A stretch of DNA of 64,000 nucleotides from Pelotomaculum schinkii (lineage in GTDB: Bacteria; Bacillota; Desulfotomaculia; Desulfotomaculales; Pelotomaculaceae), in contig NZ_QFGA01000002.1 of the NCBI RefSeq assembly GCF_004369205.1, forward strand, positions 62,001-126,000. The letters are read 5' to 3'. Of the stretch, positions 1-64,000 are shown in pieces. Each line of letters opens with the position of its first letter. Position 1 is the stretch's first letter. The position numbers and the translations under genes were made by a program. The notes under the pieces are model-generated. The model worked only from the letters and a program-made list of their open reading frames with translations. It did no database searches and had not been told where the DNA came from.

Positions 1-2
1 CC

Positions 3-122
3 GGCCACGCCCGCAGGTTTTGCGGCGGCAAATTTTTTGCCGTCCTGGAGGGGGGCTACAACCACCAGGTGCTTGGGAAAAGCGTCAAAGCCCTGCTGGA
101 GGGGTTTGACGCCGGACGGTAA
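3..122 (+). CDS. Histone deacetylase / acetoin-utilization family protein, C-terminal fragment
   Basis: Only the last 39 codons and the TAA stop lie in the window; the gene begins upstream. The fragment contains LEGGYNHQVLGKSVKALLEG, which matches the LEGGYN loop and the helix after it near the C-terminus of the AcuC/HDAC-like zinc deacetylase family. In that family the loop lines the active site. The zinc ligands and catalytic His are outside the window, so activity cannot be judged. No terminator is obvious in the following 300 bases. Confidence 0.6.
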   Translation, partial: GHARRFCGGKFFAVLEGGYNHQVLGKSVKALLEGFDAGR

Positions 123-453
123 ACCATCCTCGGCCAACCTCTTAAGCTTAAAAAAAAGCGATAGCTTTCAGTTATTCAAGACATAAACTGCAGATCCCTG
201 CCTTGACATCCGCCTGCTCAATTTTTCTTCACCATCTCCAGCAAGTCGCTGCCGCCGGAAGAGGATGAAACTTATAAATGCACGCATTGCACAACAATTT
301 AATGGTTTCTGCTGATTCTTAAAATTATTGAAAGCGATTAATTGAGCGGGAGGAATTCAAAAGCTATTTAAGAGCATTTAAAAGCATGCTAGTTGACAAC
401 ATAATATCCTTGATCTAACATAGCACCATAACATCCTCAAAAAGGAGATTATT
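123..453. other. Intergenic stretch before lepB
   Basis: About 330 bases with no ORF that has a convincing start and ribosome site. A probable sigma-A promoter sits near its right end at 393-421. Nothing else was recognised. Confidence 0.5.
393..421 (+). promoter_or_regulatory. Probable sigma-A promoter of lepB
   Basis: A perfect -35 box TTGACA (393-398) is followed by a 17-base spacer and a -10-like TAACAT (416-421). The next gene starts 32 bases further on, with AAAGGAG at 441-447 seven bases before its ATG. Confidence 0.55.
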
Positions 454-978
454 ATGCATCTGGAAAGAAAGAACATTATAGACTGGGGCGTCACACTGGT
501 TTTTGCCGTTCTGCTTGCCCTGGGTATACGCGCCTACGTAGCGGAAGCCAGGTGGATCCCTTCTGAATCCATGCTGCCCACCTTGAAAATTGGCGACCGG
601 CTGATTATTGATAAGGTTTCATTCCATTTTAGCGGTATCAGCAGGGGTGACATGATAGTATTCGAGGCGCCCCCCGCAAGCAAGCTGGACGAGGTCCTGA
701 TTAAGAGAGTTATCGGCCTGCCCGGCGACACCGTTGCTATAAAGAATGGGATTGTCTACATCAACGGCGCCCCCCTGGACGAACCATATGAACTGGAAAA
801 ACCCAGAGACGATTATAAGGCTATAACCGTACCGGAAAACAGCCTTTTTGTGATGGGTGACAACCGCAACAAAAGTTACGACAGCAGGTTTTGGGGTGTG
901 GTGCCGGAGGAACTCATCATCGGCAAGGCCGTGGCAAGGTTTTACCCATTTTCCAGCGCCACTTTTTTTACCCTGTAA
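454..978 (+). CDS. lepB: Signal peptidase I
   Basis: Type I signal peptidase of 174 residues, the usual length for Gram-positive enzymes. It is membrane-anchored by one N-terminal helix (about residues 11-29) with the catalytic domain outside, and cleaves signal peptides from exported proteins. Ser39 in SESMLPTL is the expected nucleophile and Lys84 in IKRVIGLPGD the general base; the C-terminal MGDNRNKSYDSR box is intact. The ATG at 454 has AAAGGAG seven bases upstream. The gene appears monocistronic, with its own promoter and terminator. Confidence 0.95.
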   Translation: MHLERKNIIDWGVTLVFAVLLALGIRAYVAEARWIPSESMLPTLKIGDRLIIDKVSFHFSGISRGDMIVFEAPPASKLDEVLIKRVIGLPGDTVAIKNGIVYINGAPLDEPYELEKPRDDYKAITVPENSLFVMGDNRNKSYDSRFWGVVPEELIIGKAVARFYPFSSATFFTL

Positions 979-1023
979 AAAGAAACGACCAGCTATAAGA
1001 GCCGGTTGTATACCGAGAATAAG

Positions 1024-1065
1024 ACAAAGCTGGAACCTCTCGTATAAGCCGGCTTTGTTTTTTTA
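1024..1065 (+). terminator. Rho-independent terminator of lepB
   Basis: Stem ACAAAGCTGG (1024-1033) pairs with CCGGCTTTGT (1049-1058), with one G-T pair. The loop is 15 bases and a run of T follows. It lies 46 bases after the lepB stop. Confidence 0.75.
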
Positions 1066-1084
1066 TTACATTGTTTTGGAGACT

Positions 1085-1432
1085 TGTGCGAAAATGAACC
1101 AACCTTGATTTTTCATCACATAATACCAATGAAAATGCATACTGGGGAGTGACCATGGGGAGACATATTTCACGTCATTTGCCTCCACCTGTCTCAACAA
1201 TATTGCTCGAAAAGGCTTGACTTGCGGGCTTGGGGTTAACCTGGGTGCGTTCCTTAGCGCATGCGTAGCTTAAAGTCAAAGCCAAAATAGCGCGTAGCTA
1301 CCGGATGGCTGTCTGTAGATGCGGTCGGTATGACGCTCTTGTTTCACAAATGGAGAATTGCGAAGAGAGCGGAGGATAACCCCAAGCCCACTACGCATGC
1401 GGCTTTTCGAAAACCAGCTAACAATGACCTTT
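1085..1432 (+). repeat. Dispersed ~350-bp repeat, copy 1
   Basis: This segment matches the reverse complement of 44995-45340 over almost its whole length, with long exact blocks and a few short indels. Inside is an inverted repeat, GGGCTTGGGGTTA (1226-1238) and TAACCCCAAGCCC (1377-1389); beyond each arm lie CGAAAAGG/CTTTTCG-like sequences, so it looks like a short element with imperfect terminal inverted repeats (MITE-like). It encodes no transposase. A 46-codon frame is open in both copies on the inner strand, but 8 of the 10 codon differences I count are non-synonymous, which argues against a protein. Confidence 0.8.
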
Positions 1433-1482
1433 ACCATTGTGTTTCTGCATGAATGCAGAAGAAGTAGAATTTGCACCTATCG

Positions 1483-2103
1483 TTACTTCTGCTCAAATCC
1501 GATCCAGCGGACTTTATTGTCCTTTCTGGGTGGCGCAGGTGGTTTCTGGTCCGGGTAACCGATAGGGATAACCGAGACAAGTTCCTTTCCCTCTATGCCC
1601 ATTACTTCGTTTATTTCGTCCTCCACGTGCTTGGGAGCAGTCATCCAGCAAGTTCCCAATCCCTCGGCCTTGGCCAGCAGCAGGATATTTTGAATCAAGG
1701 CTGCAGCGCTAATAAAACTGAGCAGCCTGCCTTGTTCATTTTGATACCTTTCGAGATTGTTCATTTCCGGGTGTATTTCAACAATTATCTTCGGTATGTA
1801 GACCAGCAGGATTACCGGGGCTCCGCCAAGGGTCCTAAAAAACTGCAGGGTAATGTTGACCATTTTCTCCGGGAATAACTTTTCAAGGTGCGGCTTAAAA
1901 TATTTATTGGTTTTGGCGATAGCCTCCACCAGTTTTTCTTTCTGTTCACCCCGCACGGCTACTATCTGCCAATTCTGCCTGTTGAGCGCCGACGGCGCCC
2001 ATAGCGCGTCCTCCAGTATCTTTGCAAGTACCTCTTGCGGCACTTCCCTGTCATGATACTTCCGTATGCTGCGCCTTTCCCTAATCAGTGCACTGATATC
2101 CAT
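1483..2103 (-). CDS. Nitroreductase family protein (FMN-dependent)
   Basis: A 206-residue flavoprotein of the nitroreductase/NADH-dehydrogenase family, which uses NAD(P)H and FMN to reduce nitro, quinone or similar substrates; the true substrate is unknown. The N-terminus IRERRSIRKY is the FMN-phosphate-binding signature, APSALNRQNW lies over the flavin, and GLGTCWM plus IPIGYPDQKP are family motifs near the C-terminus. I place the start at ATG 2103 (MDISALIRERRS). A longer reading adds 28 residues with no family resemblance. It is divergent from the hydrolase at 2269. Confidence 0.85.
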   Translation of the reverse strand: MDISALIRERRSIRKYHDREVPQEVLAKILEDALWAPSALNRQNWQIVAVRGEQKEKLVEAIAKTNKYFKPHLEKLFPEKMVNITLQFFRTLGGAPVILLVYIPKIIVEIHPEMNNLERYQNEQGRLLSFISAAALIQNILLLAKAEGLGTCWMTAPKHVEDEINEVMGIEGKELVSVIPIGYPDQKPPAPPRKDNKVRWIGFEQK

Positions 2104-2268
2104 TTTACCACCAACCCTTTTGCTCAGCTTTTTCTGTATTAAATTGTATTTTTTGGCTTTCACCATGTCAATACATATAAGGTCCAAGTAGCACTTTGCA
2201 TCAGTGGTTTGGGGCTTTCTAAAATGTAAGAGAAAGATTACAATTTTAATGAAGGGAGTGTGTTTTTT

Positions 2269-3036
2269 GTGACAAGTATTTGGACCTGGAAAAAAATCAG
2301 CTACCCCAACAAGCAGGGCTTGAAACTTGCCGGGTTGTTATATTCCGGTCCTGCCCGTGGAACGCTGGTTATTGTTTGCCATGGTTTTACCGGCAGCAAG
2401 GAAGGTGGTGGAAGGGCTGTCGCCATGGCCGAAGAAATGGGCAAAAAGGGCTATGCCACCCTCCTCTTTGATTTCAGCGGTTCTGGCGAAAGCGAGGGTA
2501 TTTTTGCCGATATAACCCTGACCGGCCATATTGAGGACCTCGCCAGTTCCATTGATTACGTTCTGGAATCAGGCTTTCAACAGTTCATAACCCTGGGCAG
2601 GAGCTTTGGCGGGACTACCGTTTTATGCCACGCCACTCTGGACAAGCGCGTAGCCGGGGTATGTACCTGGGCGGCCCCGGCCGAACCGTCAAAGTTATTC
2701 AATGATTTCCGCGAACGGGGAAATGCAAAGGAGGGTAGCTTGATACCCCTGACAGATCACAGCGGCACGGTCATGGTCGGTGAAAAATTTTTCACCGACC
2801 TGGAACAGCATGACCCGGCCCACAGCGCCGCTATGATTGCCCCCCGGCCGCTGCTGGCTCTGCACGGCCAAAGCGACGCTGTGGTACCGGTTGCAAACGC
2901 CCGTATAATCTACAGTTCAGCAGGTTTTCCGAAGGAGCTCAGGATTATACCGCGGGCCGACCACCAGTTTACCCGGCACTACCGTGAAGCGTGGCAAATA
3001 ACGTTGGCATGGCTGGCAGAACATTTTCCCTCTTAA
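2269..3036 (+). CDS. Alpha/beta hydrolase (esterase/peptidase-like)
   Basis: A cytoplasmic single-domain alpha/beta hydrolase of 255 residues. The oxyanion region HGFTGSKEG, the nucleophile elbow GRSFGG, the late Asp (HGQSDAVVP) and the His (DHQFTR) form the expected Ser-Asp-His triad. It resembles BAAT/acyl-CoA-thioesterase-like or S9-type hydrolases; the substrate is not predictable. Two GTG starts are possible, at 2260 and 2269. The AAGGGAG ribosome site (2252-2258) touches the first and is 10 bases from the second, so I prefer 2269. Confidence 0.8.
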   Translation: MTSIWTWKKISYPNKQGLKLAGLLYSGPARGTLVIVCHGFTGSKEGGGRAVAMAEEMGKKGYATLLFDFSGSGESEGIFADITLTGHIEDLASSIDYVLESGFQQFITLGRSFGGTTVLCHATLDKRVAGVCTWAAPAEPSKLFNDFRERGNAKEGSLIPLTDHSGTVMVGEKFFTDLEQHDPAHSAAMIAPRPLLALHGQSDAVVPVANARIIYSSAGFPKELRIIPRADHQFTRHYREAWQITLAWLAEHFPS

Positions 3037-3112
3037 GCGTAAAGCCTTAATCTGCTTCCACTATTTGAAATTTCTTTGTAGTGACAAAAACCGTATAATT
3101 TTATATTATAAT

Positions 3113-3132
3113 ATTCAAATAAGTATTTTAAT
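3113..3132 (+). promoter_or_regulatory. Putative CadC operator
   Basis: Inverted repeat ATTCAAATA-AG-TATTTTAAT (8 of 9 positions symmetric) just upstream of cadC. It closely resembles the operator TCAAATA-AA-TATTTGA described for staphylococcal CadC. TATAAT-like boxes lie at 3094-3099 and 3107-3112, so bound repressor would cover the promoter. Confidence 0.6.
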
Positions 3133-3150
3133 GTATTGAGGGTGATTGAC

Positions 3151-3516
3151 ATGCCCAAAGCCAGCCACGACGTCTGCGACATCTTTTGTTTTAACGAAGA
3201 GAAAGTTAGCCTCCTCAAGCGGGAGATCAAGGGTATCGAGCAGCTCGCCCCTTTGTTTAAAGCTCTGGCCGACCCTACCAGGTTGAAGATCGTCTATGCC
3301 TTGTCCCGTGATGAGCTTTGCGTCTGTGATGTGGCCAGCATCATCGGTTCTTCCGTTGCGGCGGCCTCCCACCACCTGCGCTTGTTAAGGAGTTCGGGGC
3401 TGGCCAGGTACCGGCGGGAGGGCAAGATGGTATTCTACCGCCTTGCTGACGAATGCGTGGCCACAATTTTGGAAACAGCCAGGCGTCACCAGGTACACAA
3501 CGAAAACCATTCCTGA
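3151..3516 (+). CDS. cadC: CadC-like ArsR/SmtB metal-responsive repressor
   Basis: A 121-residue winged-helix repressor. The N-terminal CDIFCFNEEKV and the recognition-region ELCVCDVA carry the Cys residues that form the thiolate site for Cd, Pb or Zn in CadC; ASHHLRLLRSSGL is the DNA-recognition helix and the wing follows. Metal binding should release the operator at 3113-3132 and induce the pump downstream. I use ATG 3151, seven bases after GAGGGTG, rather than an upstream TTG. cadA begins 17 bases after the stop, so the two form an operon. Confidence 0.88.
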   Translation: MPKASHDVCDIFCFNEEKVSLLKREIKGIEQLAPLFKALADPTRLKIVYALSRDELCVCDVASIIGSSVAAASHHLRLLRSSGLARYRREGKMVFYRLADECVATILETARRHQVHNENHS

Positions 3517-3533
3517 AGCGGAGGAAATTACCA

Positions 3534-5837
3534 GTGCTACGACCAGAGCCGTTAGAAGACCCGCAAAACAAAAAAAATACATCCGGGACATGTGGTCTGG
3601 GCTGCTGCGGTTGTAGAGCCGCCTTACCAGAGCAGCAAAAGATTCCCTACGCCACCCCTTCATCTGTAGATACCGCAGGTAACAGCTATGAAGCCGGTCA
3701 GGCAAACCCCTCCCATATTGAAAATTCCAGCTACAGGCTCACTGGACTGAGCTGCGCGGACTGTGCGGCTAAGCTTCACCATAAGCTGGGGGAACTACCC
3801 GGTATCATTTCGGTGCAATTGAATTTTGGAACAGCCGCCCTGGAAGTCAGGCATACCTGTCCGGCCGGCGATATTGTCAAAGTTGTGAAGAAGTCAGGGT
3901 ATGGCATTGAAGCTGCCGGCCAGGTTAAGCCGGTCGGGCTGAAAGGGCTTTTTTACCAGCAGAGCGTTATCCTGACAGCCATCTCCGGCCTGCTGCTCGG
4001 CACAGCTTTGGCACTGTCCCTGCTGGGCATAGAAGGACCGGTGCTGCCATCGCTTTATACGGCCAGTATCCTCACGGGGGGATATAAAGCCGCACGCAGC
4101 GGCCTTTACGCCCTCAAGAGCTTCAGCCTGGACATAAACTTCCTGGTTATCGTCGCTGCAGCTGGGGCTGTCGCCATCGGTGAGTGGTCCGAGGGAGCAA
4201 CTGTCGTATTTCTTTTCTCACTTGGCAATATGCTCCAAGACTATACCATGGAAAAGAGCAGAAATTCAATCCGTGCGCTGATGTCTCTCGCTCCTAAAGA
4301 AGCCATGGTCAAAAGACGCGGTTTTACAATCAGCGCTCCGATTGATGAAATACTACCCGGCGACATCCTTCTGGTACGTCCCGGTGAGCGTATCGCCATG
4401 GACGGGAACGTCCTGTCCGGCTGCTCCGAGGTAGACCAATCGCCCGTTACCGGTGAATCCTTACCGGTTGCCAAAGAGCCCGGCGATAAAGTCTACGCCG
4501 GCACGGTGAACGGCCGGGGATTCATGGAAATCACGGTAACCAGGACCTCCCGGGACAATACACTGGCCAGAATTATCAGCCTGGTTGAGGAAGCGCAAGC
4601 TCAACGGGCGCCCTCCCAGCATTTCGTGGAAGCCTTTGCCCGCATTTATACTCCCCTGGTCATTGCAGCGGCTGCCCTCACCGGCTCGCTCCCATCACTT
4701 GTCTTCGGGCAGCCCTTTGCTCCCTGGTTTGAACGTGCGCTGATCCTGCTGGTGATTTCCTGCCCCTGCGCCCTGGTCATTTCGACCCCGGTCTCAATAG
4801 TGGCGGCTATCAGCAGCGCAGCCAGGAAAGGGGTCCTGATCAAGGGAGGAGCATACCTGGAAGAGGCCGGCTCACTTAAGGTGGTTGCCTTTGATAAGAC
4901 AGGGACCCTCACCACCGGCAGACCGGAAATCAAAGAAATTTTCACTGCTCCCGGCTACACCCGGGAGAAACTGGTCGGCATCGCCGCAGCTATTGAATCC
5001 TGCTCCGAGCACCCGCTGGCCCAGGCCATCATGCGACTGGCAAAAGAGCGAGGTTTTGATATTCCACAGTGCTCGGCTTTCCGCTCTCACCCCGGTCAAG
5101 GCGCAACAGCAGAGATCGGAGGCGTCACTTATTTGGCCGGCAACCACAGGCTTTTTCAAGGGCTTGAAATACCACCTCTACTAGCCCAGAATCTCTATGA
5201 ACTTGAAGAAGAGGGAAAAACTCCGGTTATTATCGGGACCGACAGCGAGGTCATAGGTATCCTTGCCGCAGCCGAAAGCTTAAGGGACAACGCTGCGAAC
5301 ACGGTCAAGGAGCTGCGTCAGGCAGGTATAGAACGCATCGTCATGCTGACCGGAGACAACCCCGGCGCCGCAGCCTCGGCCGCCTCCAGCCTTAGCGTGG
5401 ATGAGGTACATGCCGGCTTGCTCCCCGAAGACAAGCTGCAGGTGGTAAACTCCCTTATGACTCAATACGGCAAGCTGGCCATGGTTGGTGACGGTATCAA
5501 CGACGCTCCGTCCCTGGCTGCTGCAACAGTCGGCATAGCCATGGGTCCTACAGGGACTGATACAGCCCTCGAAACAGCCGACATTGCTTTAATGGCCGGC
5601 GAACTAGCCAGGATACCTTACATCATCCGCTTGGGCCGCAGCACGATAAATATTATCAGACAGAACATTGCTTTCTCAGTGCTGGTCAAAGCGATCTTTA
5701 TAGCCCTGACTTTTGCAGGCATAACCAACCTTTGGATGGCGGTTTTTGCAGACACAGGAGCAGCGCTTTTGGTAATTTTAAACGGTATGCGCCTGTTGCA
5801 GGCGGATCAGAACAAGTTCCGGAGCTCGGTAGCTTAG
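3534..5837 (+). CDS. cadA: Cadmium/zinc/lead-exporting P1B-type ATPase
   Basis: A membrane P-type ATPase of 767 residues that exports divalent soft metals. Order: a Cys-rich tail (CGLGCCGC, residues 20-27), one heavy-metal-associated domain with GLSCADC (Cys74, Cys77), paired helices, the actuator TGES (306-309), the metal-site CPC (410-412) in the sixth helix, the phosphorylated Asp454 in DKTGT, the SEHPLA loop, GDGIND, and FADTGA in the last helix, the Asp that marks Zn/Cd/Pb transporters. I choose GTG 3534: GGAGG lies nine bases before it, and upstream codons overlap cadC without similarity to the family. Confidence 0.93.
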   Translation: MLRPEPLEDPQNKKNTSGTCGLGCCGCRAALPEQQKIPYATPSSVDTAGNSYEAGQANPSHIENSSYRLTGLSCADCAAKLHHKLGELPGIISVQLNFGTAALEVRHTCPAGDIVKVVKKSGYGIEAAGQVKPVGLKGLFYQQSVILTAISGLLLGTALALSLLGIEGPVLPSLYTASILTGGYKAARSGLYALKSFSLDINFLVIVAAAGAVAIGEWSEGATVVFLFSLGNMLQDYTMEKSRNSIRALMSLAPKEAMVKRRGFTISAPIDEILPGDILLVRPGERIAMDGNVLSGCSEVDQSPVTGESLPVAKEPGDKVYAGTVNGRGFMEITVTRTSRDNTLARIISLVEEAQAQRAPSQHFVEAFARIYTPLVIAAAALTGSLPSLVFGQPFAPWFERALILLVISCPCALVISTPVSIVAAISSAARKGVLIKGGAYLEEAGSLKVVAFDKTGTLTTGRPEIKEIFTAPGYTREKLVGIAAAIESCSEHPLAQAIMRLAKERGFDIPQCSAFRSHPGQGATAEIGGVTYLAGNHRLFQGLEIPPLLAQNLYELEEEGKTPVIIGTDSEVIGILAAAESLRDNAANTVKELRQAGIERIVMLTGDNPGAAASAASSLSVDEVHAGLLPEDKLQVVNSLMTQYGKLAMVGDGINDAPSLAAATVGIAMGPTGTDTALETADIALMAGELARIPYIIRLGRSTINIIRQNIAFSVLVKAIFIALTFAGITNLWMAVFADTGAALLVILNGMRLLQADQNKFRSSVA

Positions 5838-5894
5838 TACATGCCTTTTGCAGAAATGCATGAAGCTATTGCATAATTTTTTCAGCAAATAGTC

Positions 5895-5937
5895 GCAAAA
5901 CAATAACCCCGCCAAAAAGTCGGGGTTATTGTTTTGC
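5895..5937. terminator. Bidirectional terminator after cadA
   Basis: A perfect 17-bp stem (5895-5911 with 5921-5937) and a 9-base loop lie 57 bases after cadA. The AT-rich outer half gives an A run on one side and a T run on the other. Confidence 0.75.
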
Positions 5938-6112
5938 CTTTACAAGAAAAATAGCTGATATCTTCCTGTCCTTTCTATAGTCGATAATATTACATAATAT
6001 ACTATTAAATATAAATATTTTAAATTTTAATAATATCATACATAGAAATTAAAGGAATTTTAAGAAATTTATAGAACTGTACTGTAATTTCAAAAATTAG
6101 GAGGCTAGTCTA

Positions 6113-6334
6113 ATGGCCATGCTGACATTTTGGTCGAATTTATTTTTCTCTTTAAAGGTATATGTTGTTTACAATTACATTGTTTGGTTGATTCAGGAAA
6201 AAGTCCTTCAAGACACAGTAACATTATTATTGCCTCTTCTTTTCCCTGTTTTCTCTGTACAAGTAGCTATCCAGCTGATTAAAAATTTTGTATACAGGAT
6301 GGCGAGCTTCGGTGTTCTTATCGGGCCATATTAG
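6113..6334 (+). CDS. Small hydrophobic protein of unknown function
   Basis: I do not recognise this 73-codon frame. It is supported by a perfect AGGAGG (6099-6104) eight bases before the ATG. The product has two hydrophobic stretches, about residues 9-27 and 36-60, so it would sit in the membrane. It stands alone in an AT-rich gap of about 750 bases between cadA and the ABC operon that converges from the other side. Chance occurrence in AT-rich DNA cannot be excluded. Confidence 0.4.
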   Translation: MAMLTFWSNLFFSLKVYVVYNYIVWLIQEKVLQDTVTLLLPLLFPVFSVQVAIQLIKNFVYRMASFGVLIGPY

Positions 6335-6474
6335 AAAAGTACGACAAGGAACGGTTCTCAAGTACTCAGCTCCGGAGACTATATCTTTACTAATCACCGT
6401 ATGAAACTGTAAGATCTTACTAAAAAACATACCGATTCTTAATGGCGTTATTTATCAACAAAAATAATACAAAG

Positions 6475-6495
6475 AAAAAAAATCCCGGCCGGGAG
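6475..6495 (-). terminator. Possible terminator of the corrinoid/ABC operon
   Basis: On the minus strand the palindrome TCCCGGCCGGGA is followed directly by eight T. It lies about 95 bases after the ABC permease stop. The stem is short, so the call is tentative. Confidence 0.35.
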
Positions 6496-6588
6496 TTCTT
6501 CTGTAAAATTTCTTAATTTATACTGGTAGATTTTTCACAGCGCCCTGCTAAAGAACTTTAAATCGAGCAAATAAGACAAGCGATATCA

Positions 6589-7326
6589 CTACTCAACCTC
6601 CAGGCAGGTCTTAAGCCCCCAGACTACAAAAACAGTCAGGTAAGCCAGCTGCAACAGCGGGGCTGTCCAGGGCAGCTCCCAGCCAAGCGCTGCTGCGCGT
6701 AGTCCCTGGCTGGCCGGGGTCAGGGGCAGAAGCTTAATCACCCAGTCCATGGGAAAAGGCACACGGTCCACCGAGAAGAAGGTGCCGCAAACAAAAATCA
6801 TCGGCGTGATCAGGAAGTTGTTGAACCTGGTCATATCGGGATGAGACCTAACTTTAAGCGCGGCCAGAAAGCCCAGGCTGGAAAACACCAGGCAGTTGAG
6901 CGACAACAGTACCAGGAACCGTAAATCGACATTGAACCTGGCTCCAAACAACAAGGCCAGGCCCATGATGATCGCTGAGGCATACAGTCCCCTGGCCGCC
7001 CCGGCCAAAATTTTGGCCGCGGTAAAAGAGTAAATGGTAATGGGCGCTACCATGTATTCCTCGAAGGTGCGGTCGTAAAGGCGGGCAATGGACAAAGGTG
7101 TGGCCACGGCGTTAAAACTGACATTCATGGTGCTCAAGGCCACGACCCCCGGGACGATAAAATCCAGGTAGGCTACTCCTCCGAGGCTTACGGTTTTACC
7201 CAGACCCCAGCCAAAAGCAACCATATATAAAAGCGGCGCCACCATTGAACTGGCCGTGATGGTCCACCATCTGCGTTTAAAAAAGAGAAATTCCCGCCAT
7301 AGCACGGCCTTGAGACCGGCCATCAC
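6589..7326 (-). CDS. ABC-2 type transporter permease
   Basis: A 245-residue integral membrane protein with about six helices and the ABC-2 pattern (YDRTFEEYMVAPI, then the C-terminal TFFSVDRVPFP and LPLTPASQGLR). It partners the ATPase encoded directly upstream, whose stop overlaps this start by four bases (ATGA). ABC-2 systems usually export drugs, lipids or polymers. As last gene of a cobalamin-riboswitch operon its cargo may relate to corrinoids, but nothing in the sequence identifies it. Confidence 0.88.
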   Translation of the reverse strand: MMAGLKAVLWREFLFFKRRWWTITASSMVAPLLYMVAFGWGLGKTVSLGGVAYLDFIVPGVVALSTMNVSFNAVATPLSIARLYDRTFEEYMVAPITIYSFTAAKILAGAARGLYASAIIMGLALLFGARFNVDLRFLVLLSLNCLVFSSLGFLAALKVRSHPDMTRFNNFLITPMIFVCGTFFSVDRVPFPMDWVIKLLPLTPASQGLRAAALGWELPWTAPLLQLAYLTVFVVWGLKTCLEVE

Positions 7327-8162
7327 GCATTCTCCCTTTCCCCTGTTAATTTAACAAAAACGTCTTCCAGCGTGGCCTGACGGATTGAGAAAGAGTCCCG
7401 CAGTTGCTCCGCAAACTTAAGAGCCTCTTGCTGGTTTGGAAAAAGGCGCAGTTCAGTATGTTCATTTTTAAACTGCTCTACCACTACATGTCCTGCCAAC
7501 TGCTTTAGTTCCCCGGGCGTGCCGTCCATGATCAGCCTGCCTTTTTTCAAAAGGCCGATCCGGCTGCACAGGTTTTCCGCTTCCTCAAGATAGTGCGTGG
7601 TAAGCATTATGGTTATACCCCTGACATTCAAGCTTTTCACTAAATCCCATACTTTGCGCCTGATAAAAACATCCAACCCGACGGTCGGCTCATCCAGGAA
7701 GAGGACCTTCGGGTTGTGCATCAACGCCCGCGCAATTAAAACCTTCCGTTTCATCCCGCCGGAGAGGGTATTGACCAGCGCGTCCGCCTTTTCTTCGAGA
7801 CCTGTAAAGTCCAGCAACTCTTCCACCCTGCGCTTGGTCTCCTGCCGTGTCATATCGTAGAGCATGGCGTGCAGGCGCAGGTTTTCCACCACAGTGAGCT
7901 CAGGCTCCAGGTTGAGGTGTTGAGGTACCACACCTATCTCGTTCTTGAAACGTGTGTTATTGCGGCTGACCGGATACCCGCATACCTGGATTTTGCCTCC
8001 GGCCGGCATGGTTAAGGCGGTAAGCATCCGGATGGTTGTTGTTTTGCCGGCCCCATTGGGGCCCAGCAGCCCAAAAAATTCACCCTGTTTGACGTGCAGG
8101 CTAAGCCCCTGGACAGATGCTGTTTGCCGGTAATATTTTGTAACATTTTCCAGGATAATCAT
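7323..8162 (-). CDS. ABC transporter ATP-binding protein (ABC-2 partner)
   Basis: A 279-residue nucleotide-binding subunit of the multidrug (CcmA/DrrA-like) class: Walker A GPNGAGKTT, signature LSGGMKRK, Walker B VLFLDEPTVGLD, switch His in TTHYLEEAE. I start at ATG 8162, where MIILENVTKYY begins the ABC fold; this gives a four-base ATGA overlap with cbiL upstream and another with the permease downstream, so the three genes look translationally coupled. The longer reading would run 21 codons into cbiL. Confidence 0.92.
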   Translation of the reverse strand: MIILENVTKYYRQTASVQGLSLHVKQGEFFGLLGPNGAGKTTTIRMLTALTMPAGGKIQVCGYPVSRNNTRFKNEIGVVPQHLNLEPELTVVENLRLHAMLYDMTRQETKRRVEELLDFTGLEEKADALVNTLSGGMKRKVLIARALMHNPKVLFLDEPTVGLDVFIRRKVWDLVKSLNVRGITIMLTTHYLEEAENLCSRIGLLKKGRLIMDGTPGELKQLAGHVVVEQFKNEHTELRLFPNQQEALKFAEQLRDSFSIRQATLEDVFVKLTGERENA

Positions 8163-8875
8163 TGTGACCGGCCGTTTGAGCGCTTTTTTGCCAATATGGT
8201 AGACAGGTAATTGGGCATTTTGCATTCCCGGCCTTCCAGGGTATAGGTAATTTCCTCGTCCTCAAAACCGCACCTGCTGATCATAACCGTTTCCCCGTCA
8301 AAACCATGTTTTTTCAGCTGACCGGCCACCTGCTCGTAATTCTTGTAAACTTTCATGAGGACCAGGTTATCTGAATATGACAGGGCGGTCGCTATTTTGT
8401 CCTCTTCCAGGATGGCCGGAACGATGCTGAGAATATCATTGCCTTCAGCCAGCGGAAAATTTAAACGGCTGGCTGCCGCACAAAAGGAGGTAATACCGGG
8501 CACTGTCTCAATAGTAATCCCGTTGCCCTCGAGCAGCCTGTATATGTAGATATAGGTGCTGTATAGCATCGGGTCACCCAGGGTGAGGAAAGCGACATTT
8601 TTCCCTTCCTGCAATAAATCCAGGATGACGGTTTTATTCTGCTCCCAGGCCTCTGTCAGGAAACTACGGTCAAATACCATGGGGAAAGCCAGCTCAAGGA
8701 TCCTGGTGTCATCCCGAATATAGTTTCCGGCTATGGAGAGAGCGATGCTGCCCTCCTTTTTCTCCGTACGGGGCGCAATGATGACATCCACATTCTGCAA
8801 TAACTTTATCGCCTTCAGGGTAAGCAAGTCCGGATCCCCCGGCCCTACGCCTATACCGTAAAACACGCCTTTCAT
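8159..8875 (-). CDS. cbiL: Cobalt-precorrin-2 / cobalt-factor II C20-methyltransferase
   Basis: A 238-residue SAM-dependent tetrapyrrole methylase that adds a methyl at C20 of the corrin precursor. The N-terminal GIGVGPGDPDLLT and the central GDPMLYSTY and PGITSFCAAA motifs are those of CbiL/CobI. I use ATG 8875, with GGAGG five bases upstream. It sits between a corrinoid-uptake ABC system and an ABC-2 exporter, with no other cobalamin-synthesis gene in the window. The shared riboswitch fits a corrinoid role. Confidence 0.88.
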   Translation of the reverse strand: MKGVFYGIGVGPGDPDLLTLKAIKLLQNVDVIIAPRTEKKEGSIALSIAGNYIRDDTRILELAFPMVFDRSFLTEAWEQNKTVILDLLQEGKNVAFLTLGDPMLYSTYIYIYRLLEGNGITIETVPGITSFCAAASRLNFPLAEGNDILSIVPAILEEDKIATALSYSDNLVLMKVYKNYEQVAGQLKKHGFDGETVMISRCGFEDEEITYTLEGRECKMPNYLSTILAKKRSNGRSQ

Positions 8876-8904
8876 GGTAACCTCCACCCTTTTAACATTC
8901 TTTA

Positions 8905-9876
8905 TCACTTGCCGTTGCCCAGTTCTTTGAAAACATCGGGATATAAAATACTCCCGACCTCAACGATACCTTCCAACAACCTCATGGTAGGCCTGGACAT
9001 GATTTCCTCATTCAACACATATACCTGTCGTTCCTGGACAGCTTTTATAATCCGGAAACCGGGGCGGTTGTAGACGTCCTGTTCCCTGACCCGGTTCATT
9101 TCACCGTTTTGCACGATGTAGACATCAATATCATTGCTCCTGGTCAGCAGCCGCTCCTGACCGTAAGCCGCAATGGTACTCCCCTCCCTGACCGCCCTGG
9201 CGTCCGCGGCAATATTTACGGCTCCCGCCCGCTCCAGTACAAAGGCAGCGTTTGAATCTGACGTGCAGGTCTTTAGGTCGTCCTGGTTGGTTTCAAAAAA
9301 AACTCTCTTTCGTTCTTCCGGCGAAATTTGCTCGACTACTTCCTCGATTTCCTGCAGCTTCTTGTTAAAGCCATCCACAAGGTCCCCGGCTTCCTTCTCC
9401 TTTCCGGTTAGCTTGCCAAGTTTCTGAAGATACGTAAAGAATTGCTCGATGTTCTCCGGGTACAGGGTCACAACTGGTATACCCGCGGCTTCCAGTTTGG
9501 TGATAAAATCGGGATTGGCGTTTGATATAAAGGGCCTGCTTAAGACCAGATCCGGCCTGGCGGCAATAACCTTTTCAGGGTCTCCCCGGAAGCTGAACCC
9601 TGGTTTTGTCAGCGCTTCAGGCGGGTAGGTCTCATTACCGGAAACACCTACGATCTCCTCGCTCAAGCCCAGGGCGAAGAGGTTCTCCGTGTGGGCCGGG
9701 TACAGCGATACAATGCGCCTGGCCGTTTCTTTAAGCCTGATTTCTTTGCCGAGGTCGTCGACTACGACAATCCCGCCGGATTCCTCTGTTGGTTTGGATG
9801 AGCCGCATCCGGCCAGCATGCCAAAAAGCAGCAAGAAGATAAACAAAATTATAAGCTTTCTACGATGCAAAAACAT
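8905..9876 (-). CDS. btuF: Corrinoid/iron-type ABC transporter substrate-binding lipoprotein
   Basis: A 323-residue extracellular lipoprotein. The signal peptide ends in the lipobox LAGCGSS near residue 25, so the mature protein is anchored to the outer face of the membrane. The rest is the cobalamin/ferric-siderophore binding fold (RRIVSLYPAHTENLFALGL, GVSGNETYPPEA, a long interdomain helix). The riboswitch upstream and cbiL downstream favour a corrinoid over a siderophore; residue-level proof is lacking. It forms a transporter with the two genes upstream. Confidence 0.85.
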   Translation of the reverse strand: MFLHRRKLIILFIFLLLFGMLAGCGSSKPTEESGGIVVVDDLGKEIRLKETARRIVSLYPAHTENLFALGLSEEIVGVSGNETYPPEALTKPGFSFRGDPEKVIAARPDLVLSRPFISNANPDFITKLEAAGIPVVTLYPENIEQFFTYLQKLGKLTGKEKEAGDLVDGFNKKLQEIEEVVEQISPEERKRVFFETNQDDLKTCTSDSNAAFVLERAGAVNIAADARAVREGSTIAAYGQERLLTRSNDIDVYIVQNGEMNRVREQDVYNRPGFRIIKAVQERQVYVLNEEIMSRPTMRLLEGIVEVGSILYPDVFKELGNGK

Positions 9877-9891
9877 TTGCTTTTCCTCCTT

Positions 9892-10686
9892 TTAGGCCAG
9901 TTCCGGCAAAAGCGACAGGTTATATACACCATTGCAGGTGTTTTTCTGTATTTGCACCTTGATTTTGAAAACCTTGCTTATAACTTCTTCGTTAAAAACC
10001 TGCTCTGCCGGACCGCTGCAGACCACCTTGCCCCTTTCCAGGTAGACCAGTTCATCACAAAATATACCGGCAAGGCTCAGGTCGTGCATCGCGGCAATTA
10101 CAGTCAAGCCTTGCTCTACATTCATTCTTTTCACCAGGCTCATCAACTCGATCTTGTGGCAAATATCCAAATTGGAAGTGGCTTCGTCGAGAAAAAGCAC
10201 TTCCGGCGTCTGGGCCAGCGCTCGCGCCAGAATCACCCGCTGTCGTTCACCGCCGCTCAAGTTGGTGATGGGCTTTTCAGCATGTTCCATAATCCCGCAT
10301 ACCTCCATACACCGGTACACTACCTCCAGGTCGGCGCCGGTAGACCTGGCAAAGCGGTTCAGGTGCGGCTTGCGTCCCATCATGACGATTTCCGTTACGG
10401 AAAAGGGGAAATTTATATAATAATCCTGTGGCACTACCGCAAAACTCCGGGCAATTTCCCTGCGGCTATAGCCGCTCAGGTCCCGGTCCTGCCAGAGAAC
10501 GCGGCCGGAGGTAGGTTTCATGGCGCCGCTGAGCACACTGATTAAAGTCGTTTTGCCGCTGCCGTTGGGCCCGAGGAGCCCGTAAAAACCACCATGCCTG
10601 ATTTCCATACTGACTTCCTGCAGTGCCGCTTGGATTCCGTAATCCATTGTTACCCGGTCGGTGTAGAGCAGGGCAGTTGCTTTCAT
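9892..10686 (-). CDS. btuD: Corrinoid ABC transporter ATP-binding protein
   Basis: A 264-residue ATPase of the BtuD/FecE class: Walker A GPNGSGKTT, Q-loop VVPQDYYINFPFSV, signature LSGGERQRV, Walker B VLFLDEATSNLD, switch His in AAMHDLSLA. It powers import through the permease encoded ten bases upstream, with the lipoprotein encoded 15 bases downstream. The operon order is permease, ATPase, binding protein. Confidence 0.9.
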   Translation of the reverse strand: MKATALLYTDRVTMDYGIQAALQEVSMEIRHGGFYGLLGPNGSGKTTLISVLSGAMKPTSGRVLWQDRDLSGYSRREIARSFAVVPQDYYINFPFSVTEIVMMGRKPHLNRFARSTGADLEVVYRCMEVCGIMEHAEKPITNLSGGERQRVILARALAQTPEVLFLDEATSNLDICHKIELMSLVKRMNVEQGLTVIAAMHDLSLAGIFCDELVYLERGKVVCSGPAEQVFNEEVISKVFKIKVQIQKNTCNGVYNLSLLPELA

Positions 10687-10695
10687 GGCTGCCTC

Positions 10696-11763
10696 CTAGT
10701 AAATCTGCTTTTTGGCTTTAAGCTTGAAAATATAACAGAAAAAAGGTCCGCCCAGCAGGGCTGTAAGGACACCTACCGGGATCTCCGTGGCCAGAAGGCT
10801 TCTGGCAATGGTATCGGCGCCACAAAGGAGCAGGGCTCCGCCCAAGGCCGAAGCCGGGAGCAGGATGCGGTGGTCGGAACCCACCAGCATGCGCATCAGG
10901 TGGGGCACAATCAGACCCACAAAGCCGATGACTCCGGAGACAGAAACGCAGACCGCCGTCATCATTGACGAGGCCACGAGCAGGATCGTGGTCACCTGGC
11001 CGTCATTGACGCCCAACTGCCTGGCCTGTTTTGTGCCCAGGCTGAGTACGTTGAGGTCGTCAGCAAAATAGCAGCAAACAGCAATGCCAACCAGGACCGC
11101 GGGCAGGCACAGGTAAACATGATGCCAGCTCCGCGAGGCAAAGCTTCCCATCAGCCAGAAAACGATTGAGCCCACTCCTTCCCCGGCCAGGCTCTTTACA
11201 AAGCTGATGGCCGCAGAAAGAATGGCGCTGACGATAACACCGGAGAGAATCAGGTTGGTCACAGCCAAAACCCCGTCAGCCAAAGCCAGACCGTACACTA
11301 CAGCCAAAGCAAGCAGTGCGCCGGCCAAAGCCAATAATGATATGGAAAGGCTTGCCAGGTCACCAGGCAGATAGATCCCGAAGAAGATGGCCAACGTGGC
11401 CCCAAAAGCAGCTCCGGTAGAAACACCAAGGGTATAAGGATCGGCCAGCGGGTTCATCAGAAGCCCCTGAAAAACGGCGCCGGCGGCGCCCAGGCCGGCC
11501 CCTACCAGAACGGCTACAATGATCCGCGGCAGCCTGATATCCATGAGTACTGCCTGGTGTACATCATCCAGCGCTCCGGATGTGGCGCTGCCGGCGCTAA
11601 ATGATGTGAATATAATCCGCGCTATCTCCGCAGGCGGAATCTTGACCACGCCCTGACCGGTAAAATAAAGGCAGGCGGCCACCAGCAGGACGGCCAGTAA
11701 AACTATCACCCAAAGCCTTTGGCGCTCTTTTTTTTTGAATTTCAGTACAAACTCCTGCTGCAT
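10696..11763 (-). CDS. btuC: Corrinoid ABC transporter permease
   Basis: A 355-residue FecCD/BtuC-family permease with about ten helices. The family signatures LPRIIVAVLVGAGLGAAGAVFQG, LADPYTLGVSTGAAFGA and the C-terminal GVIGFVGLIVPHLMR are all present (each spans a helix junction that contacts the ATPase). I use ATG 11763; an earlier ATG at 11802 lacks a ribosome site. It is the first gene after the cobalamin riboswitch, which should shut the operon off when B12 is plentiful. Confidence 0.9.
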   Translation of the reverse strand: MQQEFVLKFKKKERQRLWVIVLLAVLLVAACLYFTGQGVVKIPPAEIARIIFTSFSAGSATSGALDDVHQAVLMDIRLPRIIVAVLVGAGLGAAGAVFQGLLMNPLADPYTLGVSTGAAFGATLAIFFGIYLPGDLASLSISLLALAGALLALAVVYGLALADGVLAVTNLILSGVIVSAILSAAISFVKSLAGEGVGSIVFWLMGSFASRSWHHVYLCLPAVLVGIAVCCYFADDLNVLSLGTKQARQLGVNDGQVTTILLVASSMMTAVCVSVSGVIGFVGLIVPHLMRMLVGSDHRILLPASALGGALLLCGADTIARSLLATEIPVGVLTALLGGPFFCYIFKLKAKKQIY

Positions 11764-11892
11764 TGAGACCTGCCCGTCGCATTGATATCTTGATAATGAC
11801 ATATCCGGTTAATTGAGCAGTCAAGGTTTCATTTAAGAAAGCTCGAGGAATCATGATCTATTAAAAAATTGACTATTGTTTGAAAAGTGATC

Positions 11893-11913
11893 CCGGCAGG
11901 CTGCGCCTGCCGG
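11893..11913. other. Perfect GC hairpin in the btuC leader
   Basis: CCGGCAGGC (11893-11901) pairs perfectly with GCCTGCCGG (11905-11913) around a 3-base loop, with a CCCC/GGGG hairpin right beside it. It lies between the riboswitch terminator and btuC. Its role is unknown; it could be an mRNA stability element or a repeat unit. Confidence 0.45.
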
Positions 11914-11957
11914 CCCCTTGCGCGGGGAAACCATACGAAAAGGAGGAGATATAACAT

Positions 11958-11989
11958 GGAAAAGCCCGGCTTATAGCAAAAGCCGGGCT
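11958..11989 (-). terminator. Riboswitch-controlled terminator
   Basis: On the minus strand AGCCCGGCTT pairs with AAGCCGGGCT (10 bp, 7-base loop) and runs into TTTTCC. It stands about 60 bases after the B12 box, the expected place for a transcription-attenuating terminator. Confidence 0.75.
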
Positions 11990-12044
11990 GTCCAAAAAAG
12001 GCTTAAAACCTTCTCATAGATCCCTTTAATGCGCCTTCCTTTCC

Positions 12045-12228
12045 GAGGCAGGAGGCACGTGACTTTTGCCCAGGCAGGTCTACTGACTTGTGTTTCGCTG
12101 CCGGCTCCACCTTCCCAGGCCTTGACCCAGTGGTATTTGGAGCGGCTCCACACTTACAGTGGCCGGACCGTCCGGGACTTGCACCCGGTTCCCTTTTCAT
12201 CCCCGTAAAAATGGGGACACCTGCAACA
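12045..12228 (-). ncRNA. Cobalamin (AdoCbl) riboswitch
   Basis: Read on the minus strand, the segment has the conserved core GGGAACCGGGTGCAAGTCCC, then ACGG..CC..CCACTGTAA, and after a variable arm the B12 box GTCAGTAGACCTGCC (12068-12088). GCAGG near 12225 and CCTGC near 12048 can close the outer stem. A -10-like TATAAT lies at 12244-12249. A terminator and then btuC follow, so high cobalamin should stop transcription of the uptake operon. Confidence 0.93.
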
Positions 12229-12377
12229 ACTTATTTTGTTGAAATTATACTAACATTGTTTTCGATGTTTGTCCATATATTATTTATTCTGCCTGATGCA
12301 ACCTGCCTTGATATTTTCTTCCTGGCTGCAGAATTAAAATATTTGGATGCAATAGGTCTGCGCAAAGTCAACGCGCC

Positions 12378-15065
12378 TTACTGCAGCAGGTTATTTTCGC
12401 GCTCCGTCGGGTCGTATAACAAGCCCGGCGACTGCAGCCTGTTTTCATAAACGGCGTCATTTTCCTTATAAACCGCAGGGTCATAGGACTGGCGCAGAAT
12501 CTCTTCAAGCTCGGCAATCAGAGGCAGGCGGGGATTGCTTGTTGTACACTGGTCTTCGAAAGCTTTTTCGGCCAACTGTGGAAGCTTGGCCATAAACTGC
12601 TGCCGGTCAACACCCAGTTCACTGAATGTCGCCGGGACACCCAGGCTTTTGTTCAGGGTCCGCACCGCATTGACCAGGCTGCGCACACCCTCTTCGGGAG
12701 TTGCCGCGGGAAGGCCGAGGTAGGCGGCTATCTGACGGTATTTTTCAGTGGCAACAAAGTGTCTGTATTTCGGAAATGAAACAAATTTCGTGGGCAACGC
12801 AGCATTGTACTCAATTACATACGGGAGCAAAATAGCATTCGCCCGGCCGTGCGGGATATCAAATTCCCCCCCCACCTTGTGGGCCAGGCTGTGGTTGATG
12901 CCCAAAAAGGCGTTGGTAAAGGCCATGCCCGCTATGGTTGAGGCATAGTGCATGTTTTCCCTGGCCAAACTTTCGCCCTCCTGCCAGGACCGCGGCAGGT
13001 AGCGGAAAACCAGGTCGATGGCCTTTAAGGCCAGGGAATCGCTAAATTCTGAAGCCATCACCGACACATAAGACTCAATTGCGTGAGACAAAACGTCCAG
13101 ACCAGAGTCGGCAGCCAGAGAGCTGGGTAACGATTCCACGAAATCCGGGTCGACAATGGCCACGTCCGGCGTTAATTCGTAGTCCGTCAGGGGGTACTTG
13201 ATATCTTTGCCCCGGTCCGTAATCACGGCGAAGGCAGTCACTTCCGAGCCGCTGCCGCTGGTCGTAGGTATCGCCACCAGCCTGGCCTTACGCCCTAATT
13301 TGGGGAACTTATAGGTCCGCTTGCGTATGTCGAGGAACTTAAGCTTTAAAAATTCAAATTCAACCTCCGGGTGCTCATAAAACAACCACATCCCCTTGGC
13401 CGCGTCAATGGCGGAGCCCCCGCCCAGAGCAATGATCGTGTCGGGCTGGAAACGCTTCATGATATCGCGGCCTTTCAGCACCAGTTCCAGCGAAGGGTTG
13501 GGCTCAACCTCGCTGAACACCTCCACCTGGGGCCGTTCTGTTCTCTTTTCCAGGTGGTACCTGATCTTGTCGAGGTAGCCGAGCTGTACCAGCGGCGGAT
13601 CGGTTACGATAAAGGCCCGCCTGATTTCCGGCATTTTGGAGAGATACTGAACCGAGCCCCGTTCAAAGTAAATTCTCTCCGGCACCTTAAACCACTGCAT
13701 GTTGACCCGCCTTTGAGCCACCCTTTTAATGTTGATCAGGTTAACCGCGCTGACGTTGGCGGTAGTGGAGTTTCTTCCGTAGGAACCACAGCCCAGTGTC
13801 AGGGAGGGTGTGTTGGTATTGTATATATCACCTATGGCTCCATGCGAGGAAGGTGAATTGACAATAATCCTGCCCACCGGTATCCTGCTCGAAAATTCTT
13901 CAATGATACCGTCATCAGACGAGTGAATCACGGCTGAATGGCCCATCCCGCCGAATTCCACCATTTGCCGGCAGCGTTCAATACCCTGCCGGACCCCATC
14001 TACAATATAATAGGCCAGGATGGGGCTGAGCTTTTCCCGCGACAGAGGGTACTCCGGCCCCACCCCGTCCAGCGGCACAACCAGTATTTTAGTTGCATCA
14101 GGTACGCTAAAACCGGCCATTCCGGCAATTGTCGCAGCCTTCTTGCCGACCACCTCCGGGCTCATCGAGCAGGTTTCGCCACAGGTGGCCAAACTTTCCA
14201 AGCTTTTCGCCTCCTCAGGAGAAACAAAATAACAGCCGTTCTCAACCAGGAGACCTTTCACCTCTGACGCCACCTCGCGGTCGACGATTACCCCCTGTTC
14301 AGAAGCGCAGATCATCCCGTTGTCAAAAGTTTTACTTAAGATCAGGTCTGTGACGGCCCTTTTTACGTCGGCGGTTTTTTCTATGTAACAGGGCACGTTG
14401 CCCGGCCCCACTCCGAGGGCCGGCTTGCCGCTGCTGTAAGCGGACTGGACCATTCCCGCTCCTCCCGTGGCCAGGATCAACGCCACCCCCGGGTGAGACA
14501 TCAGCATCCTGGTGGCGTTAAGCGAGGGGCGTTCAATCCAGCTGACGCAGTCAACCGGAGCCCCGGCGGCCACTGCAGCCTCCAGCACGGTTTTCGCGGC
14601 AGCCACGCTGCTTTTCTGTGCCCCGGGATGAAAGCCGAAAACAATCGGGTTTCTGGTTTTAATTGAAATCAGGGACTTAAACAGCACGGTAGAGGTGGGG
14701 TTGGTTACCGGTGTAACGCCCGCAATCACTCCTACCGGTTCGGCTATCTCATAATAGCCCTCTTCCTCATTCTCATGAATCACGCCCACAGTCCGGTGAG
14801 CTTTAATATCGTGATAAACGTATTCCGTCGCGAAGATGTTCTTGGTGATCTTGTCCTCGTATACTCCCCGGCCGGTCTCCTCCAGCGCCAGCTTGGCCAG
14901 TTCCATATGCCGGTCCAAACCCGCCAGGGCCATGGCCTTCACAATCCGGTCCACGTCCTCCTGGCTCAACTCCATCATCCGCCGCAAGGCTTCCTGCGCC
15001 TTTTCGATCAGGGCGTCGATCATCTCCCTGTCTTTAGTATCGTCTTCCCCTTTTCTCCCCGTCAT
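12378..15065 (-). CDS. adhE: Bifunctional acetaldehyde-CoA/alcohol dehydrogenase
   Basis: An 895-residue two-domain enzyme reducing acetyl-CoA to acetaldehyde and then ethanol with NADH (or the reverse). The N-terminal aldehyde dehydrogenase has its catalytic Cys253 in NGMICASEQ. The C-terminal iron-dependent alcohol dehydrogenase has GGGSAIDAAK, TTSGSGSEV and the metal-binding NHSLAHKVGGEFDIPHG. Of two near ATGs I favour 15065 (MTGRKGED): AAGGAAGG is then seven or eight bases away, whereas it abuts the ATG at 15071. No Rex operator was clearly seen upstream. Confidence 0.95.
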   Translation of the reverse strand: MTGRKGEDDTKDREMIDALIEKAQEALRRMMELSQEDVDRIVKAMALAGLDRHMELAKLALEETGRGVYEDKITKNIFATEYVYHDIKAHRTVGVIHENEEEGYYEIAEPVGVIAGVTPVTNPTSTVLFKSLISIKTRNPIVFGFHPGAQKSSVAAAKTVLEAAVAAGAPVDCVSWIERPSLNATRMLMSHPGVALILATGGAGMVQSAYSSGKPALGVGPGNVPCYIEKTADVKRAVTDLILSKTFDNGMICASEQGVIVDREVASEVKGLLVENGCYFVSPEEAKSLESLATCGETCSMSPEVVGKKAATIAGMAGFSVPDATKILVVPLDGVGPEYPLSREKLSPILAYYIVDGVRQGIERCRQMVEFGGMGHSAVIHSSDDGIIEEFSSRIPVGRIIVNSPSSHGAIGDIYNTNTPSLTLGCGSYGRNSTTANVSAVNLINIKRVAQRRVNMQWFKVPERIYFERGSVQYLSKMPEIRRAFIVTDPPLVQLGYLDKIRYHLEKRTERPQVEVFSEVEPNPSLELVLKGRDIMKRFQPDTIIALGGGSAIDAAKGMWLFYEHPEVEFEFLKLKFLDIRKRTYKFPKLGRKARLVAIPTTSGSGSEVTAFAVITDRGKDIKYPLTDYELTPDVAIVDPDFVESLPSSLAADSGLDVLSHAIESYVSVMASEFSDSLALKAIDLVFRYLPRSWQEGESLARENMHYASTIAGMAFTNAFLGINHSLAHKVGGEFDIPHGRANAILLPYVIEYNAALPTKFVSFPKYRHFVATEKYRQIAAYLGLPAATPEEGVRSLVNAVRTLNKSLGVPATFSELGVDRQQFMAKLPQLAEKAFEDQCTTSNPRLPLIAELEEILRQSYDPAVYKENDAVYENRLQSPGLLYDPTERENNLLQ

Positions 15066-15228
15066 GCCCATCCCTTCCTTTTAAAAGAACTATATATTAA
15101 GAAGTATCTCCGCCAGGAGCAGTAATATTCCGCAACGGGAAGATCAAGAGCCGCCGCCGGCGGCAAAATAGCCGTAAAGCTAATTCTGCACAAGAAAGCC
15201 CGTATAACGCCTAGAGGGCTTTCACCAA

Positions 15229-15257
15229 TTGTGAAAAAAGATAAGACATTGTACAAT
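15229..15257 (+). promoter_or_regulatory. Probable sigma-A promoter of the DUF1847 gene
   Basis: TTGTGA (15229-15234), a 17-base spacer, and TACAAT (15252-15257). The -10 box is part of a 10-bp palindrome ATTGTACAAT. The only plus-strand gene downstream starts at 15388, leaving a leader of about 125 bases without recognised structure. Confidence 0.5.
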
Positions 15258-15387
15258 AAAGGAAACATGTCCACAAACCCGTATATGTGCTTTTTGCAAG
15301 CGAACCTATAGCTTTATGTATTGCAACTCTTGGGCATGGGTTTAGCTGGAACCCGAGATATTCTTTATAAGGAAGGGGGACCTTGTC

Positions 15388-16014
15388 TTGCTGAGCTGCG
15401 CAAAATGTGGAAGGTATACCTGTAGAGAGGGGAAGCCGGGGAACTTGCCTCAGGACTGCCCGATGCAGTCCTATGGGGCAGTATACGAAGAGGCCGGGCA
15501 GGCCTACCAGGGAACAGACGGGCGCCTGGCCTACCTTGCGGCCAAAGTCGAGGCAACCGGCTACGGGATATGGCCCAGACTGCGTGAAATCATGGAGTTC
15601 TCAAATATGGCTGGTTTTACCAGGCTTGGCCTGGCTTTCTGCGTAGGGCTCCGCCGGGAAGCCCTGGAGGTTACCAGGATACTGGAGAACAATGGTTTCA
15701 CCGTGCTGTCTGTCATGTGTAAAACCGGGGCAAAAGCCAAGGAAGAGCTGGGCATACGGGATGAAGAGAAGGTCCGCCCCGGCCAGTTCGAAGCCATGTG
15801 CAACCCCATCGCCCAGGCCAAGCTCTTAAATGTTGAAAAACCAGATTTGAATATCCTATTAGGCTTGTGTGTCGGACACGATACCCTGTTTATCAAGCAT
15901 TCCGACGCGCCAATAACAGTCCTGGCGGCCAAAGACCGGGTTACAGGCCACAACCCGCTGGCGTCCATTTACGCCTCCCATTACTTCAGCGGCAAGCTGC
16001 AGGTGGACAAATAA
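15388..16014 (+). CDS. DUF1847 Cys-rich protein
   Basis: A 208-residue soluble protein of the DUF1847 family, common in anaerobes and presumed to bind metal; no function is established. The N-terminus has a CxxC-type cluster (CAKCGRYTC, then DCPMQSYG), and more Cys occur in FCVGLRREA, VMCKTGAKAKEELG, EAMCNPIAQA and GLCVGHDTLF, the last resembling family core motifs. The start is TTG 15388: GGAAGGGGG lies eight bases upstream and translation begins LSCAKCG. It follows its own likely promoter. Confidence 0.82.
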   Translation: MLSCAKCGRYTCREGKPGNLPQDCPMQSYGAVYEEAGQAYQGTDGRLAYLAAKVEATGYGIWPRLREIMEFSNMAGFTRLGLAFCVGLRREALEVTRILENNGFTVLSVMCKTGAKAKEELGIRDEEKVRPGQFEAMCNPIAQAKLLNVEKPDLNILLGLCVGHDTLFIKHSDAPITVLAAKDRVTGHNPLASIYASHYFSGKLQVDK

Positions 16015-16049
16015 ACAGTTTAACATTCATTAGATAACTAGGTTTCTCC

Positions 16050-16673
16050 TTATTTCAAAATTCCGGCTTTTTTATGTAAATTTAGTATTCTTGCTACATC
16101 TTTCTCGGAAATCAAGTGAACATTATTTATCATTTGAAAAGTATGCTTGCGCTTGAACAGCAAACACTTAACACCCCGGAACACCCAGCAAACCGGCAGC
16201 AAAAATGGCAGTTTACCCAGGAACGGATACTGTATTTTCATATGCTCCAGTCCAGGCAAAAACAACTTCAGACAATATCTATACTTCGCTGGCCAAACAG
16301 GTCTATTTTCGCCTGCGTACGTGTTCATAGCAGATACTGTCGCATTTTTATTTGTGCCGTAGACCCCGCTGGAAAATATAAAGTCCGCCAATTCATCATA
16401 AAACGCATTGCTCTGTGCATTGCCGAACCACACCTCGGCGAGCCTGAGGATGTTTTTTGCAAACTCCCGGAGCTTGATTTTCTCCAGCTCTGCTTGTATG
16501 TAGTCCCAATCCATTTCATTCCCATAGCGGGTTTTGTATACCCATATATCCATAATGGAGCGGATGCCCGTCCCACCAGTCGTATAGTGCTTTGTGAGAT
16601 GCATCATGATATAAACAAAAAAATCCTCATGGGAAAGCTGATAGGTATATTTGCAGCCGTCTTTCAATTGTTA
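16050..16673 (-). pseudogene. Truncated nucleotidyltransferase-family protein (PF14907-like)
   Basis: About 205 codons resembling the C-terminal two thirds of the uncharacterised nucleotidyltransferase family often found in surface-polysaccharide loci: LSHEDFFVYIMMHLTKHY, GGTGIRSIMDIWVY, and a long helical tail. The N-terminal nucleotidyltransferase core (GSxxD motif) is absent. An in-frame TAA sits two codons before the only start (TTG 16667), which has no ribosome site, and a toxin gene ends 67 bases further up. I read it as a remnant. Confidence 0.65.
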
Positions 16674-16739
16674 AAATGACTGTACCTTTTGAGGGTACCG
16701 ATATATTCGATTCAAACAAATCTCAGTCCAACTACGTGT

Positions 16740-17066
16740 TCATTCCTCTACAATAAATAACTCGCGAAGATAATCTCTGCGACCGTGCAATATTCTATGT
16801 ATGATAACGGTATTATCTATTATTCTGTAGAAAACAAGATATGGCCGAACAACGATAAACCGATATCCACGATTAATAAGGGTATACTCTTCTTCCGACA
16901 ATACCGAACCCATATTGGGAAAAACTGCAAGCCTGGTTATTCCTTCAGTTATTTTTTTCAGCAAAGTTTCTGCGCCAATAATATTATCCCTCGATATGTA
17001 TGAGAAAATCTCATCCATATCGTCAACTGCTATCGGCGTATATCTAATCTTATACTTTTGCGGCAT
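16740..17066 (-). CDS. RelE/ParE-family toxin
   Basis: A 108-residue toxin of the RelE/ParE superfamily: YTPIAVDDMDEIFSYIS at the N-terminus, the central GSVLSEEEYTLINRGYRFIVVRPYLVFY strand region, and the C-terminal IIHRILHGRRDY. ParE-type toxins inhibit gyrase and RelE types cut mRNA on the ribosome; RILHGRRDY looks ParE-like, but I would not assign the target. ATG 17066 follows GAGGAAG and overlaps the antitoxin gene by 17 bases, as usual for co-translated pairs. Confidence 0.87.
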   Translation of the reverse strand: MPQKYKIRYTPIAVDDMDEIFSYISRDNIIGAETLLKKITEGITRLAVFPNMGSVLSEEEYTLINRGYRFIVVRPYLVFYRIIDNTVIIHRILHGRRDYLRELFIVEE

Positions 17067-17322
17067 CAATCTTCCTCTGCATTCTTGCGGTTACTTCATC
17101 GTGTTCAAGCAATTGCTCACCTTCAGCAAGCTGCTTTTCCGCAATCAGTAACTTGGACTGCAATTTAATGCGGGCCTCCATACGCCGGAACGCATCATGA
17201 CTCATAACAACCAAGTCTGCTTCCCCATTACGTGTAAGCACAACCGGCTCGTCAAGCTCATGACAGTATTTTGAAAAGCCATTATAGTCCTGTCGGATGG
17301 TTGTTGATGGCTTAATATTCAT
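17050..17322 (-). CDS. Phd/YefM-family antitoxin
   Basis: A 90-residue antitoxin. The N-terminal part (IKPSTTIRQDYNGFSKYCHE) is the DNA-binding fold of Phd/YefM and VVLTRNGEADLVVMSHDAF its second half; the charged C-terminal helix should wrap the toxin. It starts with AAAGGA 10 bases upstream and overlaps the toxin gene. The complex normally represses its own promoter, which would lie in the AT-rich bases 17323-17400. Confidence 0.87.
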   Translation of the reverse strand: MNIKPSTTIRQDYNGFSKYCHELDEPVVLTRNGEADLVVMSHDAFRRMEARIKLQSKLLIAEKQLAEGEQLLEHDEVTARMQRKIDAAKV

Positions 17323-17407
17323 CTTGCAGACATCCTTTCAAATAACATTATTATAACTATATTCTATCATTTCTATAACATAACACAAGATGGTGTCTAC
17401 CTTAATT

Positions 17408-17956
17408 CTATTTATTGCCCGCAGAATTGGAGCTTTCTCTACCAACGTAGGCGATAGCCTGGGCACGGTTCTCCAGGTGAAGCAGCTCGATGATTCTTTC
17501 CATATGATACTTGACGGTGCGCTCGCTTAAGCCAAGGGTGGCTCCCACTTCCTTGTAGCTCAGGCCTTTGGCCACCAGGCCAAGCACTTCAGCCTGCCGC
17601 GGGGTCAACCGGCCGGTGTCCGCTTCCGGGCCTGTGGCCTTCTCCGGGCCGGCGGCTTGCTCCGGGCCGGTTTGCACCTCCGGCTCTTTTTCAGCCGCCT
17701 GGCGGGCGAATTCCTCCAGCAGCCGGGCGGCCAGTCCGGGAGACAAAGGGGCTTCACCCTGTTCCAGGGTGTGCAGCAGGGCGATAAGCTCCTCCGCATT
17801 GAGGTTCTTCAGCAGGTAGCCGGACGCCCCTCTTTTGACGGCCTCAAACAGGTTTTCGTCATCGTCGAAGGAGGTAAGCATCACTATTTTTACTTCCGGC
17901 ATTTCCTTTTTGATGATATCAAAGGCCAGATAAAAGGGACATATTGAAAATGCATG
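17408..17956 (-). pseudogene. N-terminally truncated LuxR/NarL-type response regulator
   Basis: The C-terminal LuxR helix-turn-helix is complete (LTPRQAEVLGLVAKGLSYKE, then LSERTVKYHMERI), but only the last 40% of the receiver domain remains, from MPEVKIVMLTSFDDD on. The phosphorylated Asp and acidic pocket are missing. Upstream codons stay open to 17956 without receiver motifs, then hit TGA. A linker with GPEQAAGPEKATGPEAD-type repeats joins the domains. Probably a relic; a constitutive DNA-binding fragment from ATG 17902 is the alternative. Confidence 0.65.
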
Positions 17957-17985
17957 TCAGCTCCCCCCTCCGGTGATTATTTGCG

Positions 17986-18203
17986 CTATTGTTTCATCAA
18001 ATCGGCAAGAATCACTTCGCTGACATTCCTTTGCAGGCAGTATTCCATAAGCCTCATTTTTGCCAGCTTACTGGGGATGGTGCGGCCGTTCTCCCATCTG
18101 TTGATTGTAGAAAAACTGATATTCAAATCACGGGCAAGCTGTTCCTGTGTTATCCCCAGCCGGCCAGGAGAGTTTTGACAAGTTCACGAAAGCTTATAAA
18201 CAC
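17986..18203 (-). pseudogene. Frameshifted XRE-family HTH regulator
   Basis: From GTG 18203 (after GGAGG) the frame reads VFISFRELVKTLLAGWG and meets TAA. In another frame from about 18153 it continues ITQEQLARDLNISFSTINRW, then ENGRTIPSKL, to TAG at 17986, a normal Cro/CI helix-turn-helix. Together they make a typical 70-residue regulator, so one single-base indel near 18150-18165 has broken it, unless the assembly is wrong there. An inverted repeat that looks like its operator lies just upstream. Confidence 0.6.
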
Positions 18204-18216
18204 ACCTCCACAATGT

Positions 18217-18246
18217 ATTATAGCATGTGCTATAGCATGTTATAAT
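18217..18246. promoter_or_regulatory. Probable operator of the XRE regulator
   Basis: ATTATAGCATG and CATGTTATAAT are inverted (10 of 11) around TGCTATAG; TATAGCATG also occurs as a direct repeat. TATAAT-like boxes are embedded in it. It sits 14 bases before the start of the broken regulator. Confidence 0.5.
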
Positions 18247-18362
18247 ACGGGTGATTCAACTAATGAAAAATTCTCCAGGTGCTCCGGTACACTCGAAGTC
18301 TAAAATAACAAAAGCAAAAAATTAGAATTTTTTATGTAAGACTTGACACTGGCTAATGATAA

Positions 18363-19736
18363 CTACATGGGCAACGGTTTGAATAGCTCAGCATCACCAA
18401 TAGGAACCAAGCTGAAGCCGGTCAGCACATAATGGGAATCCAGCACATTTTTTTCCAGTACCCAAACCTCATGCCCTCCTATACCCCAGAAACAGGCCTC
18501 GTAATTATCCCTTCCCTGTGACACTGCAGTGCTGTTTCCTGTTGATGGATCCAGGATTTCTATTACTTTCTCAACCTGTGCCTCACCGGGGCTTGGCAGA
18601 TAATGCATTGTTAGAATACGGCCGTCAGAAGCATAGGAAGCGCTGGTGTATACCTGACCGGCCTGACCCAGATCAAAAGACTTTTGCAATGCCCCCGTAC
18701 CGTCATATATTTCGATTAGTCCTCCTTTGGCAACCTTGAAAAGCCTGCCCCCGCCAGAAACTGCAGTAACATAGCCACCCTGAGCATACTCATTATTATT
18801 CTCGCCGAGGTCAGTGATTTTTCTGCCGTTCAAATCCATGATGTGATGGTAATACACGTCGTCCCAGCCGCTGACCACGTGTAGAGATTCACCGGGGACA
18901 ATCCACCCCGCGGAACGAAACTTGCCTGTTTTCTCCGGGAATAACGGCTCAATGCTTCCGTCCTCTACCGAAATTTTAGCCATGCCCTGCAGGCGTCCCG
19001 CCCCGTCACCGAGCTCCTGACCCAGATCGTTAAAATAAAACAGGTGTTGGCCGTCAGGATACCAGACCGGATACCAGTCCTCGGTTGCTTGGGTTAGCCT
19101 TTTTTGATTATCACCATTCCTGTCACAGACCCATAAGCCGCTCTTCCCCCGCGTATAGGCAATCATCGAGCCATCAGGGCTGTAGGAGCCGTAATAGGTT
19201 TCCTCCGCAAGAGTATTGACGGCGCCCTCCTGCAAGGAAAACCGGGTCAGGTTGCTGTCTTTTACGTATAGGACATTTTCTCCGGCCGGATCCCAACCCA
19301 GAGCGCGAATGGTATTCCCCCGATCCAGCGTTGTTATTTTTTCTGTCACCAAATCCAGCAGCAAAAGACTGCTCTCCACCCCCGCCTCAATGCCAGGCGG
19401 GTAATTATACGCGCTGAATACAGCTTTTTTTCCGTCGTTGGTCAAACGCAGATCGTTGTTATAGCCCGTAAATACCAGGTCACCAAAGCCGATAGTCCTA
19501 TTGACAGGGTTAGACTCGGATTCACAGTAGACGTTAAGGATGCCGGCGCTTTCTTCTCCCTTGTCATTAACTGCCGTACCGTACAAGGTTAGAACGGCAA
19601 TAACCATTAGGACAGGAACAACCAACAGTATTTTGGCAGGCGGCATGCGATCTCTACTCAATCCAATCCTCCCCTTTTTCAACCGGTTAATGTTCAATCC
19701 TTTTAATTGGACGGTTGCCGGCATTTTCAGGTTCAT
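18363..19736 (-). CDS. Membrane-anchored TolB-like beta-propeller protein
   Basis: About 457 residues: a short basic N-terminus, one membrane helix (PPAKILLVVPVLMVIAVLTLYG), then an external domain with repeated propeller blades such as YYGSYSPDGSMIAYTRGKSG, DWYPVWYPDGQHLFYFND and SASYASDGRILTMHYLP. This is the TolB/WD40-like pattern; it is Gram-positive here, so not a Tol system. Function unknown, perhaps a scaffold or sensor at the cell surface. The start is uncertain: GGAGGG is only two bases from ATG 19736, and ATG 19724 is an alternative. Confidence 0.7.
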   Translation of the reverse strand: MNLKMPATVQLKGLNINRLKKGRIGLSRDRMPPAKILLVVPVLMVIAVLTLYGTAVNDKGEESAGILNVYCESESNPVNRTIGFGDLVFTGYNNDLRLTNDGKKAVFSAYNYPPGIEAGVESSLLLLDLVTEKITTLDRGNTIRALGWDPAGENVLYVKDSNLTRFSLQEGAVNTLAEETYYGSYSPDGSMIAYTRGKSGLWVCDRNGDNQKRLTQATEDWYPVWYPDGQHLFYFNDLGQELGDGAGRLQGMAKISVEDGSIEPLFPEKTGKFRSAGWIVPGESLHVVSGWDDVYYHHIMDLNGRKITDLGENNNEYAQGGYVTAVSGGGRLFKVAKGGLIEIYDGTGALQKSFDLGQAGQVYTSASYASDGRILTMHYLPSPGEAQVEKVIEILDPSTGNSTAVSQGRDNYEACFWGIGGHEVWVLEKNVLDSHYVLTGFSLVPIGDAELFKPLPM

Positions 19737-19839
19737 ACCCTCCAAAATTACTGCGTGCCCTTGTTTTTATCAAAATAATTGCAGGATTCACTTTTTAGCG
19801 GGAGAATACTTAACAGGATTAAAATATTAGAGGTGTAAC

Positions 19840-21054
19840 ATGAAATACATCATATTGCTCGGAGACGGTATGGCTGACGAACAGTTGGCCGGCCTTGGCG
19901 GCAAAACTCCGCTTCAATTTGCCTCCACCCCCAACATGGATTTTGTCGCGTCATACGGTGAAATAGGTGTTGCTGGAACAGTACCCGCAGGCTTTCCACC
20001 AGGCAGCGACGTAGCCAACCTTTCAGTTATGGGCTACGACCCGCGCCTTTACTACACAGGCCGCTCACCGTTGGAGGCGGTCAGCATGGGCGTCGAGCTG
20101 GACAGCGACGATGTGGCTTTTCGCTGCAACCTGGTTACCCTTTCCGATGAGGAACGTTATGAAGATAAGACCATGGTGGACTACAGCGCTGATGAAATCA
20201 CCACCGCGGAGTCGGGAAAAATTATTGAGGAAGTAAAAGCCCGCCTGGAAAGCGCACAATTAAAATTTTACCCCGGCTTTGGCTTCAGACACCTGCTTGT
20301 CTGGAAAGGCGGGCCGCCAGACGGTGAACTCACACCTCCCCATGATATTTCGGGAAGAGTGATCGGACCTTATCTGCCAAAAGGTCAGATCGGGGAAATA
20401 CTCTTGAACCTGATGAGGGAAAGCGCCGGCTTTTTGCCCGGACACCAGGTCAACGCGGCCAGAACCGGAAAGGGCTTGCGGCCTGCCAATGCCATCTGGT
20501 TCTGGGGCATGGGCAAGAGACCACGGATGCCAAAATTCTATGACCGTTACCGGCTGAACGGCTCGATTATCTCGGCGGTGGATTTGATCAAAGGCATCGG
20601 CATCTGCGCCGGCTTCAATGTGGTTGAAGTGGAGGGAGTCACCGGTACCGTCAACACCAATGCCGACGGCAAGGTCCAGGCTGCTCTTGATGAGCTTGGC
20701 AAAGGCCGTGATTTAGTCTACTTGCATGTGGAGGCGCCGGACGCCGCATCGCACCGGGGAGAGCTCGACACCAAGATTAAGGCCATTGAAATGGTTGACC
20801 GGATGCTCGGCCGTTTGCTGCACGAGCTTGACATTTACGATAGCTATAAGATTATGGTCCTGCCCGATCACCCCACCCCGCTGGCGACTATGACTCATGC
20901 AAGCAGCCCGGTACCCTTCGCCATTTACTCTAAAGGCCAGAATAAAAAAACAAACCGCACTTACGACGAACTAACCGCCTCAAAGGGGTTGGTCATAAAA
21001 GCCGGCCATGAGCTGATGGACTATTTTGTGCTGGGTAAAACAGGAGGCTTTTGA
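19840..21054 (+). CDS. apgM: Cofactor-independent phosphoglycerate mutase, archaeal type
   Basis: A 404-residue metalloenzyme of the alkaline-phosphatase fold. GDGMADEQ holds the first metal ligand, GSDVANLSVMGYDP the nucleophilic-Ser region, HVEAPDAASHRGE and DHPTPLATMTHASSPVPF the other ligands. It should interconvert 3- and 2-phosphoglycerate. Some Clostridial members of this subfamily are annotated as a proposed homoserine kinase; here a standard thrB exists at 38 kb, so the mutase role is more likely. AGAGGTG lies five bases before the ATG. Confidence 0.9.
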   Translation: MKYIILLGDGMADEQLAGLGGKTPLQFASTPNMDFVASYGEIGVAGTVPAGFPPGSDVANLSVMGYDPRLYYTGRSPLEAVSMGVELDSDDVAFRCNLVTLSDEERYEDKTMVDYSADEITTAESGKIIEEVKARLESAQLKFYPGFGFRHLLVWKGGPPDGELTPPHDISGRVIGPYLPKGQIGEILLNLMRESAGFLPGHQVNAARTGKGLRPANAIWFWGMGKRPRMPKFYDRYRLNGSIISAVDLIKGIGICAGFNVVEVEGVTGTVNTNADGKVQAALDELGKGRDLVYLHVEAPDAASHRGELDTKIKAIEMVDRMLGRLLHELDIYDSYKIMVLPDHPTPLATMTHASSPVPFAIYSKGQNKKTNRTYDELTASKGLVIKAGHELMDYFVLGKTGGF

Positions 21055-21119
21055 CGGGTGTTTTCTCTGATCCTGCCTCAACCAGATAATCGGGTAGGGC
21101 TTCATTCACAGCTTAACTT

Positions 21120-22901
21120 TTAATTCGGTACTTCCATCACATCTATTAAATCTATCAGCATGACCTCCTTCAATTCTTGCCTGGAAAGATGAGGAGACAT
21201 ATCCTCAATAGGTCTATTTACAACAAGTTTAGGGTTTACACAAGTAGTTTGTTCTAATTTCACATCTACGAATGATGGTCCATTTGTTTTTAAAACTGTT
21301 TCAATAATATTCCGTGAATATATTGGAGAAATATTAATATAGGATGGAATCCCGTAGGCTGTTGCCACCTCTCCCAAGTCAGGACAACTATAACCTTTAA
21401 CAGTAGATTGCTGCCGGCCACCAAAATACATATCCTGAAACTGTCTGACCATCCCTAAAGACTTGTTGTTCATTAAAAATATCTTAATGGGAAGGTTATG
21501 GCTTGCAATGATATCAAGTTCCTGGATATTAACCTGAATACCACCATCTCCTGCGATAACAATTACCCTCTTACCAGGCGCCGCCTTTGATGCCCCTATC
21601 GCTGCCGGAAGCGCATAGCCCATGGCGCCCATACCACCTGAAATCAGCATCCTCTGCTGTTTTTTGATTCGGAAAGACTGCGCAGCCCACATCTGATGCT
21701 GCCCTACATCAAGGCAGATTATATCTCCTTCATCGCATAATGAAGATAGCAATTCCATAAAAGTGTTGGGCTCTAAGTTTCCGGACTGAACCGGCTGGCG
21801 AATGGTGGAGTATTTTTCCCTGTAGCCCTCAATAATTTTAGACCAGGGTGATAAATCAGCCTTTACGGAGCCTTCCAGTTTAGTGTTAATCCTACACAGA
21901 AAATCCCTGACATCACAGCTTACAGCTAGGTCAACCTTCACCTTTTCATTCAGTTCCACTGGATCAATGTCAACATGGGCCTTTTTTGCGGCACGGGCAA
22001 ATGTGTCAGGCCTTGTACCTGTCTGGCGGGTATCTAACCTGGAGCCCAGTATTAACAGAAAATCGCAATTGGCCAGGATGAGGTTGCTGTAACGATTTCC
22101 ATAAGATCCTACCATGCCGAAAAAGGCAGGATTATTATGGGGCATGGAGTCTAGCCCCATTAATGAAGCTACTACTGGAATTCCGGTTATTTCCACCAGT
22201 AAACCAAGTTCGTTAACTGCCCCGGCTGTCCGGACTCCTCCGCCTACAAGTAATAATGGCCTTTTTGCCTTCTTTATAAGACTTATTACCTCATCTGCAG
22301 CCGCGTCACTATTGCATAAATCTGCTTTGGGTATTTTACTAAACTCTTCACTGTCATAGAAGCCTTTTAATTTTTCTGGTTCAATTTGAGCACGCTGTAC
22401 GTTCATGGGGAGATCAAGAAGCACGGGACCAGGTCTACCACTCCTGGCAAGATATATGGCTTTCTCTAAATGATACCTGATTTCTTCCGGGGCAGTCACT
22501 AATACCGCATACTTGGTAAGATGTTTTACAACACTCACGATATCCGTTTCTTGGAACCCCATTTGACGTATGGGTCGATCAAATTTATATTCGTACGTAT
22601 TTACCTGGCCGGTAATAAATAAGCAGGGGATTGAGTCAAAATAACAGCTTCCAATTCCGGTAACCAGATTTAGCGCCCCAGGACCGCTGGTGGCTATTGC
22701 TACGCCAAGGTTTCCATTAATACGGGCGTAGGCCTCAGCCGCAAAAGCCGCTGCTTGTTCATGATGTACCGATACACATTGGATATCATCCCTATAATAA
22801 ATAGAATCAAGAAGATGCGTTACAGCCCCGCCAATTAACTCAAAGACATGAGCCACACCTTCTTTAGCTATGAAGTCAATAACATAATCCGAAAGCTTCA
22901 T
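21120..22901 (-). CDS. Thiamine-diphosphate enzyme, acetolactate-synthase-like (YerE-like)
   Basis: A 593-residue enzyme with the three domains of the acetohydroxyacid-synthase superfamily. The N-terminal HHEQAAAFAAEAYARI carries the cofactor-activating Glu; GDGGIQVNIQELD is the thiamine-diphosphate/magnesium motif, with the MNNKSLGMVRQFQDMYFG loop after it. No regulatory subunit (ilvH) is nearby. Next to CDP-sugar genes it resembles YerE, which adds an acetyl unit from pyruvate to a CDP-4-keto-3,6-dideoxyhexose. It is 17 bases after the reductase gene, in one operon. A plain acetolactate synthase remains possible. Confidence 0.75.
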   Translation of the reverse strand: MKLSDYVIDFIAKEGVAHVFELIGGAVTHLLDSIYYRDDIQCVSVHHEQAAAFAAEAYARINGNLGVAIATSGPGALNLVTGIGSCYFDSIPCLFITGQVNTYEYKFDRPIRQMGFQETDIVSVVKHLTKYAVLVTAPEEIRYHLEKAIYLARSGRPGPVLLDLPMNVQRAQIEPEKLKGFYDSEEFSKIPKADLCNSDAAADEVISLIKKAKRPLLLVGGGVRTAGAVNELGLLVEITGIPVVASLMGLDSMPHNNPAFFGMVGSYGNRYSNLILANCDFLLILGSRLDTRQTGTRPDTFARAAKKAHVDIDPVELNEKVKVDLAVSCDVRDFLCRINTKLEGSVKADLSPWSKIIEGYREKYSTIRQPVQSGNLEPNTFMELLSSLCDEGDIICLDVGQHQMWAAQSFRIKKQQRMLISGGMGAMGYALPAAIGASKAAPGKRVIVIAGDGGIQVNIQELDIIASHNLPIKIFLMNNKSLGMVRQFQDMYFGGRQQSTVKGYSCPDLGEVATAYGIPSYINISPIYSRNIIETVLKTNGPSFVDVKLEQTTCVNPKLVVNRPIEDMSPHLSRQELKEVMLIDLIDVMEVPN

Positions 22902-22918
22902 AAAAATACGGCTCCTTC

Positions 22919-23851
22919 TTATGGATAGAGTTCCAGGTTTTCTCTAATCCATGCAGTTGTTTTTTTAAGCCCCTCCCATAGCGATGTATTTGAAAGCCAC
23001 CCGAGTTTTGTCTTGATTTTTCCAATGTCGGCTACCCAGGAACCCGGCTCAGGCCTATGGCTGTTTACCATACCCCACCTTGGCTCCAATCCGTTTCCAA
23101 GCATGTTTGTAATCAGGGAAACAACTTCTCCAATAGAATGTTGCTTCCCTGACCCAATATTGAAGATTTCCCCCCCGGTTAAAGGAGTCTTCATTACTTT
23201 CAAATAGCCATCTAATACATCATCAATATAAACAAAATCCCGGCAGAATTCCGGGACCGAAAGTACCGGCGGCTCCCCTCTTAGGAGTGATTTTATAACA
23301 TAGGGTATCAGTCTTTTAGGGTCATCCCATGGACCATAAGGTGAAAAAAGGCGTAGTGTTACAATAGGCAGCTTCTTCACAATAGCCTCAGAGCGGCAAA
23401 AGAGAGTTGCCGCTGCCTTTGAAACGCCATAATCTCCTACCGGTTCCAGAATGTCACACTCACTCATAGGCGCCGTCTTAATTCCATATTCTGAGGAACT
23501 ACCAGTATTGATAAAACAATCAAATCCTGTTTTTTCGCAGGCTCTTAATAGATTAATGGTCCCAATTAGATTAGATTCTATAATGACCGATGGGGTTTTT
23601 TGAAAGGCAAACCCACCATAGGTTGCCAGGTGGCATATTATTGCCGGGGCTATTTTTAAAACTTCCTTTGCAACATTGCCGGCATCCCGCAAATCTACTT
23701 CATATTCGGCCACACGTCCTAATAAGTCTTTGATACGCCACTTATTTGAATTACGACGAGTAAAGATATGTACATCATACTCCAAATCAACTAACCGGCG
23801 TGTAAGACAGGAACCGACAAAACCAGTCGCGCCTGTAACTAATACTTTCAT
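22919..23851 (-). CDS. NAD-dependent epimerase/dehydratase (extended SDR)
   Basis: A 310-residue nucleotide-sugar enzyme with the Rossmann motif GATGFVGS, the catalytic TGSSSEYG and YGVSK, and the C-terminal sugar-nucleotide region. Encoded directly before the YerE-like gene, it is the natural candidate for reducing or epimerising that enzyme's product, as YerF does in yersiniose synthesis; this is inference from position. No clear Shine-Dalgarno precedes ATG 23851. Confidence 0.8.
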   Translation of the reverse strand: MKVLVTGATGFVGSCLTRRLVDLEYDVHIFTRRNSNKWRIKDLLGRVAEYEVDLRDAGNVAKEVLKIAPAIICHLATYGGFAFQKTPSVIIESNLIGTINLLRACEKTGFDCFINTGSSSEYGIKTAPMSECDILEPVGDYGVSKAAATLFCRSEAIVKKLPIVTLRLFSPYGPWDDPKRLIPYVIKSLLRGEPPVLSVPEFCRDFVYIDDVLDGYLKVMKTPLTGGEIFNIGSGKQHSIGEVVSLITNMLGNGLEPRWGMVNSHRPEPGSWVADIGKIKTKLGWLSNTSLWEGLKKTTAWIRENLELYP

Positions 23852-24137
23852 TACTATTTAACACATCCACAAAATGTTTCATATTGAAGCTAATGAAAGC
23901 TCTTATAACCTTCCCGCTTTTCCCATTTTCAAAATGATTTTGCTTGCCAGGTTATTGCCATTGTCACACCCCACTGCACATATTTATTCCATTATATGCC
24001 ACATAGAAGCAACATGTTACAAAGTGCACTAGAAGAATTACAAAATTATTATTGATATCCATAATTTGTATTTAATGGTACCATAAAACTATTCTTTGGA
24101 ATAAGTTAGTAATGTAATAAAAAAAAGAGGTGGTTTA

Positions 24138-24740
24138 ATGTCCCGTCAGATTCTGCAAAATAGAGGATTTGAAAATGAACTTGCCAGCTATGTCACCCAG
24201 GGCAAAGTCACAATTAACACTGATATTGCCTATAGCGGCATGAAATCAGCGCAACTTCTGTCTACTCCACTATCAACCGCTGAAATAGCACAAGTAGTAT
24301 TCTTGATCCTGCCTGGCGCTCAGGTCAGGTTATCATTCTTTGCCAAAAGATTCGTTGGCGAAAATGCAACAAATATATCGAATATCAGGGCCGAAGTTAA
24401 TTTTGTTAACGCGTTTGGCGTGGTTATACCACCCGGTATAGTAATGGCAATCAGGGGTTGTGACATTAGTGAAAATGCTTGGAACTATTATGAGGGGTAC
24501 GCTGAAGCGCCTTTTGGTACTTTGGCTGCGCTGGCGGTTATTCGTCTGGAACCGCCTACCAGCGGGACCAGTAGCTTGCTGGTTGACGACCTGGCGCTTG
24601 TTGTCGAAGTAGGAGCGCCTGTACCACCGCCTCCACCACCCTCGGCATCCCCGATTTACCATGAAATCCCTGGAATTTTTACGGACGCTTCCGTGAACAA
24701 CAGTGACGCCGTAGGCCCTGCATTCTCAATCCAGCAGTGA
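24138..24740 (+). CDS. Surface-type jelly-roll protein A (NTTRR-F1-like)
   Basis: A 200-residue protein without a signal peptide. Residues 1-155 look like a beta-sandwich: ILQNRGFENELASYVTQG, SGMKSAQL, IRAEVNFVNAFGVV, SSLLVDDLALV. This resembles CBM4/9-like modules and, more closely, the NTTRR-F1 domain that heads tripeptide-repeat (collagen-like) proteins of spore-formers; here only a PVPPPPPPS linker and a 40-residue tail follow. It is a clear paralogue of the protein at 25200 and the two converge. AGAGGTGG precedes the ATG. A spore- or cell-surface role is inferred. Confidence 0.65.
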   Translation: MSRQILQNRGFENELASYVTQGKVTINTDIAYSGMKSAQLLSTPLSTAEIAQVVFLILPGAQVRLSFFAKRFVGENATNISNIRAEVNFVNAFGVVIPPGIVMAIRGCDISENAWNYYEGYAEAPFGTLAALAVIRLEPPTSGTSSLLVDDLALVVEVGAPVPPPPPPSASPIYHEIPGIFTDASVNNSDAVGPAFSIQQ

Positions 24741-25199
24741 AACCCGAATTAGAAAGAATACATTTAATACGATACTAAACTCTTTATCAAACAACGAAAG
24801 AACCCCCTCTCCACCGTGAATTAAACACTGTTAATTGGACACAATTAAAAAGCCCTATCGTAGAACTCTAAGAGATAACACGAGCTGACACCGTTTTTCG
24901 TACGGTGCCAGCTCTGTTTTAAATAAATTCGATCTTAATTATAAAACTGGACGTAGTCAGCTATCAGAGTTCTTCCATTCTCCCTTAATAACGTATTTAT
25001 CTTCTAATCCTATCAGATGAACGAGTATGCAGCCATTTACCTTTCGAGGGAAACATAAAGGTAAAAAAAGCACCCCTTAAATGGGGGACAGATTGAAGAC
25101 AAACCTATAATTTCAAAATTGTGCTTTTGTAACCTTTGAATTTAAAGGAATTATAAGAGGCGTTTTTTCTAAAAAAGGGCTTTGTCGACAGCTTGACCC
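24741..25199. other. Intergenic region between the two convergent paralogues
   Basis: About 460 AT-rich bases. It holds the terminator of the plus-strand paralogue at 24882-24920 and a weaker hairpin near 25045-25080. No gene or transposon end was recognised. Confidence 0.5.
24882..24920 (+). terminator. Terminator after surface protein A
   Basis: GAGCTGACACCG pairs with CGGTGCCAGCTC (one mismatch), loop of nine bases, followed by TGTTTT. It lies 140 bases after the stop. Confidence 0.65.
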
Positions 25200-25820
25200 C
25201 TAACATTTAAAAGTAATATACCGGTTTTCGTGGCACGGTATGCCTTCATAAGCCGGTTTTACGTTTTCCGGCGGTATAAACGACACCGGGGCCTCCTGCT
25301 GTACCGGTGGTGTAAGGACTAAGGGTGGCTCCAGTACGGGGATAAACACATCGGAAACCAGTGCCAGATCATCAACCAGGATGCCGCTGGTTCCGAATGC
25401 TGAGGGCTTAAGGCGAATTAACACACGGGCTGCTACTGCATCAAGGGGAATTTCGCCGTACTCTTCATAGCGATACCATGCATTCTGCCCAAGGTCCCTG
25501 CCGCGAATGTTAATAACGATACCAGAAGCGATGGTTGTACCCAATAAATTTAGAAAATTTACTTCGGCCCTGATATTTGACACGTTTCCTGCAAACCTAA
25601 AGTTAATTTTCCTGACAAAAAAAGAAAACCTGACCGGAGCACCCGGGACTATATAGAAGATCACCTGTGATATTTCCGCCGCCGAGGTGGGAGAGGAGAG
25701 TAGTAATGCCGATTTTATACCACTGTTGGCGATATCGCCAAAATCTGAAACCTTACCCTCGGTGTAATAGTTTGCAAGCCCGTTTTCAAATCCCCTGTTT
25801 AATAGAAGCTGTTTGGCCAT
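25200..25820 (-). CDS. Surface-type jelly-roll protein B, paralogue of A
   Basis: A 206-residue paralogue of the protein at 24138: LLLNRGFENGLANYYTEGKV, SGIKSALLLSSPTSAAEISQV, SNIRAEVNFLNLLGTTIASG and SGILVDDLALVSDV align without large gaps. The tail differs, with a Pro-rich linker (VLEPPLVLTPPVQQEAP) and a Cys at the last residue. There is no signal peptide, which fits proteins assembled onto spores from the mother-cell cytoplasm. GGGGTGA precedes the ATG. The function is unknown. Confidence 0.65.
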   Translation of the reverse strand: MAKQLLLNRGFENGLANYYTEGKVSDFGDIANSGIKSALLLSSPTSAAEISQVIFYIVPGAPVRFSFFVRKINFRFAGNVSNIRAEVNFLNLLGTTIASGIVINIRGRDLGQNAWYRYEEYGEIPLDAVAARVLIRLKPSAFGTSGILVDDLALVSDVFIPVLEPPLVLTPPVQQEAPVSFIPPENVKPAYEGIPCHENRYITFKC

Positions 25821-25877
25821 AGAATCACCCCGTATTATTAATTACATTAACAGATTATTCCTATGGTATCTATGATG

Positions 25878-27203
25878 TTACAAGAAATGACAAATACTGT
25901 AACCACTATTCACCAGTCGCTCCGCCAGTCGTTTTCCGCTTAGAATGGCCTGGTCACTCCAGAGATAGGCCCACTCGCCGTACCGCCCGATGCAGTAAAT
26001 ATTATTTTTTTCTAAATAATCCAGTACTGCACGCCGGCTTTCGTTGTGTTGCTTATGGTAGAGCACTTGAGCGTGTTTTATGTCCTGGCACACGGCTAAG
26101 GTAATCTTGTCGTCTTTATCAATAACGCCGATTGTAATCATGTTTTGGATTGTTTTCTCAAGGACACTCTCCAGAGACATACCCAGCGGCTTGTGCCTTG
26201 AATAATAGACTTCCGCCTGGATGCTGCCGGTTCCGGGAGGGGAATTATTAGCGGAATACTCACTGGGAAAATGCACCCGGCAGGGGAGAATTTCCTCGTT
26301 ATAAATATAAAACCAGTGACTGTTGGCCAGGTTATTCCTCTTTACACCCAGGTTGACCAGGACAATCGACGTGCAGGCCAGCCGGTTGGCCGCTTCCCTC
26401 ATTTCCGCCGGGCAATCCCTGATACACTGCACCAGTGTGGGTAGTGGTACCGACGAGACCAGTACCTCGTAGTAACGTTCAAAGCCATTTTTGAAGATTA
26501 TTTTCTTCTTTTTGACATCAATTTCAGCCATTTCGAAACCGTAATGTACTTTGGCCCCTTTCTGTAAACCTTTTAAAAATGACTGAAAGCCTCCAGTTTC
26601 GGGATAACGGACGCTTGAAATATAGTGAATATTGTAAAATTCGTCGGACAGCGCCCCTCTGAGTACTTCCGCAAGGTCCGGACGGTAAATTCTCTGTTCA
26701 ATCCATTCCGTCGTCATTTGTTCAGGTTCCACCGTCCAGTATTTACGGGTATAGACGTATGGAAAGGTCCTGGCAAACTTCTCCCCAAATCCGTCTATCA
26801 GCCAACGGCCGTAATTATCCGCAGAGCCTGACCCGTCCTGCTCCGCCTTTACAAAATCCATAATGCAATCGACCACAAGGTCCACAGGCAGGCCCTTTAA
26901 ATTGGTCTGAACCGGATGACGGATCCAGTTAGAGCCGTACCTGTTTAAAATCCTGGGGAAAATTTCATTGAACCTTCCTTCTATACTTCCTGCAAAAAGT
27001 TTCTGTATATAAGCATCTTTCGTAAAAGACGAATGCGGCCCCTCATCAAAAATAAATCCATCAATCAGATGGGAACGGCAACGCCCGCCCCATGACGTTC
27101 CTTTTTCATAGATATCCGTGTTGTGGTTAAAGTGACTGGAAAAGCTTAACCCTGCGGGACCCGCTCCTAACGTTACTATTGGGTACGAACCACTGGAACT
27201 CAT
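25878..27203 (-). CDS. FAD-dependent amine-oxidase/UDP-galactopyranose-mutase-like protein
   Basis: A 441-residue flavoprotein. The dinucleotide-binding loop GAGPAGLSFS is followed by an acidic end and GTSWGGRCRSHLIDGFIFDEG, as in protoporphyrinogen oxidase and UDP-galactopyranose mutase relatives; the C-terminal YCIGRYGEWAYLWSDQAI matches the second FAD-contact motif of such sugar-locus proteins. A role in remodelling a nucleotide sugar is likely but unproven. AAGGAG precedes the ATG and a sigma-K-like promoter lies at 27278-27310. Confidence 0.75.
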   Translation of the reverse strand: MSSSGSYPIVTLGAGPAGLSFSSHFNHNTDIYEKGTSWGGRCRSHLIDGFIFDEGPHSSFTKDAYIQKLFAGSIEGRFNEIFPRILNRYGSNWIRHPVQTNLKGLPVDLVVDCIMDFVKAEQDGSGSADNYGRWLIDGFGEKFARTFPYVYTRKYWTVEPEQMTTEWIEQRIYRPDLAEVLRGALSDEFYNIHYISSVRYPETGGFQSFLKGLQKGAKVHYGFEMAEIDVKKKKIIFKNGFERYYEVLVSSVPLPTLVQCIRDCPAEMREAANRLACTSIVLVNLGVKRNNLANSHWFYIYNEEILPCRVHFPSEYSANNSPPGTGSIQAEVYYSRHKPLGMSLESVLEKTIQNMITIGVIDKDDKITLAVCQDIKHAQVLYHKQHNESRRAVLDYLEKNNIYCIGRYGEWAYLWSDQAILSGKRLAERLVNSGYSICHFL

Positions 27204-27277
27204 TAAACTGCTCCTTTTTTAATGTTAATAAATTAGTTTGATCCCCCTGAAATCTGTTAATTAATGAGTTTCTTTTA

Positions 27278-27310
27278 TATACTATGTTAACGATGCAAGT
27301 TTTTGCTACC
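27278..27310 (-). promoter_or_regulatory. Putative sporulation (sigma-K-like) promoter
   Basis: On the minus strand, CATAGTATA (27278-27286) fits the -10 pattern CATAnnnTA. Upstream is the 16-base motif GGTAGCAAAAACTTGC (27295-27310), which recurs with two base changes before the gene at 35313. The -35 AC is degenerate (GC). Confidence 0.4.
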
Positions 27311-27327
27311 ATTAATGCTAATCTTTT

Positions 27328-27369
27328 CAAAAGACAACCCAGGAGCTAAAACCCCTGGGTTGTCTTTTG
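27328..27369 (-). terminator. Strong hairpin terminator
   Basis: A perfect 16-bp stem (27328-27343 with 27354-27369) with a 10-base loop. It follows the small gene at 27413 and precedes the flavoprotein promoter, so it separates the two transcripts. Confidence 0.75.
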
Positions 27370-27412
27370 CTTACAAAAAGCAGGCTGGATATCCCATAAA
27401 CATAAACCTAAA

Positions 27413-27574
27413 CTAAACAACAGCAAGCCAAAGGAAAGGAAATACGACCGGGGTGCCTATCCGTACTCGAAGGATAGGGAATGTTTCAAGAAAAAACCAA
27501 AGGATAGGGAAAATAATTGGACTAATCGGAAGTCCAGTTACAATGGCCGGTGGGAGAACTAATGATGGTGTCAT
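27413..27574 (-). CDS. Small Pro/Phe-rich hydrophobic protein
   Basis: A 53-residue protein starting MTPSLVLPPAIVTGLPISP with alternating proline and large hydrophobic residues (IIFPILWFFLETFPIL, VVFPFLWL). I do not recognise a family. An ideal AAAGGAGG sits seven bases before the ATG. A CATACTATA box (27605-27613) matching a sigma-K/sigma-E -10 lies upstream and a strong terminator downstream, so it looks like a real single-gene unit, perhaps sporulation-controlled. The sequence suggests a membrane or coat-embedded peptide. Confidence 0.6.
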   Translation of the reverse strand: MTPSLVLPPAIVTGLPISPIIFPILWFFLETFPILRVRIGTPVVFPFLWLAVV

Positions 27575-27604
27575 TTTGCAAACCTCCTTTTGTATATTTA
27601 ATTG

Positions 27605-27613
27605 TATAGTATG
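27605..27613 (-). promoter_or_regulatory. Putative sporulation -10 box
   Basis: CATACTATA on the minus strand fits CATAnnnTA (sigma-K) and is close to CATACAnT (sigma-E). It lies 30 bases before the start of the 53-residue protein gene. No convincing -35 is visible. Confidence 0.3.
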
Positions 27614-27806
27614 AGGAATTTGGTATATTTGCCATATATTAACAACTTTTTTTAATAAAAATTGCACCTCCCAACGTTAACGAGGCGCCCATGAAGCCGG
27701 AAGCAAAGCAAATGGAGTTGACCGTGAGTCTAAATAAATATCAGAAAGAAATATTTTACAGAATAAAAAATACGGCAAATATATTGCCGCAAGTACCGGT
27801 ACATCT

Positions 27807-28346
27807 TTATAATCTTCCCTCATTTTTCATTTTTTCAAAGGCCTTAGAAATAAACGTATCAACACCTGCATAGAAGTACTCTTTAAATTCCTTAATTTCA
27901 TCGATACTCCAGTCCCACCATCTTATTCTAAGCAATGCTTTTATTTGTTTCTCCGAAAACCTGTACCTTATTATCCTGGCTGGAATTCCAGCAACGATGG
28001 CATAAGGAGGCACATCCTTGGTAACTACCGATCCGGCTCCGACAACGGCGCCGTCTCCAATTTTTACACCTGATAGTACCAAGGCATTGACTCCTATTAT
28101 AACATCGTTACCAATAATGGTCGGGCCTTTTGTATATATGTCACTTTCAACTTCATTAATTTCTTGCAAATGAAATGATTTTAAAGAAAAATTTGCTACA
28201 TTGTTAAGATAATGTTCACCACCCCCCAATACTTTGGCCCCTACTGACAGTCCGGAAAACTTCCCCATCTGAATAGTATCATGAGGACCAAAGATCAATA
28301 ACTGATCAGGAAATGCTTTCGAATGCTCCCCTATGGCAATTGTCAT
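27807..28346 (-). CDS. Hexapeptide-repeat acyltransferase (CatB/LbH type)
   Basis: A 179-residue left-handed beta-helix acyltransferase. The hexapeptide turns are visible in [20 protein letters not shown] and [20 protein letters not shown], ending in [13 protein letters not shown], the typical terminus of the CatB/xenobiotic-acyltransferase branch. In this locus it most likely acetylates a sugar. GAGGTGGGG precedes the ATG. It is the last gene of the glycan operon that starts at 36470, 117 bases after rfbH. Confidence 0.85.
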
Positions 28347-28463
28347 TTCCCCACCTCATTTCCATATACACCAATATATTCCATATTTGGTAAATGCGTA
28401 ACTCTGTACTAGCCTACTACTTGTTAATACTCACTGGCATCCCCTCATAATTGAACAACATGC

Positions 28464-30062
28464 CTATTTCATCCGTATAAACCGGTCAAAAGTATCCAGA
28501 ACATAATTAATCTCTTTTTGGCCCAGCCCGGGATATACACCAATCCAAAATGTCCGTTCCATGATCAGGTCGGTGTTTTTCAGTTCCCCCGCCATCCTGT
28601 AATGGACACCCTGAAAGGCGGGCTGTTTTAAAATATTGCCGGCAAAAAGCAATCTGGTGCGAATATGGTTATTTTCCAGGTGCTGTACCAGCTGCTGCCG
28701 GGTAAAAGGGGCTCCGGCGCGGACGGTCAAAGGAAAGCCAAACCAGCACGGATCAGTATTTTCCGTGGCTTTTGGAAGGATCAAGACATCTTCATAATTT
28801 TGTAAGCCAGTATACAGCTGTTGAAAGTTTTTCCTGCGTATGCCGGCAAAATCAGCTAATTTAGCCAGTTGCGCCACTCCGACAGCTGCCTGCATATCAG
28901 TTATTTTCAAGTTGTACCCGAAGTGGGAATAGGTATATTTATGGTCGTAACCGCTGGGAAGCTCCCCCAGTTGGCACGCAAACCTCCGGCCACAGGTGTT
29001 ATCCTTGCCCGGCGGGCACCAGCAGTCCCTCCCCCAGTCCCGGAAAGACTCGACAACACGCTTTAACTGCGGGGTGCTGGTTAGCACCGCTCCCCCCTCA
29101 CCCGTGGTAATGTGATGGGCGGGGTAGAAGCTGAGGGTGGACAAATCCCCGAAGGTGCCGGTATACCTGCCTTTGTAAGTTGAACCAAGGGCGTCGCAGT
29201 TATCCTCAATGAGCCAGAGATGGTGTTTCCGGGCTATTTCCGTCACGGCATCCAGGTTGAAAGGGTTGCCCAAGGTATGGGCCAGGATGATGGCCCTGGT
29301 TTTAGAGCTGACGGCTGCCTCCAGTTGTTCAGCATCCACATTATACGTCTCCAGGTCAACATCTACAAAAACAGGTACCAGGCTGTTTTGAACGATGGGG
29401 GTGACGGTGGTTGGAAAACCGGCCGCAACGGTTATCACTTCGTCGCCGGACTTGAGCTGCCTGTCTCCCAGCTTTGGTGAAGTAAGGGTGGAAACCGCCA
29501 ACAGGTTTGCCGAAGAACCGGAATTGGTCAGCAGGCAGTGGTGGACACCAAGGAAGTTCGCCAATTTTTCTTCAAAGATTGACGCATATCTACCGGTGGT
29601 AAGCCAAAAATCCAGTGATGCGTCAATTAAATTGATTATTTCCTTTTCATCGTATACTTTACCGGAACAGGCTACCGGGGTTTTTCCTCGCTCAAAGGGC
29701 TGCGGTGTATGAAATAAATTATAATACTGCTCAGCCCGCCGGGAAAAATCGCTTCTCCAGAGCTTCTCCAGGCACTGCCAGTTAATTTCACCCACCTTGC
29801 CCTTGATATCCTCCTCCTCGATTATTAGCCGGCAATTTAAATTTATACCCAAAGGTATTTCCCAACTTTTTTTAAGAACGAGGTCCCCTGCCTCCAGGAT
29901 AAAAGGGTCTCCATTATCGGAGACATTCCTTGAAGAGGTGTGTCTCCATTCCTTAGCCGCAGGCTTTATCATTGGCCAAACACAGTACCCCACAGCCTCT
30001 GATGTGGCCACCAGGACAAAGCCACCCTCAATTTTTAAAATGTCACCTGCTTTGAATGACAT
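28464..30062 (-). CDS. rfbH: CDP-4-keto-6-deoxyglucose 3-dehydratase (RfbH/E1) with extra N-terminal domain
   Basis: A 532-residue protein. From about residue 95 it is RfbH/AscC, the PMP- and [2Fe-2S]-dependent enzyme that removes the C3 hydroxyl. [14 protein letters not shown] has His in place of the usual PLP-binding Lys, and the Cys cluster [18 protein letters not shown] matches the iron-sulfur site. Residues 1-90 ([20 protein letters not shown]...) are not part of the usual enzyme and look like a small beta-barrel. AGGAGGAG before ATG 30062 supports the long form. The partner reductase (E3/AscD) is not in the window. Confidence 0.9.
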
Positions 30063-30130
30063 TTCACTCCTCCTAATAACAATATTAAATATCAGTCACT
30101 TTTAATGTTTCATTATGAATGAACTTCTAA

Positions 30131-30907
30131 CTAATAAACCTTCCACTGGGGATTACCGTGATCCCAGATTTCATTCAACTCTTTGTAATCCTTGTAGGTA
30201 TCCATACATTTCCAGAAGCCTTCATGTTTATATATTGCGAGCTCTCTTTCATTGACCAATTGTTCAAAAACTTCCTGCTCGAGAACACAATTATCATCCA
30301 TGTAGTCAAATATTTTTCTATGGAATACACAAAAGCCACCATTGGCATAGTCATTCAGCAAAGGCTTTTCTTTAAACCCGGTTACGATACAATCAGGTTC
30401 GATGGTAATTTGCCCGAACCTGGATTGTGGTCTGATTCCTGTTATAACCCCGATCTTACCCTTCTGTTTAAAATATCCTTCCAGTTTTTCAATGCTGACG
30501 TTTGAAAGTCCGTCTCCATATGTCAAAAAGAAATATTCCTCATTTATATATTTTTCAATCTTTTTAATACGACCACCGGTATTGGTTTCCAAGCCGGTGT
30601 TGGCAAAAATGATGTTCCAATTCTCTGCCGGATTTCCGTCTTGTATTATGGTTTCTATACCGTCTTTTAAATTTAATTGGACATCACAAAGACGGTTTTT
30701 ATATTTTATAAAATACTCTTTAATAAGCTCTCCTTTATAACCAAGACACAGAATAAAATCATTAAAGCCATAGTGTGAATAATGTTTCATAATATGCCAC
30801 AGAATTGGGTAATTACCAATTGATAACAGCGGTTTGGGTTTATTTTCTGTTTTTTCTCTTAAACGTGTACCTTTTCCGCCGCAAAGAATAACTACTTTAG
30901 GTTTCAC
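30131..30907 (-). CDS. rfbF: Glucose-1-phosphate cytidylyltransferase
   Basis: A 258-residue nucleotidyltransferase making CDP-glucose from CTP and glucose 1-phosphate. The N-terminal VVILCGGKGTRLREKTENKPKP is the nucleotide loop (LCGGKGTRL), with GNYPILWHIMKHYSHYG, TYGDGLSNV and GFWKCMDTYKDY as RfbF family motifs. I choose GTG 30907: AAAGGGG precedes it and translation starts VKPKVVILCGG; a longer frame overlaps the upstream glycosyltransferase. First step of the CDP-sugar pathway here. Confidence 0.92.
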   Translation of the reverse strand: MKPKVVILCGGKGTRLREKTENKPKPLLSIGNYPILWHIMKHYSHYGFNDFILCLGYKGELIKEYFIKYKNRLCDVQLNLKDGIETIIQDGNPAENWNIIFANTGLETNTGGRIKKIEKYINEEYFFLTYGDGLSNVSIEKLEGYFKQKGKIGVITGIRPQSRFGQITIEPDCIVTGFKEKPLLNDYANGGFCVFHRKIFDYMDDNCVLEQEVFEQLVNERELAIYKHEGFWKCMDTYKDYKELNEIWDHGNPQWKVY

Positions 30908-30926
30908 AGGGCTGCCCCTTTCTGAT

Positions 30927-32048
30927 TTAAATGAAAATCCTAAAACCGTCTCTGTTAAATCGAGGAAAAACAAACCAAGGAGCGGGTGTGAAAAAACCGT
31001 GCCTGTTATTTTGGGGATAATCCTCTGCGTTTTCGCAACTAAAAGCTTCCATAATCGCCTTTTTATATAAGGGGAAGACCTTTTCAGGCAGAAAATCAGT
31101 TACTCGTTCTGACTGGCGGCTGATTATTTCTTCCCGCTTAGCCCGGTCGTTCACTATCCAGTCCAGCAGCCTGGCTGTATCCCGCACATCCTTATTATTT
31201 ATCAGGCAGCCGGCCCCTCCCAGAATCTCCGGTACGGCTGCACGATCGAAGGCGATAATCGGCACTTTCAGGTACATAGCCTCGATCAACGGGGTAGAGA
31301 ACCCTTCATATTCACTCATACATAAAAAAACCTGTGACAACCGGTAGTAGGCCAGGAGCTTTTTAATTGAAACACGCCCTGTCAAAAAAACATTCTGTAT
31401 CTGCAGCTCCTTGATTAAAGCCAACAGCTTCTGACAGTACCCGGCATGAGACGAAAAGCTTCCTACCAGGAACAAGCGGGACTTCGGATTAAGTTTCTTG
31501 TGGTAATAATTAAAAATCGATATTGTGTCTTCCAGTTTTTTGTTTGGGGTAATCTGGCCGACAAAAAGCAGGTTTGTATAGTCATCCTCATACGCCTTCA
31601 TCAACTGCAAATCAGGCTCCTGGTCATATTCCTTCAGGTCTAAAGGCAGAGGCAAAACCATAGTCTGTTCATAGCCCGCTTGGTGCAATTCCTCTTCGAG
31701 GTACTTTGTAGTGGTAAAGGCAAAAGCAAAATTATTTTTTAGAGTTTTTATTTCCTCACGCCCGCCCAGCAGGGAAATCTGTACCGGGTGGTTTTCAAAA
31801 TACTCCGGGGGCATTATTCCGTGGTAAAAAAGCACTTTTCTTTTTGATTTTAAATAGGCCAGGGTTTTGGCTGCCCGTGACCCCATAAACATATGGTAAA
31901 TAATGTTTTCTCTTTCTTCTACCTGCATAGCTTCCGTAAAAATGTCCGACTCACAACCAAGATCCTTCATTATTTTTTGTAAAACCAAAACTATATTGCT
32001 GATGTCATTGCCGTACCATATGGCAGGGGTAATTTGGTCTATTTGCAT
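30927..32048 (-). CDS. GT4-type glycosyltransferase
   Basis: A 373-residue GT-B glycosyltransferase. The C-terminal half carries LLFVGQITPNKKLEDTI and the donor-binding motif SEYEGFSTPLIEAM followed by KVPIIAFDRAAVPEI, typical of family GT4. The acceptor and sugar are unknown. GGGGAG precedes ATG 32048. It lies 17 bases after the upstream glycosyltransferase-like gene and 19 bases before rfbF. Confidence 0.87.
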   Translation of the reverse strand: MQIDQITPAIWYGNDISNIVLVLQKIMKDLGCESDIFTEAMQVEERENIIYHMFMGSRAAKTLAYLKSKRKVLFYHGIMPPEYFENHPVQISLLGGREEIKTLKNNFAFAFTTTKYLEEELHQAGYEQTMVLPLPLDLKEYDQEPDLQLMKAYEDDYTNLLFVGQITPNKKLEDTISIFNYYHKKLNPKSRLFLVGSFSSHAGYCQKLLALIKELQIQNVFLTGRVSIKKLLAYYRLSQVFLCMSEYEGFSTPLIEAMYLKVPIIAFDRAAVPEILGGAGCLINNKDVRDTARLLDWIVNDRAKREEIISRQSERVTDFLPEKVFPLYKKAIMEAFSCENAEDYPQNNRHGFFTPAPWFVFPRFNRDGFRIFI

Positions 32049-32065
32049 CGTACGCTCCCCATTTT

Positions 32066-33040
32066 TTAAATTTGATTATATAAATCGAGCAGTCTTTTTT
32101 TCGCCGACTCGTTATCGAAAAAGGCCAGCTGAGATTCGGCATAGGCCATAACTTCTTCATAAAAACTGTTATTTTTCAAGAGCTCTTTGGCCAATTTGAC
32201 CGCCCCGTCAATGTCCTGGTAGCTTACGCACAGACGCGGGAAAAGTTTTTTTTGCGTATAAAAGTTTTCCGGAGCAATGCAGGGCATTCTTACGGCAGCG
32301 CAGTCAAGGGCAAATCTCCCCCAGATCTGTCGAAAGTCCAGGTGCAGTCCCATGATGGATTGATTCAGATGGAACATAAAATCTTCCCAGCGGGGTGTAT
32401 ATCTAAAAGTGATCGGGGGTATCGGCATATATTTTTTCATCAGACGGATATACTCTATTTCCTTCAGATTATATATATCAACGGCCCCCGGCAAACCGAT
32501 TTCCGAGAGGGCTGCCAGATTGACAAACCCGTTCCGAAACATGCTCCCTAAGGAGATGATCTGTTTTTTTTCAACCTTGGGACACAATTCCTCCCGGACC
32601 TTTTTCAAGGGAAACGGAACGCCGACCAGCCCCACCGGCTTGTTGGTCAGGGCCTTTATGATGGGAATGTCGAATTCGTGCGTGACGCCCACTGCATCGG
32701 CTATATTTAAAAGCTCAATCAATTTTACCTGCAGATCACCCCAGATGTATGAGGTGAAATATTCCATTTCCCCATCTAAGAAAACAATAACCCGGGCCGT
32801 CGACTGCCTTTTTATTTTTAGGCCGACCTCAATTGATTCATGGCGCACAGCTACCATCACCAGGTCAAATTCGTTGAAGAATTCATAAGGTAACCCGTAA
32901 TGCCCCTGGTCAAAATACACGCCGTTATAATGAGTCCCTTTCATTACCGTAGCCCACTGGGTAATCCGGTTTACCTCGTCGGTGAAAACTTTGCCGTCTG
33001 AATCGCTCATGGGCATTAAACTGACCAAACAGAACTTCAT
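32066..33040 (-). CDS. Glycosyltransferase-like protein, paralogue 1
   Basis: A 324-residue cytosolic protein closely related to the product of the next gene upstream (33278): both begin MKFCL, share FDQGxYGLxYxxFNxFDLVMVAxRxExIEVG, TNKPVxxVGxP, and a C-terminal RFxxDCAAVxxPC....TQKxLFPRLCVxYxDIxGAV block. The layout, with the DCAAV segment placed like a GT-B donor loop, suggests an unclassified glycosyltransferase. I start at ATG 33040 (after GAGGTGA), not the upstream extension, whose 42 residues have no counterpart in the paralogue. Confidence 0.65.
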   Translation of the reverse strand: MKFCLVSLMPMSDSDGKVFTDEVNRITQWATVMKGTHYNGVYFDQGHYGLPYEFFNEFDLVMVAVRHESIEVGLKIKRQSTARVIVFLDGEMEYFTSYIWGDLQVKLIELLNIADAVGVTHEFDIPIIKALTNKPVGLVGVPFPLKKVREELCPKVEKKQIISLGSMFRNGFVNLAALSEIGLPGAVDIYNLKEIEYIRLMKKYMPIPPITFRYTPRWEDFMFHLNQSIMGLHLDFRQIWGRFALDCAAVRMPCIAPENFYTQKKLFPRLCVSYQDIDGAVKLAKELLKNNSFYEEVMAYAESQLAFFDNESAKKRLLDLYNQI

Positions 33041-33277
33041 GATCTTCACCTCATTCGTGCAGCGACGAAGAAGTCCATGGACAAAACTTATTGCATAAAA
33101 GCAAGAGTAATAAACGTTAAAAAGTGTAGCTCTGACTTCTAAATCCTCGCAAGGGCTTTGTGGCAAAGCTGCACGTTTTCAATAATTGCTGGTACTGTCT
33201 TAAAACGGTCGTTATATGAGAAGAAATTTAACTTTTCACATTGCCAAAAAGCTTATAAGAATTCATCATCCAAGGCA

Positions 33278-34267
33278 TTAGCTAATAAGGTTTAACAGCC
33301 TCATTTTGCACTGCTCAGAGCTGAAGCGCTCAATTTGTGATTGGGCGTAGGTTACAGCTTCGTCAAAAAACTCAGCATCAGACATTAATTTCTTCAACAG
33401 TGCTACCGCTCCCCCAATATCATGATAGGGTACGCACAGACGGGGGAATAGTATCTTTTGTGTATATAGAGAAGGGGAGCCCACGCATGGCGTCCCGACA
33501 GCGGCACAGTCAATGGGGAACCTGCCCCAGGAATACCGGTAATCCAGGTGCAGGCCCAAGAGGGAATAATTTACCTGGGTAATAAAATGATTCCAGCCTG
33601 ATTTTAAAGACCTGAATGAAATAAATGGTATCGGTAAGAATTTTCTTATAGACTGGACATATTCCATTTCAACTGGCTCCCATATATTTACCACACCCGG
33701 CAGACCAGTTCCAGACAGTGCCGCCAGGTTGACTAACGCATTCCGGTTATGTGTAAGAATTGATCTAATGCTGCTGCCCAATACAATCTCCTTCCGTTTT
33801 TGGGCAGGCGGACACATCTCACGGACCCTTTTAATCGGGTAAGGCGCTCCGACCACATCAACCGGTTTATTGGTCAGGGCTTTGAAAAAAGGAATGCTTT
33901 CGTCGTGCAGCACTGCCACGGCATCGGCAATGTTTAAAAGCTCCACCATTTTTACCTGCAGATCACGGGTGGTATAGGTCGTGAAATAATCAACTTCACT
34001 ATCAAGGAAAACCACTACTTTTACTTTTGATCTCTTTTTGACCTTGATGCCTACCTCAATGGTTTCTTGGCGGAGAGCGACCATAACCAGGTCAAACTTG
34101 TTAAAATAATCGTAACCCAGGCCGTACCTCCCCTGGTCGAAAAGCGGCCCGTTATATACCGTCCCGCCCATGATTGTGGCCCAAAGGTTCATGTTGTTTT
34201 GTTCAGCAGTATAGTCCTTCCCATGCTCCGGATGATAGGGATCGGTACTCAGCAGACAAAACTTCAC
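33278..34267 (-). CDS. Glycosyltransferase-like protein, paralogue 2
   Basis: A 329-residue tandem paralogue of the protein at 32066, aligned end to end. It starts with GTG 34267, overlapping the dehydratase stop as GTGA, so translation is coupled. The Rossmann-like N-terminal half ([31 protein letters not shown]) and the C-terminal [19 protein letters not shown] support a GT-B-like fold; no known family could be assigned by eye. Two copies suggest transfer of two similar sugars or to two acceptors. Confidence 0.65.
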
Positions 34268-35247
34268 AGCACTTCACCCCCGGGAAAATGTTCGCGGTAC
34301 CATGCAATCGTTTCTTTAAGCGCCTGCTCCAGTGGGTATTGCGGTTGCCAGCCTAAAGTTTTTTTGGCTTTTTCAGTACTAAGGTATTGGTTCCGGATTT
34401 CCTTGATCGCTTCATTTTTAATAACCGGCTGCAAATGCGAACAACCCATCAAGGCCAAAATCTTATTAACCAGTTCAATGACAGTTATCTGCAATCCATT
34501 GCTGAAATTGAAGGCTTCTCCGTGTATCGGCATTTCGTCTATCTTTTGTGCCAGAAACAGATAAGCCTCGGCTCCGTCCTTAACATAGAAATAGTCCCTG
34601 ATATAGGTGCCGTCGCTGCGGATAACCGGCCTCTCACCCTGTAGGGCCGACCGGATCGTCCCGGGCACGAGGCGGTTGAAATTGAGGTCTCCAGGCCCGT
34701 AAAAGTTGCCACAGCGAGTAACACATACTGGTAAATCATAAGTAAGGCTGTACATTTGCGCGATCAGGTCGGCACAGCTTTTCGATACGTCATATGGGTG
34801 CCTGCCCTGCAGCGGGGCGTCTTCTTTATACGGGAGGCTCTCATGTTCGCCGTAAGCCTTGTCACTGGAGGCCACGATAATCCGCTGCACGCCGGGATTC
34901 CGGCGGCACGCCTCCAACAGATTCCAAGTGCCCCTGATGTTTGCGTCGAAAGTGGACAGGGGGTTCTTGTTGGCAATGCCTACTATGGTCTGGGCTGCCA
35001 GGTGAAAAACGGTGTCTATCTCGTATTCATTAATCGCTCTTTCCAACAGTCCGTAATTCTCCACGTTACCATTCACAGTAACCATTTTTGGCTTTAGTTG
35101 TTCCGTAAAAAGCCTCGATTTAGGGACATAGTCCCGTACCAGGCCAACTACGTTGGCTCCCCGGCCAATGAGAAGCTCACATAAATGGGTGCCCAGTAGC
35201 CCCGTACACCCGGTGACAAAGACATTTTTATCTTTCCAGTAACTCAT
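34264..35247 (-). CDS. rfbG: NAD-dependent sugar-nucleotide 4,6-dehydratase (RfbG-like)
   Basis: A 327-residue extended [17 protein letters not shown] (NAD loop), ASSDKAYGE and [10 protein letters not shown] (catalytic Ser/Lys/Tyr region), [20 protein letters not shown], and [19 protein letters not shown] at the end, all typical of CDP-glucose 4,6-dehydratase relatives. With rfbF and rfbH in the same operon it should make CDP-4-keto-6-deoxyglucose. AAGGGA precedes ATG 35247. A GDP- or UDP-sugar dehydratase cannot be fully excluded. Confidence 0.82.
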
Positions 35248-35312
35248 TTACTAATCCCTTTCTCTTATAGAACACGAAAAAAGACGCGTATTTAACACTC
35301 TTTATAGTTAAA

Positions 35313-36470
35313 TCAGGCTCTTATTTCCATAGCCTTATCGGACATTTTATAATAATCGTGCTGGTGAACAGCATTGAAACCGCCATCGTCCACTTTTATC
35401 TTAAGGGGACTTACGGCCTGGTTTCCGTCATTGTCAGTGGCGACTATTGACAGAACGTGAAGCCCAACGTCCTCTGGCCCTGGTATACCGGAAATACTGG
35501 CAACGGCATCGGCTGCGGGCAGTTCGGTGGTTATGTTCAATCTCGCCCAAAACGGGAGATTTATCGCCTCAATCGCGGTAACCAGGCCGTCCGGATCGGA
35601 GGCTACTATATCAATATTGAAAAGCATTCCGATAGGTGCGGATTGGGTTTGATCAGTCGCTGCGCATACAGGTGGCTCACCGGCCTTTGGAATAATCCGG
35701 ATCAGGGCTTCCACACCTGCTTTTGACTTTCCGTCTTCCGCCATTACCTGGTAGGACCATAGCTGGCCAGGCTTGGTACCTGTGGTACGCCAGGTAACCA
35801 CGTAGGTATCGGTTTCTACGGTCAAAGGTTTGGGAACAAGAGGGGGGCCGGGCTGGGTGAACCCACCGGCATTGCCACTGGCTTCCACATCCGTGGCCAA
35901 ACGACAGGTCAGAGAATCGCCGTCAGGGGCGGCTACAGCAACCGGAAAGGAAAATACGGAATTTTGCGGAGCATTAACGAATACCGGTACAAAAGCGGCT
36001 GGGGAACCGTTCGACGTTGTAAACTCCACCAGCGTTTCTATTTGATAACCACGGCCCGGGTTATTGACGTGTTCTTTTAATGCCTGTCGATGAGTACTTT
36101 TTATTCCCGCTTTCCAGGGTCCTTCCGTTTCCGGGTCAGCCGGGGCGGGATAAGTGTGTAATATAGTTTTTCTTTCAGTTACCGGATCCAGCGCCCTGCC
36201 CAGGATCCAGTTTTCTTTTTCGCTGAAAGCTGTGACGATATACTTCAGTATGAACATTAAGGTACCGTCGCCGAAAACGAGACTGGTGCCCCCTGTTGTA
36301 TCGAGGATGATATCTCCCCTAACGGGAAGTCCGTCCTTGCCGCTGCCGGAATAAGCATCCCGCCTGTAGGCACCAAGTAGTATGAATTCAGCAGTATTTG
36401 GAGCTATATCCTGACGAGAACGCCATGAAATCTGGCCGAAACAATAATGCTTTAAATCTTTTCCTCCCAC
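35313..36470 (-). CDS. Surface-type protein with Ig/cadherin-like repeats
   Basis: A 385-residue protein without signal peptide or anchor. The N-terminal 130 residues (CFGQISWRSRQDIAPNTAEF...) are unfamiliar; then follow two or three Ig/cadherin-like modules: PAAFVPVFVNAPQNSVFSF, LWSYQVMAEDGKSKAGVEAL and NIDIVASDPDGLVTAIEAIN with IVATDNDGNQAVSP, Asp-rich loops that often bind calcium. It heads the glycan operon, so it may be the protein that gets glycosylated. GTG 36470 follows AGGAGG by nine bases. Confidence 0.65.
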   Translation of the reverse strand: MGGKDLKHYCFGQISWRSRQDIAPNTAEFILLGAYRRDAYSGSGKDGLPVRGDIILDTTGGTSLVFGDGTLMFILKYIVTAFSEKENWILGRALDPVTERKTILHTYPAPADPETEGPWKAGIKSTHRQALKEHVNNPGRGYQIETLVEFTTSNGSPAAFVPVFVNAPQNSVFSFPVAVAAPDGDSLTCRLATDVEASGNAGGFTQPGPPLVPKPLTVETDTYVVTWRTTGTKPGQLWSYQVMAEDGKSKAGVEALIRIIPKAGEPPVCAATDQTQSAPIGMLFNIDIVASDPDGLVTAIEAINLPFWARLNITTELPAADAVASISGIPGPEDVGLHVLSIVATDNDGNQAVSPLKIKVDDGGFNAVHQHDYYKMSDKAMEIRA

Positions 36471-36518
36471 AATTTACCCCTCCTGGAAAATCTTCTTCAA
36501 TTTATTAATAGATTATTT

Positions 36519-36550
36519 ATAGTAGTAAGTTTTTGTTACCAATACTTAAA
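36519..36550 (-). promoter_or_regulatory. Putative sporulation (sigma-K-like) promoter of the glycan operon
   Basis: On the minus strand GGTAACAAAAACTTAC (36535-36550) is followed by AATAATCTA (36519-36527), one base from CATAnnnTA. The 16-base upstream motif matches that before the flavoprotein gene at 25878 in 14 positions. The implied leader is about 40 bases. Confidence 0.4.
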
Positions 36551-36706
36551 TGTTTTTTTATGTAACACTAGAGATCAAAGTATAGAAATTGAGAATGGGA
36601 AACGACTTACATGGCTTCCCCTTCATCAAACCGTAAGTACCCAACAATTAAGCATACGGCTTACCAACGTGTGTTTGCGAAATGAACGACTACACATAGC
36701 ACAAAA

Positions 36707-36731
36707 GGATGCCGGCATCATGCCGGCATCC
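36707..36731 (-). terminator. Terminator of the threonine operon
   Basis: Perfect 11-bp stem GGATGCCGGCA/TGCCGGCATCC with a 3-base loop, followed on the minus strand by TTTTG. It lies 33 bases after the lysC stop. Confidence 0.7.
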
Positions 36732-36763
36732 CTTTATATTTTAACCAGTTGTTGTACTTACTA

Positions 36764-37981
36764 TTAAACTCGCCCGGCAAGGTTGAACCTTTGATGCAGG
36801 GCGCGGACGGCCTGTTCGGCTTGTCCAGCCTTGATGATGCAGGATACCTTTATTTCCGAAGTGCTGATCATCTCCAAATTTATACCCTCCTGGTAAAGCG
36901 CCTCGAACATCTCGGCGGCAACACCCGGGTTGCTGACCATCCCCGCGCCGACAATAGACACCTTGGCCACCCCGTCATCACTGGTAAAACCTTCCGAACC
37001 CACTTCAGGCTGCAGCCTTTCCACAACTTCCAACGCTTTTTTCAAATCGCCCTGCGGGCAGGTAAAGGCTATATCGTTCCTGTCATCACGCATGGCGCTC
37101 TGGATGATCATATCAACATTAATTTTTTCATCAGCCAGGGCCTTGAACAGGATATAGGCGATGCCAGGCCGGTCAAAGACGTCAAAAAGTCCAATTTTAG
37201 CAACATTGTAGTCACATGCGACACCGGTTACCACATGTTTTCTTTCCATATCATCTACCTCCTTAACCAACGTACCTGGATTATTGTTGAAACTGGAACG
37301 CACGTGCAACGGCAAACCGAACTGCATAGCCAGTTCTACCGCGCGGGGATGCAGGACGGCCGCTCCCAGGTTGGCCAACTCCAGCATTTCATCATAGCAA
37401 ACCAGGTCGAGCTTTTTGGCTTCAGGAACAACGCGTGGATCAGTGGTATATACCCCGTCGACGTCGGTAAATATTTCACAAACATCAGCCTTTAAAGCTG
37501 CCGCCAGAGCAACCGCGGTGGTATCCGACCCGCCCCGCCCGAGGGTTGTTATATCATTATGCTGGTCAATTCCTTGAAAGCCGGCCACTACCACAATATT
37601 GCCCTGTTTGAGCTCTTTCTGCAGGCGGTCGGTATTGATCTTCAGTATTTTAGCCTTGGTGTGAGCATCATCGGTTAAAATTCCCACCTGACCTCCGGTC
37701 AGTGATATGGCAGGACTCCCCATATCTTGAATGGCCATCGCCAGCAGAGCTATGGAAATCTGCTCGCCGGTCGACAGAAGCATATCCATCTCCCTATCCG
37801 GGGGACTGCCGGTAATACCACCGACCAATTCGATTAAATCATCGGTTGTATCTCCCATGGCTGATACAACAACCACCACACTGTGGCCTTTATCCCTCTC
37901 CTGTATTACCCGGCCGGCCACCCGGCGGATCCGCTCAGCGTTGGCTACTGAACTCCCGCCATATTTCTGAACTACCAGCAT
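36764..37981 (-). CDS. lysC: Aspartate kinase
   Basis: A 405-residue kinase catalysing the first step of the aspartate family pathway. The N-terminal VVQKYGGSSVAN, TGGQVGILTDD, GRGGSDTTAVALAAALKAD and TDVDGVYTTDPR form the kinase domain. The C-terminal third has two ACT domains (FDVFDRPGIAYILF, VSIVGAGMVSNPGVAAEMF) for feedback inhibition by lysine and/or threonine. I start at ATG 37981 after AGGAAGG. Last gene of hom-thrB-lysC. Confidence 0.95.
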   Translation of the reverse strand: MLVVQKYGGSSVANAERIRRVAGRVIQERDKGHSVVVVVSAMGDTTDDLIELVGGITGSPPDREMDMLLSTGEQISIALLAMAIQDMGSPAISLTGGQVGILTDDAHTKAKILKINTDRLQKELKQGNIVVVAGFQGIDQHNDITTLGRGGSDTTAVALAAALKADVCEIFTDVDGVYTTDPRVVPEAKKLDLVCYDEMLELANLGAAVLHPRAVELAMQFGLPLHVRSSFNNNPGTLVKEVDDMERKHVVTGVACDYNVAKIGLFDVFDRPGIAYILFKALADEKINVDMIIQSAMRDDRNDIAFTCPQGDLKKALEVVERLQPEVGSEGFTSDDGVAKVSIVGAGMVSNPGVAAEMFEALYQEGINLEMISTSEIKVSCIIKAGQAEQAVRALHQRFNLAGRV

Positions 37982-38049
37982 GAAAAACCGCCTTCCTATG
38001 CCAGACAACTGCTGTCGACATCAAAGTATTGATTAAAGTTCGCAACGCC

Positions 38050-38952
38050 CTACTTTATCTCCAAAGCCCTGGCTCCAACGGGGCTGGGTTTCAAAACCAG
38101 TACGCGGCACTTGACGCCGTTTTGGCGAAAAGTTTCGCCCATGACCCTGGCAATCAACTCCAGGTTGGAGTCGGCAAAGGCAATCACTGTGGGACCTGCT
38201 CCGCTCAAGGTAACCCCTCTGGCTCCGGCCAGTTTTGCCGCAGCCAAAACTTTCTTGAAGCCTGGGATCATTGAGGAGCGCATCGACTGGTGGAGACGGT
38301 CTTCCATAGCCGCTCCCAAGAGGCTTAAGTCACCCTGCTGCAGCGCCGCCACCAACAGAGCCGCGCGCCCGACATTAAAGGCTGCGTCCTGAAAGGGCAC
38401 CTGAGAAGGGAGCATTTCCCTGGAAACTTTCGTGACCATGGGAAAATCGGGAATTGCCACGACCCCTTTTAAGCCGTGCGGCGGCTTTATTTTTAGGCAT
38501 TTTACTTCTCCATCGGCCTGGACCGAGACCACAATGCCCCCGAGTACCGCCGGAGCCACATTATCCGGGTGTCCCTCCAGCGAACTGGCCAGGCTAATGA
38601 TATCTTTTATCGATAGTTTTCCTCCTGAGAGAAGGTTGGCGGCAATCACTCCCCCAACGATAGCTGAGGTACTGCTGCCTAACCCCCTGGCAACCGGGAT
38701 TTGGTTGGCCAGGCGCAACTTTAAGCCAGACGGGGAGTAACCCACCTGTCGAAAAACCTTTTGGGCAGCCTGGTAAACCATATTGTGCTCGTCCTTGGGG
38801 ATTTCGTTAGACCCTTCACCAGACACCTCAATAACCGTTCCCATGGGAATCGGGATTATTTCAACCACGTTATAAAGCTCCAGCGCCATACCCAGACAGT
38901 CGAAGCCCGGACCAAGGTTAGCCGTGGTGGCCGGCACCTGTACACGAATCAT
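38050..38952 (-). CDS. thrB: Homoserine kinase
   Basis: A 300-residue GHMP kinase phosphorylating homoserine. VPATTANLGPGFDCLGMALELYN is the substrate region (first 25 residues), PVARGLGSSTSAIVGG the ATP loop, and GARGVTLSGAGPTVIAF the C-terminal glycine motif. It sits 56 bases after hom and 68 bases before lysC. GAGGAGGG lies upstream of ATG 38952. Confidence 0.95.
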   Translation of the reverse strand: MIRVQVPATTANLGPGFDCLGMALELYNVVEIIPIPMGTVIEVSGEGSNEIPKDEHNMVYQAAQKVFRQVGYSPSGLKLRLANQIPVARGLGSSTSAIVGGVIAANLLSGGKLSIKDIISLASSLEGHPDNVAPAVLGGIVVSVQADGEVKCLKIKPPHGLKGVVAIPDFPMVTKVSREMLPSQVPFQDAAFNVGRAALLVAALQQGDLSLLGAAMEDRLHQSMRSSMIPGFKKVLAAAKLAGARGVTLSGAGPTVIAFADSNLELIARVMGETFRQNGVKCRVLVLKPSPVGARALEIK

Positions 38953-39008
38953 CAGGTTGCAGCCCTCCTCTGTAAGAGGAATAAAAAAAGCTCATAAATA
39001 TGTCTTTG

Positions 39009-40298
39009 CTATTCCTCTACCCTGATTACGTTTGCTATTTCGTTAACCGTAGACAACTCTTTGATAATTTTAAGGGCGTCCTGCAGGTTCTGCTCTAATA
39101 CCCTGTGGGTAACCAGGACTATTTCAGCAGCCTGCCCGGTGGTATGTTTTTGAATAACTGAAGCCAGGCTCACGTCGTTATTACCCAGGACAAAGGCGAT
39201 ACTGGCCAGCACCCCCGGACGGTCGTCTACATTGAGACGGATATAATACTTGGTTGAGGTCAACCCCATAGATTTAACCGGCTTTTCATCAAAACAGGTG
39301 CAGTTGTACAAACCCGGCACATGTTTCAGTTTACTGCGGGCAGCGCTCATGATATCGGCGACAACAGCGCTGGCGGTGGGAAGTTCACCGGCCCCCCGGC
39401 CAAAAAACATCACGTCGCCAACGGCGTCCCCGCTGACAAAAACAGCGTTATAGACATCATCAACTGGAGCAAGCGGGTGCGTTTTGGGCAGCATCGCCGG
39501 GTGCACATGTACCTCAACTCCTGCTTCACTTTCCTTGGCAATACCTAAAAGCTTCACCACATAGTTCAAATCAGCCGCATAGCTAATATCTTCGGCGGTT
39601 ATCCGGGTAATTCCTTCAACATAAACCTGGTTTAAGGAAACCCTGGTGTTGAAGGCAATGGAAGCTAGAATCGCCAGCTTGCGCGCCGCGTCATAACCCT
39701 CGACATCAGAGCTGGGGTCAGCTTCGGCATAACCTAAGGCCTGCGCTTCAGCAAGCGCCGTCTGGAAATCAAGGCCCTCCTTGCTCATCCTGGTCAACAT
39801 ATAGTTGGTGGTGCCATTTATGATGCCGATAACCTGTTGAATCCGGTTGGCTGCCAGGCATTCCTTAAGCGGCCTGATTATAGGTATTCCGCCGGCCACG
39901 CTGGCTTCAAACAAGAGGTCGCTGTTGTTCGCCTCGGCTGCCTCAAACAGTTCTTTGCCGTGCTCAGCAACCATATCCTTGTTGGCTGTGACCAGACTCT
40001 TTCCATTTTTCAAAGCTTTTAGGGCATATGGCAGGGCAGGTTTTATCCCTCCCATAACCTCTACAACAATGTCAATGTCAGGGTTGTTGATGACTTCGTC
40101 GACATCTGCCGTTAGAACTCCTTCTTCCAATTGAACACCCCTGTTTTTGGCGGTGTCACGAACCAGTATCTTTTTAATTTCGACAGGCACGCCTACTTTT
40201 TGCTCGATGCCGGACCGGTTTTCGGTGAGGATGCGGTATACTCCCCGGCCCACAGTACCCATACCCAAAAGCCCTACACCAATCACATTCTTGGACAA
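39009..40298 (-). CDS. hom: Homoserine dehydrogenase
   Basis: A 429-residue enzyme reducing aspartate semialdehyde to homoserine. GLLGMGTVGRGVYRIL binds NAD(P); VTANKDMVAEHG, FEASVAGGIPIIRPL and the long GTTNYMLTRM block form the catalytic domain; the C-terminus (YIRLNVDDRPGVLASIAFVL) is an ACT domain for threonine feedback. I choose TTG 40298, with GGGGGAGAG upstream and translation LSKNVIGVGLLG; further upstream codons resemble nothing. Confidence 0.93.
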   Translation of the reverse strand: MSKNVIGVGLLGMGTVGRGVYRILTENRSGIEQKVGVPVEIKKILVRDTAKNRGVQLEEGVLTADVDEVINNPDIDIVVEVMGGIKPALPYALKALKNGKSLVTANKDMVAEHGKELFEAAEANNSDLLFEASVAGGIPIIRPLKECLAANRIQQVIGIINGTTNYMLTRMSKEGLDFQTALAEAQALGYAEADPSSDVEGYDAARKLAILASIAFNTRVSLNQVYVEGITRITAEDISYAADLNYVVKLLGIAKESEAGVEVHVHPAMLPKTHPLAPVDDVYNAVFVSGDAVGDVMFFGRGAGELPTASAVVADIMSAARSKLKHVPGLYNCTCFDEKPVKSMGLTSTKYYIRLNVDDRPGVLASIAFVLGNNDVSLASVIQKHTTGQAAEIVLVTHRVLEQNLQDALKIIKELSTVNEIANVIRVEE

Positions 40299-40694
40299 CT
40301 GGCTCTCCCCCTTTATCCTGGAACTAAAAATATATAAAAAACAGCAAAGTCGGCTTGCCAACCACCTGTTATGGGTTGTTATTTATGCCGCATGACACCC
40401 TATTACCTGCTCTCCCGTCCAACGGTCTGTAGGAGCTGGCAACACTTGTCTAAACCGTACATGGGTATGGCGACATTATAGCACCAGGCGCGGCGGCAGG
40501 CAACACCAAGGAACCACGGTTCAGATAATATTCTCCACTGCGCTTATTTAACGGTATTATAGCTAATTGCGAAGACAATAAATACATGATCCGAGCTATT
40601 AATGCAAAAAATAACTTTGTTCACGGTAACAACACCCTCCTTGCAGCAAAGTCTCTGTGAACAGTTAATACCCGGCCCGCAGAGGTGCGAACAA
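40299..40694. other. Divergent promoter region between hom and the membrane operon
   Basis: About 400 bases. It holds a probable hom promoter (40475-40503) and a leader of about 170 bases before hom. I looked for T-box, threonine-attenuator or SAM-riboswitch landmarks in the leader and saw none. Confidence 0.45.
40475..40503 (-). promoter_or_regulatory. Probable sigma-A promoter of hom-thrB-lysC
   Basis: On the minus strand TTGCCT (40498-40503), a 17-base spacer and a perfect TATAAT (40475-40480). Confidence 0.55.
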
Positions 40695-41468
40695 ATGAAC
40701 AGCTGCTATTTATATGGAGAAAACCGCTATAAGAGATCCCATATTACACCATACGCCATCAACCTGGTACAGCGCAGAAACCCCTGGGTGGTCACATGGT
40801 GGTCGGCGGCTTTTCCCGGACTGGGGCATATGCTCTTGGGGAAACCCGTCAAAGGCCTTATTTTTTTGTTATGGGAGGTTTTGGCCAATATGAAATCCAG
40901 TCTCAACACAGCAATTTTTTATTCCTTCACAGGCAATTTTGACCTGGCCAGGGAGGTCGCAGACATTAGTTGGCTGACAATTTATGCGGTCGTTTATATA
41001 TTTATTATTTGGGACAGCTACCACCTCACGGAAAAATTAAATAAAGTTTCAAAAATGGCCGAAAGAAAAAGGCCTTCTCTTCAGTTTATGAAAATAAATT
41101 CCAACGGGCATAACTTTTTAAAACTGTCCAATCCCCGGCTTACCGCAATTTGGTCCGCTTTCATGCCGGGGTTGGGGCACCTTCACCTGCAGCGAACGAT
41201 CACTGGTTTAACGATTCTAGTTTTATGGATCTCCATTGCCGGGTTATCCCATATGTATAACGCCATCCAACTTACCTGTACAGGTTCTTGCAGCGAGGCT
41301 TTGGATATCCTCAATCTCCAATGGCTCCTTTTTTTGCCTTCAATTTTTGTCTTCGCCATTTACGGTTCTTACGTTGACGCGGTTGAGATTAATAAGTTAT
41401 ACCAGGCCGAACAGAGGTCTTACCTGGCGGAGAATTACCAGAACCCGGCCTTCGACATGCCTGTCTAG
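40695..41468 (+). CDS. Membrane protein with duplicated TM2-like module
   Basis: A 257-residue polytopic protein with an internal duplication: NPWVVTWWSAAFPGLGHMLL with GKPVKGLIFLLW in the first half and NPRLTAIWSAFMPGLGHLHL with TITGLTILVLW in the second. The PGLGH-(x)-G-L-W pattern recalls TM2-domain proteins. Function unknown. ATG 40695 follows GAGGTG; an upstream TTG-type extension has no support. First gene of a plus-strand operon of four membrane proteins. Confidence 0.7.
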   Translation: MNSCYLYGENRYKRSHITPYAINLVQRRNPWVVTWWSAAFPGLGHMLLGKPVKGLIFLLWEVLANMKSSLNTAIFYSFTGNFDLAREVADISWLTIYAVVYIFIIWDSYHLTEKLNKVSKMAERKRPSLQFMKINSNGHNFLKLSNPRLTAIWSAFMPGLGHLHLQRTITGLTILVLWISIAGLSHMYNAIQLTCTGSCSEALDILNLQWLLFLPSIFVFAIYGSYVDAVEINKLYQAEQRSYLAENYQNPAFDMPV

Positions 41469-41489
41469 TAAATAAATCAGGGTGGTTAG

Positions 41490-41921
41490 ATGTACCTCGT
41501 AGCAGCTTTTGAACATTCCTTATTCCTGGAACAGGCGATTTCCGACCTCCTGCATAACGGCTTGGCCAGGGAAAATATCCTTGCCGTCCCGCTTGAACAT
41601 CAGAACGCGGGCAGCGACGGCAACAGTCTTATTGATGGCGCAGCCATGGCCGGGACAGCCCTGATGGTCCTTGGCGTCATATACGGTTTTGTTTTGAGGT
41701 GGGGTCCGGTTATCTGGGGTTTAATCGGCCTGCTGGCGGGGGTAGCGGCGGGAGCGCTCCTGGCCCTCGCAAGAAGCAGGATACCGCATAGGAGTAAAAA
41801 GCCCAATAGTATGACGGCAGAAGTGGTTCTAATTATCCACTGCCGCGACAATAACGTTAAGGAGTCCGAACAAATCTTGTGGAACAACCAGGCGTTAGGG
41901 GTAGGCAGGTTGGACAGGTGA
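41490..41921 (+). CDS. Small membrane protein with glycine-zipper helices
   Basis: A 143-residue protein. A soluble N-terminal stretch (MYLVAAFEHSLFLEQAISDL...) is followed by two glycine-rich helices (GAAMAGTALMVLGVIYGFVL and IWGLIGLLAGVAAGALLALA) and a soluble tail. The family was not recognised; the layout recalls small regulators of membrane enzymes. AGGGTGG precedes the ATG, 21 bases after the previous stop, so it is very likely co-translated. Confidence 0.65.
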   Translation: MYLVAAFEHSLFLEQAISDLLHNGLARENILAVPLEHQNAGSDGNSLIDGAAMAGTALMVLGVIYGFVLRWGPVIWGLIGLLAGVAAGALLALARSRIPHRSKKPNSMTAEVVLIIHCRDNNVKESEQILWNNQALGVGRLDR

Positions 41922-41997
41922 AACATGTTGGCAGAAACTGCTCCGAAAACAATAATGCCTGAACCATACGGTAGTTAAGGAGAGTAGAGACAAAACA

Positions 41998-42585
41998 ATG
42001 AATGCAGTACCATCTTTTGAAGAGGTTATCGAGCTGCAGAATAAAGCCATAGAAATGCAGTACCAACACTGGCTCCACAAAGAGTTGGGCACATTTCAAT
42101 TCTGGATACTCATTTTTGTCCTGGTGGTCCCCTGGCTGCTTTGGTGGAAATATGCAGATAAAAAACGTCTGGTTGAAATATTGCTGTACGGGTTCATGGC
42201 GCTAACTGTGGCAACCGTTCTGGACGAAGTAGGCTGCCAGCTAAACCTCTGGGAATACTATTACGATATCGAACCTTATTTCCCGCGCTTGATACCGTTA
42301 AACGACACGGCGCTGCCTGTTCCTTTTATGCTGATTTACCAGGTGTTCCCGACCTGGAAAAAATTCATCATCGCGCATACCGTGCTGGCGGCGGTTTTTG
42401 CTTTTATAGGTGAACCTTTTCTCATATGGTTGGGAATATATAAGATATTCCAATGGAAACATATCTACTCTTTTCCTTTATATATTATCATACCTGTTTT
42501 TTTAAGGTGGCTGTTATTAATTATTGTAGGAAAACAACACCAGGCCAAGACCAAAGATGAACCATCCCGGGACGGGGCAGTCTAA
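41998..42585 (+). CDS. CBO0543-family membrane protein 1
   Basis: A 195-residue protein with about five helices (FQFWILIFVLVVPWLLWW, LLYGFMALTVATVLDE, and three more) and conserved polar spots such as DEVGCQLNLWEYYYDIEPYF and PVPFMLIYQVFPTWKKF. This is the CBO0543 pattern, a Firmicute membrane family without known function, frequent in spore-formers. The neighbouring gene at 42692 encodes a second family member. Confidence 0.75.
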   Translation: MNAVPSFEEVIELQNKAIEMQYQHWLHKELGTFQFWILIFVLVVPWLLWWKYADKKRLVEILLYGFMALTVATVLDEVGCQLNLWEYYYDIEPYFPRLIPLNDTALPVPFMLIYQVFPTWKKFIIAHTVLAAVFAFIGEPFLIWLGIYKIFQWKHIYSFPLYIIIPVFLRWLLLIIVGKQHQAKTKDEPSRDGAV

Positions 42586-42691
42586 TTATGATTCTGCTCG
42601 ACTTGGGTTAGTAGCGGGTTGTCTGCATCTTGGGCGAACGAACCGGCCCCGTATTAACTACTGAAAAGTTGATTGTCTCAAGGAGGGGAAT

Positions 42692-43183
42692 ATGGTTATC
42701 AGCACGGAATTCATCATAAGCGTTATATCGGCTCTAATTGGTTTGCTGCTGCTGGTTTTCGCCGTAGACTGGCGCTATTTCAGGGACTGGGTGGTGGTAT
42801 TCCTTTACAAAAGCGTTCTTGACGGTCTCTGGGGGGCTGCAGTGGTAAACCTGCACCTCTTGGAATACCCTTTCCGGCAGTTGCCTCTTTTATATAAGGT
42901 GAGCCTTTTGTTTGATTTCTGGGTTTTCCCAATTCTTTGCATATTATACAACCAGGTTACCAGGGAGCGTGGCTTCCGTCATATCCTTGTTTACGCCATA
43001 CTCTTCAGCGTAGGCATAACCGTGATAGAATATCCCCTGGAACTCTACACGGAATTAATCAAGTACCATAAGTGGAGCTGGTATATTACCTTCATCACCT
43101 TAACCGTAACATTCCTGTCTTCCAGGGCTTTTATAGCTTTTTACCGCTGGGGTTGTGAGTATTTTGGAAGCAAAAGGTTTTAA
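42692..43183 (+). CDS. CBO0543-family membrane protein 2
   Basis: A 163-residue five-helix protein related to the preceding one: DWRYFRDWVVVFLYKSVLDGLWG, VVNLHLLEYPFRQLP, SLLFDFWVFPILCILYNQV, VIEYPLELYTELIKYHKWSW. AGGAGGGG precedes ATG 42692. It closes the four-gene operon and faces spoIVA, with one shared terminator between the two stop codons. Confidence 0.78.
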   Translation: MVISTEFIISVISALIGLLLLVFAVDWRYFRDWVVVFLYKSVLDGLWGAAVVNLHLLEYPFRQLPLLYKVSLLFDFWVFPILCILYNQVTRERGFRHILVYAILFSVGITVIEYPLELYTELIKYHKWSWYITFITLTVTFLSSRAFIAFYRWGCEYFGSKRF

Positions 43184-43211
43184 AAAAACCGGTCGTGCGA
43201 CCGGTTTTTTT
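43182..43211. terminator. Shared bidirectional terminator
   Basis: AAAAAAACCGGTCG/CGACCGGTTTTTTT, 14-bp perfect stem with a 2-base centre, fills the gap between the converging stops at 43183 and 43211 and even overlaps both stop codons. A and T runs make it work in both directions. Confidence 0.85.
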
Positions 43212-44689
43212 TATATTATGATGCAGATGAGGCCACCCGAGCCTTCGTTGACAATCCGCTGTAGCGTCTCCTGTAGTTTGAGCTGGGCGTTTTCCGGCAT
43301 GCGGTGGAGTTTATTCTGGATACCCTCACGAACCAGGTCGTGAACTGATTTGCCAAAGATCTCCGAGTTCCATATCTTCTGCGGATTGTCTTCGAATTCC
43401 TTGAGCATGTATTGGACCAGTTCTTCGCACTGGCTCTCGGTCCCTATGAGCGGGGTTAATTCGGTGGTGATATCGGCCTTAATCAAGTGGAGGGACGGAG
43501 CGGTTGCCTTCAATTTCACTCCGAAGCGGCTTCCCTGGCGAATTAGTTCCGGCTCTTCCAGGACCAGTTCGTCAACGGACGGAATTACAACCCCGTAGCC
43601 GATCTCCCTGACCTCGTCCAGGGCCTGGGACACTTTATCAAACTCCCGCTTGGCCACGCTGAGTTCTTTAACCAGCCGGAAAAGCTCCCTTTCACCCTCG
43701 ATAACAAAGCCGGATTCCTCACTCAACACCTTGTAGAACAGGGAGGGATCGGAAGTGATACTGATGGAGGCCGAGCCCGAGCCCATATCCATGCTGCGCA
43801 GGCTGACCTGGTCCACAAAGTCGTAATCACCCAGAGACTCCACGGCTATGTTTACATCTCTGAGACGGCGGACATTTTTAACAGTCTCACGAACTGACTC
43901 CTCAAACTTTTGGCGCAGCCAGTGCCTGATCTCCAGTTCCTCCACCCAGGGCGGCAGGCTGATATTTACCTCATTGACCGGAAACTCATAAAGCAGTTTT
44001 TCCAGTATATTTAAGATGTCGGCCTGAGTCATCTGGACACAGTCGACCGGAATAACTGGAACATCATATTTTTCGCTTAGTTCCGCAGCAAGCTGCAGGA
44101 CTTCCTCGCTGGATGAGTTGGTGCTGTTGAGGAGGACCAGGAAAGGACGGTTAATGTCCTTCATCTCCTCGATAACCCGTTCCTCGGCCTCAACATAATT
44201 TTCCCTGGGGATCTCCGTAATCGAGCCATCGGTGGTCATAACCAACCCCATGGTCGAATGTTCGGATATTACCTTTCTGGTTCCCACCTCTGCCGCATCC
44301 TGGAAGGGAATTGGTTCCTCGAACCAGGGAGTGGAAACCATCCTGGGACCGTCTTCCTCCTCATAGCCAAGGGCTCCCTCAACCCGGTAGCCAACACAAT
44401 CAACCATACGCATCTTAACAGTCAAGTTAGGGGTTATCTGAATTTCCACGGATTCATTCGGCACAAACTTCGGTTCCGTGGTCATTACCGTCCGTCCGGC
44501 TGCGCCCTGGGGCAATTCGTCCTTGGCCCGCTCCCGATCATGCACATCTTTCATATTCGGGAGCACCATTTGTTCCATAAAACGTTTGATAAACGTTGAT
44601 TTCCCGGTGCGAACGCCGCCGACCACGCCGAGATATAAGTCCCCCCCGGTGCGTTCCGCAATATCGCGGAAAATATCGGTTCTTTCCAA
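43211..44689 (-). CDS. spoIVA: Stage IV sporulation protein A, spore-coat ATPase
   Basis: A 492-residue protein, the same length as in Bacillus. SpoIVA hydrolyses ATP and polymerises on the forespore membrane as base layer of the coat. The TRAFAC-like N-terminus begins ERTDIFRDIAERTGGDLYLG with Walker A GGVRTGKST; GAAGRTVMTTEPKFVP and MVDCVGYRVEGALGY are further nucleotide motifs, and the C-terminal GIQNKLHRMPENAQ tail ends the family core. TTG 44689 follows GGGAGGGAG; the upstream frame adds unrelated residues. Confidence 0.96.
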   Translation of the reverse strand: MERTDIFRDIAERTGGDLYLGVVGGVRTGKSTFIKRFMEQMVLPNMKDVHDRERAKDELPQGAAGRTVMTTEPKFVPNESVEIQITPNLTVKMRMVDCVGYRVEGALGYEEEDGPRMVSTPWFEEPIPFQDAAEVGTRKVISEHSTMGLVMTTDGSITEIPRENYVEAEERVIEEMKDINRPFLVLLNSTNSSSEEVLQLAAELSEKYDVPVIPVDCVQMTQADILNILEKLLYEFPVNEVNISLPPWVEELEIRHWLRQKFEESVRETVKNVRRLRDVNIAVESLGDYDFVDQVSLRSMDMGSGSASISITSDPSLFYKVLSEESGFVIEGERELFRLVKELSVAKREFDKVSQALDEVREIGYGVVIPSVDELVLEEPELIRQGSRFGVKLKATAPSLHLIKADITTELTPLIGTESQCEELVQYMLKEFEDNPQKIWNSEIFGKSVHDLVREGIQNKLHRMPENAQLKLQETLQRIVNEGSGGLICIII

Positions 44690-44994
44690 TGAACACACTC
44701 CCTCCCTTAAAGAATTATAAAAACTATATATAAAAAAAGGTTGCATCCCTCCCCCGCTCAGGCGAAAAAAAGATTATGTTATTAATCTGCCGTGAACCCT
44801 AGTCCACGTCTATTTTTTTCCAGTTGCATATAATAACAATATATATATATGAGCCTGTTGGACGAATATGACCTGGAAATATAAAAACCGGTAAAAAAAT
44901 ATCCATTATTTCCCTGCCGAAAATAAAAAGAAAAGCCGCCCTTCATTGGCAGCTTCAGCATTATTAATTCATATTATCAATTTAAGTGTATCAC
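44690..44994. other. spoIVA upstream region
   Basis: About 300 AT-rich bases with a candidate sigma-E promoter at 44844-44871 and then the start of the dispersed repeat. No ORF is supported. Confidence 0.5.
44844..44871 (-). promoter_or_regulatory. Candidate sigma-E promoter of spoIVA
   Basis: On the minus strand TCATATT, 13 bases, CATATATA. This is near the sigma-E pattern (ATATT ... CATACAnT), and spoIVA is sigma-E-controlled in Bacillus. The leader would be about 150 bases. Confidence 0.4.
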
Positions 44995-45340
44995 AAGGTC
45001 ACTGTTAACTGGTTTTCGAAAAGCCTCTGGGGTAGTGGGCTTGGGGTTATTCTCCGCTCTCTTCGCAATTCTCCATTTGTGCAACAAGAACATCATACCG
45101 ACCGCATCTACAAACAGCCACCCGGTAGCTACGCGCTATTTAAGCTTTGACTTTCTGCAACGCACGCGCTAAGGAACGCACCCAGGTGCTCCGTTCGCTC
45201 CGGATAACCCCAAGCCCGCAAGTCAAGCCTTTTCGGGCAATATTCTTGAGACAGATGATGTAGAATGACGAGACATATGTCTCCAGTGTGCGTTTCATTG
45301 GTATTATGTAATTGAAATATTATGGCTGGTTCATTCGCAC
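44995..45340 (-). repeat. Dispersed ~350-bp repeat, copy 2 (inverted)
   Basis: Second copy of the repeat at 1085-1432, in opposite orientation. The inverted-repeat arms are at 45037-45049 and 45205-45217. Compared with copy 1 it has an extra segment of about 17 bases near 45185-45202. The matching edges are AAGGTCACTGTTAAC (left here) and GGTTCATTCGCAC (right). It lies between spoIVA and the glutaredoxin-like gene. Confidence 0.8.
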
Positions 45341-45397
45341 TGACTGACCCCATAGGAATGCGGCCACATACCCACGACCCACGTCCCACGTCCCATT

Positions 45398-45622
45398 TCA
45401 CACCCGGCAGGTCCCACCGAAACCGATCTTTATGCAGCCCTGCTCGACGATTACCGGGACCAAACGGGCTCCTCCCGTTAGTTCAAGCATCCTTTGCAAA
45501 GCTTCCTGCTCTTTTACAACATTATGGTACTCGTAAGGCCTCTTACGCCTGGCCAGATCCTCCTTTGCGGCTACCGTATAGGAACAACCGTCTATACCAA
45601 ATAAGATAATCCTATTCAACAT
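45398..45622 (-). CDS. Glutaredoxin-like UXX-star-family protein
   Basis: A 74-residue thioredoxin-fold protein. IILFGIDGCSYTVAAKEDL holds a CxxT site (Cys then SYT) where glutaredoxins have CPYC; then YEYHNVVKEQEALQRML and the cis-Pro loop ARLVPVIVEQG, ending IGFGGTC. It fits the UXX-star family, in which relatives may carry selenocysteine at the Cys. A one-Cys redox carrier is likely. ATG 45622 follows GGGGTGA. The stop lies 58 bases from the repeat copy. Confidence 0.75.
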   Translation of the reverse strand: MLNRIILFGIDGCSYTVAAKEDLARRKRPYEYHNVVKEQEALQRMLELTGGARLVPVIVEQGCIKIGFGGTCRV

Positions 45623-45685
45623 TTCGATCACCCCGTTATATTATCTACCAAACTATGTTTAGTTATAGCGGATGATCTTGTGGAA

Positions 45686-46738
45686 CTAAAACTGGCTTTT
45701 ACCCAGGGCGGCAGCAGCCAGGGCCACTTCTTCCGTTTCGTGTTTTTTGCCCCTGGTCATGAGCTTGTTAACAGCTGTTTCAGGCGAGAAACCTTCGAAC
45801 AAAACCTCGTGCATCTGTTCGGTAATGGGCATATTAACACCGTAAAGCTCGGACAGCCTGCGAGCCGCCCGGGTAGTGCGGACGCCTTCCACCACCATAC
45901 CCACTTCAGCCAGTGCCTCCTCCAGTGATTTGCCCCGGCCTATAGCCATACCGGCGCGCCGGTTGCGACTGTGCATGCTGGTGCAAGTTACGATCAGGTC
46001 ACCAACCCCGGCAAGGCCGCCAAAAGTAAGCGGGTTGGCGCCCAGCGTGATGCCCAGGCGGGTGATTTCAGCCAGGCCCCTGGTCATCAGGGCTGCTTTG
46101 GTGTTGTCACCAAAGCCCAGCCCGTCGGCAATACCTGTGCCAAGGGCAATGACATTCTTTAGCGCGCCCCCCAGTTCAACTCCGGCGACATCCGGATTGG
46201 TATAGACTCTGAAATTGTCACACATAAACAGGTCCTGCGCGTATTCAGCACTTTTTATGCTGGATGACGCCGCTACCACTGCAGTGGGCACCTGCCTGCC
46301 CACCTCCTCGGCATGACTGGGCCCGGAAAGCGCCACATACCGCTCGAGTGCCTGCGGACCGGCAACTTCCGCAAATGCCTGGGATAAACGACGCAGGCTA
46401 TCCTCCTCAATTCCTTTGGCGGCGTTGATAATCAGCCCCGTGCCGGACAGATGGGGGAGAGCGGATTGGAGCACCTCCCGAAAGGCGTGGGACGGCACAG
46501 CAAAAACGACCGCGTCAGCTTCGCGCACCGCCTCTTCAATATGGACCGTGACCTCGACCGCCGGGGGCACAATCACCCCGGGAAGATATCGTATATTTTC
46601 TCTTGTTATTGTAATCTCCTTCGCGAGAGCTGCGTGTCTCGACCACATCCGCACCGTGTACCCTTTGTGCGCCAGTAGTACCGACAAAGCCGTAGCCCAA
46701 CTGCCGGCGCCGGCTACCCCAATAATTTTACTCACCAA
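45686..46738 (-). CDS. gpsA: Glycerol-3-phosphate dehydrogenase [NAD(P)+]
   Basis: A 350-residue enzyme reducing dihydroxyacetone phosphate to sn-glycerol 3-phosphate for phospholipid synthesis. [17 protein letters not shown] binds NAD(P); [41 protein letters not shown] and [14 protein letters not shown] are family signatures, with the catalytic Lys in the GALKN motif. TTG 46738 and GTG 46735 are both well placed after GGAGG. It is 15 bases after plsY, which uses its product. Confidence 0.95.
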
Positions 46739-46753
46739 TTACACACCTCCCGC

Positions 46754-47344
46754 CTACCAGAACTTCCGTTTGATTTTTGGTTCGGCGCCACCGGCCAACC
46801 TCTTAATATTAGGTTTGTGCTTGTATATCACCAGGGCCGCCACCAATATACCCAGGACTAGGTAGGGCCACTCCAGATGAAAAGCCCAGATTAACAAAGG
46901 TATGGCAAGAACCGCGGCAATGGATCCAACAGAAACGTACCCGGAAAGCCCGACCACGGCCAGCCACACAACCGCGGCAATAAGGCCGACCGGCAGGGCT
47001 ATGGCGGCGATTACGCCCACAAAGGTGGCAACCATTTTTCCTCCCTTAAAGCGCAGGAACACCGGCCAGCTGTGTCCCACCAGTACGGCTATACCGGCTG
47101 CGGCTACTACTTCAGGCCCGCCAAAATGTTTGGCCAACAGTATTGTCAGGACTCCCTTGCCCAAGTCTCCGGCCCAGGCCAGTACCCCTGCCACAGGACC
47201 GGCATTACGCCAAACATTGGTCATGCCAACATTGCCGCTGCCATAGTTGCGGATGTCGATCCCTTTCCATAAGCGGGCAACCAGGTAACTCACCGGAATA
47301 GAACCAATCAGGTAGCTAGCTATTATAACTAAAAAAACCGACAT
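46754..47344 (-). CDS. plsY: Acyl-phosphate:glycerol-3-phosphate acyltransferase
   Basis: A 196-residue membrane enzyme with about five helices, making lysophosphatidic acid from acyl-phosphate and glycerol 3-phosphate. The three PlsY motifs are visible: SYLIGSIPVSYLVAR and NYGSGNVGMTNVWRNAG, then GHSWPVFLRFKGGKMVATFVG. ATG 47344 follows GAAGGAG by about nine bases. It is co-transcribed with gpsA. Confidence 0.95.
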   Translation of the reverse strand: MSVFLVIIASYLIGSIPVSYLVARLWKGIDIRNYGSGNVGMTNVWRNAGPVAGVLAWAGDLGKGVLTILLAKHFGGPEVVAAAGIAVLVGHSWPVFLRFKGGKMVATFVGVIAAIALPVGLIAAVVWLAVVGLSGYVSVGSIAAVLAIPLLIWAFHLEWPYLVLGILVAALVIYKHKPNIKRLAGGAEPKIKRKFW

Positions 47345-47472
47345 ATCTGCTTCTCCTTCGGCATTCAGCCGCCGGTCGTCAGACACCGGACGAACCAAAT
47401 ATCATTTTCAAAAATTTAAGAGTATCGCACACGGCGGCCAGCGCCGCACTTGTGGCAGCCAATGGTGCATTT

Positions 47473-47490
47473 GTGCGAATGAATTCGCAC
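47473..47490. repeat. 18-base palindromic repeat unit
   Basis: GTGCGAAT-GA-ATTCGCAC sits in the der-plsY gap with no T run, so it is not a normal terminator. Its left half GTGCGAATGAA also forms the right edge of repeat copy 2 (reverse strand, 45328-45340). Confidence 0.4.
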
Positions 47491-47520
47491 CTACATTTTC
47501 ATAGCAGATGTCAGGTCTCC

Positions 47521-48843
47521 TTACTCCTCCTTGGACCGTCTGCGCAGGCTAAAGCGGAGCGGTGTCCCTTCAAACCCGTAAGCCGAACGGATTTGGTTCT
47601 CAAGGTAGCGCTGGTAGGAAAAATGCAATAATTCCGGATCATTAACAAACAGCACAAAGCGTGGGGGCTTGACCCCGCTCTGAGTAGCATATAAGATCTT
47701 CAGGCGCCTGGTCTTATCCGCCGGTGGCGGGTTCTGCTGAGTCGCTTCCCTGATCAGGGTATTTAAATTGGCGGTACTTACACGGGTGGCATGCTTCTCG
47801 GCTACAAAATCGACCAACTCCAGCACTTTTAAAACTCGCTTTCCAGTTAGCGCAGAGGTGAAGATAAGAGGGGCATAAGGCATAAACGCCAGTTCCTGAC
47901 GTACCTTATCACTATAGCGTTTCATAGTTTTATCGTCTTTTTCCACCAGGTCCCATTTGTTCACCACTAGAATTGAGCCTTTACCGGCTTCATGGGCGTA
48001 ACCGGCAATGCGCTTGTCCTGTTCGGTAACCCCTTCAACCGCGTCAATAACGACTAATACCACGTCACACCGGTCAATCGCCCGTAAAGAGCGGATAACA
48101 CTGTATTTCTCCGTAGTACGCTCGACCCGGCTTCTGCGGCGTATACCGGCAGTATCGATGAGCATGTAGTTTTTGCCGTCCCGCTCAAAGGTTGTATCAA
48201 TGGCGTCGCGCGTGGTACCGGGAATATTGCTGACAATGACCCGTTCCTCTCCCAGGAGGCTGTTTACCAGTGAGGACTTGCCCACATTGGGTCTGCCGAT
48301 AACGGCAATTTTGATTATATCCGGAGAGTCTGCCACTCCCTGATCCGGAGGAAGCAGTTCCACCAGCCTGTCCAGCATATCGCCGGTGTTCAATCCCTCC
48401 GCCGCAGATACGGGTACCGGATCCCCCAGACCAAGCTGGAAAAAATCATATATCTTCTCGGGAGAGTCAAAATTTTCAACCTTGTTAACCACAAGCACGG
48501 CCGGTTTATGAGCGCGGCGAACGACCGAAGCCACTTCCAGGTCGTCCGGATTTAAACCGGCCCGGGCGTCCACAACAAAGAGCACCACGTCCGCCTCGCG
48601 GATAGCCAGCTCTACCTGAGTCCGGACATGGCCGGTAATTTCGCTGTCTTCCTGAAAGTCAAGTCCTCCCGTATCTACCAGGGTAAAATGGCGTCCTGAC
48701 CATTCAGCATCCATGTAAAGGCGATCCCTGGTTACCCCGGGTGTATCCTCCACAATAGCCACGCGGCCACCTACGATGCGGTTGAAAAGCGTCGATTTGC
48801 CCACATTTGGCCGCCCCAGTATGGCCACTATCGGTTTGGACAT
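47521..48843 (-). CDS. der: Ribosome-assembly GTPase Der (EngA)
   Basis: A 440-residue protein with two tandem GTPase domains, each with GRPNVGKS (residues about 10 and 185), [16 protein letters not shown] and NKVE/NKWD, followed by a KH-like domain ([20 protein letters not shown]). It acts in 50S subunit maturation. AAAGGTG precedes ATG 48843. The C-terminus RRRSKEE is basic, as usual. Confidence 0.97.
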
Positions 48844-49021
48844 ATTATTGTCACCTTTCTGATTTAAGTAAAACTCTAATAAAACTTCAATAAATAGGAC
48901 ACCGTCCTTAACCCGGCGCCATTACTGCATAAAAATCAATGTTAAGTATACTAATACTATTATAACCATTCTGTTGCAAGTGCGGATGCGCCAACCATGA
49001 TTTTTTATTAAGATGCTCCCA

Positions 49022-49072
49022 ATTAAAACGCACCCACATTGTCTTCACTGTGCCTGCTTTCATGTGGGTGCG
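49022..49072 (-). terminator. Terminator of the DUF512 transcript
   Basis: CGCACCCACAT (49029-49039) pairs perfectly with ATGTGGGTGCG (49062-49072) over a 22-base loop and is followed on the minus strand by TTTTAATT. It lies 50 bases after the DUF512 stop, upstream of der. Confidence 0.6.
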
Positions 49073-49121
49073 ATTCCAATCGCGCTTGCACTGCGGCCCA
49101 TGATAACCTAAAATTATTATT

Positions 49122-50468
49122 TCAGTAATCCCTGTCTTCGACAAAAAGCTCTGCGTGTTCCGGCCCTTCCAGCAGAACCTCAACCAACTGGCGCGGCCCC
49201 TTGACCACGGCCACTCTGGTTTTTAAACGTTCAGCCAGGTCAGCGACAGTGAGGCTATCTAAAAAGAGCTCCCCCTCCTCTTTCAGCATTACCGCGGGGA
49301 GAACCAGGAGGTCGCCTATATTTCGCGGATCAATTTGGTTCATTAAGTCCTGCCCCGTGACCAATCCGGTTACAGTAACCCGCTCTCCAAAAAAGGTGTT
49401 CTCTATTGTTTTTACGGTAACCTGTAGTCCCTTTATGTTATTTAGTCCCGCCGCGACCTGCCGCAGCACGATAGCTCCCAAAACTCCAGTGGCAATGGTT
49501 ACTTTTAGAGGCTCTATCTCCAGGGGCAGATCCTGTCTGACTTCCTCCCATTCTTCCAAAAAGAGGCGTACCAGACCCACCCCGTTCTCAAGCTGTGGAA
49601 AACCGGCATAGAGCTCTAAGGGGGGAACCTGCTCTCCAGCCAGCAGGTAGAACTCATCCGAAACAAAGACAAAGGGGTTGCCCAGACCAGCCAGGAACTC
49701 ATCCTGCCTTAAACCCACCCACTCGACAACCTGATGCGCTTCGGCAGGTGTAACATTTCTTAACGGGTAGCAGGACTCCCTGAATTGCGTCAACCCGACC
49801 GGCACCACCGCCAGGGAACTGACCGACGGCCACAAACCGGCCAGATCTCTTACTGTGTTTTCCAGTTCCCGGCCGTCATTAATGCCTGGACACAGCACAA
49901 TCTGAGTGTGCATCTCGATCCCGGCAGAAGCCAGAAACTTCAGCTGTTCCAGAATAAGTCCGGCCCGTTTATTACCGAGCATAACCCTACGCAGCTCAGG
50001 GTTGGTGGTATGGACGGATATATAGAGGGGGCTCAGGCGGAGCCGGGCGATTCTCTCCAGTTCTTCATCTCCAACGTTGGAAAGAGTGATAAAATTACCG
50101 CTCCAGAAGGAGAGCCTGTAATCATCGTCCTTGATATAGAGGGACTTGCGCAAGGCGGGCGGCATCTGGTCGACAAAACAAAAAATGCACCGGTTGGAGC
50201 ACCTGGTAGTGCGCCCGAACCCCCCGTCTGCAAATTCCAAACCCAGATCCTGGTCGTAGTCCTTTTCAACATCAAGGACCCACTCCTCACCGGCTGCAGT
50301 GATCACCTCAATGGTGAGGTTTTCTTCAGTCTCAAAAAAACGGAAGTCGATAAGATCCCGCACCTCTGACCCGTTAATGGAGATTAAACGGTCCCCTGGC
50401 GCAAGATCCATTTCAGCGGCAATACTCCCGGGTAAGACCTGCGCAATAAGCAAACCCCGATCCTCCAT
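49122..50468 (-). CDS. PDZ-radical SAM-DUF512 protein
   Basis: A 448-residue protein: an N-terminal PDZ-like domain (IAQVLPGSIAAEMDLAPGDRL), a radical-SAM-type cluster CSNRCIFCFVDQMP (CxxxCxxC), a TIM-barrel-like middle (SPLYISVHTTNPELR) and the DUF512 C-terminal domain. Its reaction is unknown. The family is near-universal in Clostridia, normally next to der. ATG 50468 follows GGGGGGAGG. The DUF3189 pair and YIEGIA genes upstream may share its transcript. Confidence 0.85.
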   Translation of the reverse strand: MEDRGLLIAQVLPGSIAAEMDLAPGDRLISINGSEVRDLIDFRFFETEENLTIEVITAAGEEWVLDVEKDYDQDLGLEFADGGFGRTTRCSNRCIFCFVDQMPPALRKSLYIKDDDYRLSFWSGNFITLSNVGDEELERIARLRLSPLYISVHTTNPELRRVMLGNKRAGLILEQLKFLASAGIEMHTQIVLCPGINDGRELENTVRDLAGLWPSVSSLAVVPVGLTQFRESCYPLRNVTPAEAHQVVEWVGLRQDEFLAGLGNPFVFVSDEFYLLAGEQVPPLELYAGFPQLENGVGLVRLFLEEWEEVRQDLPLEIEPLKVTIATGVLGAIVLRQVAAGLNNIKGLQVTVKTIENTFFGERVTVTGLVTGQDLMNQIDPRNIGDLLVLPAVMLKEEGELFLDSLTVADLAERLKTRVAVVKGPRQLVEVLLEGPEHAELFVEDRDY

Positions 50469-50521
50469 ACGGGACGACCTCCCCCCTAGCTCTAACAACC
50501 ATTATCTAAAAATTCCAGAAT

Positions 50522-50992
50522 CTAGTCAAGGGATTTTCCGAGGCCGTCTCTAACACCAGCACTCAGCCGGGTCAGTTCTCCATACATTTTTTTGATACCG
50601 GTATAGGTAAAAAAACGCCCTAAAGCGGCGAGCAAGCCCGCTCTGTTGAGAAGGCGTCCTGCCAATAAAAAAAAGTTGTCGCCAACCCCGCTGTCGACCA
50701 TAAGCAAGTTGCCGCGGGGAATTTTATAGATCCTGAGAAAGCTTTCAACCAAACGATGGGGCATACCACGCTCCCCTTTTATGGAAAGAGCATAAATATC
50801 ATTGCCACGGTCATCTTTGCCTATAACAAAGATCTCACCCTCTCCGCCGTCTTGCATATTCAAAAACGGCAGCTCCCGAAAACTGACGGCGCCCGGGTCT
50901 TTCCCCGCCGGGAGCCGGCCTGTATGAATAGCACCGGCAACAATCGCCACGGGAAAGCGGCTGTTGCTGAAATAAAGAACTTTTTTCGCCAT
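50522..50992 (-). CDS. DUF3189 protein, second copy
   Basis: A 156-residue protein of the DUF3189 family, found in spore-forming Clostridia with the der-spoIIP region; function unknown. Motifs: YFSNSRFPVAIVAGAIHTGRLP, FRELPFLN, GEIFVIGKDDRGNDIYALS. It is a diverged tandem paralogue of the upstream DUF3189 gene (LYDRQDACEHGHIFSIGIDE corresponds to LNMQDGGEGEIFVIGKDD). Its first 158 bases overlap that gene in another frame. Confidence 0.75.
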   Translation of the reverse strand: MAKKVLYFSNSRFPVAIVAGAIHTGRLPAGKDPGAVSFRELPFLNMQDGGEGEIFVIGKDDRGNDIYALSIKGERGMPHRLVESFLRIYKIPRGNLLMVDSGVGDNFFLLAGRLLNRAGLLAALGRFFTYTGIKKMYGELTRLSAGVRDGLGKSLD

Positions 50993-51449
50993 CCGCCCTC
51001 AACTTTTCTTTGGTTTTTTTAACCAAACCAACCAATTTAAAGTAAGCCACCCGCGTACCCATGGTCACGATAGGCCGCCCCACCCCGACTAACCCCCAGC
51101 GCCTCGAAAGATATCCTCCAAACATCATGATCCAATTGACCTGGCTCATAGCGTTGACCAGGCAGTAGCTTGAAGCGGGGACACCAAAAATCCCCGCCAG
51201 TCCGGCAAAGACATTTTCCAGAACTGCCGGCCGGCTGCGGCGGGCGGTCAGGTAAACTTCATGCCCGTACTCATCGATCCCTATGGAAAAAATATGGCCG
51301 TGCTCGCATGCATCCTGCCGGTCATAGAGCGGTAATTGCAAAAACTCTTCCGGTCCTGGAACGCGGTCTTCCGGCAACATCCCCAGGTGTATAGCAGCGG
51401 CGGTAACCGAGGAATGAGTACCCCCATAACAATGGTAAATAACCTTCAT
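50835..51449 (-). CDS. DUF3189 protein, first copy, with extended C-terminus
   Basis: A 204-residue DUF3189 protein: YHCYGGTHSSVTAAAIHLG, LPLYDRQDACEHGHIFSIGI, SYCLVNAMSQVNWIMMFGGY, VGRPIVTMGTRVAY. The recognisable domain ends about residue 150 (VKKTKEKL); the last 52 residues are Arg/Gln/Ser-rich, read through the start of the next gene and look like loss of the original stop. The start overlaps the preceding stop as TGATG. Confidence 0.75.
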   Translation of the reverse strand: MKVIYHCYGGTHSSVTAAAIHLGMLPEDRVPGPEEFLQLPLYDRQDACEHGHIFSIGIDEYGHEVYLTARRSRPAVLENVFAGLAGIFGVPASSYCLVNAMSQVNWIMMFGGYLSRRWGLVGVGRPIVTMGTRVAYFKLVGLVKKTKEKLRADGEKSSLFQQQPLSRGDCCRCYSYRPAPGGERPGRRQFSGAAVFEYARRRRG

Positions 51450-51640
51450 CAGTGCTTTACCAGAATTAATGAACCGTTTTCCAGGTCGTGGACATTGGCG
51501 TCAAGTATTCTGGACAGGTAATTGGCAACCTTTTGCTGCTCTTCCTCGTCTCTAGCCAGGAAAACAGGTGTGCCCTCGCCAACCATACTCATCTGCAGTG
51601 TTACAATGGCCAGGATGGTACCAACCGACTCTTCACTCAT
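51449..51640 (-). CDS. Small capping-subunit-like partner of YIEGIA
   Basis: A 63-residue protein (MSEESVGTILAIVTLQMSMV...FLARDEEEQQKVANYL...) always found after YIEGIA genes in Clostridia and annotated as capping complex subunit for YIEGIA; no biochemical role is known to me. The start overlaps the YIEGIA stop by four bases (ATGA) and the stop overlaps the DUF3189 start, so three genes are translationally coupled. Confidence 0.7.
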   Translation of the reverse strand: MSEESVGTILAIVTLQMSMVGEGTPVFLARDEEEQQKVANYLSRILDANVHDLENGSLILVKH

Positions 51641-52557
51641 GTGGATTTCACCTGCTCTTTGGCTGCTTTTATTGAAGCTCCCGCCTTCAACGGTTTGCTC
51701 CTTGCGCTTTCCAGCACAGGGGTCAGCTTGACCGCCGCGATAAGCTGCTCCAGGTCCCGCTCAACCGGCATGATATATAACCCAACTTCGCCTGTATCGG
51801 GGTTTTTTCTGGCCAGCGGGGTAAATTCCGGGATGTCCACGTCTTTTTTGGTACCCAGGATGACCGACGCGGTAAAGGCAATGGCATTGCGCTGTCCGAT
51901 ATCATGTAAAGTGGACCTGGCGTTGCCGTCCCTGGGGATAAGCTTAACCGCCAGACCATCTTTTAAAATTTTATCGCGCATTGATTTGAGACCTACATTC
52001 ATGATGCCAATCTCGTCTACCATCAAAATAGCGCCCTTAAAGCTGATCCGGGCCGGTACCACTTCACAGATGCTGCCGACTACCTGGCCGGACATGAAAT
52101 ATCTGCTAAACAGTACCGCCAGGATGGCGACCACAAAAGCCATTGCCTGCCCGCCAAACTGGGCCGCTAGGCTGGTAACAAAGGCAGTTCCCATCACCAG
52201 GTAATTCCTGGCCTCAAAAGTACGGGCAATCCCCTCAATATAATCTAGACCTCTTCTGACCAGTTCACTTCTTTCCAGGCTTTCCAGGGTGCGTCGCTCG
52301 ATATTACGGATTTCCCGGAACTGCTGCGCCGCCAGGGCCAAGAAGGTGGCCGCGGCGAAATCCGGTTTCATTATTGCCGGAATCGCCACAGCCCCCAGAA
52401 CTGAAGCGATAAACCCCAGGAAAAGGTGGCCCAGGTAGCCGTGCGGGTAACCCGGGTACTGCCGGTAGTCAATGCGCAGCAGGATAACCCTGGTAACGGT
52501 CCCCGCTACTACACCGGCCAGGATCACCAGCAGGTATTCGGGTATTAAGTTAGACAT
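51637..52557 (-). CDS. YIEGIA-family membrane protein
   Basis: A 306-residue protein named for its motif DYIEGIA (here near residue 105, in RRGLDYIEGIARTFEARNY). It has an N-terminal helix pair (EYLLVILAGVVAGTVTRVIL, LGHLFLGFIASVLGAVAIP), a central helix pair and a soluble C-terminal domain. It is confined to spore-formers, so a sporulation role is expected, but the function is unknown. ATG 52557 follows GGGGGA. Confidence 0.82.
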   Translation of the reverse strand: MSNLIPEYLLVILAGVVAGTVTRVILLRIDYRQYPGYPHGYLGHLFLGFIASVLGAVAIPAIMKPDFAAATFLALAAQQFREIRNIERRTLESLERSELVRRGLDYIEGIARTFEARNYLVMGTAFVTSLAAQFGGQAMAFVVAILAVLFSRYFMSGQVVGSICEVVPARISFKGAILMVDEIGIMNVGLKSMRDKILKDGLAVKLIPRDGNARSTLHDIGQRNAIAFTASVILGTKKDVDIPEFTPLARKNPDTGEVGLYIMPVERDLEQLIAAVKLTPVLESARSKPLKAGASIKAAKEQVKST

Positions 52558-52571
52558 GCTATCCCCCAAAC

Positions 52572-53870
52572 CTAGTCTTTGGTTATGTCGTCCTTAGTTT
52601 CCTTAAGCGCCTTGTTGGCAAGAGGGTCCTGTTCTTCCGGCACTTTCCGGTGTCCAGGCGCTTCGTCCAGTTTTACATTTTTACGGGCAGCGGGACGCGG
52701 GCCAAAGAAGCTGGTGAATTCCCGTCCGAAACCTGAAATACGCTTCTTGGCATTTTCCCAACTACCGGAACTGATCAGCAGGAAGCCAACGCCACCCACT
52801 ATAGTGATCCCAAGGATCCAGGCAAGCGCTCTCCCGGCGCCCCCGGCAGCGCCCGCCGGCCTCCCGCCGGCGCCAGGCGCCTGCGCCGCAGGATTACCGG
52901 TCGTACCGGCGGCAAGTCCCAACACATTGGGTACAGCCTCAGAAAACAAAGCTATACCCATGGCAGCCTCTTCCTTGGTGTTTGTATGTGTGCCGGCCTC
53001 GATGAGGAGGGCCGTTGGAGTCAGATCCTGATTGTAATCACCCTTACCGACAAAAATTTCTTTTACTACCTGGTTGTGCATGTTATTGGCCGCTGCCATC
53101 ATACGCTTGGCAAAGTCCATATTGGCGTCCATACGGGGGTTTTCCCGCCCTACAACCAGGCGCAGCTTGGCAATTTGTTTGCCGTCCACCGTAGCCCGGT
53201 AATAAGAGGGGTCAGGAACTCCGTCTCGGTGGATGTCGAAAATTGCGGCAGGGTTGCTTTTCATTAAATTGGCGGCCGTCCTGCGGGAGCGGACATAAGC
53301 GTTGTTATCGTGCGGGTCATGGGGCGTCTCGTCGTAGTTTACAGTAACCCCCCTGCCTTGCAGCTTATCGACCAGGGCCTTGCCGACCTGGTAAATACCC
53401 CCTTTAAAGGGTATAGACTCTGTTCCGTCCGAAGGCACATAGGACTCGTCAGTATGTGAATGATAGATTGCGATTGCGCTATTCTTCTGTTCCGCCAGGT
53501 TGGTCGTGACAGGCGCTACCTGATTCCCATACAATTCGTTATAGGCGACAATCTGTGGATCCATCCCCAGAAACTGCGCCTCGGCCTGATCTCCTTCGAC
53601 TCTGCCGATGCGGTAACTGCGGCCCTCGGCTGTATACAACTGGTCTCCTATAAAAACCGTGCGGGACATCATGCTGAGCATTTCGCCTTGCTCATCAACA
53701 ATTGTCGTGAACCTATCGACCAGGTGGTCCGGCGTGCCCCGATCAAAAAGCTTCGGCATAGCCAGGGCGTGACGCAGGCTGAGGCTCCCTGTTGAATAAA
53801 AAGCTACAAGCAACAATAAAGCTAAAACCCCCAGAGTACCAAACAGGATTCTGAGTTTACTCCCGTTCAT
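52572..53870 (-). CDS. spoIIP: Stage II sporulation protein P
   Basis: A 432-residue peptidoglycan amidase/endopeptidase that thins the septum during engulfment with SpoIID and SpoIIM. One N-terminal helix anchors it; the catalytic domain has YHSHTDESY, FDIHRDGVPD and EAGTHTNTKEEA. Unlike Bacillus SpoIIP it has a second helix (RALAWILGITIVGGVGFLLI) after a Gly/Pro/Ala-rich linker and a charged tail of about 80 residues. ATG 53870 overlaps the DUF1614 gene by 14 bases. Confidence 0.93.
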   Translation of the reverse strand: MNGSKLRILFGTLGVLALLLLVAFYSTGSLSLRHALAMPKLFDRGTPDHLVDRFTTIVDEQGEMLSMMSRTVFIGDQLYTAEGRSYRIGRVEGDQAEAQFLGMDPQIVAYNELYGNQVAPVTTNLAEQKNSAIAIYHSHTDESYVPSDGTESIPFKGGIYQVGKALVDKLQGRGVTVNYDETPHDPHDNNAYVRSRRTAANLMKSNPAAIFDIHRDGVPDPSYYRATVDGKQIAKLRLVVGRENPRMDANMDFAKRMMAAANNMHNQVVKEIFVGKGDYNQDLTPTALLIEAGTHTNTKEEAAMGIALFSEAVPNVLGLAAGTTGNPAAQAPGAGGRPAGAAGGAGRALAWILGITIVGGVGFLLISSGSWENAKKRISGFGREFTSFFGPRPAARKNVKLDEAPGHRKVPEEQDPLANKALKETKDDITKD

Positions 53871-54645
53871 CAAGGTCAGCCACCTTTCTTTCGTCTTGCG
53901 CCAGTCTATCTTGTTCCACGTTCTTGTCGCCTTGCGTACCCGTCGCGTTTAGCTCCGGCTTTTTCAAACCTTTAACCAGTTCCGAAGGACGTCCCTTGGC
54001 GCTGGGTCCACCTGAAAGCCTTTCAAAAGATTCACCAATGATTTCAGCCAGCAGGATGGCCACAAAACCAGCCAGGACTATAGTATCAAAAGCCCCGGCG
54101 CCGCCTATGCTGACAGCATAGTTGGCAGGGGCATTCTGACTCAGTAGCCAGATGTAATGAAATACATCGACCAGCAGGACACCGATGGTAGCGGCAATAA
54201 AGGCCGCTCTCCTGGATCTGCCGAGCAGGTAGGCCACGATACCTCCGGCCAGGGGGTAAAGGTAGATGGCGTCGATTATAGCGTAGCGTCCCGCAGGTTC
54301 TATGGTTGTTCCGGCGTTAATCAGGGATCCGATGATATAGACAACGACAGCTGTTATGACCGCCCCCACCAGAGACCTGGTCCACTCCCTGCTGGTGCCG
54401 GCTCTTACCAGAAGGTAAATCGCCAACCCCACGGGTACCAATGCCCCCCCAACGTTTATTGAGGTCCTAAAAGGTAGAAAAGGGAGGGGGATGTTGATAA
54501 AGCTGCCCAAAATAATGGCTCCGATTACAACCAGGGCTCCCCGGTCGGAAAGCCTCATCCGGTCCAGGGCGCGTTGGGCCAGACCCAGATATATGAGCAC
54601 CGAAACAGCGATTAAGATAATAATACCTATGGGAAAACCCTCCAA
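53857..54645 (-). CDS. DUF1614 membrane protein
   Basis: A 262-residue polytopic protein, about seven helices, then a charged C-terminal tail. The conserved region GALVVIGAIILGSFINIPL and SIGGAGAFDTIVLAGFVAILLAE is the DUF1614 signature (GGAGxxDGI-like). It lies next to spoIIP in many Clostridia; function unknown. TTG 54645 has AAGGAGG eight bases upstream and begins the first helix; the longer frame adds 30 unrelated residues. Confidence 0.82.
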   Translation of the reverse strand: MEGFPIGIIILIAVSVLIYLGLAQRALDRMRLSDRGALVVIGAIILGSFINIPLPFLPFRTSINVGGALVPVGLAIYLLVRAGTSREWTRSLVGAVITAVVVYIIGSLINAGTTIEPAGRYAIIDAIYLYPLAGGIVAYLLGRSRRAAFIAATIGVLLVDVFHYIWLLSQNAPANYAVSIGGAGAFDTIVLAGFVAILLAEIIGESFERLSGGPSAKGRPSELVKGLKKPELNATGTQGDKNVEQDRLAQDERKVADLDERE

Positions 54646-54702
54646 ATGTATCAGCCTCCTTGTTCTGGAAATATCAAAGTTAGACTTCCCATTTGGCCAA
54701 AA

Positions 54703-54738
54703 AATATGCAAAAGCGGCTTCCGCCGCTTTTGCATATT
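54703..54738 (-). terminator. Terminator after ispH-rpsA
   Basis: Perfect 16-bp stem (54703-54718 with 54723-54738), TTCC loop; on the minus strand a run of T follows. It separates ispH-rpsA from the DUF1614-spoIIP transcript. Confidence 0.8.
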
Positions 54739-54776
54739 GTTGTTACTTAGTTATAATTATTCACTTATTATTCCTT

Positions 54777-56777
54777 TTACTTCTTATCGAACAAGTCTCC
54801 CACCATGTCACCTATGGTAACCACATCTCCGGTATCCTCAGTTTTCTTATGGTTATAGTCACGGTATTCCCGCTCCTGTTTTTCCCTGGACACCTCTCTT
54901 ATAGATAAACGAATTCTCTTCTCGGCAGGATCTACGCTAAGCACCTTGACGTTGACCTCTTCTCCTTCGGACACCACCTCGTCCGGCTTGGCCACATGTC
55001 TTTCCGCCAGGTGTGAGATATGGACCAGACCTTCCACACCGGGTTCCAACTGCACAAAGGCGCCAAAAGGAGCCAGGCGGACTACTTTTGCCGGAACAAC
55101 GCTGCCCACCGGGTATTTTTGGTCAACTGTGTCCCAAGGATTGGGCAGGACTTGTTTTAAACCCAGGGATATTTTTTCATTATCCCGGTCTATTTTAAGT
55201 ACCATAACCTCAATCTCATCACCCACCTTGACCACTTCAGATGGATGGTTGATGCGGTACCAGGACATCTCAGATATGTGCAGCAGGCCGTCTACCCCGC
55301 CGATATCTACGAAAGCCCCGAACTGAGTCAGCCGCCGCACCACTCCTTTAACAACCTGACCTTCCTCAAGGTTGGTCAGCAGTTCCTGGCGCAGCTTGGC
55401 GAAATCCTCTTCCAGCACCGCCTTGCGGGACAGAATCACCTTTTTCCTGGCCCGGTTCATCTCGATCACACGCGAGGATATGACCTGTCCCAGGTATTTG
55501 GAGAGATCTTCCACATAACCGCGGTCGACCAGGGAAGCAGGTAGAAAAGCTCGCACCCCTATATCCACCAAAAGACCACCCTTTACTACTTCCCGCACCG
55601 TGCCCTCAACAGGCTGCCCTGATTCAAGGGCTTCCTCAAGTCCGGCCCAGGCTTTTTCGGCATCGGCTTTTTCTTTGGAAAGGATCAGCTTGCCTTCGTT
55701 GTCCTCTGCTTTTAACACATATACTTCTATTTGATCCCCCACCTGGACGATATCCTGGATGGAGGTAACTTCACAGCAGGACAGTTCCCTGATTGGAATA
55801 ACGCCTTCCGACTTAGCTCCAACATCCACCATCACCTCGTCCTGGCCAACGTGGACAACCGTACCAGTAACAATTTCACCGTGCCGAACAGCTTTGACTT
55901 CAACCGCGTCCTTCATACCTTCCTCAGAGCCGTTCAGTTCTTCAATCTCACTCATTCGCTTCTTAACCTCCTCTATTATCCAGTCAGGTGTAGACGCACC
56001 CGCTGTTAACCCTGCTGCCTTCACACCCCGGAACCACGCCGGATCAAGTTCACCCGCCTCCTCGATATGGTAAGTTGTCGTACCACAGGCACGGCAGAGG
56101 CTGGCCAGTTTTCTCGTGTTGGCGCTGTCAGCGCCTCCTACCACGATCATCACATCAACCTGACAGGCTAGCTCAAGGGCAGCTTTCTGGCGCTCAGATG
56201 TTGCGCTGCAGATGGTCTTACATGCCTGGACAACCGACCCGGTTTTTTCCAGGGTCTCCACAACAGCGTTAAAGTTTTCCATGTGTTGGGTCGTCTGGGC
56301 CAACACCCCGATCTTTTTTCCCCGTGCCTTTACGAGACCTGCTTCCCAGGGATTTTCCACGACCTCCGCCTTGCCATTGGCCCAACCCATGATTCCCTGT
56401 ACTTCCGGGTGGTTTTTATCACCCACAATCACCACCTGGTAGTCTTTGGTCATCAGGTCACGGGCAACGACTTGGGTCCTGCGGACAAAGGGACAGGTTG
56501 CGTCAACAATGTCCAACCCGAGCTCCTGGGCGGCGTTTAACAAGGCTGGACCTACCCCATGAGACCTAATGATAAGCGTGCCTTCTTTTATCTCCCCTAA
56601 ATTATTAATTTCCCTAACTCCCAATTTTCCGAGGTAGGCAACTACCTGAGGGTTGTGAATTAGTGGCCCCAAGGAGAAGACCGGGCCAGGCCTGTTGCGG
56701 ACGGTGTCCTTGGACATCTCAATGGCTCTTTTGACACCGTAGCAAAAACCGGCTTTTGAGGCTACCCTCACTTCCAT
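54777..56777 (-). CDS. ispH-rpsA: IspH (HMBPP reductase) fused to S1 RNA-binding domains
   Basis: A 666-residue fusion. Residues 1-280 are IspH, the [4Fe-4S] enzyme of the last MEP-pathway step; its three Cys ligands are in GFCYGVKRA, DATCPFV and ICSATSERQ, with HPEVQG in between. Residues about 300-640 are four S1 domains (GTVVHVGQDEVMVDVGAKSE, GTVREVVKGGLLVDIGVRAF, GVVRRLTQFGAFVDIGGVDG, AKVVRLAPFGAFVQLEPGVE). The fusion is known in Clostridia. ATG 56777 follows AAAGGTGA; upstream in-frame codons lack family similarity. Confidence 0.95.
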   Translation of the reverse strand: MEVRVASKAGFCYGVKRAIEMSKDTVRNRPGPVFSLGPLIHNPQVVAYLGKLGVREINNLGEIKEGTLIIRSHGVGPALLNAAQELGLDIVDATCPFVRRTQVVARDLMTKDYQVVIVGDKNHPEVQGIMGWANGKAEVVENPWEAGLVKARGKKIGVLAQTTQHMENFNAVVETLEKTGSVVQACKTICSATSERQKAALELACQVDVMIVVGGADSANTRKLASLCRACGTTTYHIEEAGELDPAWFRGVKAAGLTAGASTPDWIIEEVKKRMSEIEELNGSEEGMKDAVEVKAVRHGEIVTGTVVHVGQDEVMVDVGAKSEGVIPIRELSCCEVTSIQDIVQVGDQIEVYVLKAEDNEGKLILSKEKADAEKAWAGLEEALESGQPVEGTVREVVKGGLLVDIGVRAFLPASLVDRGYVEDLSKYLGQVISSRVIEMNRARKKVILSRKAVLEEDFAKLRQELLTNLEEGQVVKGVVRRLTQFGAFVDIGGVDGLLHISEMSWYRINHPSEVVKVGDEIEVMVLKIDRDNEKISLGLKQVLPNPWDTVDQKYPVGSVVPAKVVRLAPFGAFVQLEPGVEGLVHISHLAERHVAKPDEVVSEGEEVNVKVLSVDPAEKRIRLSIREVSREKQEREYRDYNHKKTEDTGDVVTIGDMVGDLFDKK

Positions 56778-56862
56778 AAAATCACCTTTTATCCATCGTG
56801 GAAATATTCGATAAGGTACGCGAATTTCCTTCCTATCGCCATATATTTTCAGAAAAATCCGT

Positions 56863-57438
56863 TTAGCTCCCGAGCAGCAGGGCAATCTCGTCCATAATCC
56901 GGTCGCTGATAATTTCAAGATCTTCCCTGGTTGCCTTTGTCATGGACTGAAAGCGGATAGGACTGCCTACATGGACCGTTATCTTGCTAAACACACCTCT
57001 AGTCCCACTTACGGCAATCGGCACGATCGGGGTTCCCGCCTTAAGAGCAATCATGGCGGCGCCAAGGTGCGGCTTTAACATATCCCCGGTATGGCTCCTG
57101 GTCCCCTCGGGGAAAAGTCCCACGACTTCGCCTGCTTGGAGCAGACGTAAGGCCGTCCTCACAGCATTCCGGTCGGTCACATCCCGGCGGACCGGAAAGG
57201 CTCCGGAAGAACGTACGGCGTAGCCGACCAGGGGTATCTTAAAAAGCTCGGACTTGGCCATGAAAAAAACCTGGCGTTTAAAGGCGCAAATAATCGCAAC
57301 CGGGTCCCAGTAACTGACGTGGTTGGCCACCAGCACCACCCCGCCGGTGGCGGGAAGGTTCTCCGCCCCCCGGATTTCCCAGCGCCTCAGCACTAATAGG
57401 ACAAGCCTGGCGCCGGCTTTAAGTAAACTGAAAATCAT
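56863..57438 (-). CDS. plsC: 1-acyl-sn-glycerol-3-phosphate acyltransferase
   Basis: A 191-residue membrane-associated acyltransferase making phosphatidic acid. NHVSYWDP is the HxxxxD catalytic motif, FPVRRDVTDRNAV and LFPEGTRSHTG bind glycerol phosphate, and GTPIVPIAVSGTRG closes the family core. The ATG overlaps the cmk stop by four bases (ATGA) with AAGGAAGG upstream. Confidence 0.94.
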   Translation of the reverse strand: MIFSLLKAGARLVLLVLRRWEIRGAENLPATGGVVLVANHVSYWDPVAIICAFKRQVFFMAKSELFKIPLVGYAVRSSGAFPVRRDVTDRNAVRTALRLLQAGEVVGLFPEGTRSHTGDMLKPHLGAAMIALKAGTPIVPIAVSGTRGVFSKITVHVGSPIRFQSMTKATREDLEIISDRIMDEIALLLGS

Positions 57439-58118
57439 CGTTCCTTCCTTTCACCCGTTATCCTTGCCACAATCAGGTCAACTACTCCCTCTACCGTACA
57501 GGAAGTGCTGTCGATAATGACGGCGTCCGGAGCCGGCGCTAAAGGGTCCATTTCCCTTGAAGTGTCAATAAAATCCCGGTTGCAGATATCTTCTTCGATT
57601 TGACGCCGGTCAACGTTTATTCCCTTATCGGCCAGTTCCTTCCAGCGTCGCCTGGCCCTTTCCCCGGTGGCGGCAGTGAGGTAAATCTTGACCCGGGCGT
57701 CGGGTAATACCACCTGCCCGATATCCCGGCCCTCCATTACAACACCGCCCCCCGCGGCCATTTCTTTCTGTAATTCAATCATTTTCCGGCGTACAGCAGG
57801 GACTTTGGCCACCAGCGAGACGCTGTTCGAAACAGCCGGTAATCGAATTTCTTCAGTTACGTCCTCTCCGTCCATCAACACGGTAAGATTTCCATCAGAG
57901 CCTGCCTTGAGGCTTATTAATACATTCGACGCCAGCCTGCCGAGTTTTTGGTGGTCGTTTAAGTCTGCCCCGTCACGCAGCGCCTTTAACGTAACGGCGC
58001 GATACATGGCTCCCGTATCTATATACAAATAGCCAAGACTTTTAGCAACCAGCTTTGCAACTGTACTTTTGCCGGCCCCGGCCGGCCCGTCAATGGCTAT
58101 GTTGGGTTTGCAATTCAT
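57435..58118 (-). CDS. cmk: Cytidylate kinase
   Basis: A 227-residue kinase phosphorylating CMP/dCMP. IAIDGPAGAGKSTVAKLVAK is the P-loop; YIDTGAMYRAVTLKAL, VVMEGRDIGQVVLPDA and FIDTSREMDPLAPAPDAVII are typical. ATG 58118 follows TTGGAGGGG; the nine upstream codons lack support. cmk-plsC-ispH order is common in Clostridia. Confidence 0.95.
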   Translation of the reverse strand: MNCKPNIAIDGPAGAGKSTVAKLVAKSLGYLYIDTGAMYRAVTLKALRDGADLNDHQKLGRLASNVLISLKAGSDGNLTVLMDGEDVTEEIRLPAVSNSVSLVAKVPAVRRKMIELQKEMAAGGGVVMEGRDIGQVVLPDARVKIYLTAATGERARRRWKELADKGINVDRRQIEEDICNRDFIDTSREMDPLAPAPDAVIIDSTSCTVEGVVDLIVARITGERKER

Positions 58119-58211
58119 GGCGCCCCTCCAAGAAGCAGCTATCATTTATAAATAACAATGCAACTTTGATTATTCGACAGCATATAATTTTTCTCCTTTG
58201 TAAATCTTAAA

Positions 58212-58241
58212 CAAAAAGCCTGAAAGGAATACCCTTCCAGG
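58212..58241 (-). terminator. Terminator downstream of the ger operon
   Basis: On the minus strand CCTGGAAGG pairs with CCTTTCAGG (one G-T pair), 5-base loop, then CTTTTTG. It lies 255 bases after gerC but only 78 bases after the possible small gene at 58319. Confidence 0.6.
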
Positions 58242-58318
58242 TTGTATTATTCTACCTGAATATTTATTAATACACGGGGGAAGTTCTCACTCAATTTTTA
58301 TATTGCCCTGGTGACCTT

Positions 58319-58441
58319 TTACTGCGCACTGTAACCGCTCGACCTGCTGTTATCCATAGCGGAGCAGCGCACGTAGGCGCCCTTTCCGCCCATCAGGTAA
58401 GCCCCTTCACGGAACTGGTGCTCGAGACTATGAATTCCCAA
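58319..58441 (-). CDS. Possible 40-residue protein at the end of the ger operon
   Basis: An open frame from TTG 58441 reads LGIHSLEHQFREGAYLMGGK, then GAYVRCSAMDNSRSSGYSAQ and TAA. Codon choice is GC-rich at third positions like the neighbouring genes, which is unusual for intergenic DNA. AAAAAGGT lies about ten bases before the TTG, weak but usable. It follows gerC by 55 bases and precedes a terminator. No family is recognised and no homology could be checked. Confidence 0.4.
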   Translation of the reverse strand: MGIHSLEHQFREGAYLMGGKGAYVRCSAMDNSRSSGYSAQ

Positions 58442-58496
58442 TTAGTATTTTACCTTTTTATTGGTAGGTCCAGGCTTATTTAAAGCTCGCGCTTCT

Positions 58497-59735
58497 CTAC
58501 GGAATGGGTTTTACCGGCTCTGCAGTTAGACCGGTGCGTGTAAGCTTACAGCTCACAGTGATTTCAGCCTGTACGTTGGGAAGCCATTCGTCGCGCCAGG
58601 TTTGATTGATCTCTTTCCAAAGCTTCGGGTTCGTTTCGTAAATTTTTTCCCCTAAACCCAGAAAATCGCTGTGCAGTTCCCGGGACTTGTTGACAGCAGC
58701 CATGACCTCCTGATAGATCGCTTTTTCCTCCTCCTGTTCCAGCAGCCGCATATCCTCGGGCTTGTTGATGTCGATATCCTCCTTCTCCACACTGGATACA
58801 TACCCTTCCACCTTGATCTCGATATTGAAGATAAACCCATCCTCGGTAATGATTGGTGTGATTTTGCTTCTTTCTGAAGAAACCAACAGTGAGGCCCACG
58901 GTTTCTCTGCGTTTACAGGAACAGTGACGGTGCCCCCTGCAGCCCTCCCTTCCACCCAGACCACACCGCGGGATTCAGACAGCTCAAGGAAAGACACCAG
59001 ACTGCCCAGCTTTAGGACTCCCATGCTACTAATCTCAAAGGTCTGTTTTTCTTCCTGGGTACCGTCAGCCGCCCTGCTGACCTCTGGTACCAGTTTAATA
59101 GCAGTTATGAACGGGTCAATGCCCGCCCTCTCCACCTTGCTTAAGAATTGTCCGAAATTGACAGGGAGAATCACGGACACTTCCTGCCTGCGCTGGAACA
59201 TGGATCTGAATGTTTGAGCCGGAAAATTTCCCGGATCGGGCTCCCCTTTAAGCAAGATATCCTCCGCTCTTCCCTTGGCCACCAGGACCCAGACGGAGCG
59301 ACGCATCATGGGTTTTCTGGTAAAGAAATCCAGAGGCGGCAGCATATTTTTACGGGCTTCGTCTTCCCCCATAATGATAACTGTAGTCGTCTTGAACATC
59401 GCGGAACGAGGGTTCTTCAGTTCAAACATGCGCACAGCGTCGCTGACATTGCGCGCCCGGACACTGTAGTTGGCATAAGGCTTGACCGGCACGCCGCCGC
59501 CACCGCCCCCACCGCCTCCACCCTGCGATTTCCCGAGCATACGGGGAATAACAGTCTGAAAGGTGACGAGCACACCGTCAGAATCAGCACTGTCAATACC
59601 CACAGCAGTGACATAGGACAATTGTTCAATTTCAACACGATCCCAGCAGCCGGAGCACATACCTGCGAGCAAAATAATGATTAAAAAGAGATAGATCCGC
59701 TTTGCCATACGCCTTGACACAAGCTGTCTCTTCAT
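58497..59735 (-). CDS. gerC: Ger(x)C-family spore germination lipoprotein
   Basis: A 412-residue C subunit of a nutrient germinant receptor. The signal peptide ends in LAGMCSGCWDR (lipobox Cys about residue 30), anchoring it to the inner spore membrane; WDRVEIEQLSYVTAVGID and the last-third KVEGYVSSVEKEDIDINKPE are Ger(x)C motifs. A run of ten Gly follows SQ near residue 70, encoded by a GGC/GGT/GGG tract (about 59490-59520), where relatives have a shorter loop. The ATG overlaps gerB by four bases. Confidence 0.93.
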   Translation of the reverse strand: MKRQLVSRRMAKRIYLFLIIILLAGMCSGCWDRVEIEQLSYVTAVGIDSADSDGVLVTFQTVIPRMLGKSQGGGGGGGGGGVPVKPYANYSVRARNVSDAVRMFELKNPRSAMFKTTTVIIMGEDEARKNMLPPLDFFTRKPMMRRSVWVLVAKGRAEDILLKGEPDPGNFPAQTFRSMFQRRQEVSVILPVNFGQFLSKVERAGIDPFITAIKLVPEVSRAADGTQEEKQTFEISSMGVLKLGSLVSFLELSESRGVVWVEGRAAGGTVTVPVNAEKPWASLLVSSERSKITPIITEDGFIFNIEIKVEGYVSSVEKEDIDINKPEDMRLLEQEEEKAIYQEVMAAVNKSRELHSDFLGLGEKIYETNPKLWKEINQTWRDEWLPNVQAEITVSCKLTRTGLTAEPVKPIP

Positions 59736-60847
59736 TCTTTTGTCTCCCCAGTCTTAGGTACGCCTTTTTTCCTGAGCAGCGCCAGGATATAGAGAAGGAT
59801 AAACACTGACATTTCAACGGATAGGGCAAAGATATTCCAGGTTGTCGCAAGGAACCCCCTGGCCTGGACAATATCGGTAAATATTAGGGTAGCAAACGCC
59901 GCCAGGATTACTGCACCGGGCCATACCAGCGGGCGGTGTTCACTTAAGTTGACCGACTGGGCAAAGGCGATCAGTGCGGTGTAAAAGAGAAGCGACACTT
60001 TCAGGCATACCGTCGTCACCCAAAAAGCCAGGAGGAACGCCTCTACCCGCTCAAAAAAACCGGCGACACTGATCATCTTGACCAGTTCAAAGGAGGGGAA
60101 AAGGATCCGGCTGTTCTCTAAAGCTCCAAACGTGGCGATCTGCAGCATCACCATTATTAGTATCGGAACGTTTAATAATAAAGTAATTTTCAAGTTGAGG
60201 CCCGGCGCCTGTTCAGGGTGGCGCATGTACGGAATGAGAAAAAGGATGGCCAAGCCTTCACCGTAGAAAGACAGCATATTAACAGCGCCCCGCATCAGTT
60301 CCAGCGGCGAGTGTTCCAGGAAAGGCTTGAGCAGCTCCCAATTCGCCACCGGGAACAGAAACAATGACCCGCCCATTAGCGCTATCAAAAAAAGCGGATA
60401 GAGAATCTCACAGGCCCTGGCGAATACTTCCAGACCCAGGTGAACTCCATAGGCTATCGCAAATACATATAAAGCTATGAAGACGACCAGCGGGGTTCTT
60501 GGCATGACAGCGATAACCAGATGGTCAGCCAATTCACGGACTGCGGCAGCTGCTACAAAGAAAAAGAAAAGGCTCAGGATCATGCCCAGTACCCGCCCCC
60601 CCCATTTGCCCAGGAGATCCATGCCGTATTCGACCGGGTTCTTACCAGGGAAACGCAAGCCCAGGGAAATGATCGGGATACCGAAGAGTATCCCTAAAAC
60701 AGTCACAATCAGAACCACCACCCAGGCGTCCTGCCCGGCGTACTTGGTTAAAAGAGCCGGGACAAACTGGACCTCGGTGGCGAAGACCATGTTTGCAACC
60801 AAAAACATGACCTGGCGGGAGGAGAGCCTCCCTTTTTCCAAACTCAT
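59732..60847 (-). CDS. gerB: Endospore germination permease (GerAB family)
   Basis: A 371-residue APC-superfamily membrane protein with about ten helices and the GerAB pattern: SSRQVMFLVANMVFATEVQF at the N-terminus, LPMRLLFP-like VANWELLKPFLEHSPLELMRG in the middle, MLSFYGEGLAILFLIPYM and LLRKKGVPKTG at the end. It probably binds the germinant, possibly an amino acid. Co-translated with gerC (ATGA). Confidence 0.92.
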   Translation of the reverse strand: MSLEKGRLSSRQVMFLVANMVFATEVQFVPALLTKYAGQDAWVVVLIVTVLGILFGIPIISLGLRFPGKNPVEYGMDLLGKWGGRVLGMILSLFFFFVAAAAVRELADHLVIAVMPRTPLVVFIALYVFAIAYGVHLGLEVFARACEILYPLFLIALMGGSLFLFPVANWELLKPFLEHSPLELMRGAVNMLSFYGEGLAILFLIPYMRHPEQAPGLNLKITLLLNVPILIMVMLQIATFGALENSRILFPSFELVKMISVAGFFERVEAFLLAFWVTTVCLKVSLLFYTALIAFAQSVNLSEHRPLVWPGAVILAAFATLIFTDIVQARGFLATTWNIFALSVEMSVFILLYILALLRKKGVPKTGETKE

Positions 60848-60869
60848 TCTTTCACCTCAATACTGTTTG

Positions 60870-61103
60870 CTATTGGGGATAAAACAACCTTGTGATAGGG
60901 CGAAAGACGAATTCGATGCCGTTGGTAGGGTTAGGAACCGGCAATTTCAGGGTCATGGCCACGGACAGGGCTATACCGATCAGGAGAAAACCGCAAAAGG
61001 CGATCAGCTCGCCTCTCTTTTCCTGTTGCAATAATCCGGGAAGTTCCAAGAGGGTTATTACACCCCCTATCACAATGATTAATAGCAAATTAAAGTACAC
61101 CAT
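60870..61103 (-). CDS. Small two-helix protein of the germinant-receptor operon (GerD-subunit type)
   Basis: A 77-residue protein with two helices (MVYFNLLLIIVIGGVITLLE and LIAFCGFLLIGIALSVAMTL) joined by QQEKRGE, ending PNPTNGIEFVFRPITRLFYP. It resembles the small D subunits that accompany some gerA-type operons and tune receptor sensitivity in Bacillus. It lies between the A and B genes, 22 bases before gerB. Confidence 0.72.
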   Translation of the reverse strand: MVYFNLLLIIVIGGVITLLELPGLLQQEKRGELIAFCGFLLIGIALSVAMTLKLPVPNPTNGIEFVFRPITRLFYPQ

Positions 61104-61163
61104 CAGCCCATCACCTCTTTAATTACACTGGCTTGCAGCCCCCGTATAAGTTAACAGCGTCAC

Positions 61164-62819
61164 TTAACCCCGCTTCTTTTTATCCGGCATAACGCTCTGC
61201 GGATCGTCCCCTTCCCCGCTGGACTCTTGCGGCGCTTTGGGCATCTGGCCGGGCGCCTGCCGCCTGAGCTTGCGGGCGCGTAAGAGGCTCGGCCTGAAGT
61301 CCATCATCCACCGGGGGGCATTGAAGAAAACATCTTTCCACTCTCCTGGCGCGCCGGGAGCAACCGGGTAAAGGTAGGGAATACCAAATGACCTGAGCGA
61401 CGCCAGATGTAAGAGAAGCACCAGTATACCCCAGAAGATGCCCGGCAGGCCGAAGGCTCCCGCCAACAGGAGAAACGGGTAGCGGATGAACCTGATGGCA
61501 AACGAGGCTGAGTAATTGGGGATCATGAATGAGGCTACCGCTGCCACGGAAACGATGACCACCATGATCGGGCTGACGATCCCCGCTGCCACAGCTGCCT
61601 GACCCAATATGAGCGCCCCGACGATACCGACCGCCTGCCCCACCGAACGGGGCATCCTGGCCCCTGCCTCCCGGAGAAAATCAAAGGATATTTCCATCGC
61701 GAGAGCTTCCACCACCGCCGGGAAGGGGACTCCTTCCCGCCCGGCAGCCATGCTTAAAACCAGACCGGTCGGGATCATCTCCTGGTGATAGGTACTTAAA
61801 GCAACATAAATTGAAGGCAGGAATGTGGCGGCAATTAGCCCCAGCCACCTGAACGGGCGGATGAAGTCAAAACTCTCATAATAATCCTCCGGCGCCTGCA
61901 GAAACTCACTGAAAACAGCCGGGACAAGCAAGGCGAAAGGTGTGGTGTCAACTAGAATGGCCACGCGGCCTTCCATTAGCGCCGCCGCTACCCTGTCAGG
62001 GCGTTCAGTACGGTCGAGGAGTGAAAAAGGCGTCCAGGGGTTGTCCTTGATAAAATCCTCAAGATAACCGGATTCCAGAATCCCGTCGGTATCAATCCTT
62101 TTGAGACGGCTGATTACTTCATCCTTGAGGGCCGGGTCGGTGAGGCCGTGGATATAGGCTACGGAGATATCGGTTTTAGTCAGACGTCCCAATTGGAGTG
62201 TATCGAAACGAAGTAGAGGTGTCTTGAGCCGCCGTCTGACCAGGGCAGTACTGGTACGGAGGGTTTCGTTGAAAGCATCCCGGGGGCCACGTACAAAGGC
62301 CTCAGACTTTGCTTCTTCCACAGCCCTTGCCTTCCAGCCCTTGACCACCATGACAAGGACCTGGGAAGTTCCGTCGATGAAGAGGGCCGCGCAGCCTGTC
62401 AGCACGTAGTCGAGCACCTCGTTGATCCTGGTCGCTTCTTTGATGCTGCCAAAGGTGATCAGCCAGTCACGGATCATCGGATAGGCATTCCCGGGCAGAA
62501 GAGGAGCCTGATCGTCACTCAGCGAGCGATAGAGGAAAGGTTTAAGAATTGCCTCGCTGATTGAGTTCGAGTCGCTCAACCCATCTATGAAGACCAGGGC
62601 CACTCTGATCTCCTGGCGCACACCGAAATTAAACTCCCGTACCAACAGGTCGCTGGTGTTGCCAAACAGTTTTTTGAACAGGGACACATTCTCATCAAGG
62701 CTGGAACTGAAAGAATTGTTCAGTTCCTCAGAACCGGGTTGGAGAGCCGCCAGCTTTGCATCTATTTGCTGCCGTTTCCGTTCTTCCAGTGTTTGCGGTC
62801 TGCGTGGTTTGCGGAACAT
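61164..62819 (-). CDS. gerA: GerA-family spore germination protein (A subunit)
   Basis: A 551-residue protein with a soluble N-terminal half (LFGNTSDLLVREFNFG, VALVFIDGLSDSNSISEAIL, ALFIDGTSQVLVM, GPRDAFNETLRTSTALVRRR) and a C-terminal membrane part (EGRVAILVDTTPFALLVPAV, PFPAVVEALAMEISFDFLREAGARMP). It is the germinant-receptor scaffold that forms the ion channel. Of two ATGs I use 62819, seven bases after GAAGGAG; that at 62825 is one base from it. Confidence 0.94.
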   Translation of the reverse strand: MFRKPRRPQTLEERKRQQIDAKLAALQPGSEELNNSFSSSLDENVSLFKKLFGNTSDLLVREFNFGVRQEIRVALVFIDGLSDSNSISEAILKPFLYRSLSDDQAPLLPGNAYPMIRDWLITFGSIKEATRINEVLDYVLTGCAALFIDGTSQVLVMVVKGWKARAVEEAKSEAFVRGPRDAFNETLRTSTALVRRRLKTPLLRFDTLQLGRLTKTDISVAYIHGLTDPALKDEVISRLKRIDTDGILESGYLEDFIKDNPWTPFSLLDRTERPDRVAAALMEGRVAILVDTTPFALLVPAVFSEFLQAPEDYYESFDFIRPFRWLGLIAATFLPSIYVALSTYHQEMIPTGLVLSMAAGREGVPFPAVVEALAMEISFDFLREAGARMPRSVGQAVGIVGALILGQAAVAAGIVSPIMVVIVSVAAVASFMIPNYSASFAIRFIRYPFLLLAGAFGLPGIFWGILVLLLHLASLRSFGIPYLYPVAPGAPGEWKDVFFNAPRWMMDFRPSLLRARKLRRQAPGQMPKAPQESSGEGDDPQSVMPDKKKRG

Positions 62820-63156
62820 AACCATGCTCCTTCTGCACCATATTGGTGTAACTGTCTATTGCCGCCGCTTGTTGCATTTATTTCCACAGCTATGATATTC
62901 TCTGCAAGAAAGGTCCAGTTTATGCTAAAACCTTCCATTGAAATAAAAGTCAAGGAATAATGTGAATCTCTTAAAACATAATCTCTAACCATGACACCAT
63001 GGCTAAAGCTCTTTGGAACCACCTGCATATAGGTGGTTTTCTATATAGACGAGAACACTAAAAGCCGCGAAATAAGCGGCTTTTAGTGTTTCTCGTTTTT
63101 TATATTTTCTATCCGCATGTCTTGATCACATGAAAGGATATTTTTTCTTCGTTGAC
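62820..63156. other. Upstream region of the ger operon with tandem hairpins
   Basis: About 340 AT-rich bases. No convincing gene. I looked for a sigma-G promoter before gerA (GCATA/CATAnnA-type) and found only a GCATA with wrong spacing. Two hairpins lie at 63017-63098. Confidence 0.45.
63017..63100 (+). terminator. Tandem hairpins with plus-strand T run
   Basis: AACCACCT/AGGTGGTT (63017-63038) is followed by a long stem, GAGAACACTAAAAGCCGC with GCGGCTTTTAGTGTTTCTC (63051-63095, one bulged base), then GTTTTTTA. The T run is on the plus strand although the neighbouring genes are on the minus strand. Confidence 0.65.
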
Positions 63157-63591
63157 TCATTCTAAAACATCAAATTGCCGGGTGTTTAAAGTACTTGACA
63201 GCAAGCCCTCCGTTTGGCTTTTATTTAACTTAATGATAGCATTCACAACTGTCATATATGATATTAATACATTATTTTCATCATACATTTCAATACCCCA
63301 AACATGGGATGTCTTTCCCTTATGCATGAGTTTTCCTTTGGCTATGATATAACCTTCTATCTTTTTCGATTTCATATGATTGGCAGTAATGGTCTGGCCG
63401 ATTGCTGCTTGATCTTTGTCTATTATTTGATTTGATGCATAGCCTGCCACAGTCTCTCCTAATGAAATGATCGCACCACCGTGCAAAATCCCGAAGGCCT
63501 GACTATGAAACTGGGTTAAATTCATTTTAGCCTCGAGTGTATCGGTACCCGCACCAATATATTCAATATTTAACCCCTCGATTAAGTTCAT
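63157..63591 (-). CDS. Hotdog-fold thioesterase (PaaI/MenI type)
   Basis: A 144-residue acyl-CoA thioesterase: FHSQAFGILHGGAIISLGET is the catalytic loop and helix with the expected acidic residue (Glu), then GQTITANHMKSKKIEGYIIA and HVWGIEMYDENNVLISYMT. Directly after menC it may be the dihydroxynaphthoyl-CoA hydrolase of menaquinone synthesis. ATG 63591 lies beside the menC stop with GGTGA upstream; GTG 63600 is an alternative. Its DNA is clearly AT-richer than the ger genes. Confidence 0.82.
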   Translation of the reverse strand: MNLIEGLNIEYIGAGTDTLEAKMNLTQFHSQAFGILHGGAIISLGETVAGYASNQIIDKDQAAIGQTITANHMKSKKIEGYIIAKGKLMHKGKTSHVWGIEMYDENNVLISYMTVVNAIIKLNKSQTEGLLSSTLNTRQFDVLE

Positions 63592-63592
63592 T

Positions 63593-64000
63593 CTATTCAC
63601 CAACTATTCTGATGTGGTCAATTGTATAATCATTTAAAGAATTTTCATCAATTTCTACTCCTAAACCAGAGCCTTTAGGTACTTGAATCATGCCATTTTC
63701 AACTATAATTTCAGGTTCAATGATATCTTTTTGAAAGTAACGCCGGGACGGTGCTAAATCTCCGGGAATATAAGTATCTTTTAAGCTTGCCAAATGAACG
63801 TGTAATATTTTAGAAATACCGCTCTCAACCATACTCCCTATCCAATAGAGAATATTATTCTCCCTGCAAATTTCAATCATTTGCTTTGCATAATACATTC
63901 CACCGATACGGCCTATTTTTAAATTCACGACTTTGCAGGCTTTTAACTGAATGGCTTTCTTTAAATCATCCACTGTTTGAATGCTTTCATCCAGGCATAT
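63593..64000 (-). CDS. menC: o-Succinylbenzoate synthase (MenC/NSAR type), C-terminal part
   Basis: The last 135 codons of an enolase-superfamily enzyme; the N-terminus lies beyond the window. ICLDESIQTVDDL starts the visible part with the third metal ligand region (DES), then KVVNLKIGRIGGM holds the C-terminal catalytic Lys, and GSMVESGISK the family Glu loop. It should dehydrate SHCHC to o-succinylbenzoate; relatives racemise N-succinyl amino acids. It ends one base from the thioesterase start, so the two are an operon. Confidence 0.85.
   Translation of the reverse strand: MCLDESIQTVDDLKKAIQLKACKVVNLKIGRIGGMYYAKQMIEICRENNILYWIGSMVESGISKILHVHLASLKDTYIPGDLAPSRRYFQKDIIEPEIIVENGMIQVPKGSGLGVEIDENSLNDYTIDHIRIVGE

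Follow-up and report, generated by a model that had tools for sequence, protein, structure and literature searches.

Signal-less jelly-roll proteins of the CBM type encoded within a CDP-sugar locus of Pelotomaculum schinkii: candidate partners of a spore-surface glycan

The gene pair and its Pro-rich tails

The window, that is, the whole stretch of 64,000 nt that was analysed, contains two convergent genes which we call A and B. ORF A (24138..24740, plus strand, 200 aa) presents at residues ~3-157 a CBM-like jelly-roll domain related to NTTRR-F1, followed by a Pro-rich tail, and ORF B (25200..25820, minus strand, 206 aa) is its paralogue; in a pairwise comparison they showed 55% identity across 178 aa (E 2e-64). 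The original prediction of two paralogues of about 200 residues was therefore correct, and so were its claims that both lack a signal peptide and a triplet-repeat stalk: no signal peptide was visible in either N-terminus, by eye or in a simple hydropathy scan, and no such stalk follows the domain in A or in B. The stop codons lie 459 bp apart, and between the genes there is a strong hairpin (24876-24928; -22.2 kcal/mol, z -6.5) followed by a short U-rich stretch, probably a terminator.

The sister species Pelotomaculum sp. UBA10960 (G002) keeps the pair, its convergent order and the same flanking genes; identity is 83% in A and 85-88% in those two parts of B that can be read. The dN/dS values between the window and UBA10960 (NG86), of ~0.58 for A and of ~0.47 and ~0.56 for the parts of B, indicate that both are real genes which are evolving rather fast. 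The Pro-rich tails, with 44 residues in A and 50 in B, contain no triplets. In UBA10960 the Pro-rich tail of B is conserved but that of A ends directly after PPPPPPSASPI, and thus the tails vary more than the domain does. Ten tails were measured, with lengths of 21-192 residues and a Ser+Thr content of 6-20%, and one of the copies of Desulfoscipio geothermicus (L033:13729-14199) stops at the domain end and has no tail at all. The description of each protein as ending in its own Pro-rich linker and tail applies to the window, and among the relatives the tails vary. Similarly, the tail-to-tail pair inside the sugar locus is present and kept in UBA10960, but this order was found in two Pelotomaculum genomes only, the other six having single, tandem or separated copies. 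A fourth match in the genome of the window (L004/L035, E 0.06) was dropped, as its reading frame was implausible.

Domain identity and fold

Both proteins matched the NTTRR-F1 profile (NCBIfam NF033675) over nearly the whole of its 155 positions, A at 4-155 (152 residues) and B at 2-155 (154 residues), with 45.2 and 50.9 bits, scores that do not reach the curated cut-off of 70. The resemblance to NTTRR-F1 proposed beforehand was borne out in this near-full-length match, and the domain length and boundaries are equal; A and B differ from that family in missing the cut-off and in having no triplet-repeat stalk after the domain. We take the name NTTRR-F1 to mean a domain located N-terminal to a triplet-repeat region. 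In Pfam no family was found for A or B even at E up to 10, CBM4_9 (PF02018) included. B gave a weak match to a phage head-spike profile (23.7 bits, cut-off 36), and a sequence search with the family profile against solved structures retrieved one alginase only (E 0.12).

A structural model of A was obtained with AlphaFold2 from an alignment of 10 sequences, and its matches were sought with Foldseek and VIA-align. The predicted structure shows a 10-stranded jelly roll with a mean pLDDT of 76.3; values reach ~84-95 at residues 41-150 and are lower for the tail and for the 40 residues at the N-terminus. Over 134-140 residues the model matched CBM16 (Z 14.1), CBM61 (Z 13.5) and CBM4-2 (Z 13.2), and it also matched the sugar-binding domain of Fbs1 (Z 13.4). 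The anticipated beta-sandwich is thus modelled as a jelly roll of the CBM type, and a resemblance to CBM4/9 is found in the fold of A but not as a PF02018 match in either protein. A and B share this fold with CBM4_9, CBM16, CBM22 and CBM61, and they are unlike those families in having no Pfam match and in being single-domain, enzyme-free and signal-less. It should be noted that the phage tailspike 5w6h (Z 15.9), phage tail fibres in BFVD and cyanobacterial cyclases (Z 13.1-13.5) scored alike, so that the CBM fold alone is no proof of sugar binding.

The surrounding sugar locus

The neighbouring genes described here are all read from the minus strand. Next to A there is a gene for a sugar-nucleotide SDR (epimerase, dehydratase or reductase; 22919..23851), which adjoins a gene for a thiamine-diphosphate (TPP) enzyme similar to acetolactate synthase (21120..22901); the latter lies below the cut-off of its best model and is possibly a branched-sugar enzyme of the YerE type. 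Beyond B are found an FAD-dependent PRK07208-like protein (25878..27203) and a hexapeptide acetyltransferase-like protein (27807..28346), both below cut-offs, and then RfbH, the CDP-4-keto-6-deoxyglucose 3-dehydrase (28464..30062; 738.2 bits, cut-off 423), which has an N-terminal extension of ~100 residues and whose best match among solved structures was a CDP-6-deoxy-hexulose 3-dehydrase (585.9 bits). They are followed by an RfbF-like glucose-1-phosphate cytidylyltransferase (30131..30973; 278.9 bits, cut-off 300.25), the true start of which is probably a GTG near 30907, and by a GT4-type glycosyltransferase-like protein (30927..32048). Two paralogues without Pfam or NCBIfam match come next, at 32066..33166 (true start probably near 33040) and at 33278..34267. 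The second of them is a putative GT-B glycosyltransferase with a weak model (mean pLDDT 57.5), and the profile of its family retrieved among solved structures one barwin only (E 0.59). An RfbG-like CDP-glucose 4,6-dehydratase (34264..35247; 208.5 bits, cut-off 278.45) and, at the head of the sugar operon, a signal-less protein with an Ig-like (He_PIG) match (35313..36470) complete the locus.

No multi-pass flippase or polymerase was found among the locus proteins by hydropathy. The TPP/SDR gene pair beside genes of the CDP-3,6-dideoxyhexose type resembles in gene content the yersiniose pathway, in which YerE is reported to add the two-carbon branch (PMC4753412).

Distribution in relatives

We analysed the occurrence of these genes in a set of 100 genomes and then in 113 genomes of the order, the genome of the window (4.44 Mb) being counted in both. 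Close homologues of A and B were present in 7/100 genomes at E<1e-40 (11/100 at E 1e-5) and in 8/113 at E<1e-25. The GT-B-like family of the locus occurred at E<1e-100 in exactly the same seven of the 100 genomes, with weaker matches in two further ones (1.3e-43 and 9.2e-20), and the eighth genome of the order, G106, also carries the sugar locus. In all eight genomes at least one jelly-roll copy is located within ~13 kb of the CDP-sugar/glycosyltransferase locus. This holds for 13 of the 14 close jelly-roll genes (~12 kb in G005, within ~7 kb in the rest); D. geothermicus has three copies, one of them distant from the locus. The partnership of A and B with the sugar locus is in consequence genuine, and they are probably tied to the glycan that it makes, but the genomes which carry both are related, so the co-occurrence does not amount to seven or eight independent events.

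Links to spore-coat proteins

In four relatives a gene for CotE (PF10628) is found closely upstream of jelly-roll genes: D. geothermicus (2 cases), Desulfallas Bu1-1 (2), G082 (1) and G106 (1), where it was identified by BLAST to the CotE of other relatives. CotE is present in just 15/100 genomes and therefore is not a common neighbour. In the window genome, UBA10960, G005 and G018, no CotE was found.

The domain itself is distributed more widely. Copies below the NTTRR-F1 cut-off were observed in 39/100 genomes, no single match being above 70 bits; one three-domain relative (L044) reached 135.8 bits as a whole-protein score, and two related three-domain proteins reached PF02018 (42.5 and 27.5 bits, cut-off 25.9). 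According to reading and Pfam, many of these distant copies follow a LysM-BsuPI or a SPOCS-like domain, or sit in three-domain proteins. The LysM-BsuPI-jelly set (n=10) was assigned partly by reading, and the five members scanned in Pfam were L047 (via the same gene in L012), L048, L054, L062 and L056, the last with a BsuPI match and no LysM match. Among the SPOCS-like fusions, five were scanned in Pfam (cut-off 23.6): L061 was above (28.6 bits), L034, L055 and L066 were below (20.8, 21.8 and 22.8 bits) and L014 had no match. In the genome of the window, a distant jelly-roll copy follows a SPOCS-like domain and adjoins a SipL-type gene with three SPOCS domains and a LysM. In C. difficile, sipL and spoIVA are reported to be sigma-E genes needed for coat localisation (PMC3789822). 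The orphan domain NTTRR-F1 is now linked to CotE, SipL/SPOCS (PF12673) and SafA-type LysM coat-assembly proteins, since jelly rolls of this kind are encoded beside them or joined to their domains, although none of their domains is present in A or B themselves. One distant copy, in L067, comes after what reads like a secreted enzyme.

Sigma-K-like promoter elements

Upstream of A we recognised, by comparison, the putative element AC-N18-AATAAGTTA (24077..24109, plus strand), and upstream of B the candidate GTAAC-N17-AATAATCTG (25850..25881, minus strand; matrix score 18.2). Similar candidates, all on the minus strand, lie 169 nt before the SDR/TPP operon (GTAAC-N17-CATATAAT, 23991..24020, kept in UBA10960), ahead of the gene that heads the sugar operon (GTAAC-N17-AATAATCTA, 36508..36539, score 17.5, found also in UBA10960 and G106) and, in a weaker form, before the acetyltransferase (GTTAC-N17-AATATATTG, 28371..28402), where the score of 13.5 is no better than chance and ranks under matches inside coding sequence.

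In 12 homologues the element is of the type GTAACC-N15-GGAATANNTTA, and its -10 box lies 37-42 nt upstream of the start codon. Its loose form, AC-N16-18-AATA, was upstream in 12/12 homologues and, with G106, in 14/14 jelly-roll genes, and a stricter form in 10/12 against a Markov expectation of 0.74 (0/1000 draws as high). These counts are to be read knowing that four of the 12 rows come from the window and UBA10960 and make up two pairs of close relatives, that the matrix was built from 9 rows, and that these very genes served to tune the patterns, which were selected once the matches had been seen. G106 was outside the motif training; there the element precedes both jelly-roll genes, with one box at ~-66, and the homologue of the operon head, and it is absent from CotE and from six of the seven sugar-locus genes. 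It was also absent from six sugar genes of G005, save one loose match before RfbH, and from the operon-head homologue and RfbH of D. geothermicus.

When the matrix was run over the window, a match inside an ORF at 57105 scored 19.1, above B and the operon head, and scores in four single-strand Markov copies of the window rose to 16.3 at most. Within 250 nt upstream, GTnAC-N16-18-[CA]ATANNN[TC] was found in 4/13 locus genes and 0/34 other genes of the window, and AC-N16-18-[CA]ATANNNTA in 2/13 and 3/34, respectively. A fixed pattern, chosen after the matrix scan, gave 8 matches in the whole genome against 4 in the reversed control, three of the 8 being those of B, the acetyltransferase and the sugar-operon head. 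The simpler AC-N17-CATATAAT was rejected, since its 9 genome-wide matches against 13 in the reversed control make it uninformative by itself; all that speaks for the match upstream of the SDR gene is where it lies and that UBA10960 keeps it.

At -10 the jelly-roll genes have AATA, unlike the CATA of described sigma-K boxes. In the literature these are given for C. difficile as AC at -35 and CATATAAT at -10, and for B. subtilis with a spacing of 15 bp between the 5-bp and 10-bp elements. The classical sigma-K box CATANNNTA occurred in 1/12 jelly-roll genes for an expectation of 1.1, which is chance level, and the sigma-E pattern in 0/12. The classical CATA form (AC-N15-18-CATANNNT), sought within 115 nt upstream, preceded CotE in 5/5 cases, LysM-BsuPI-jelly genes in 8/10 and the acetyltransferase in 3/5, against 7/170 control ORFs, three of which were a SipL-type gene, a locus acetyltransferase and the unknown gene beside CotE; for SPOCS-like-jelly and tandem-jelly genes it was found in 0/7 and 0/4. 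In all, six CotE genes were tested for promoters, five with and one (G106) without. The genome of the window has an intact sigma-K gene (367.3 bits, cut-off 298.65). The element counts, together with the described sigma-K boxes, suggest that A, B and the locus may be under sigma-K control.

A sigma-K-like element was also seen before a gene which we take to be DUF2935-like. Another match of the fixed pattern in the genome precedes ComA (phosphosulfolactate synthase), whose B. subtilis counterpart, the yitCD operon, is reported to be chiefly sigma-K controlled (PMC517825).

Proposed role in the spore envelope

We consider it likely, with a probability of about two in three, that A and B are outer-spore-envelope proteins which organise the glycan layer of the locus on the spore. 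The CotE neighbours in four relatives, the SPOCS-like and LysM joins, the sigma-K-like elements and the intact sigma-K gene argue for this spore role, and they lend support to the mother-cell deposition on spores that had been predicted. These CotE neighbours, joins and promoter-like elements, the fold class, and the co-occurrence with and proximity to the glycan locus are computed results; sigma-K control, a spore location, the sugar chemistry and a role in binding or carrying glycan are inferred. According to this proposal, the mother cell would produce A and B, both signal-less, at the sigma-K stage, alongside the locus enzymes, which would build in the mother-cell cytosol a glycan from a CDP-3,6-dideoxyhexose, possibly with a two-carbon branch. 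The CBM-type jelly roll would then dock onto the glycan or the forming coat, and in copies that have a Pro-rich tail this would act as a spacer or linker. Functionally, the pair may be comparable to the crust proteins that accompany the sps glycan in B. subtilis.

Two variants of this explanation can be considered. One, plausible though short of even odds, is that the domain binds the locus glycan non-covalently, as a lectin or tether, and holds it to the coat, with A and B themselves unglycosylated. CBMs and sugar-recognition domains are numerous among the top structural matches; furthermore, the close homologues are restricted to genomes with this locus (7/7, plus G106), the distant domain copies occur in many genomes without it, and the domain is conserved while the tails vary or are missing. 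However, the same fold serves other purposes, and the partners of the locus could equally be acceptors. A wider reading, which we put forward as tentative, is that of an undescribed clostridial crust system, in which a cytosolic CDP-dideoxy-octose pathway and an uncatalogued GT-B family would be sigma-K-co-expressed with CBM-fold spore lectins that tether the branched glycan to the coat; SPOCS- and LysM-anchored coat proteins would employ the same jelly roll, which would be an envelope connector throughout the order.

The other variant, glycan carriers, which the original prediction had offered as a possibility, seems to us rather unlikely. The cytosolic glycosyltransferases of the locus would attach sugar to A and B, either on their Pro-rich tails or on Ser/Thr at their surface, and the products would be displayed on the spore. 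That no flippase was seen in the locus suggests cytosolic glycosylation of a mother-cell protein, and the common promoter element and constant neighbourhood also fit; besides, there is a precedent in CotV and CotX of B. subtilis, which have been proposed to be glycosylated crust proteins (PMC7439481). The modest Ser+Thr content and variable length of the ten tails are mildly against it, as are the shortened tail of A in UBA10960 and the tail-less copy of D. geothermicus, and the Ig-like protein that heads the operon, which is signal-less too, is an alternative, possibly equally good, candidate acceptor. The modelled fold would favour glycan binding at least as much as carrying.

Outside the spore envelope, A and B might be vegetative or cytosolic proteins that serve the sugar pathway, for instance as scaffolds for glycosyltransferases that make a cell-surface polysaccharide. 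The neighbouring sugar enzymes would suit a vegetative polysaccharide equally well, CotE was not found in the genome of the window, and several sugar genes in relatives lack the promoter element. Nevertheless, the CotE neighbours in four relatives, the joins to SPOCS-like and LysM domains and the sigma-K-like elements speak for the spore, and neither an export flippase nor a polymerase was seen in the locus, so that we regard this reading as improbable. The capture of tail-fibre-like domains from a phage, already disfavoured, is very improbable: the resemblance to tail spikes and BFVD tail fibres and the weak head-spike profile of B point to it, but the domain is common in phage fibres generally, sugar and amino-acid genes make up the annotated neighbourhood, and the genes accompany the sugar locus in eight genomes.

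Comparison with known spore-surface systems

The envelope role that we favour for A and B places them in a system of a known kind, a spore-surface glycan with signal-less partner proteins, of which this is a new version. The B. subtilis sps operon with the crust proteins CotX, CotY and CgeA is described as made up of a cytosolic sugar-nucleotide pathway and crust proteins with a sigma-K promoter and a place on the spore surface, features which the present system would share; the sugar there is legionaminic acid, compared with a predicted one of the CDP-3,6-dideoxyhexose type here, and the proteins differ. BclA and other collagen-like exosporium glycoproteins are spore-surface proteins tied to a special sugar, anthrose; unlike them, A and B have another domain, and no collagen triplets were seen in them.

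Little seems to have been described of the spore surface in syntrophic and sulfate-reducing Clostridia. In a literature search that covered few subscription journals, no text naming NTTRR-F1 was found, and no title or abstract start dealt with this locus or with the spore surface of these bacteria. The locus supplies concrete candidate genes for making a spore glycan and for the structural partners presumed to go with it, as well as a putative promoter, and with them a route to asking how such spores spread and survive in sediments and digesters. A loose precedent for A and B is the chitin-binding protein Bt-CBP21 of Bacillus thuringiensis, which binds sugar and is reported to be produced by the mother cell of the spore and laid down with the Cry crystal (PMC3688941).

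Among the other proteins of the sugar operon, the one encoded by its first gene (35313-36470, minus strand) lacks a signal, has an Ig-like He_PIG match and is possibly an additional spore-surface protein; the promoter-like element of the sigma-K type is also present before this gene. RfbH (28464-30062, minus strand) is extended at its N-terminus by about 100 residues and is of similar length in the complete copies of relatives, and no E3 reductase partner for it was recognised within the sugar locus. Two related proteins (32066-33166 and 33278-34267, both on the minus strand) had no match in Pfam or NCBIfam. This type, present in 2 to 5 copies per locus in the loci seen, appears in a weak model to resemble GT-B glycosyltransferases (BshA, MshA, Gtf3).

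In the compared genomes, a protein of 307-320 aa is encoded close to CotE and jelly-roll genes (L024:7903-8832, L025:4262-5221 and L091:14944-15864), and an AC-N-CATA box precedes its gene in all three copies tested. The L024 copy had no match in Pfam or NCBIfam, and the L091 copy none in NCBIfam.

A promoter-like element similar to the one before the first gene of the sugar operon was observed in the window's own genome, at -64 upstream of ComA, phosphosulfolactate synthase (L076, G000:C2 near 604619). The B. subtilis yitCD operon is controlled chiefly by sigma-K (PMC517825).

The same genome encodes a SPOCS-like-jelly fusion (L034:6765-9467), which matches the CsxC family very weakly (22.1 bits, cut-off 135) and directly adjoins a SipL-type gene with three SPOCS domains and LysM. 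In Desulfoscipio geothermicus, the third jelly-roll copy lies apart from the sugar locus (L028:10001-18630), beside a second small jelly-roll protein, a 1555 aa protein matching SdrD_B and a multicopper-oxidase-like protein.
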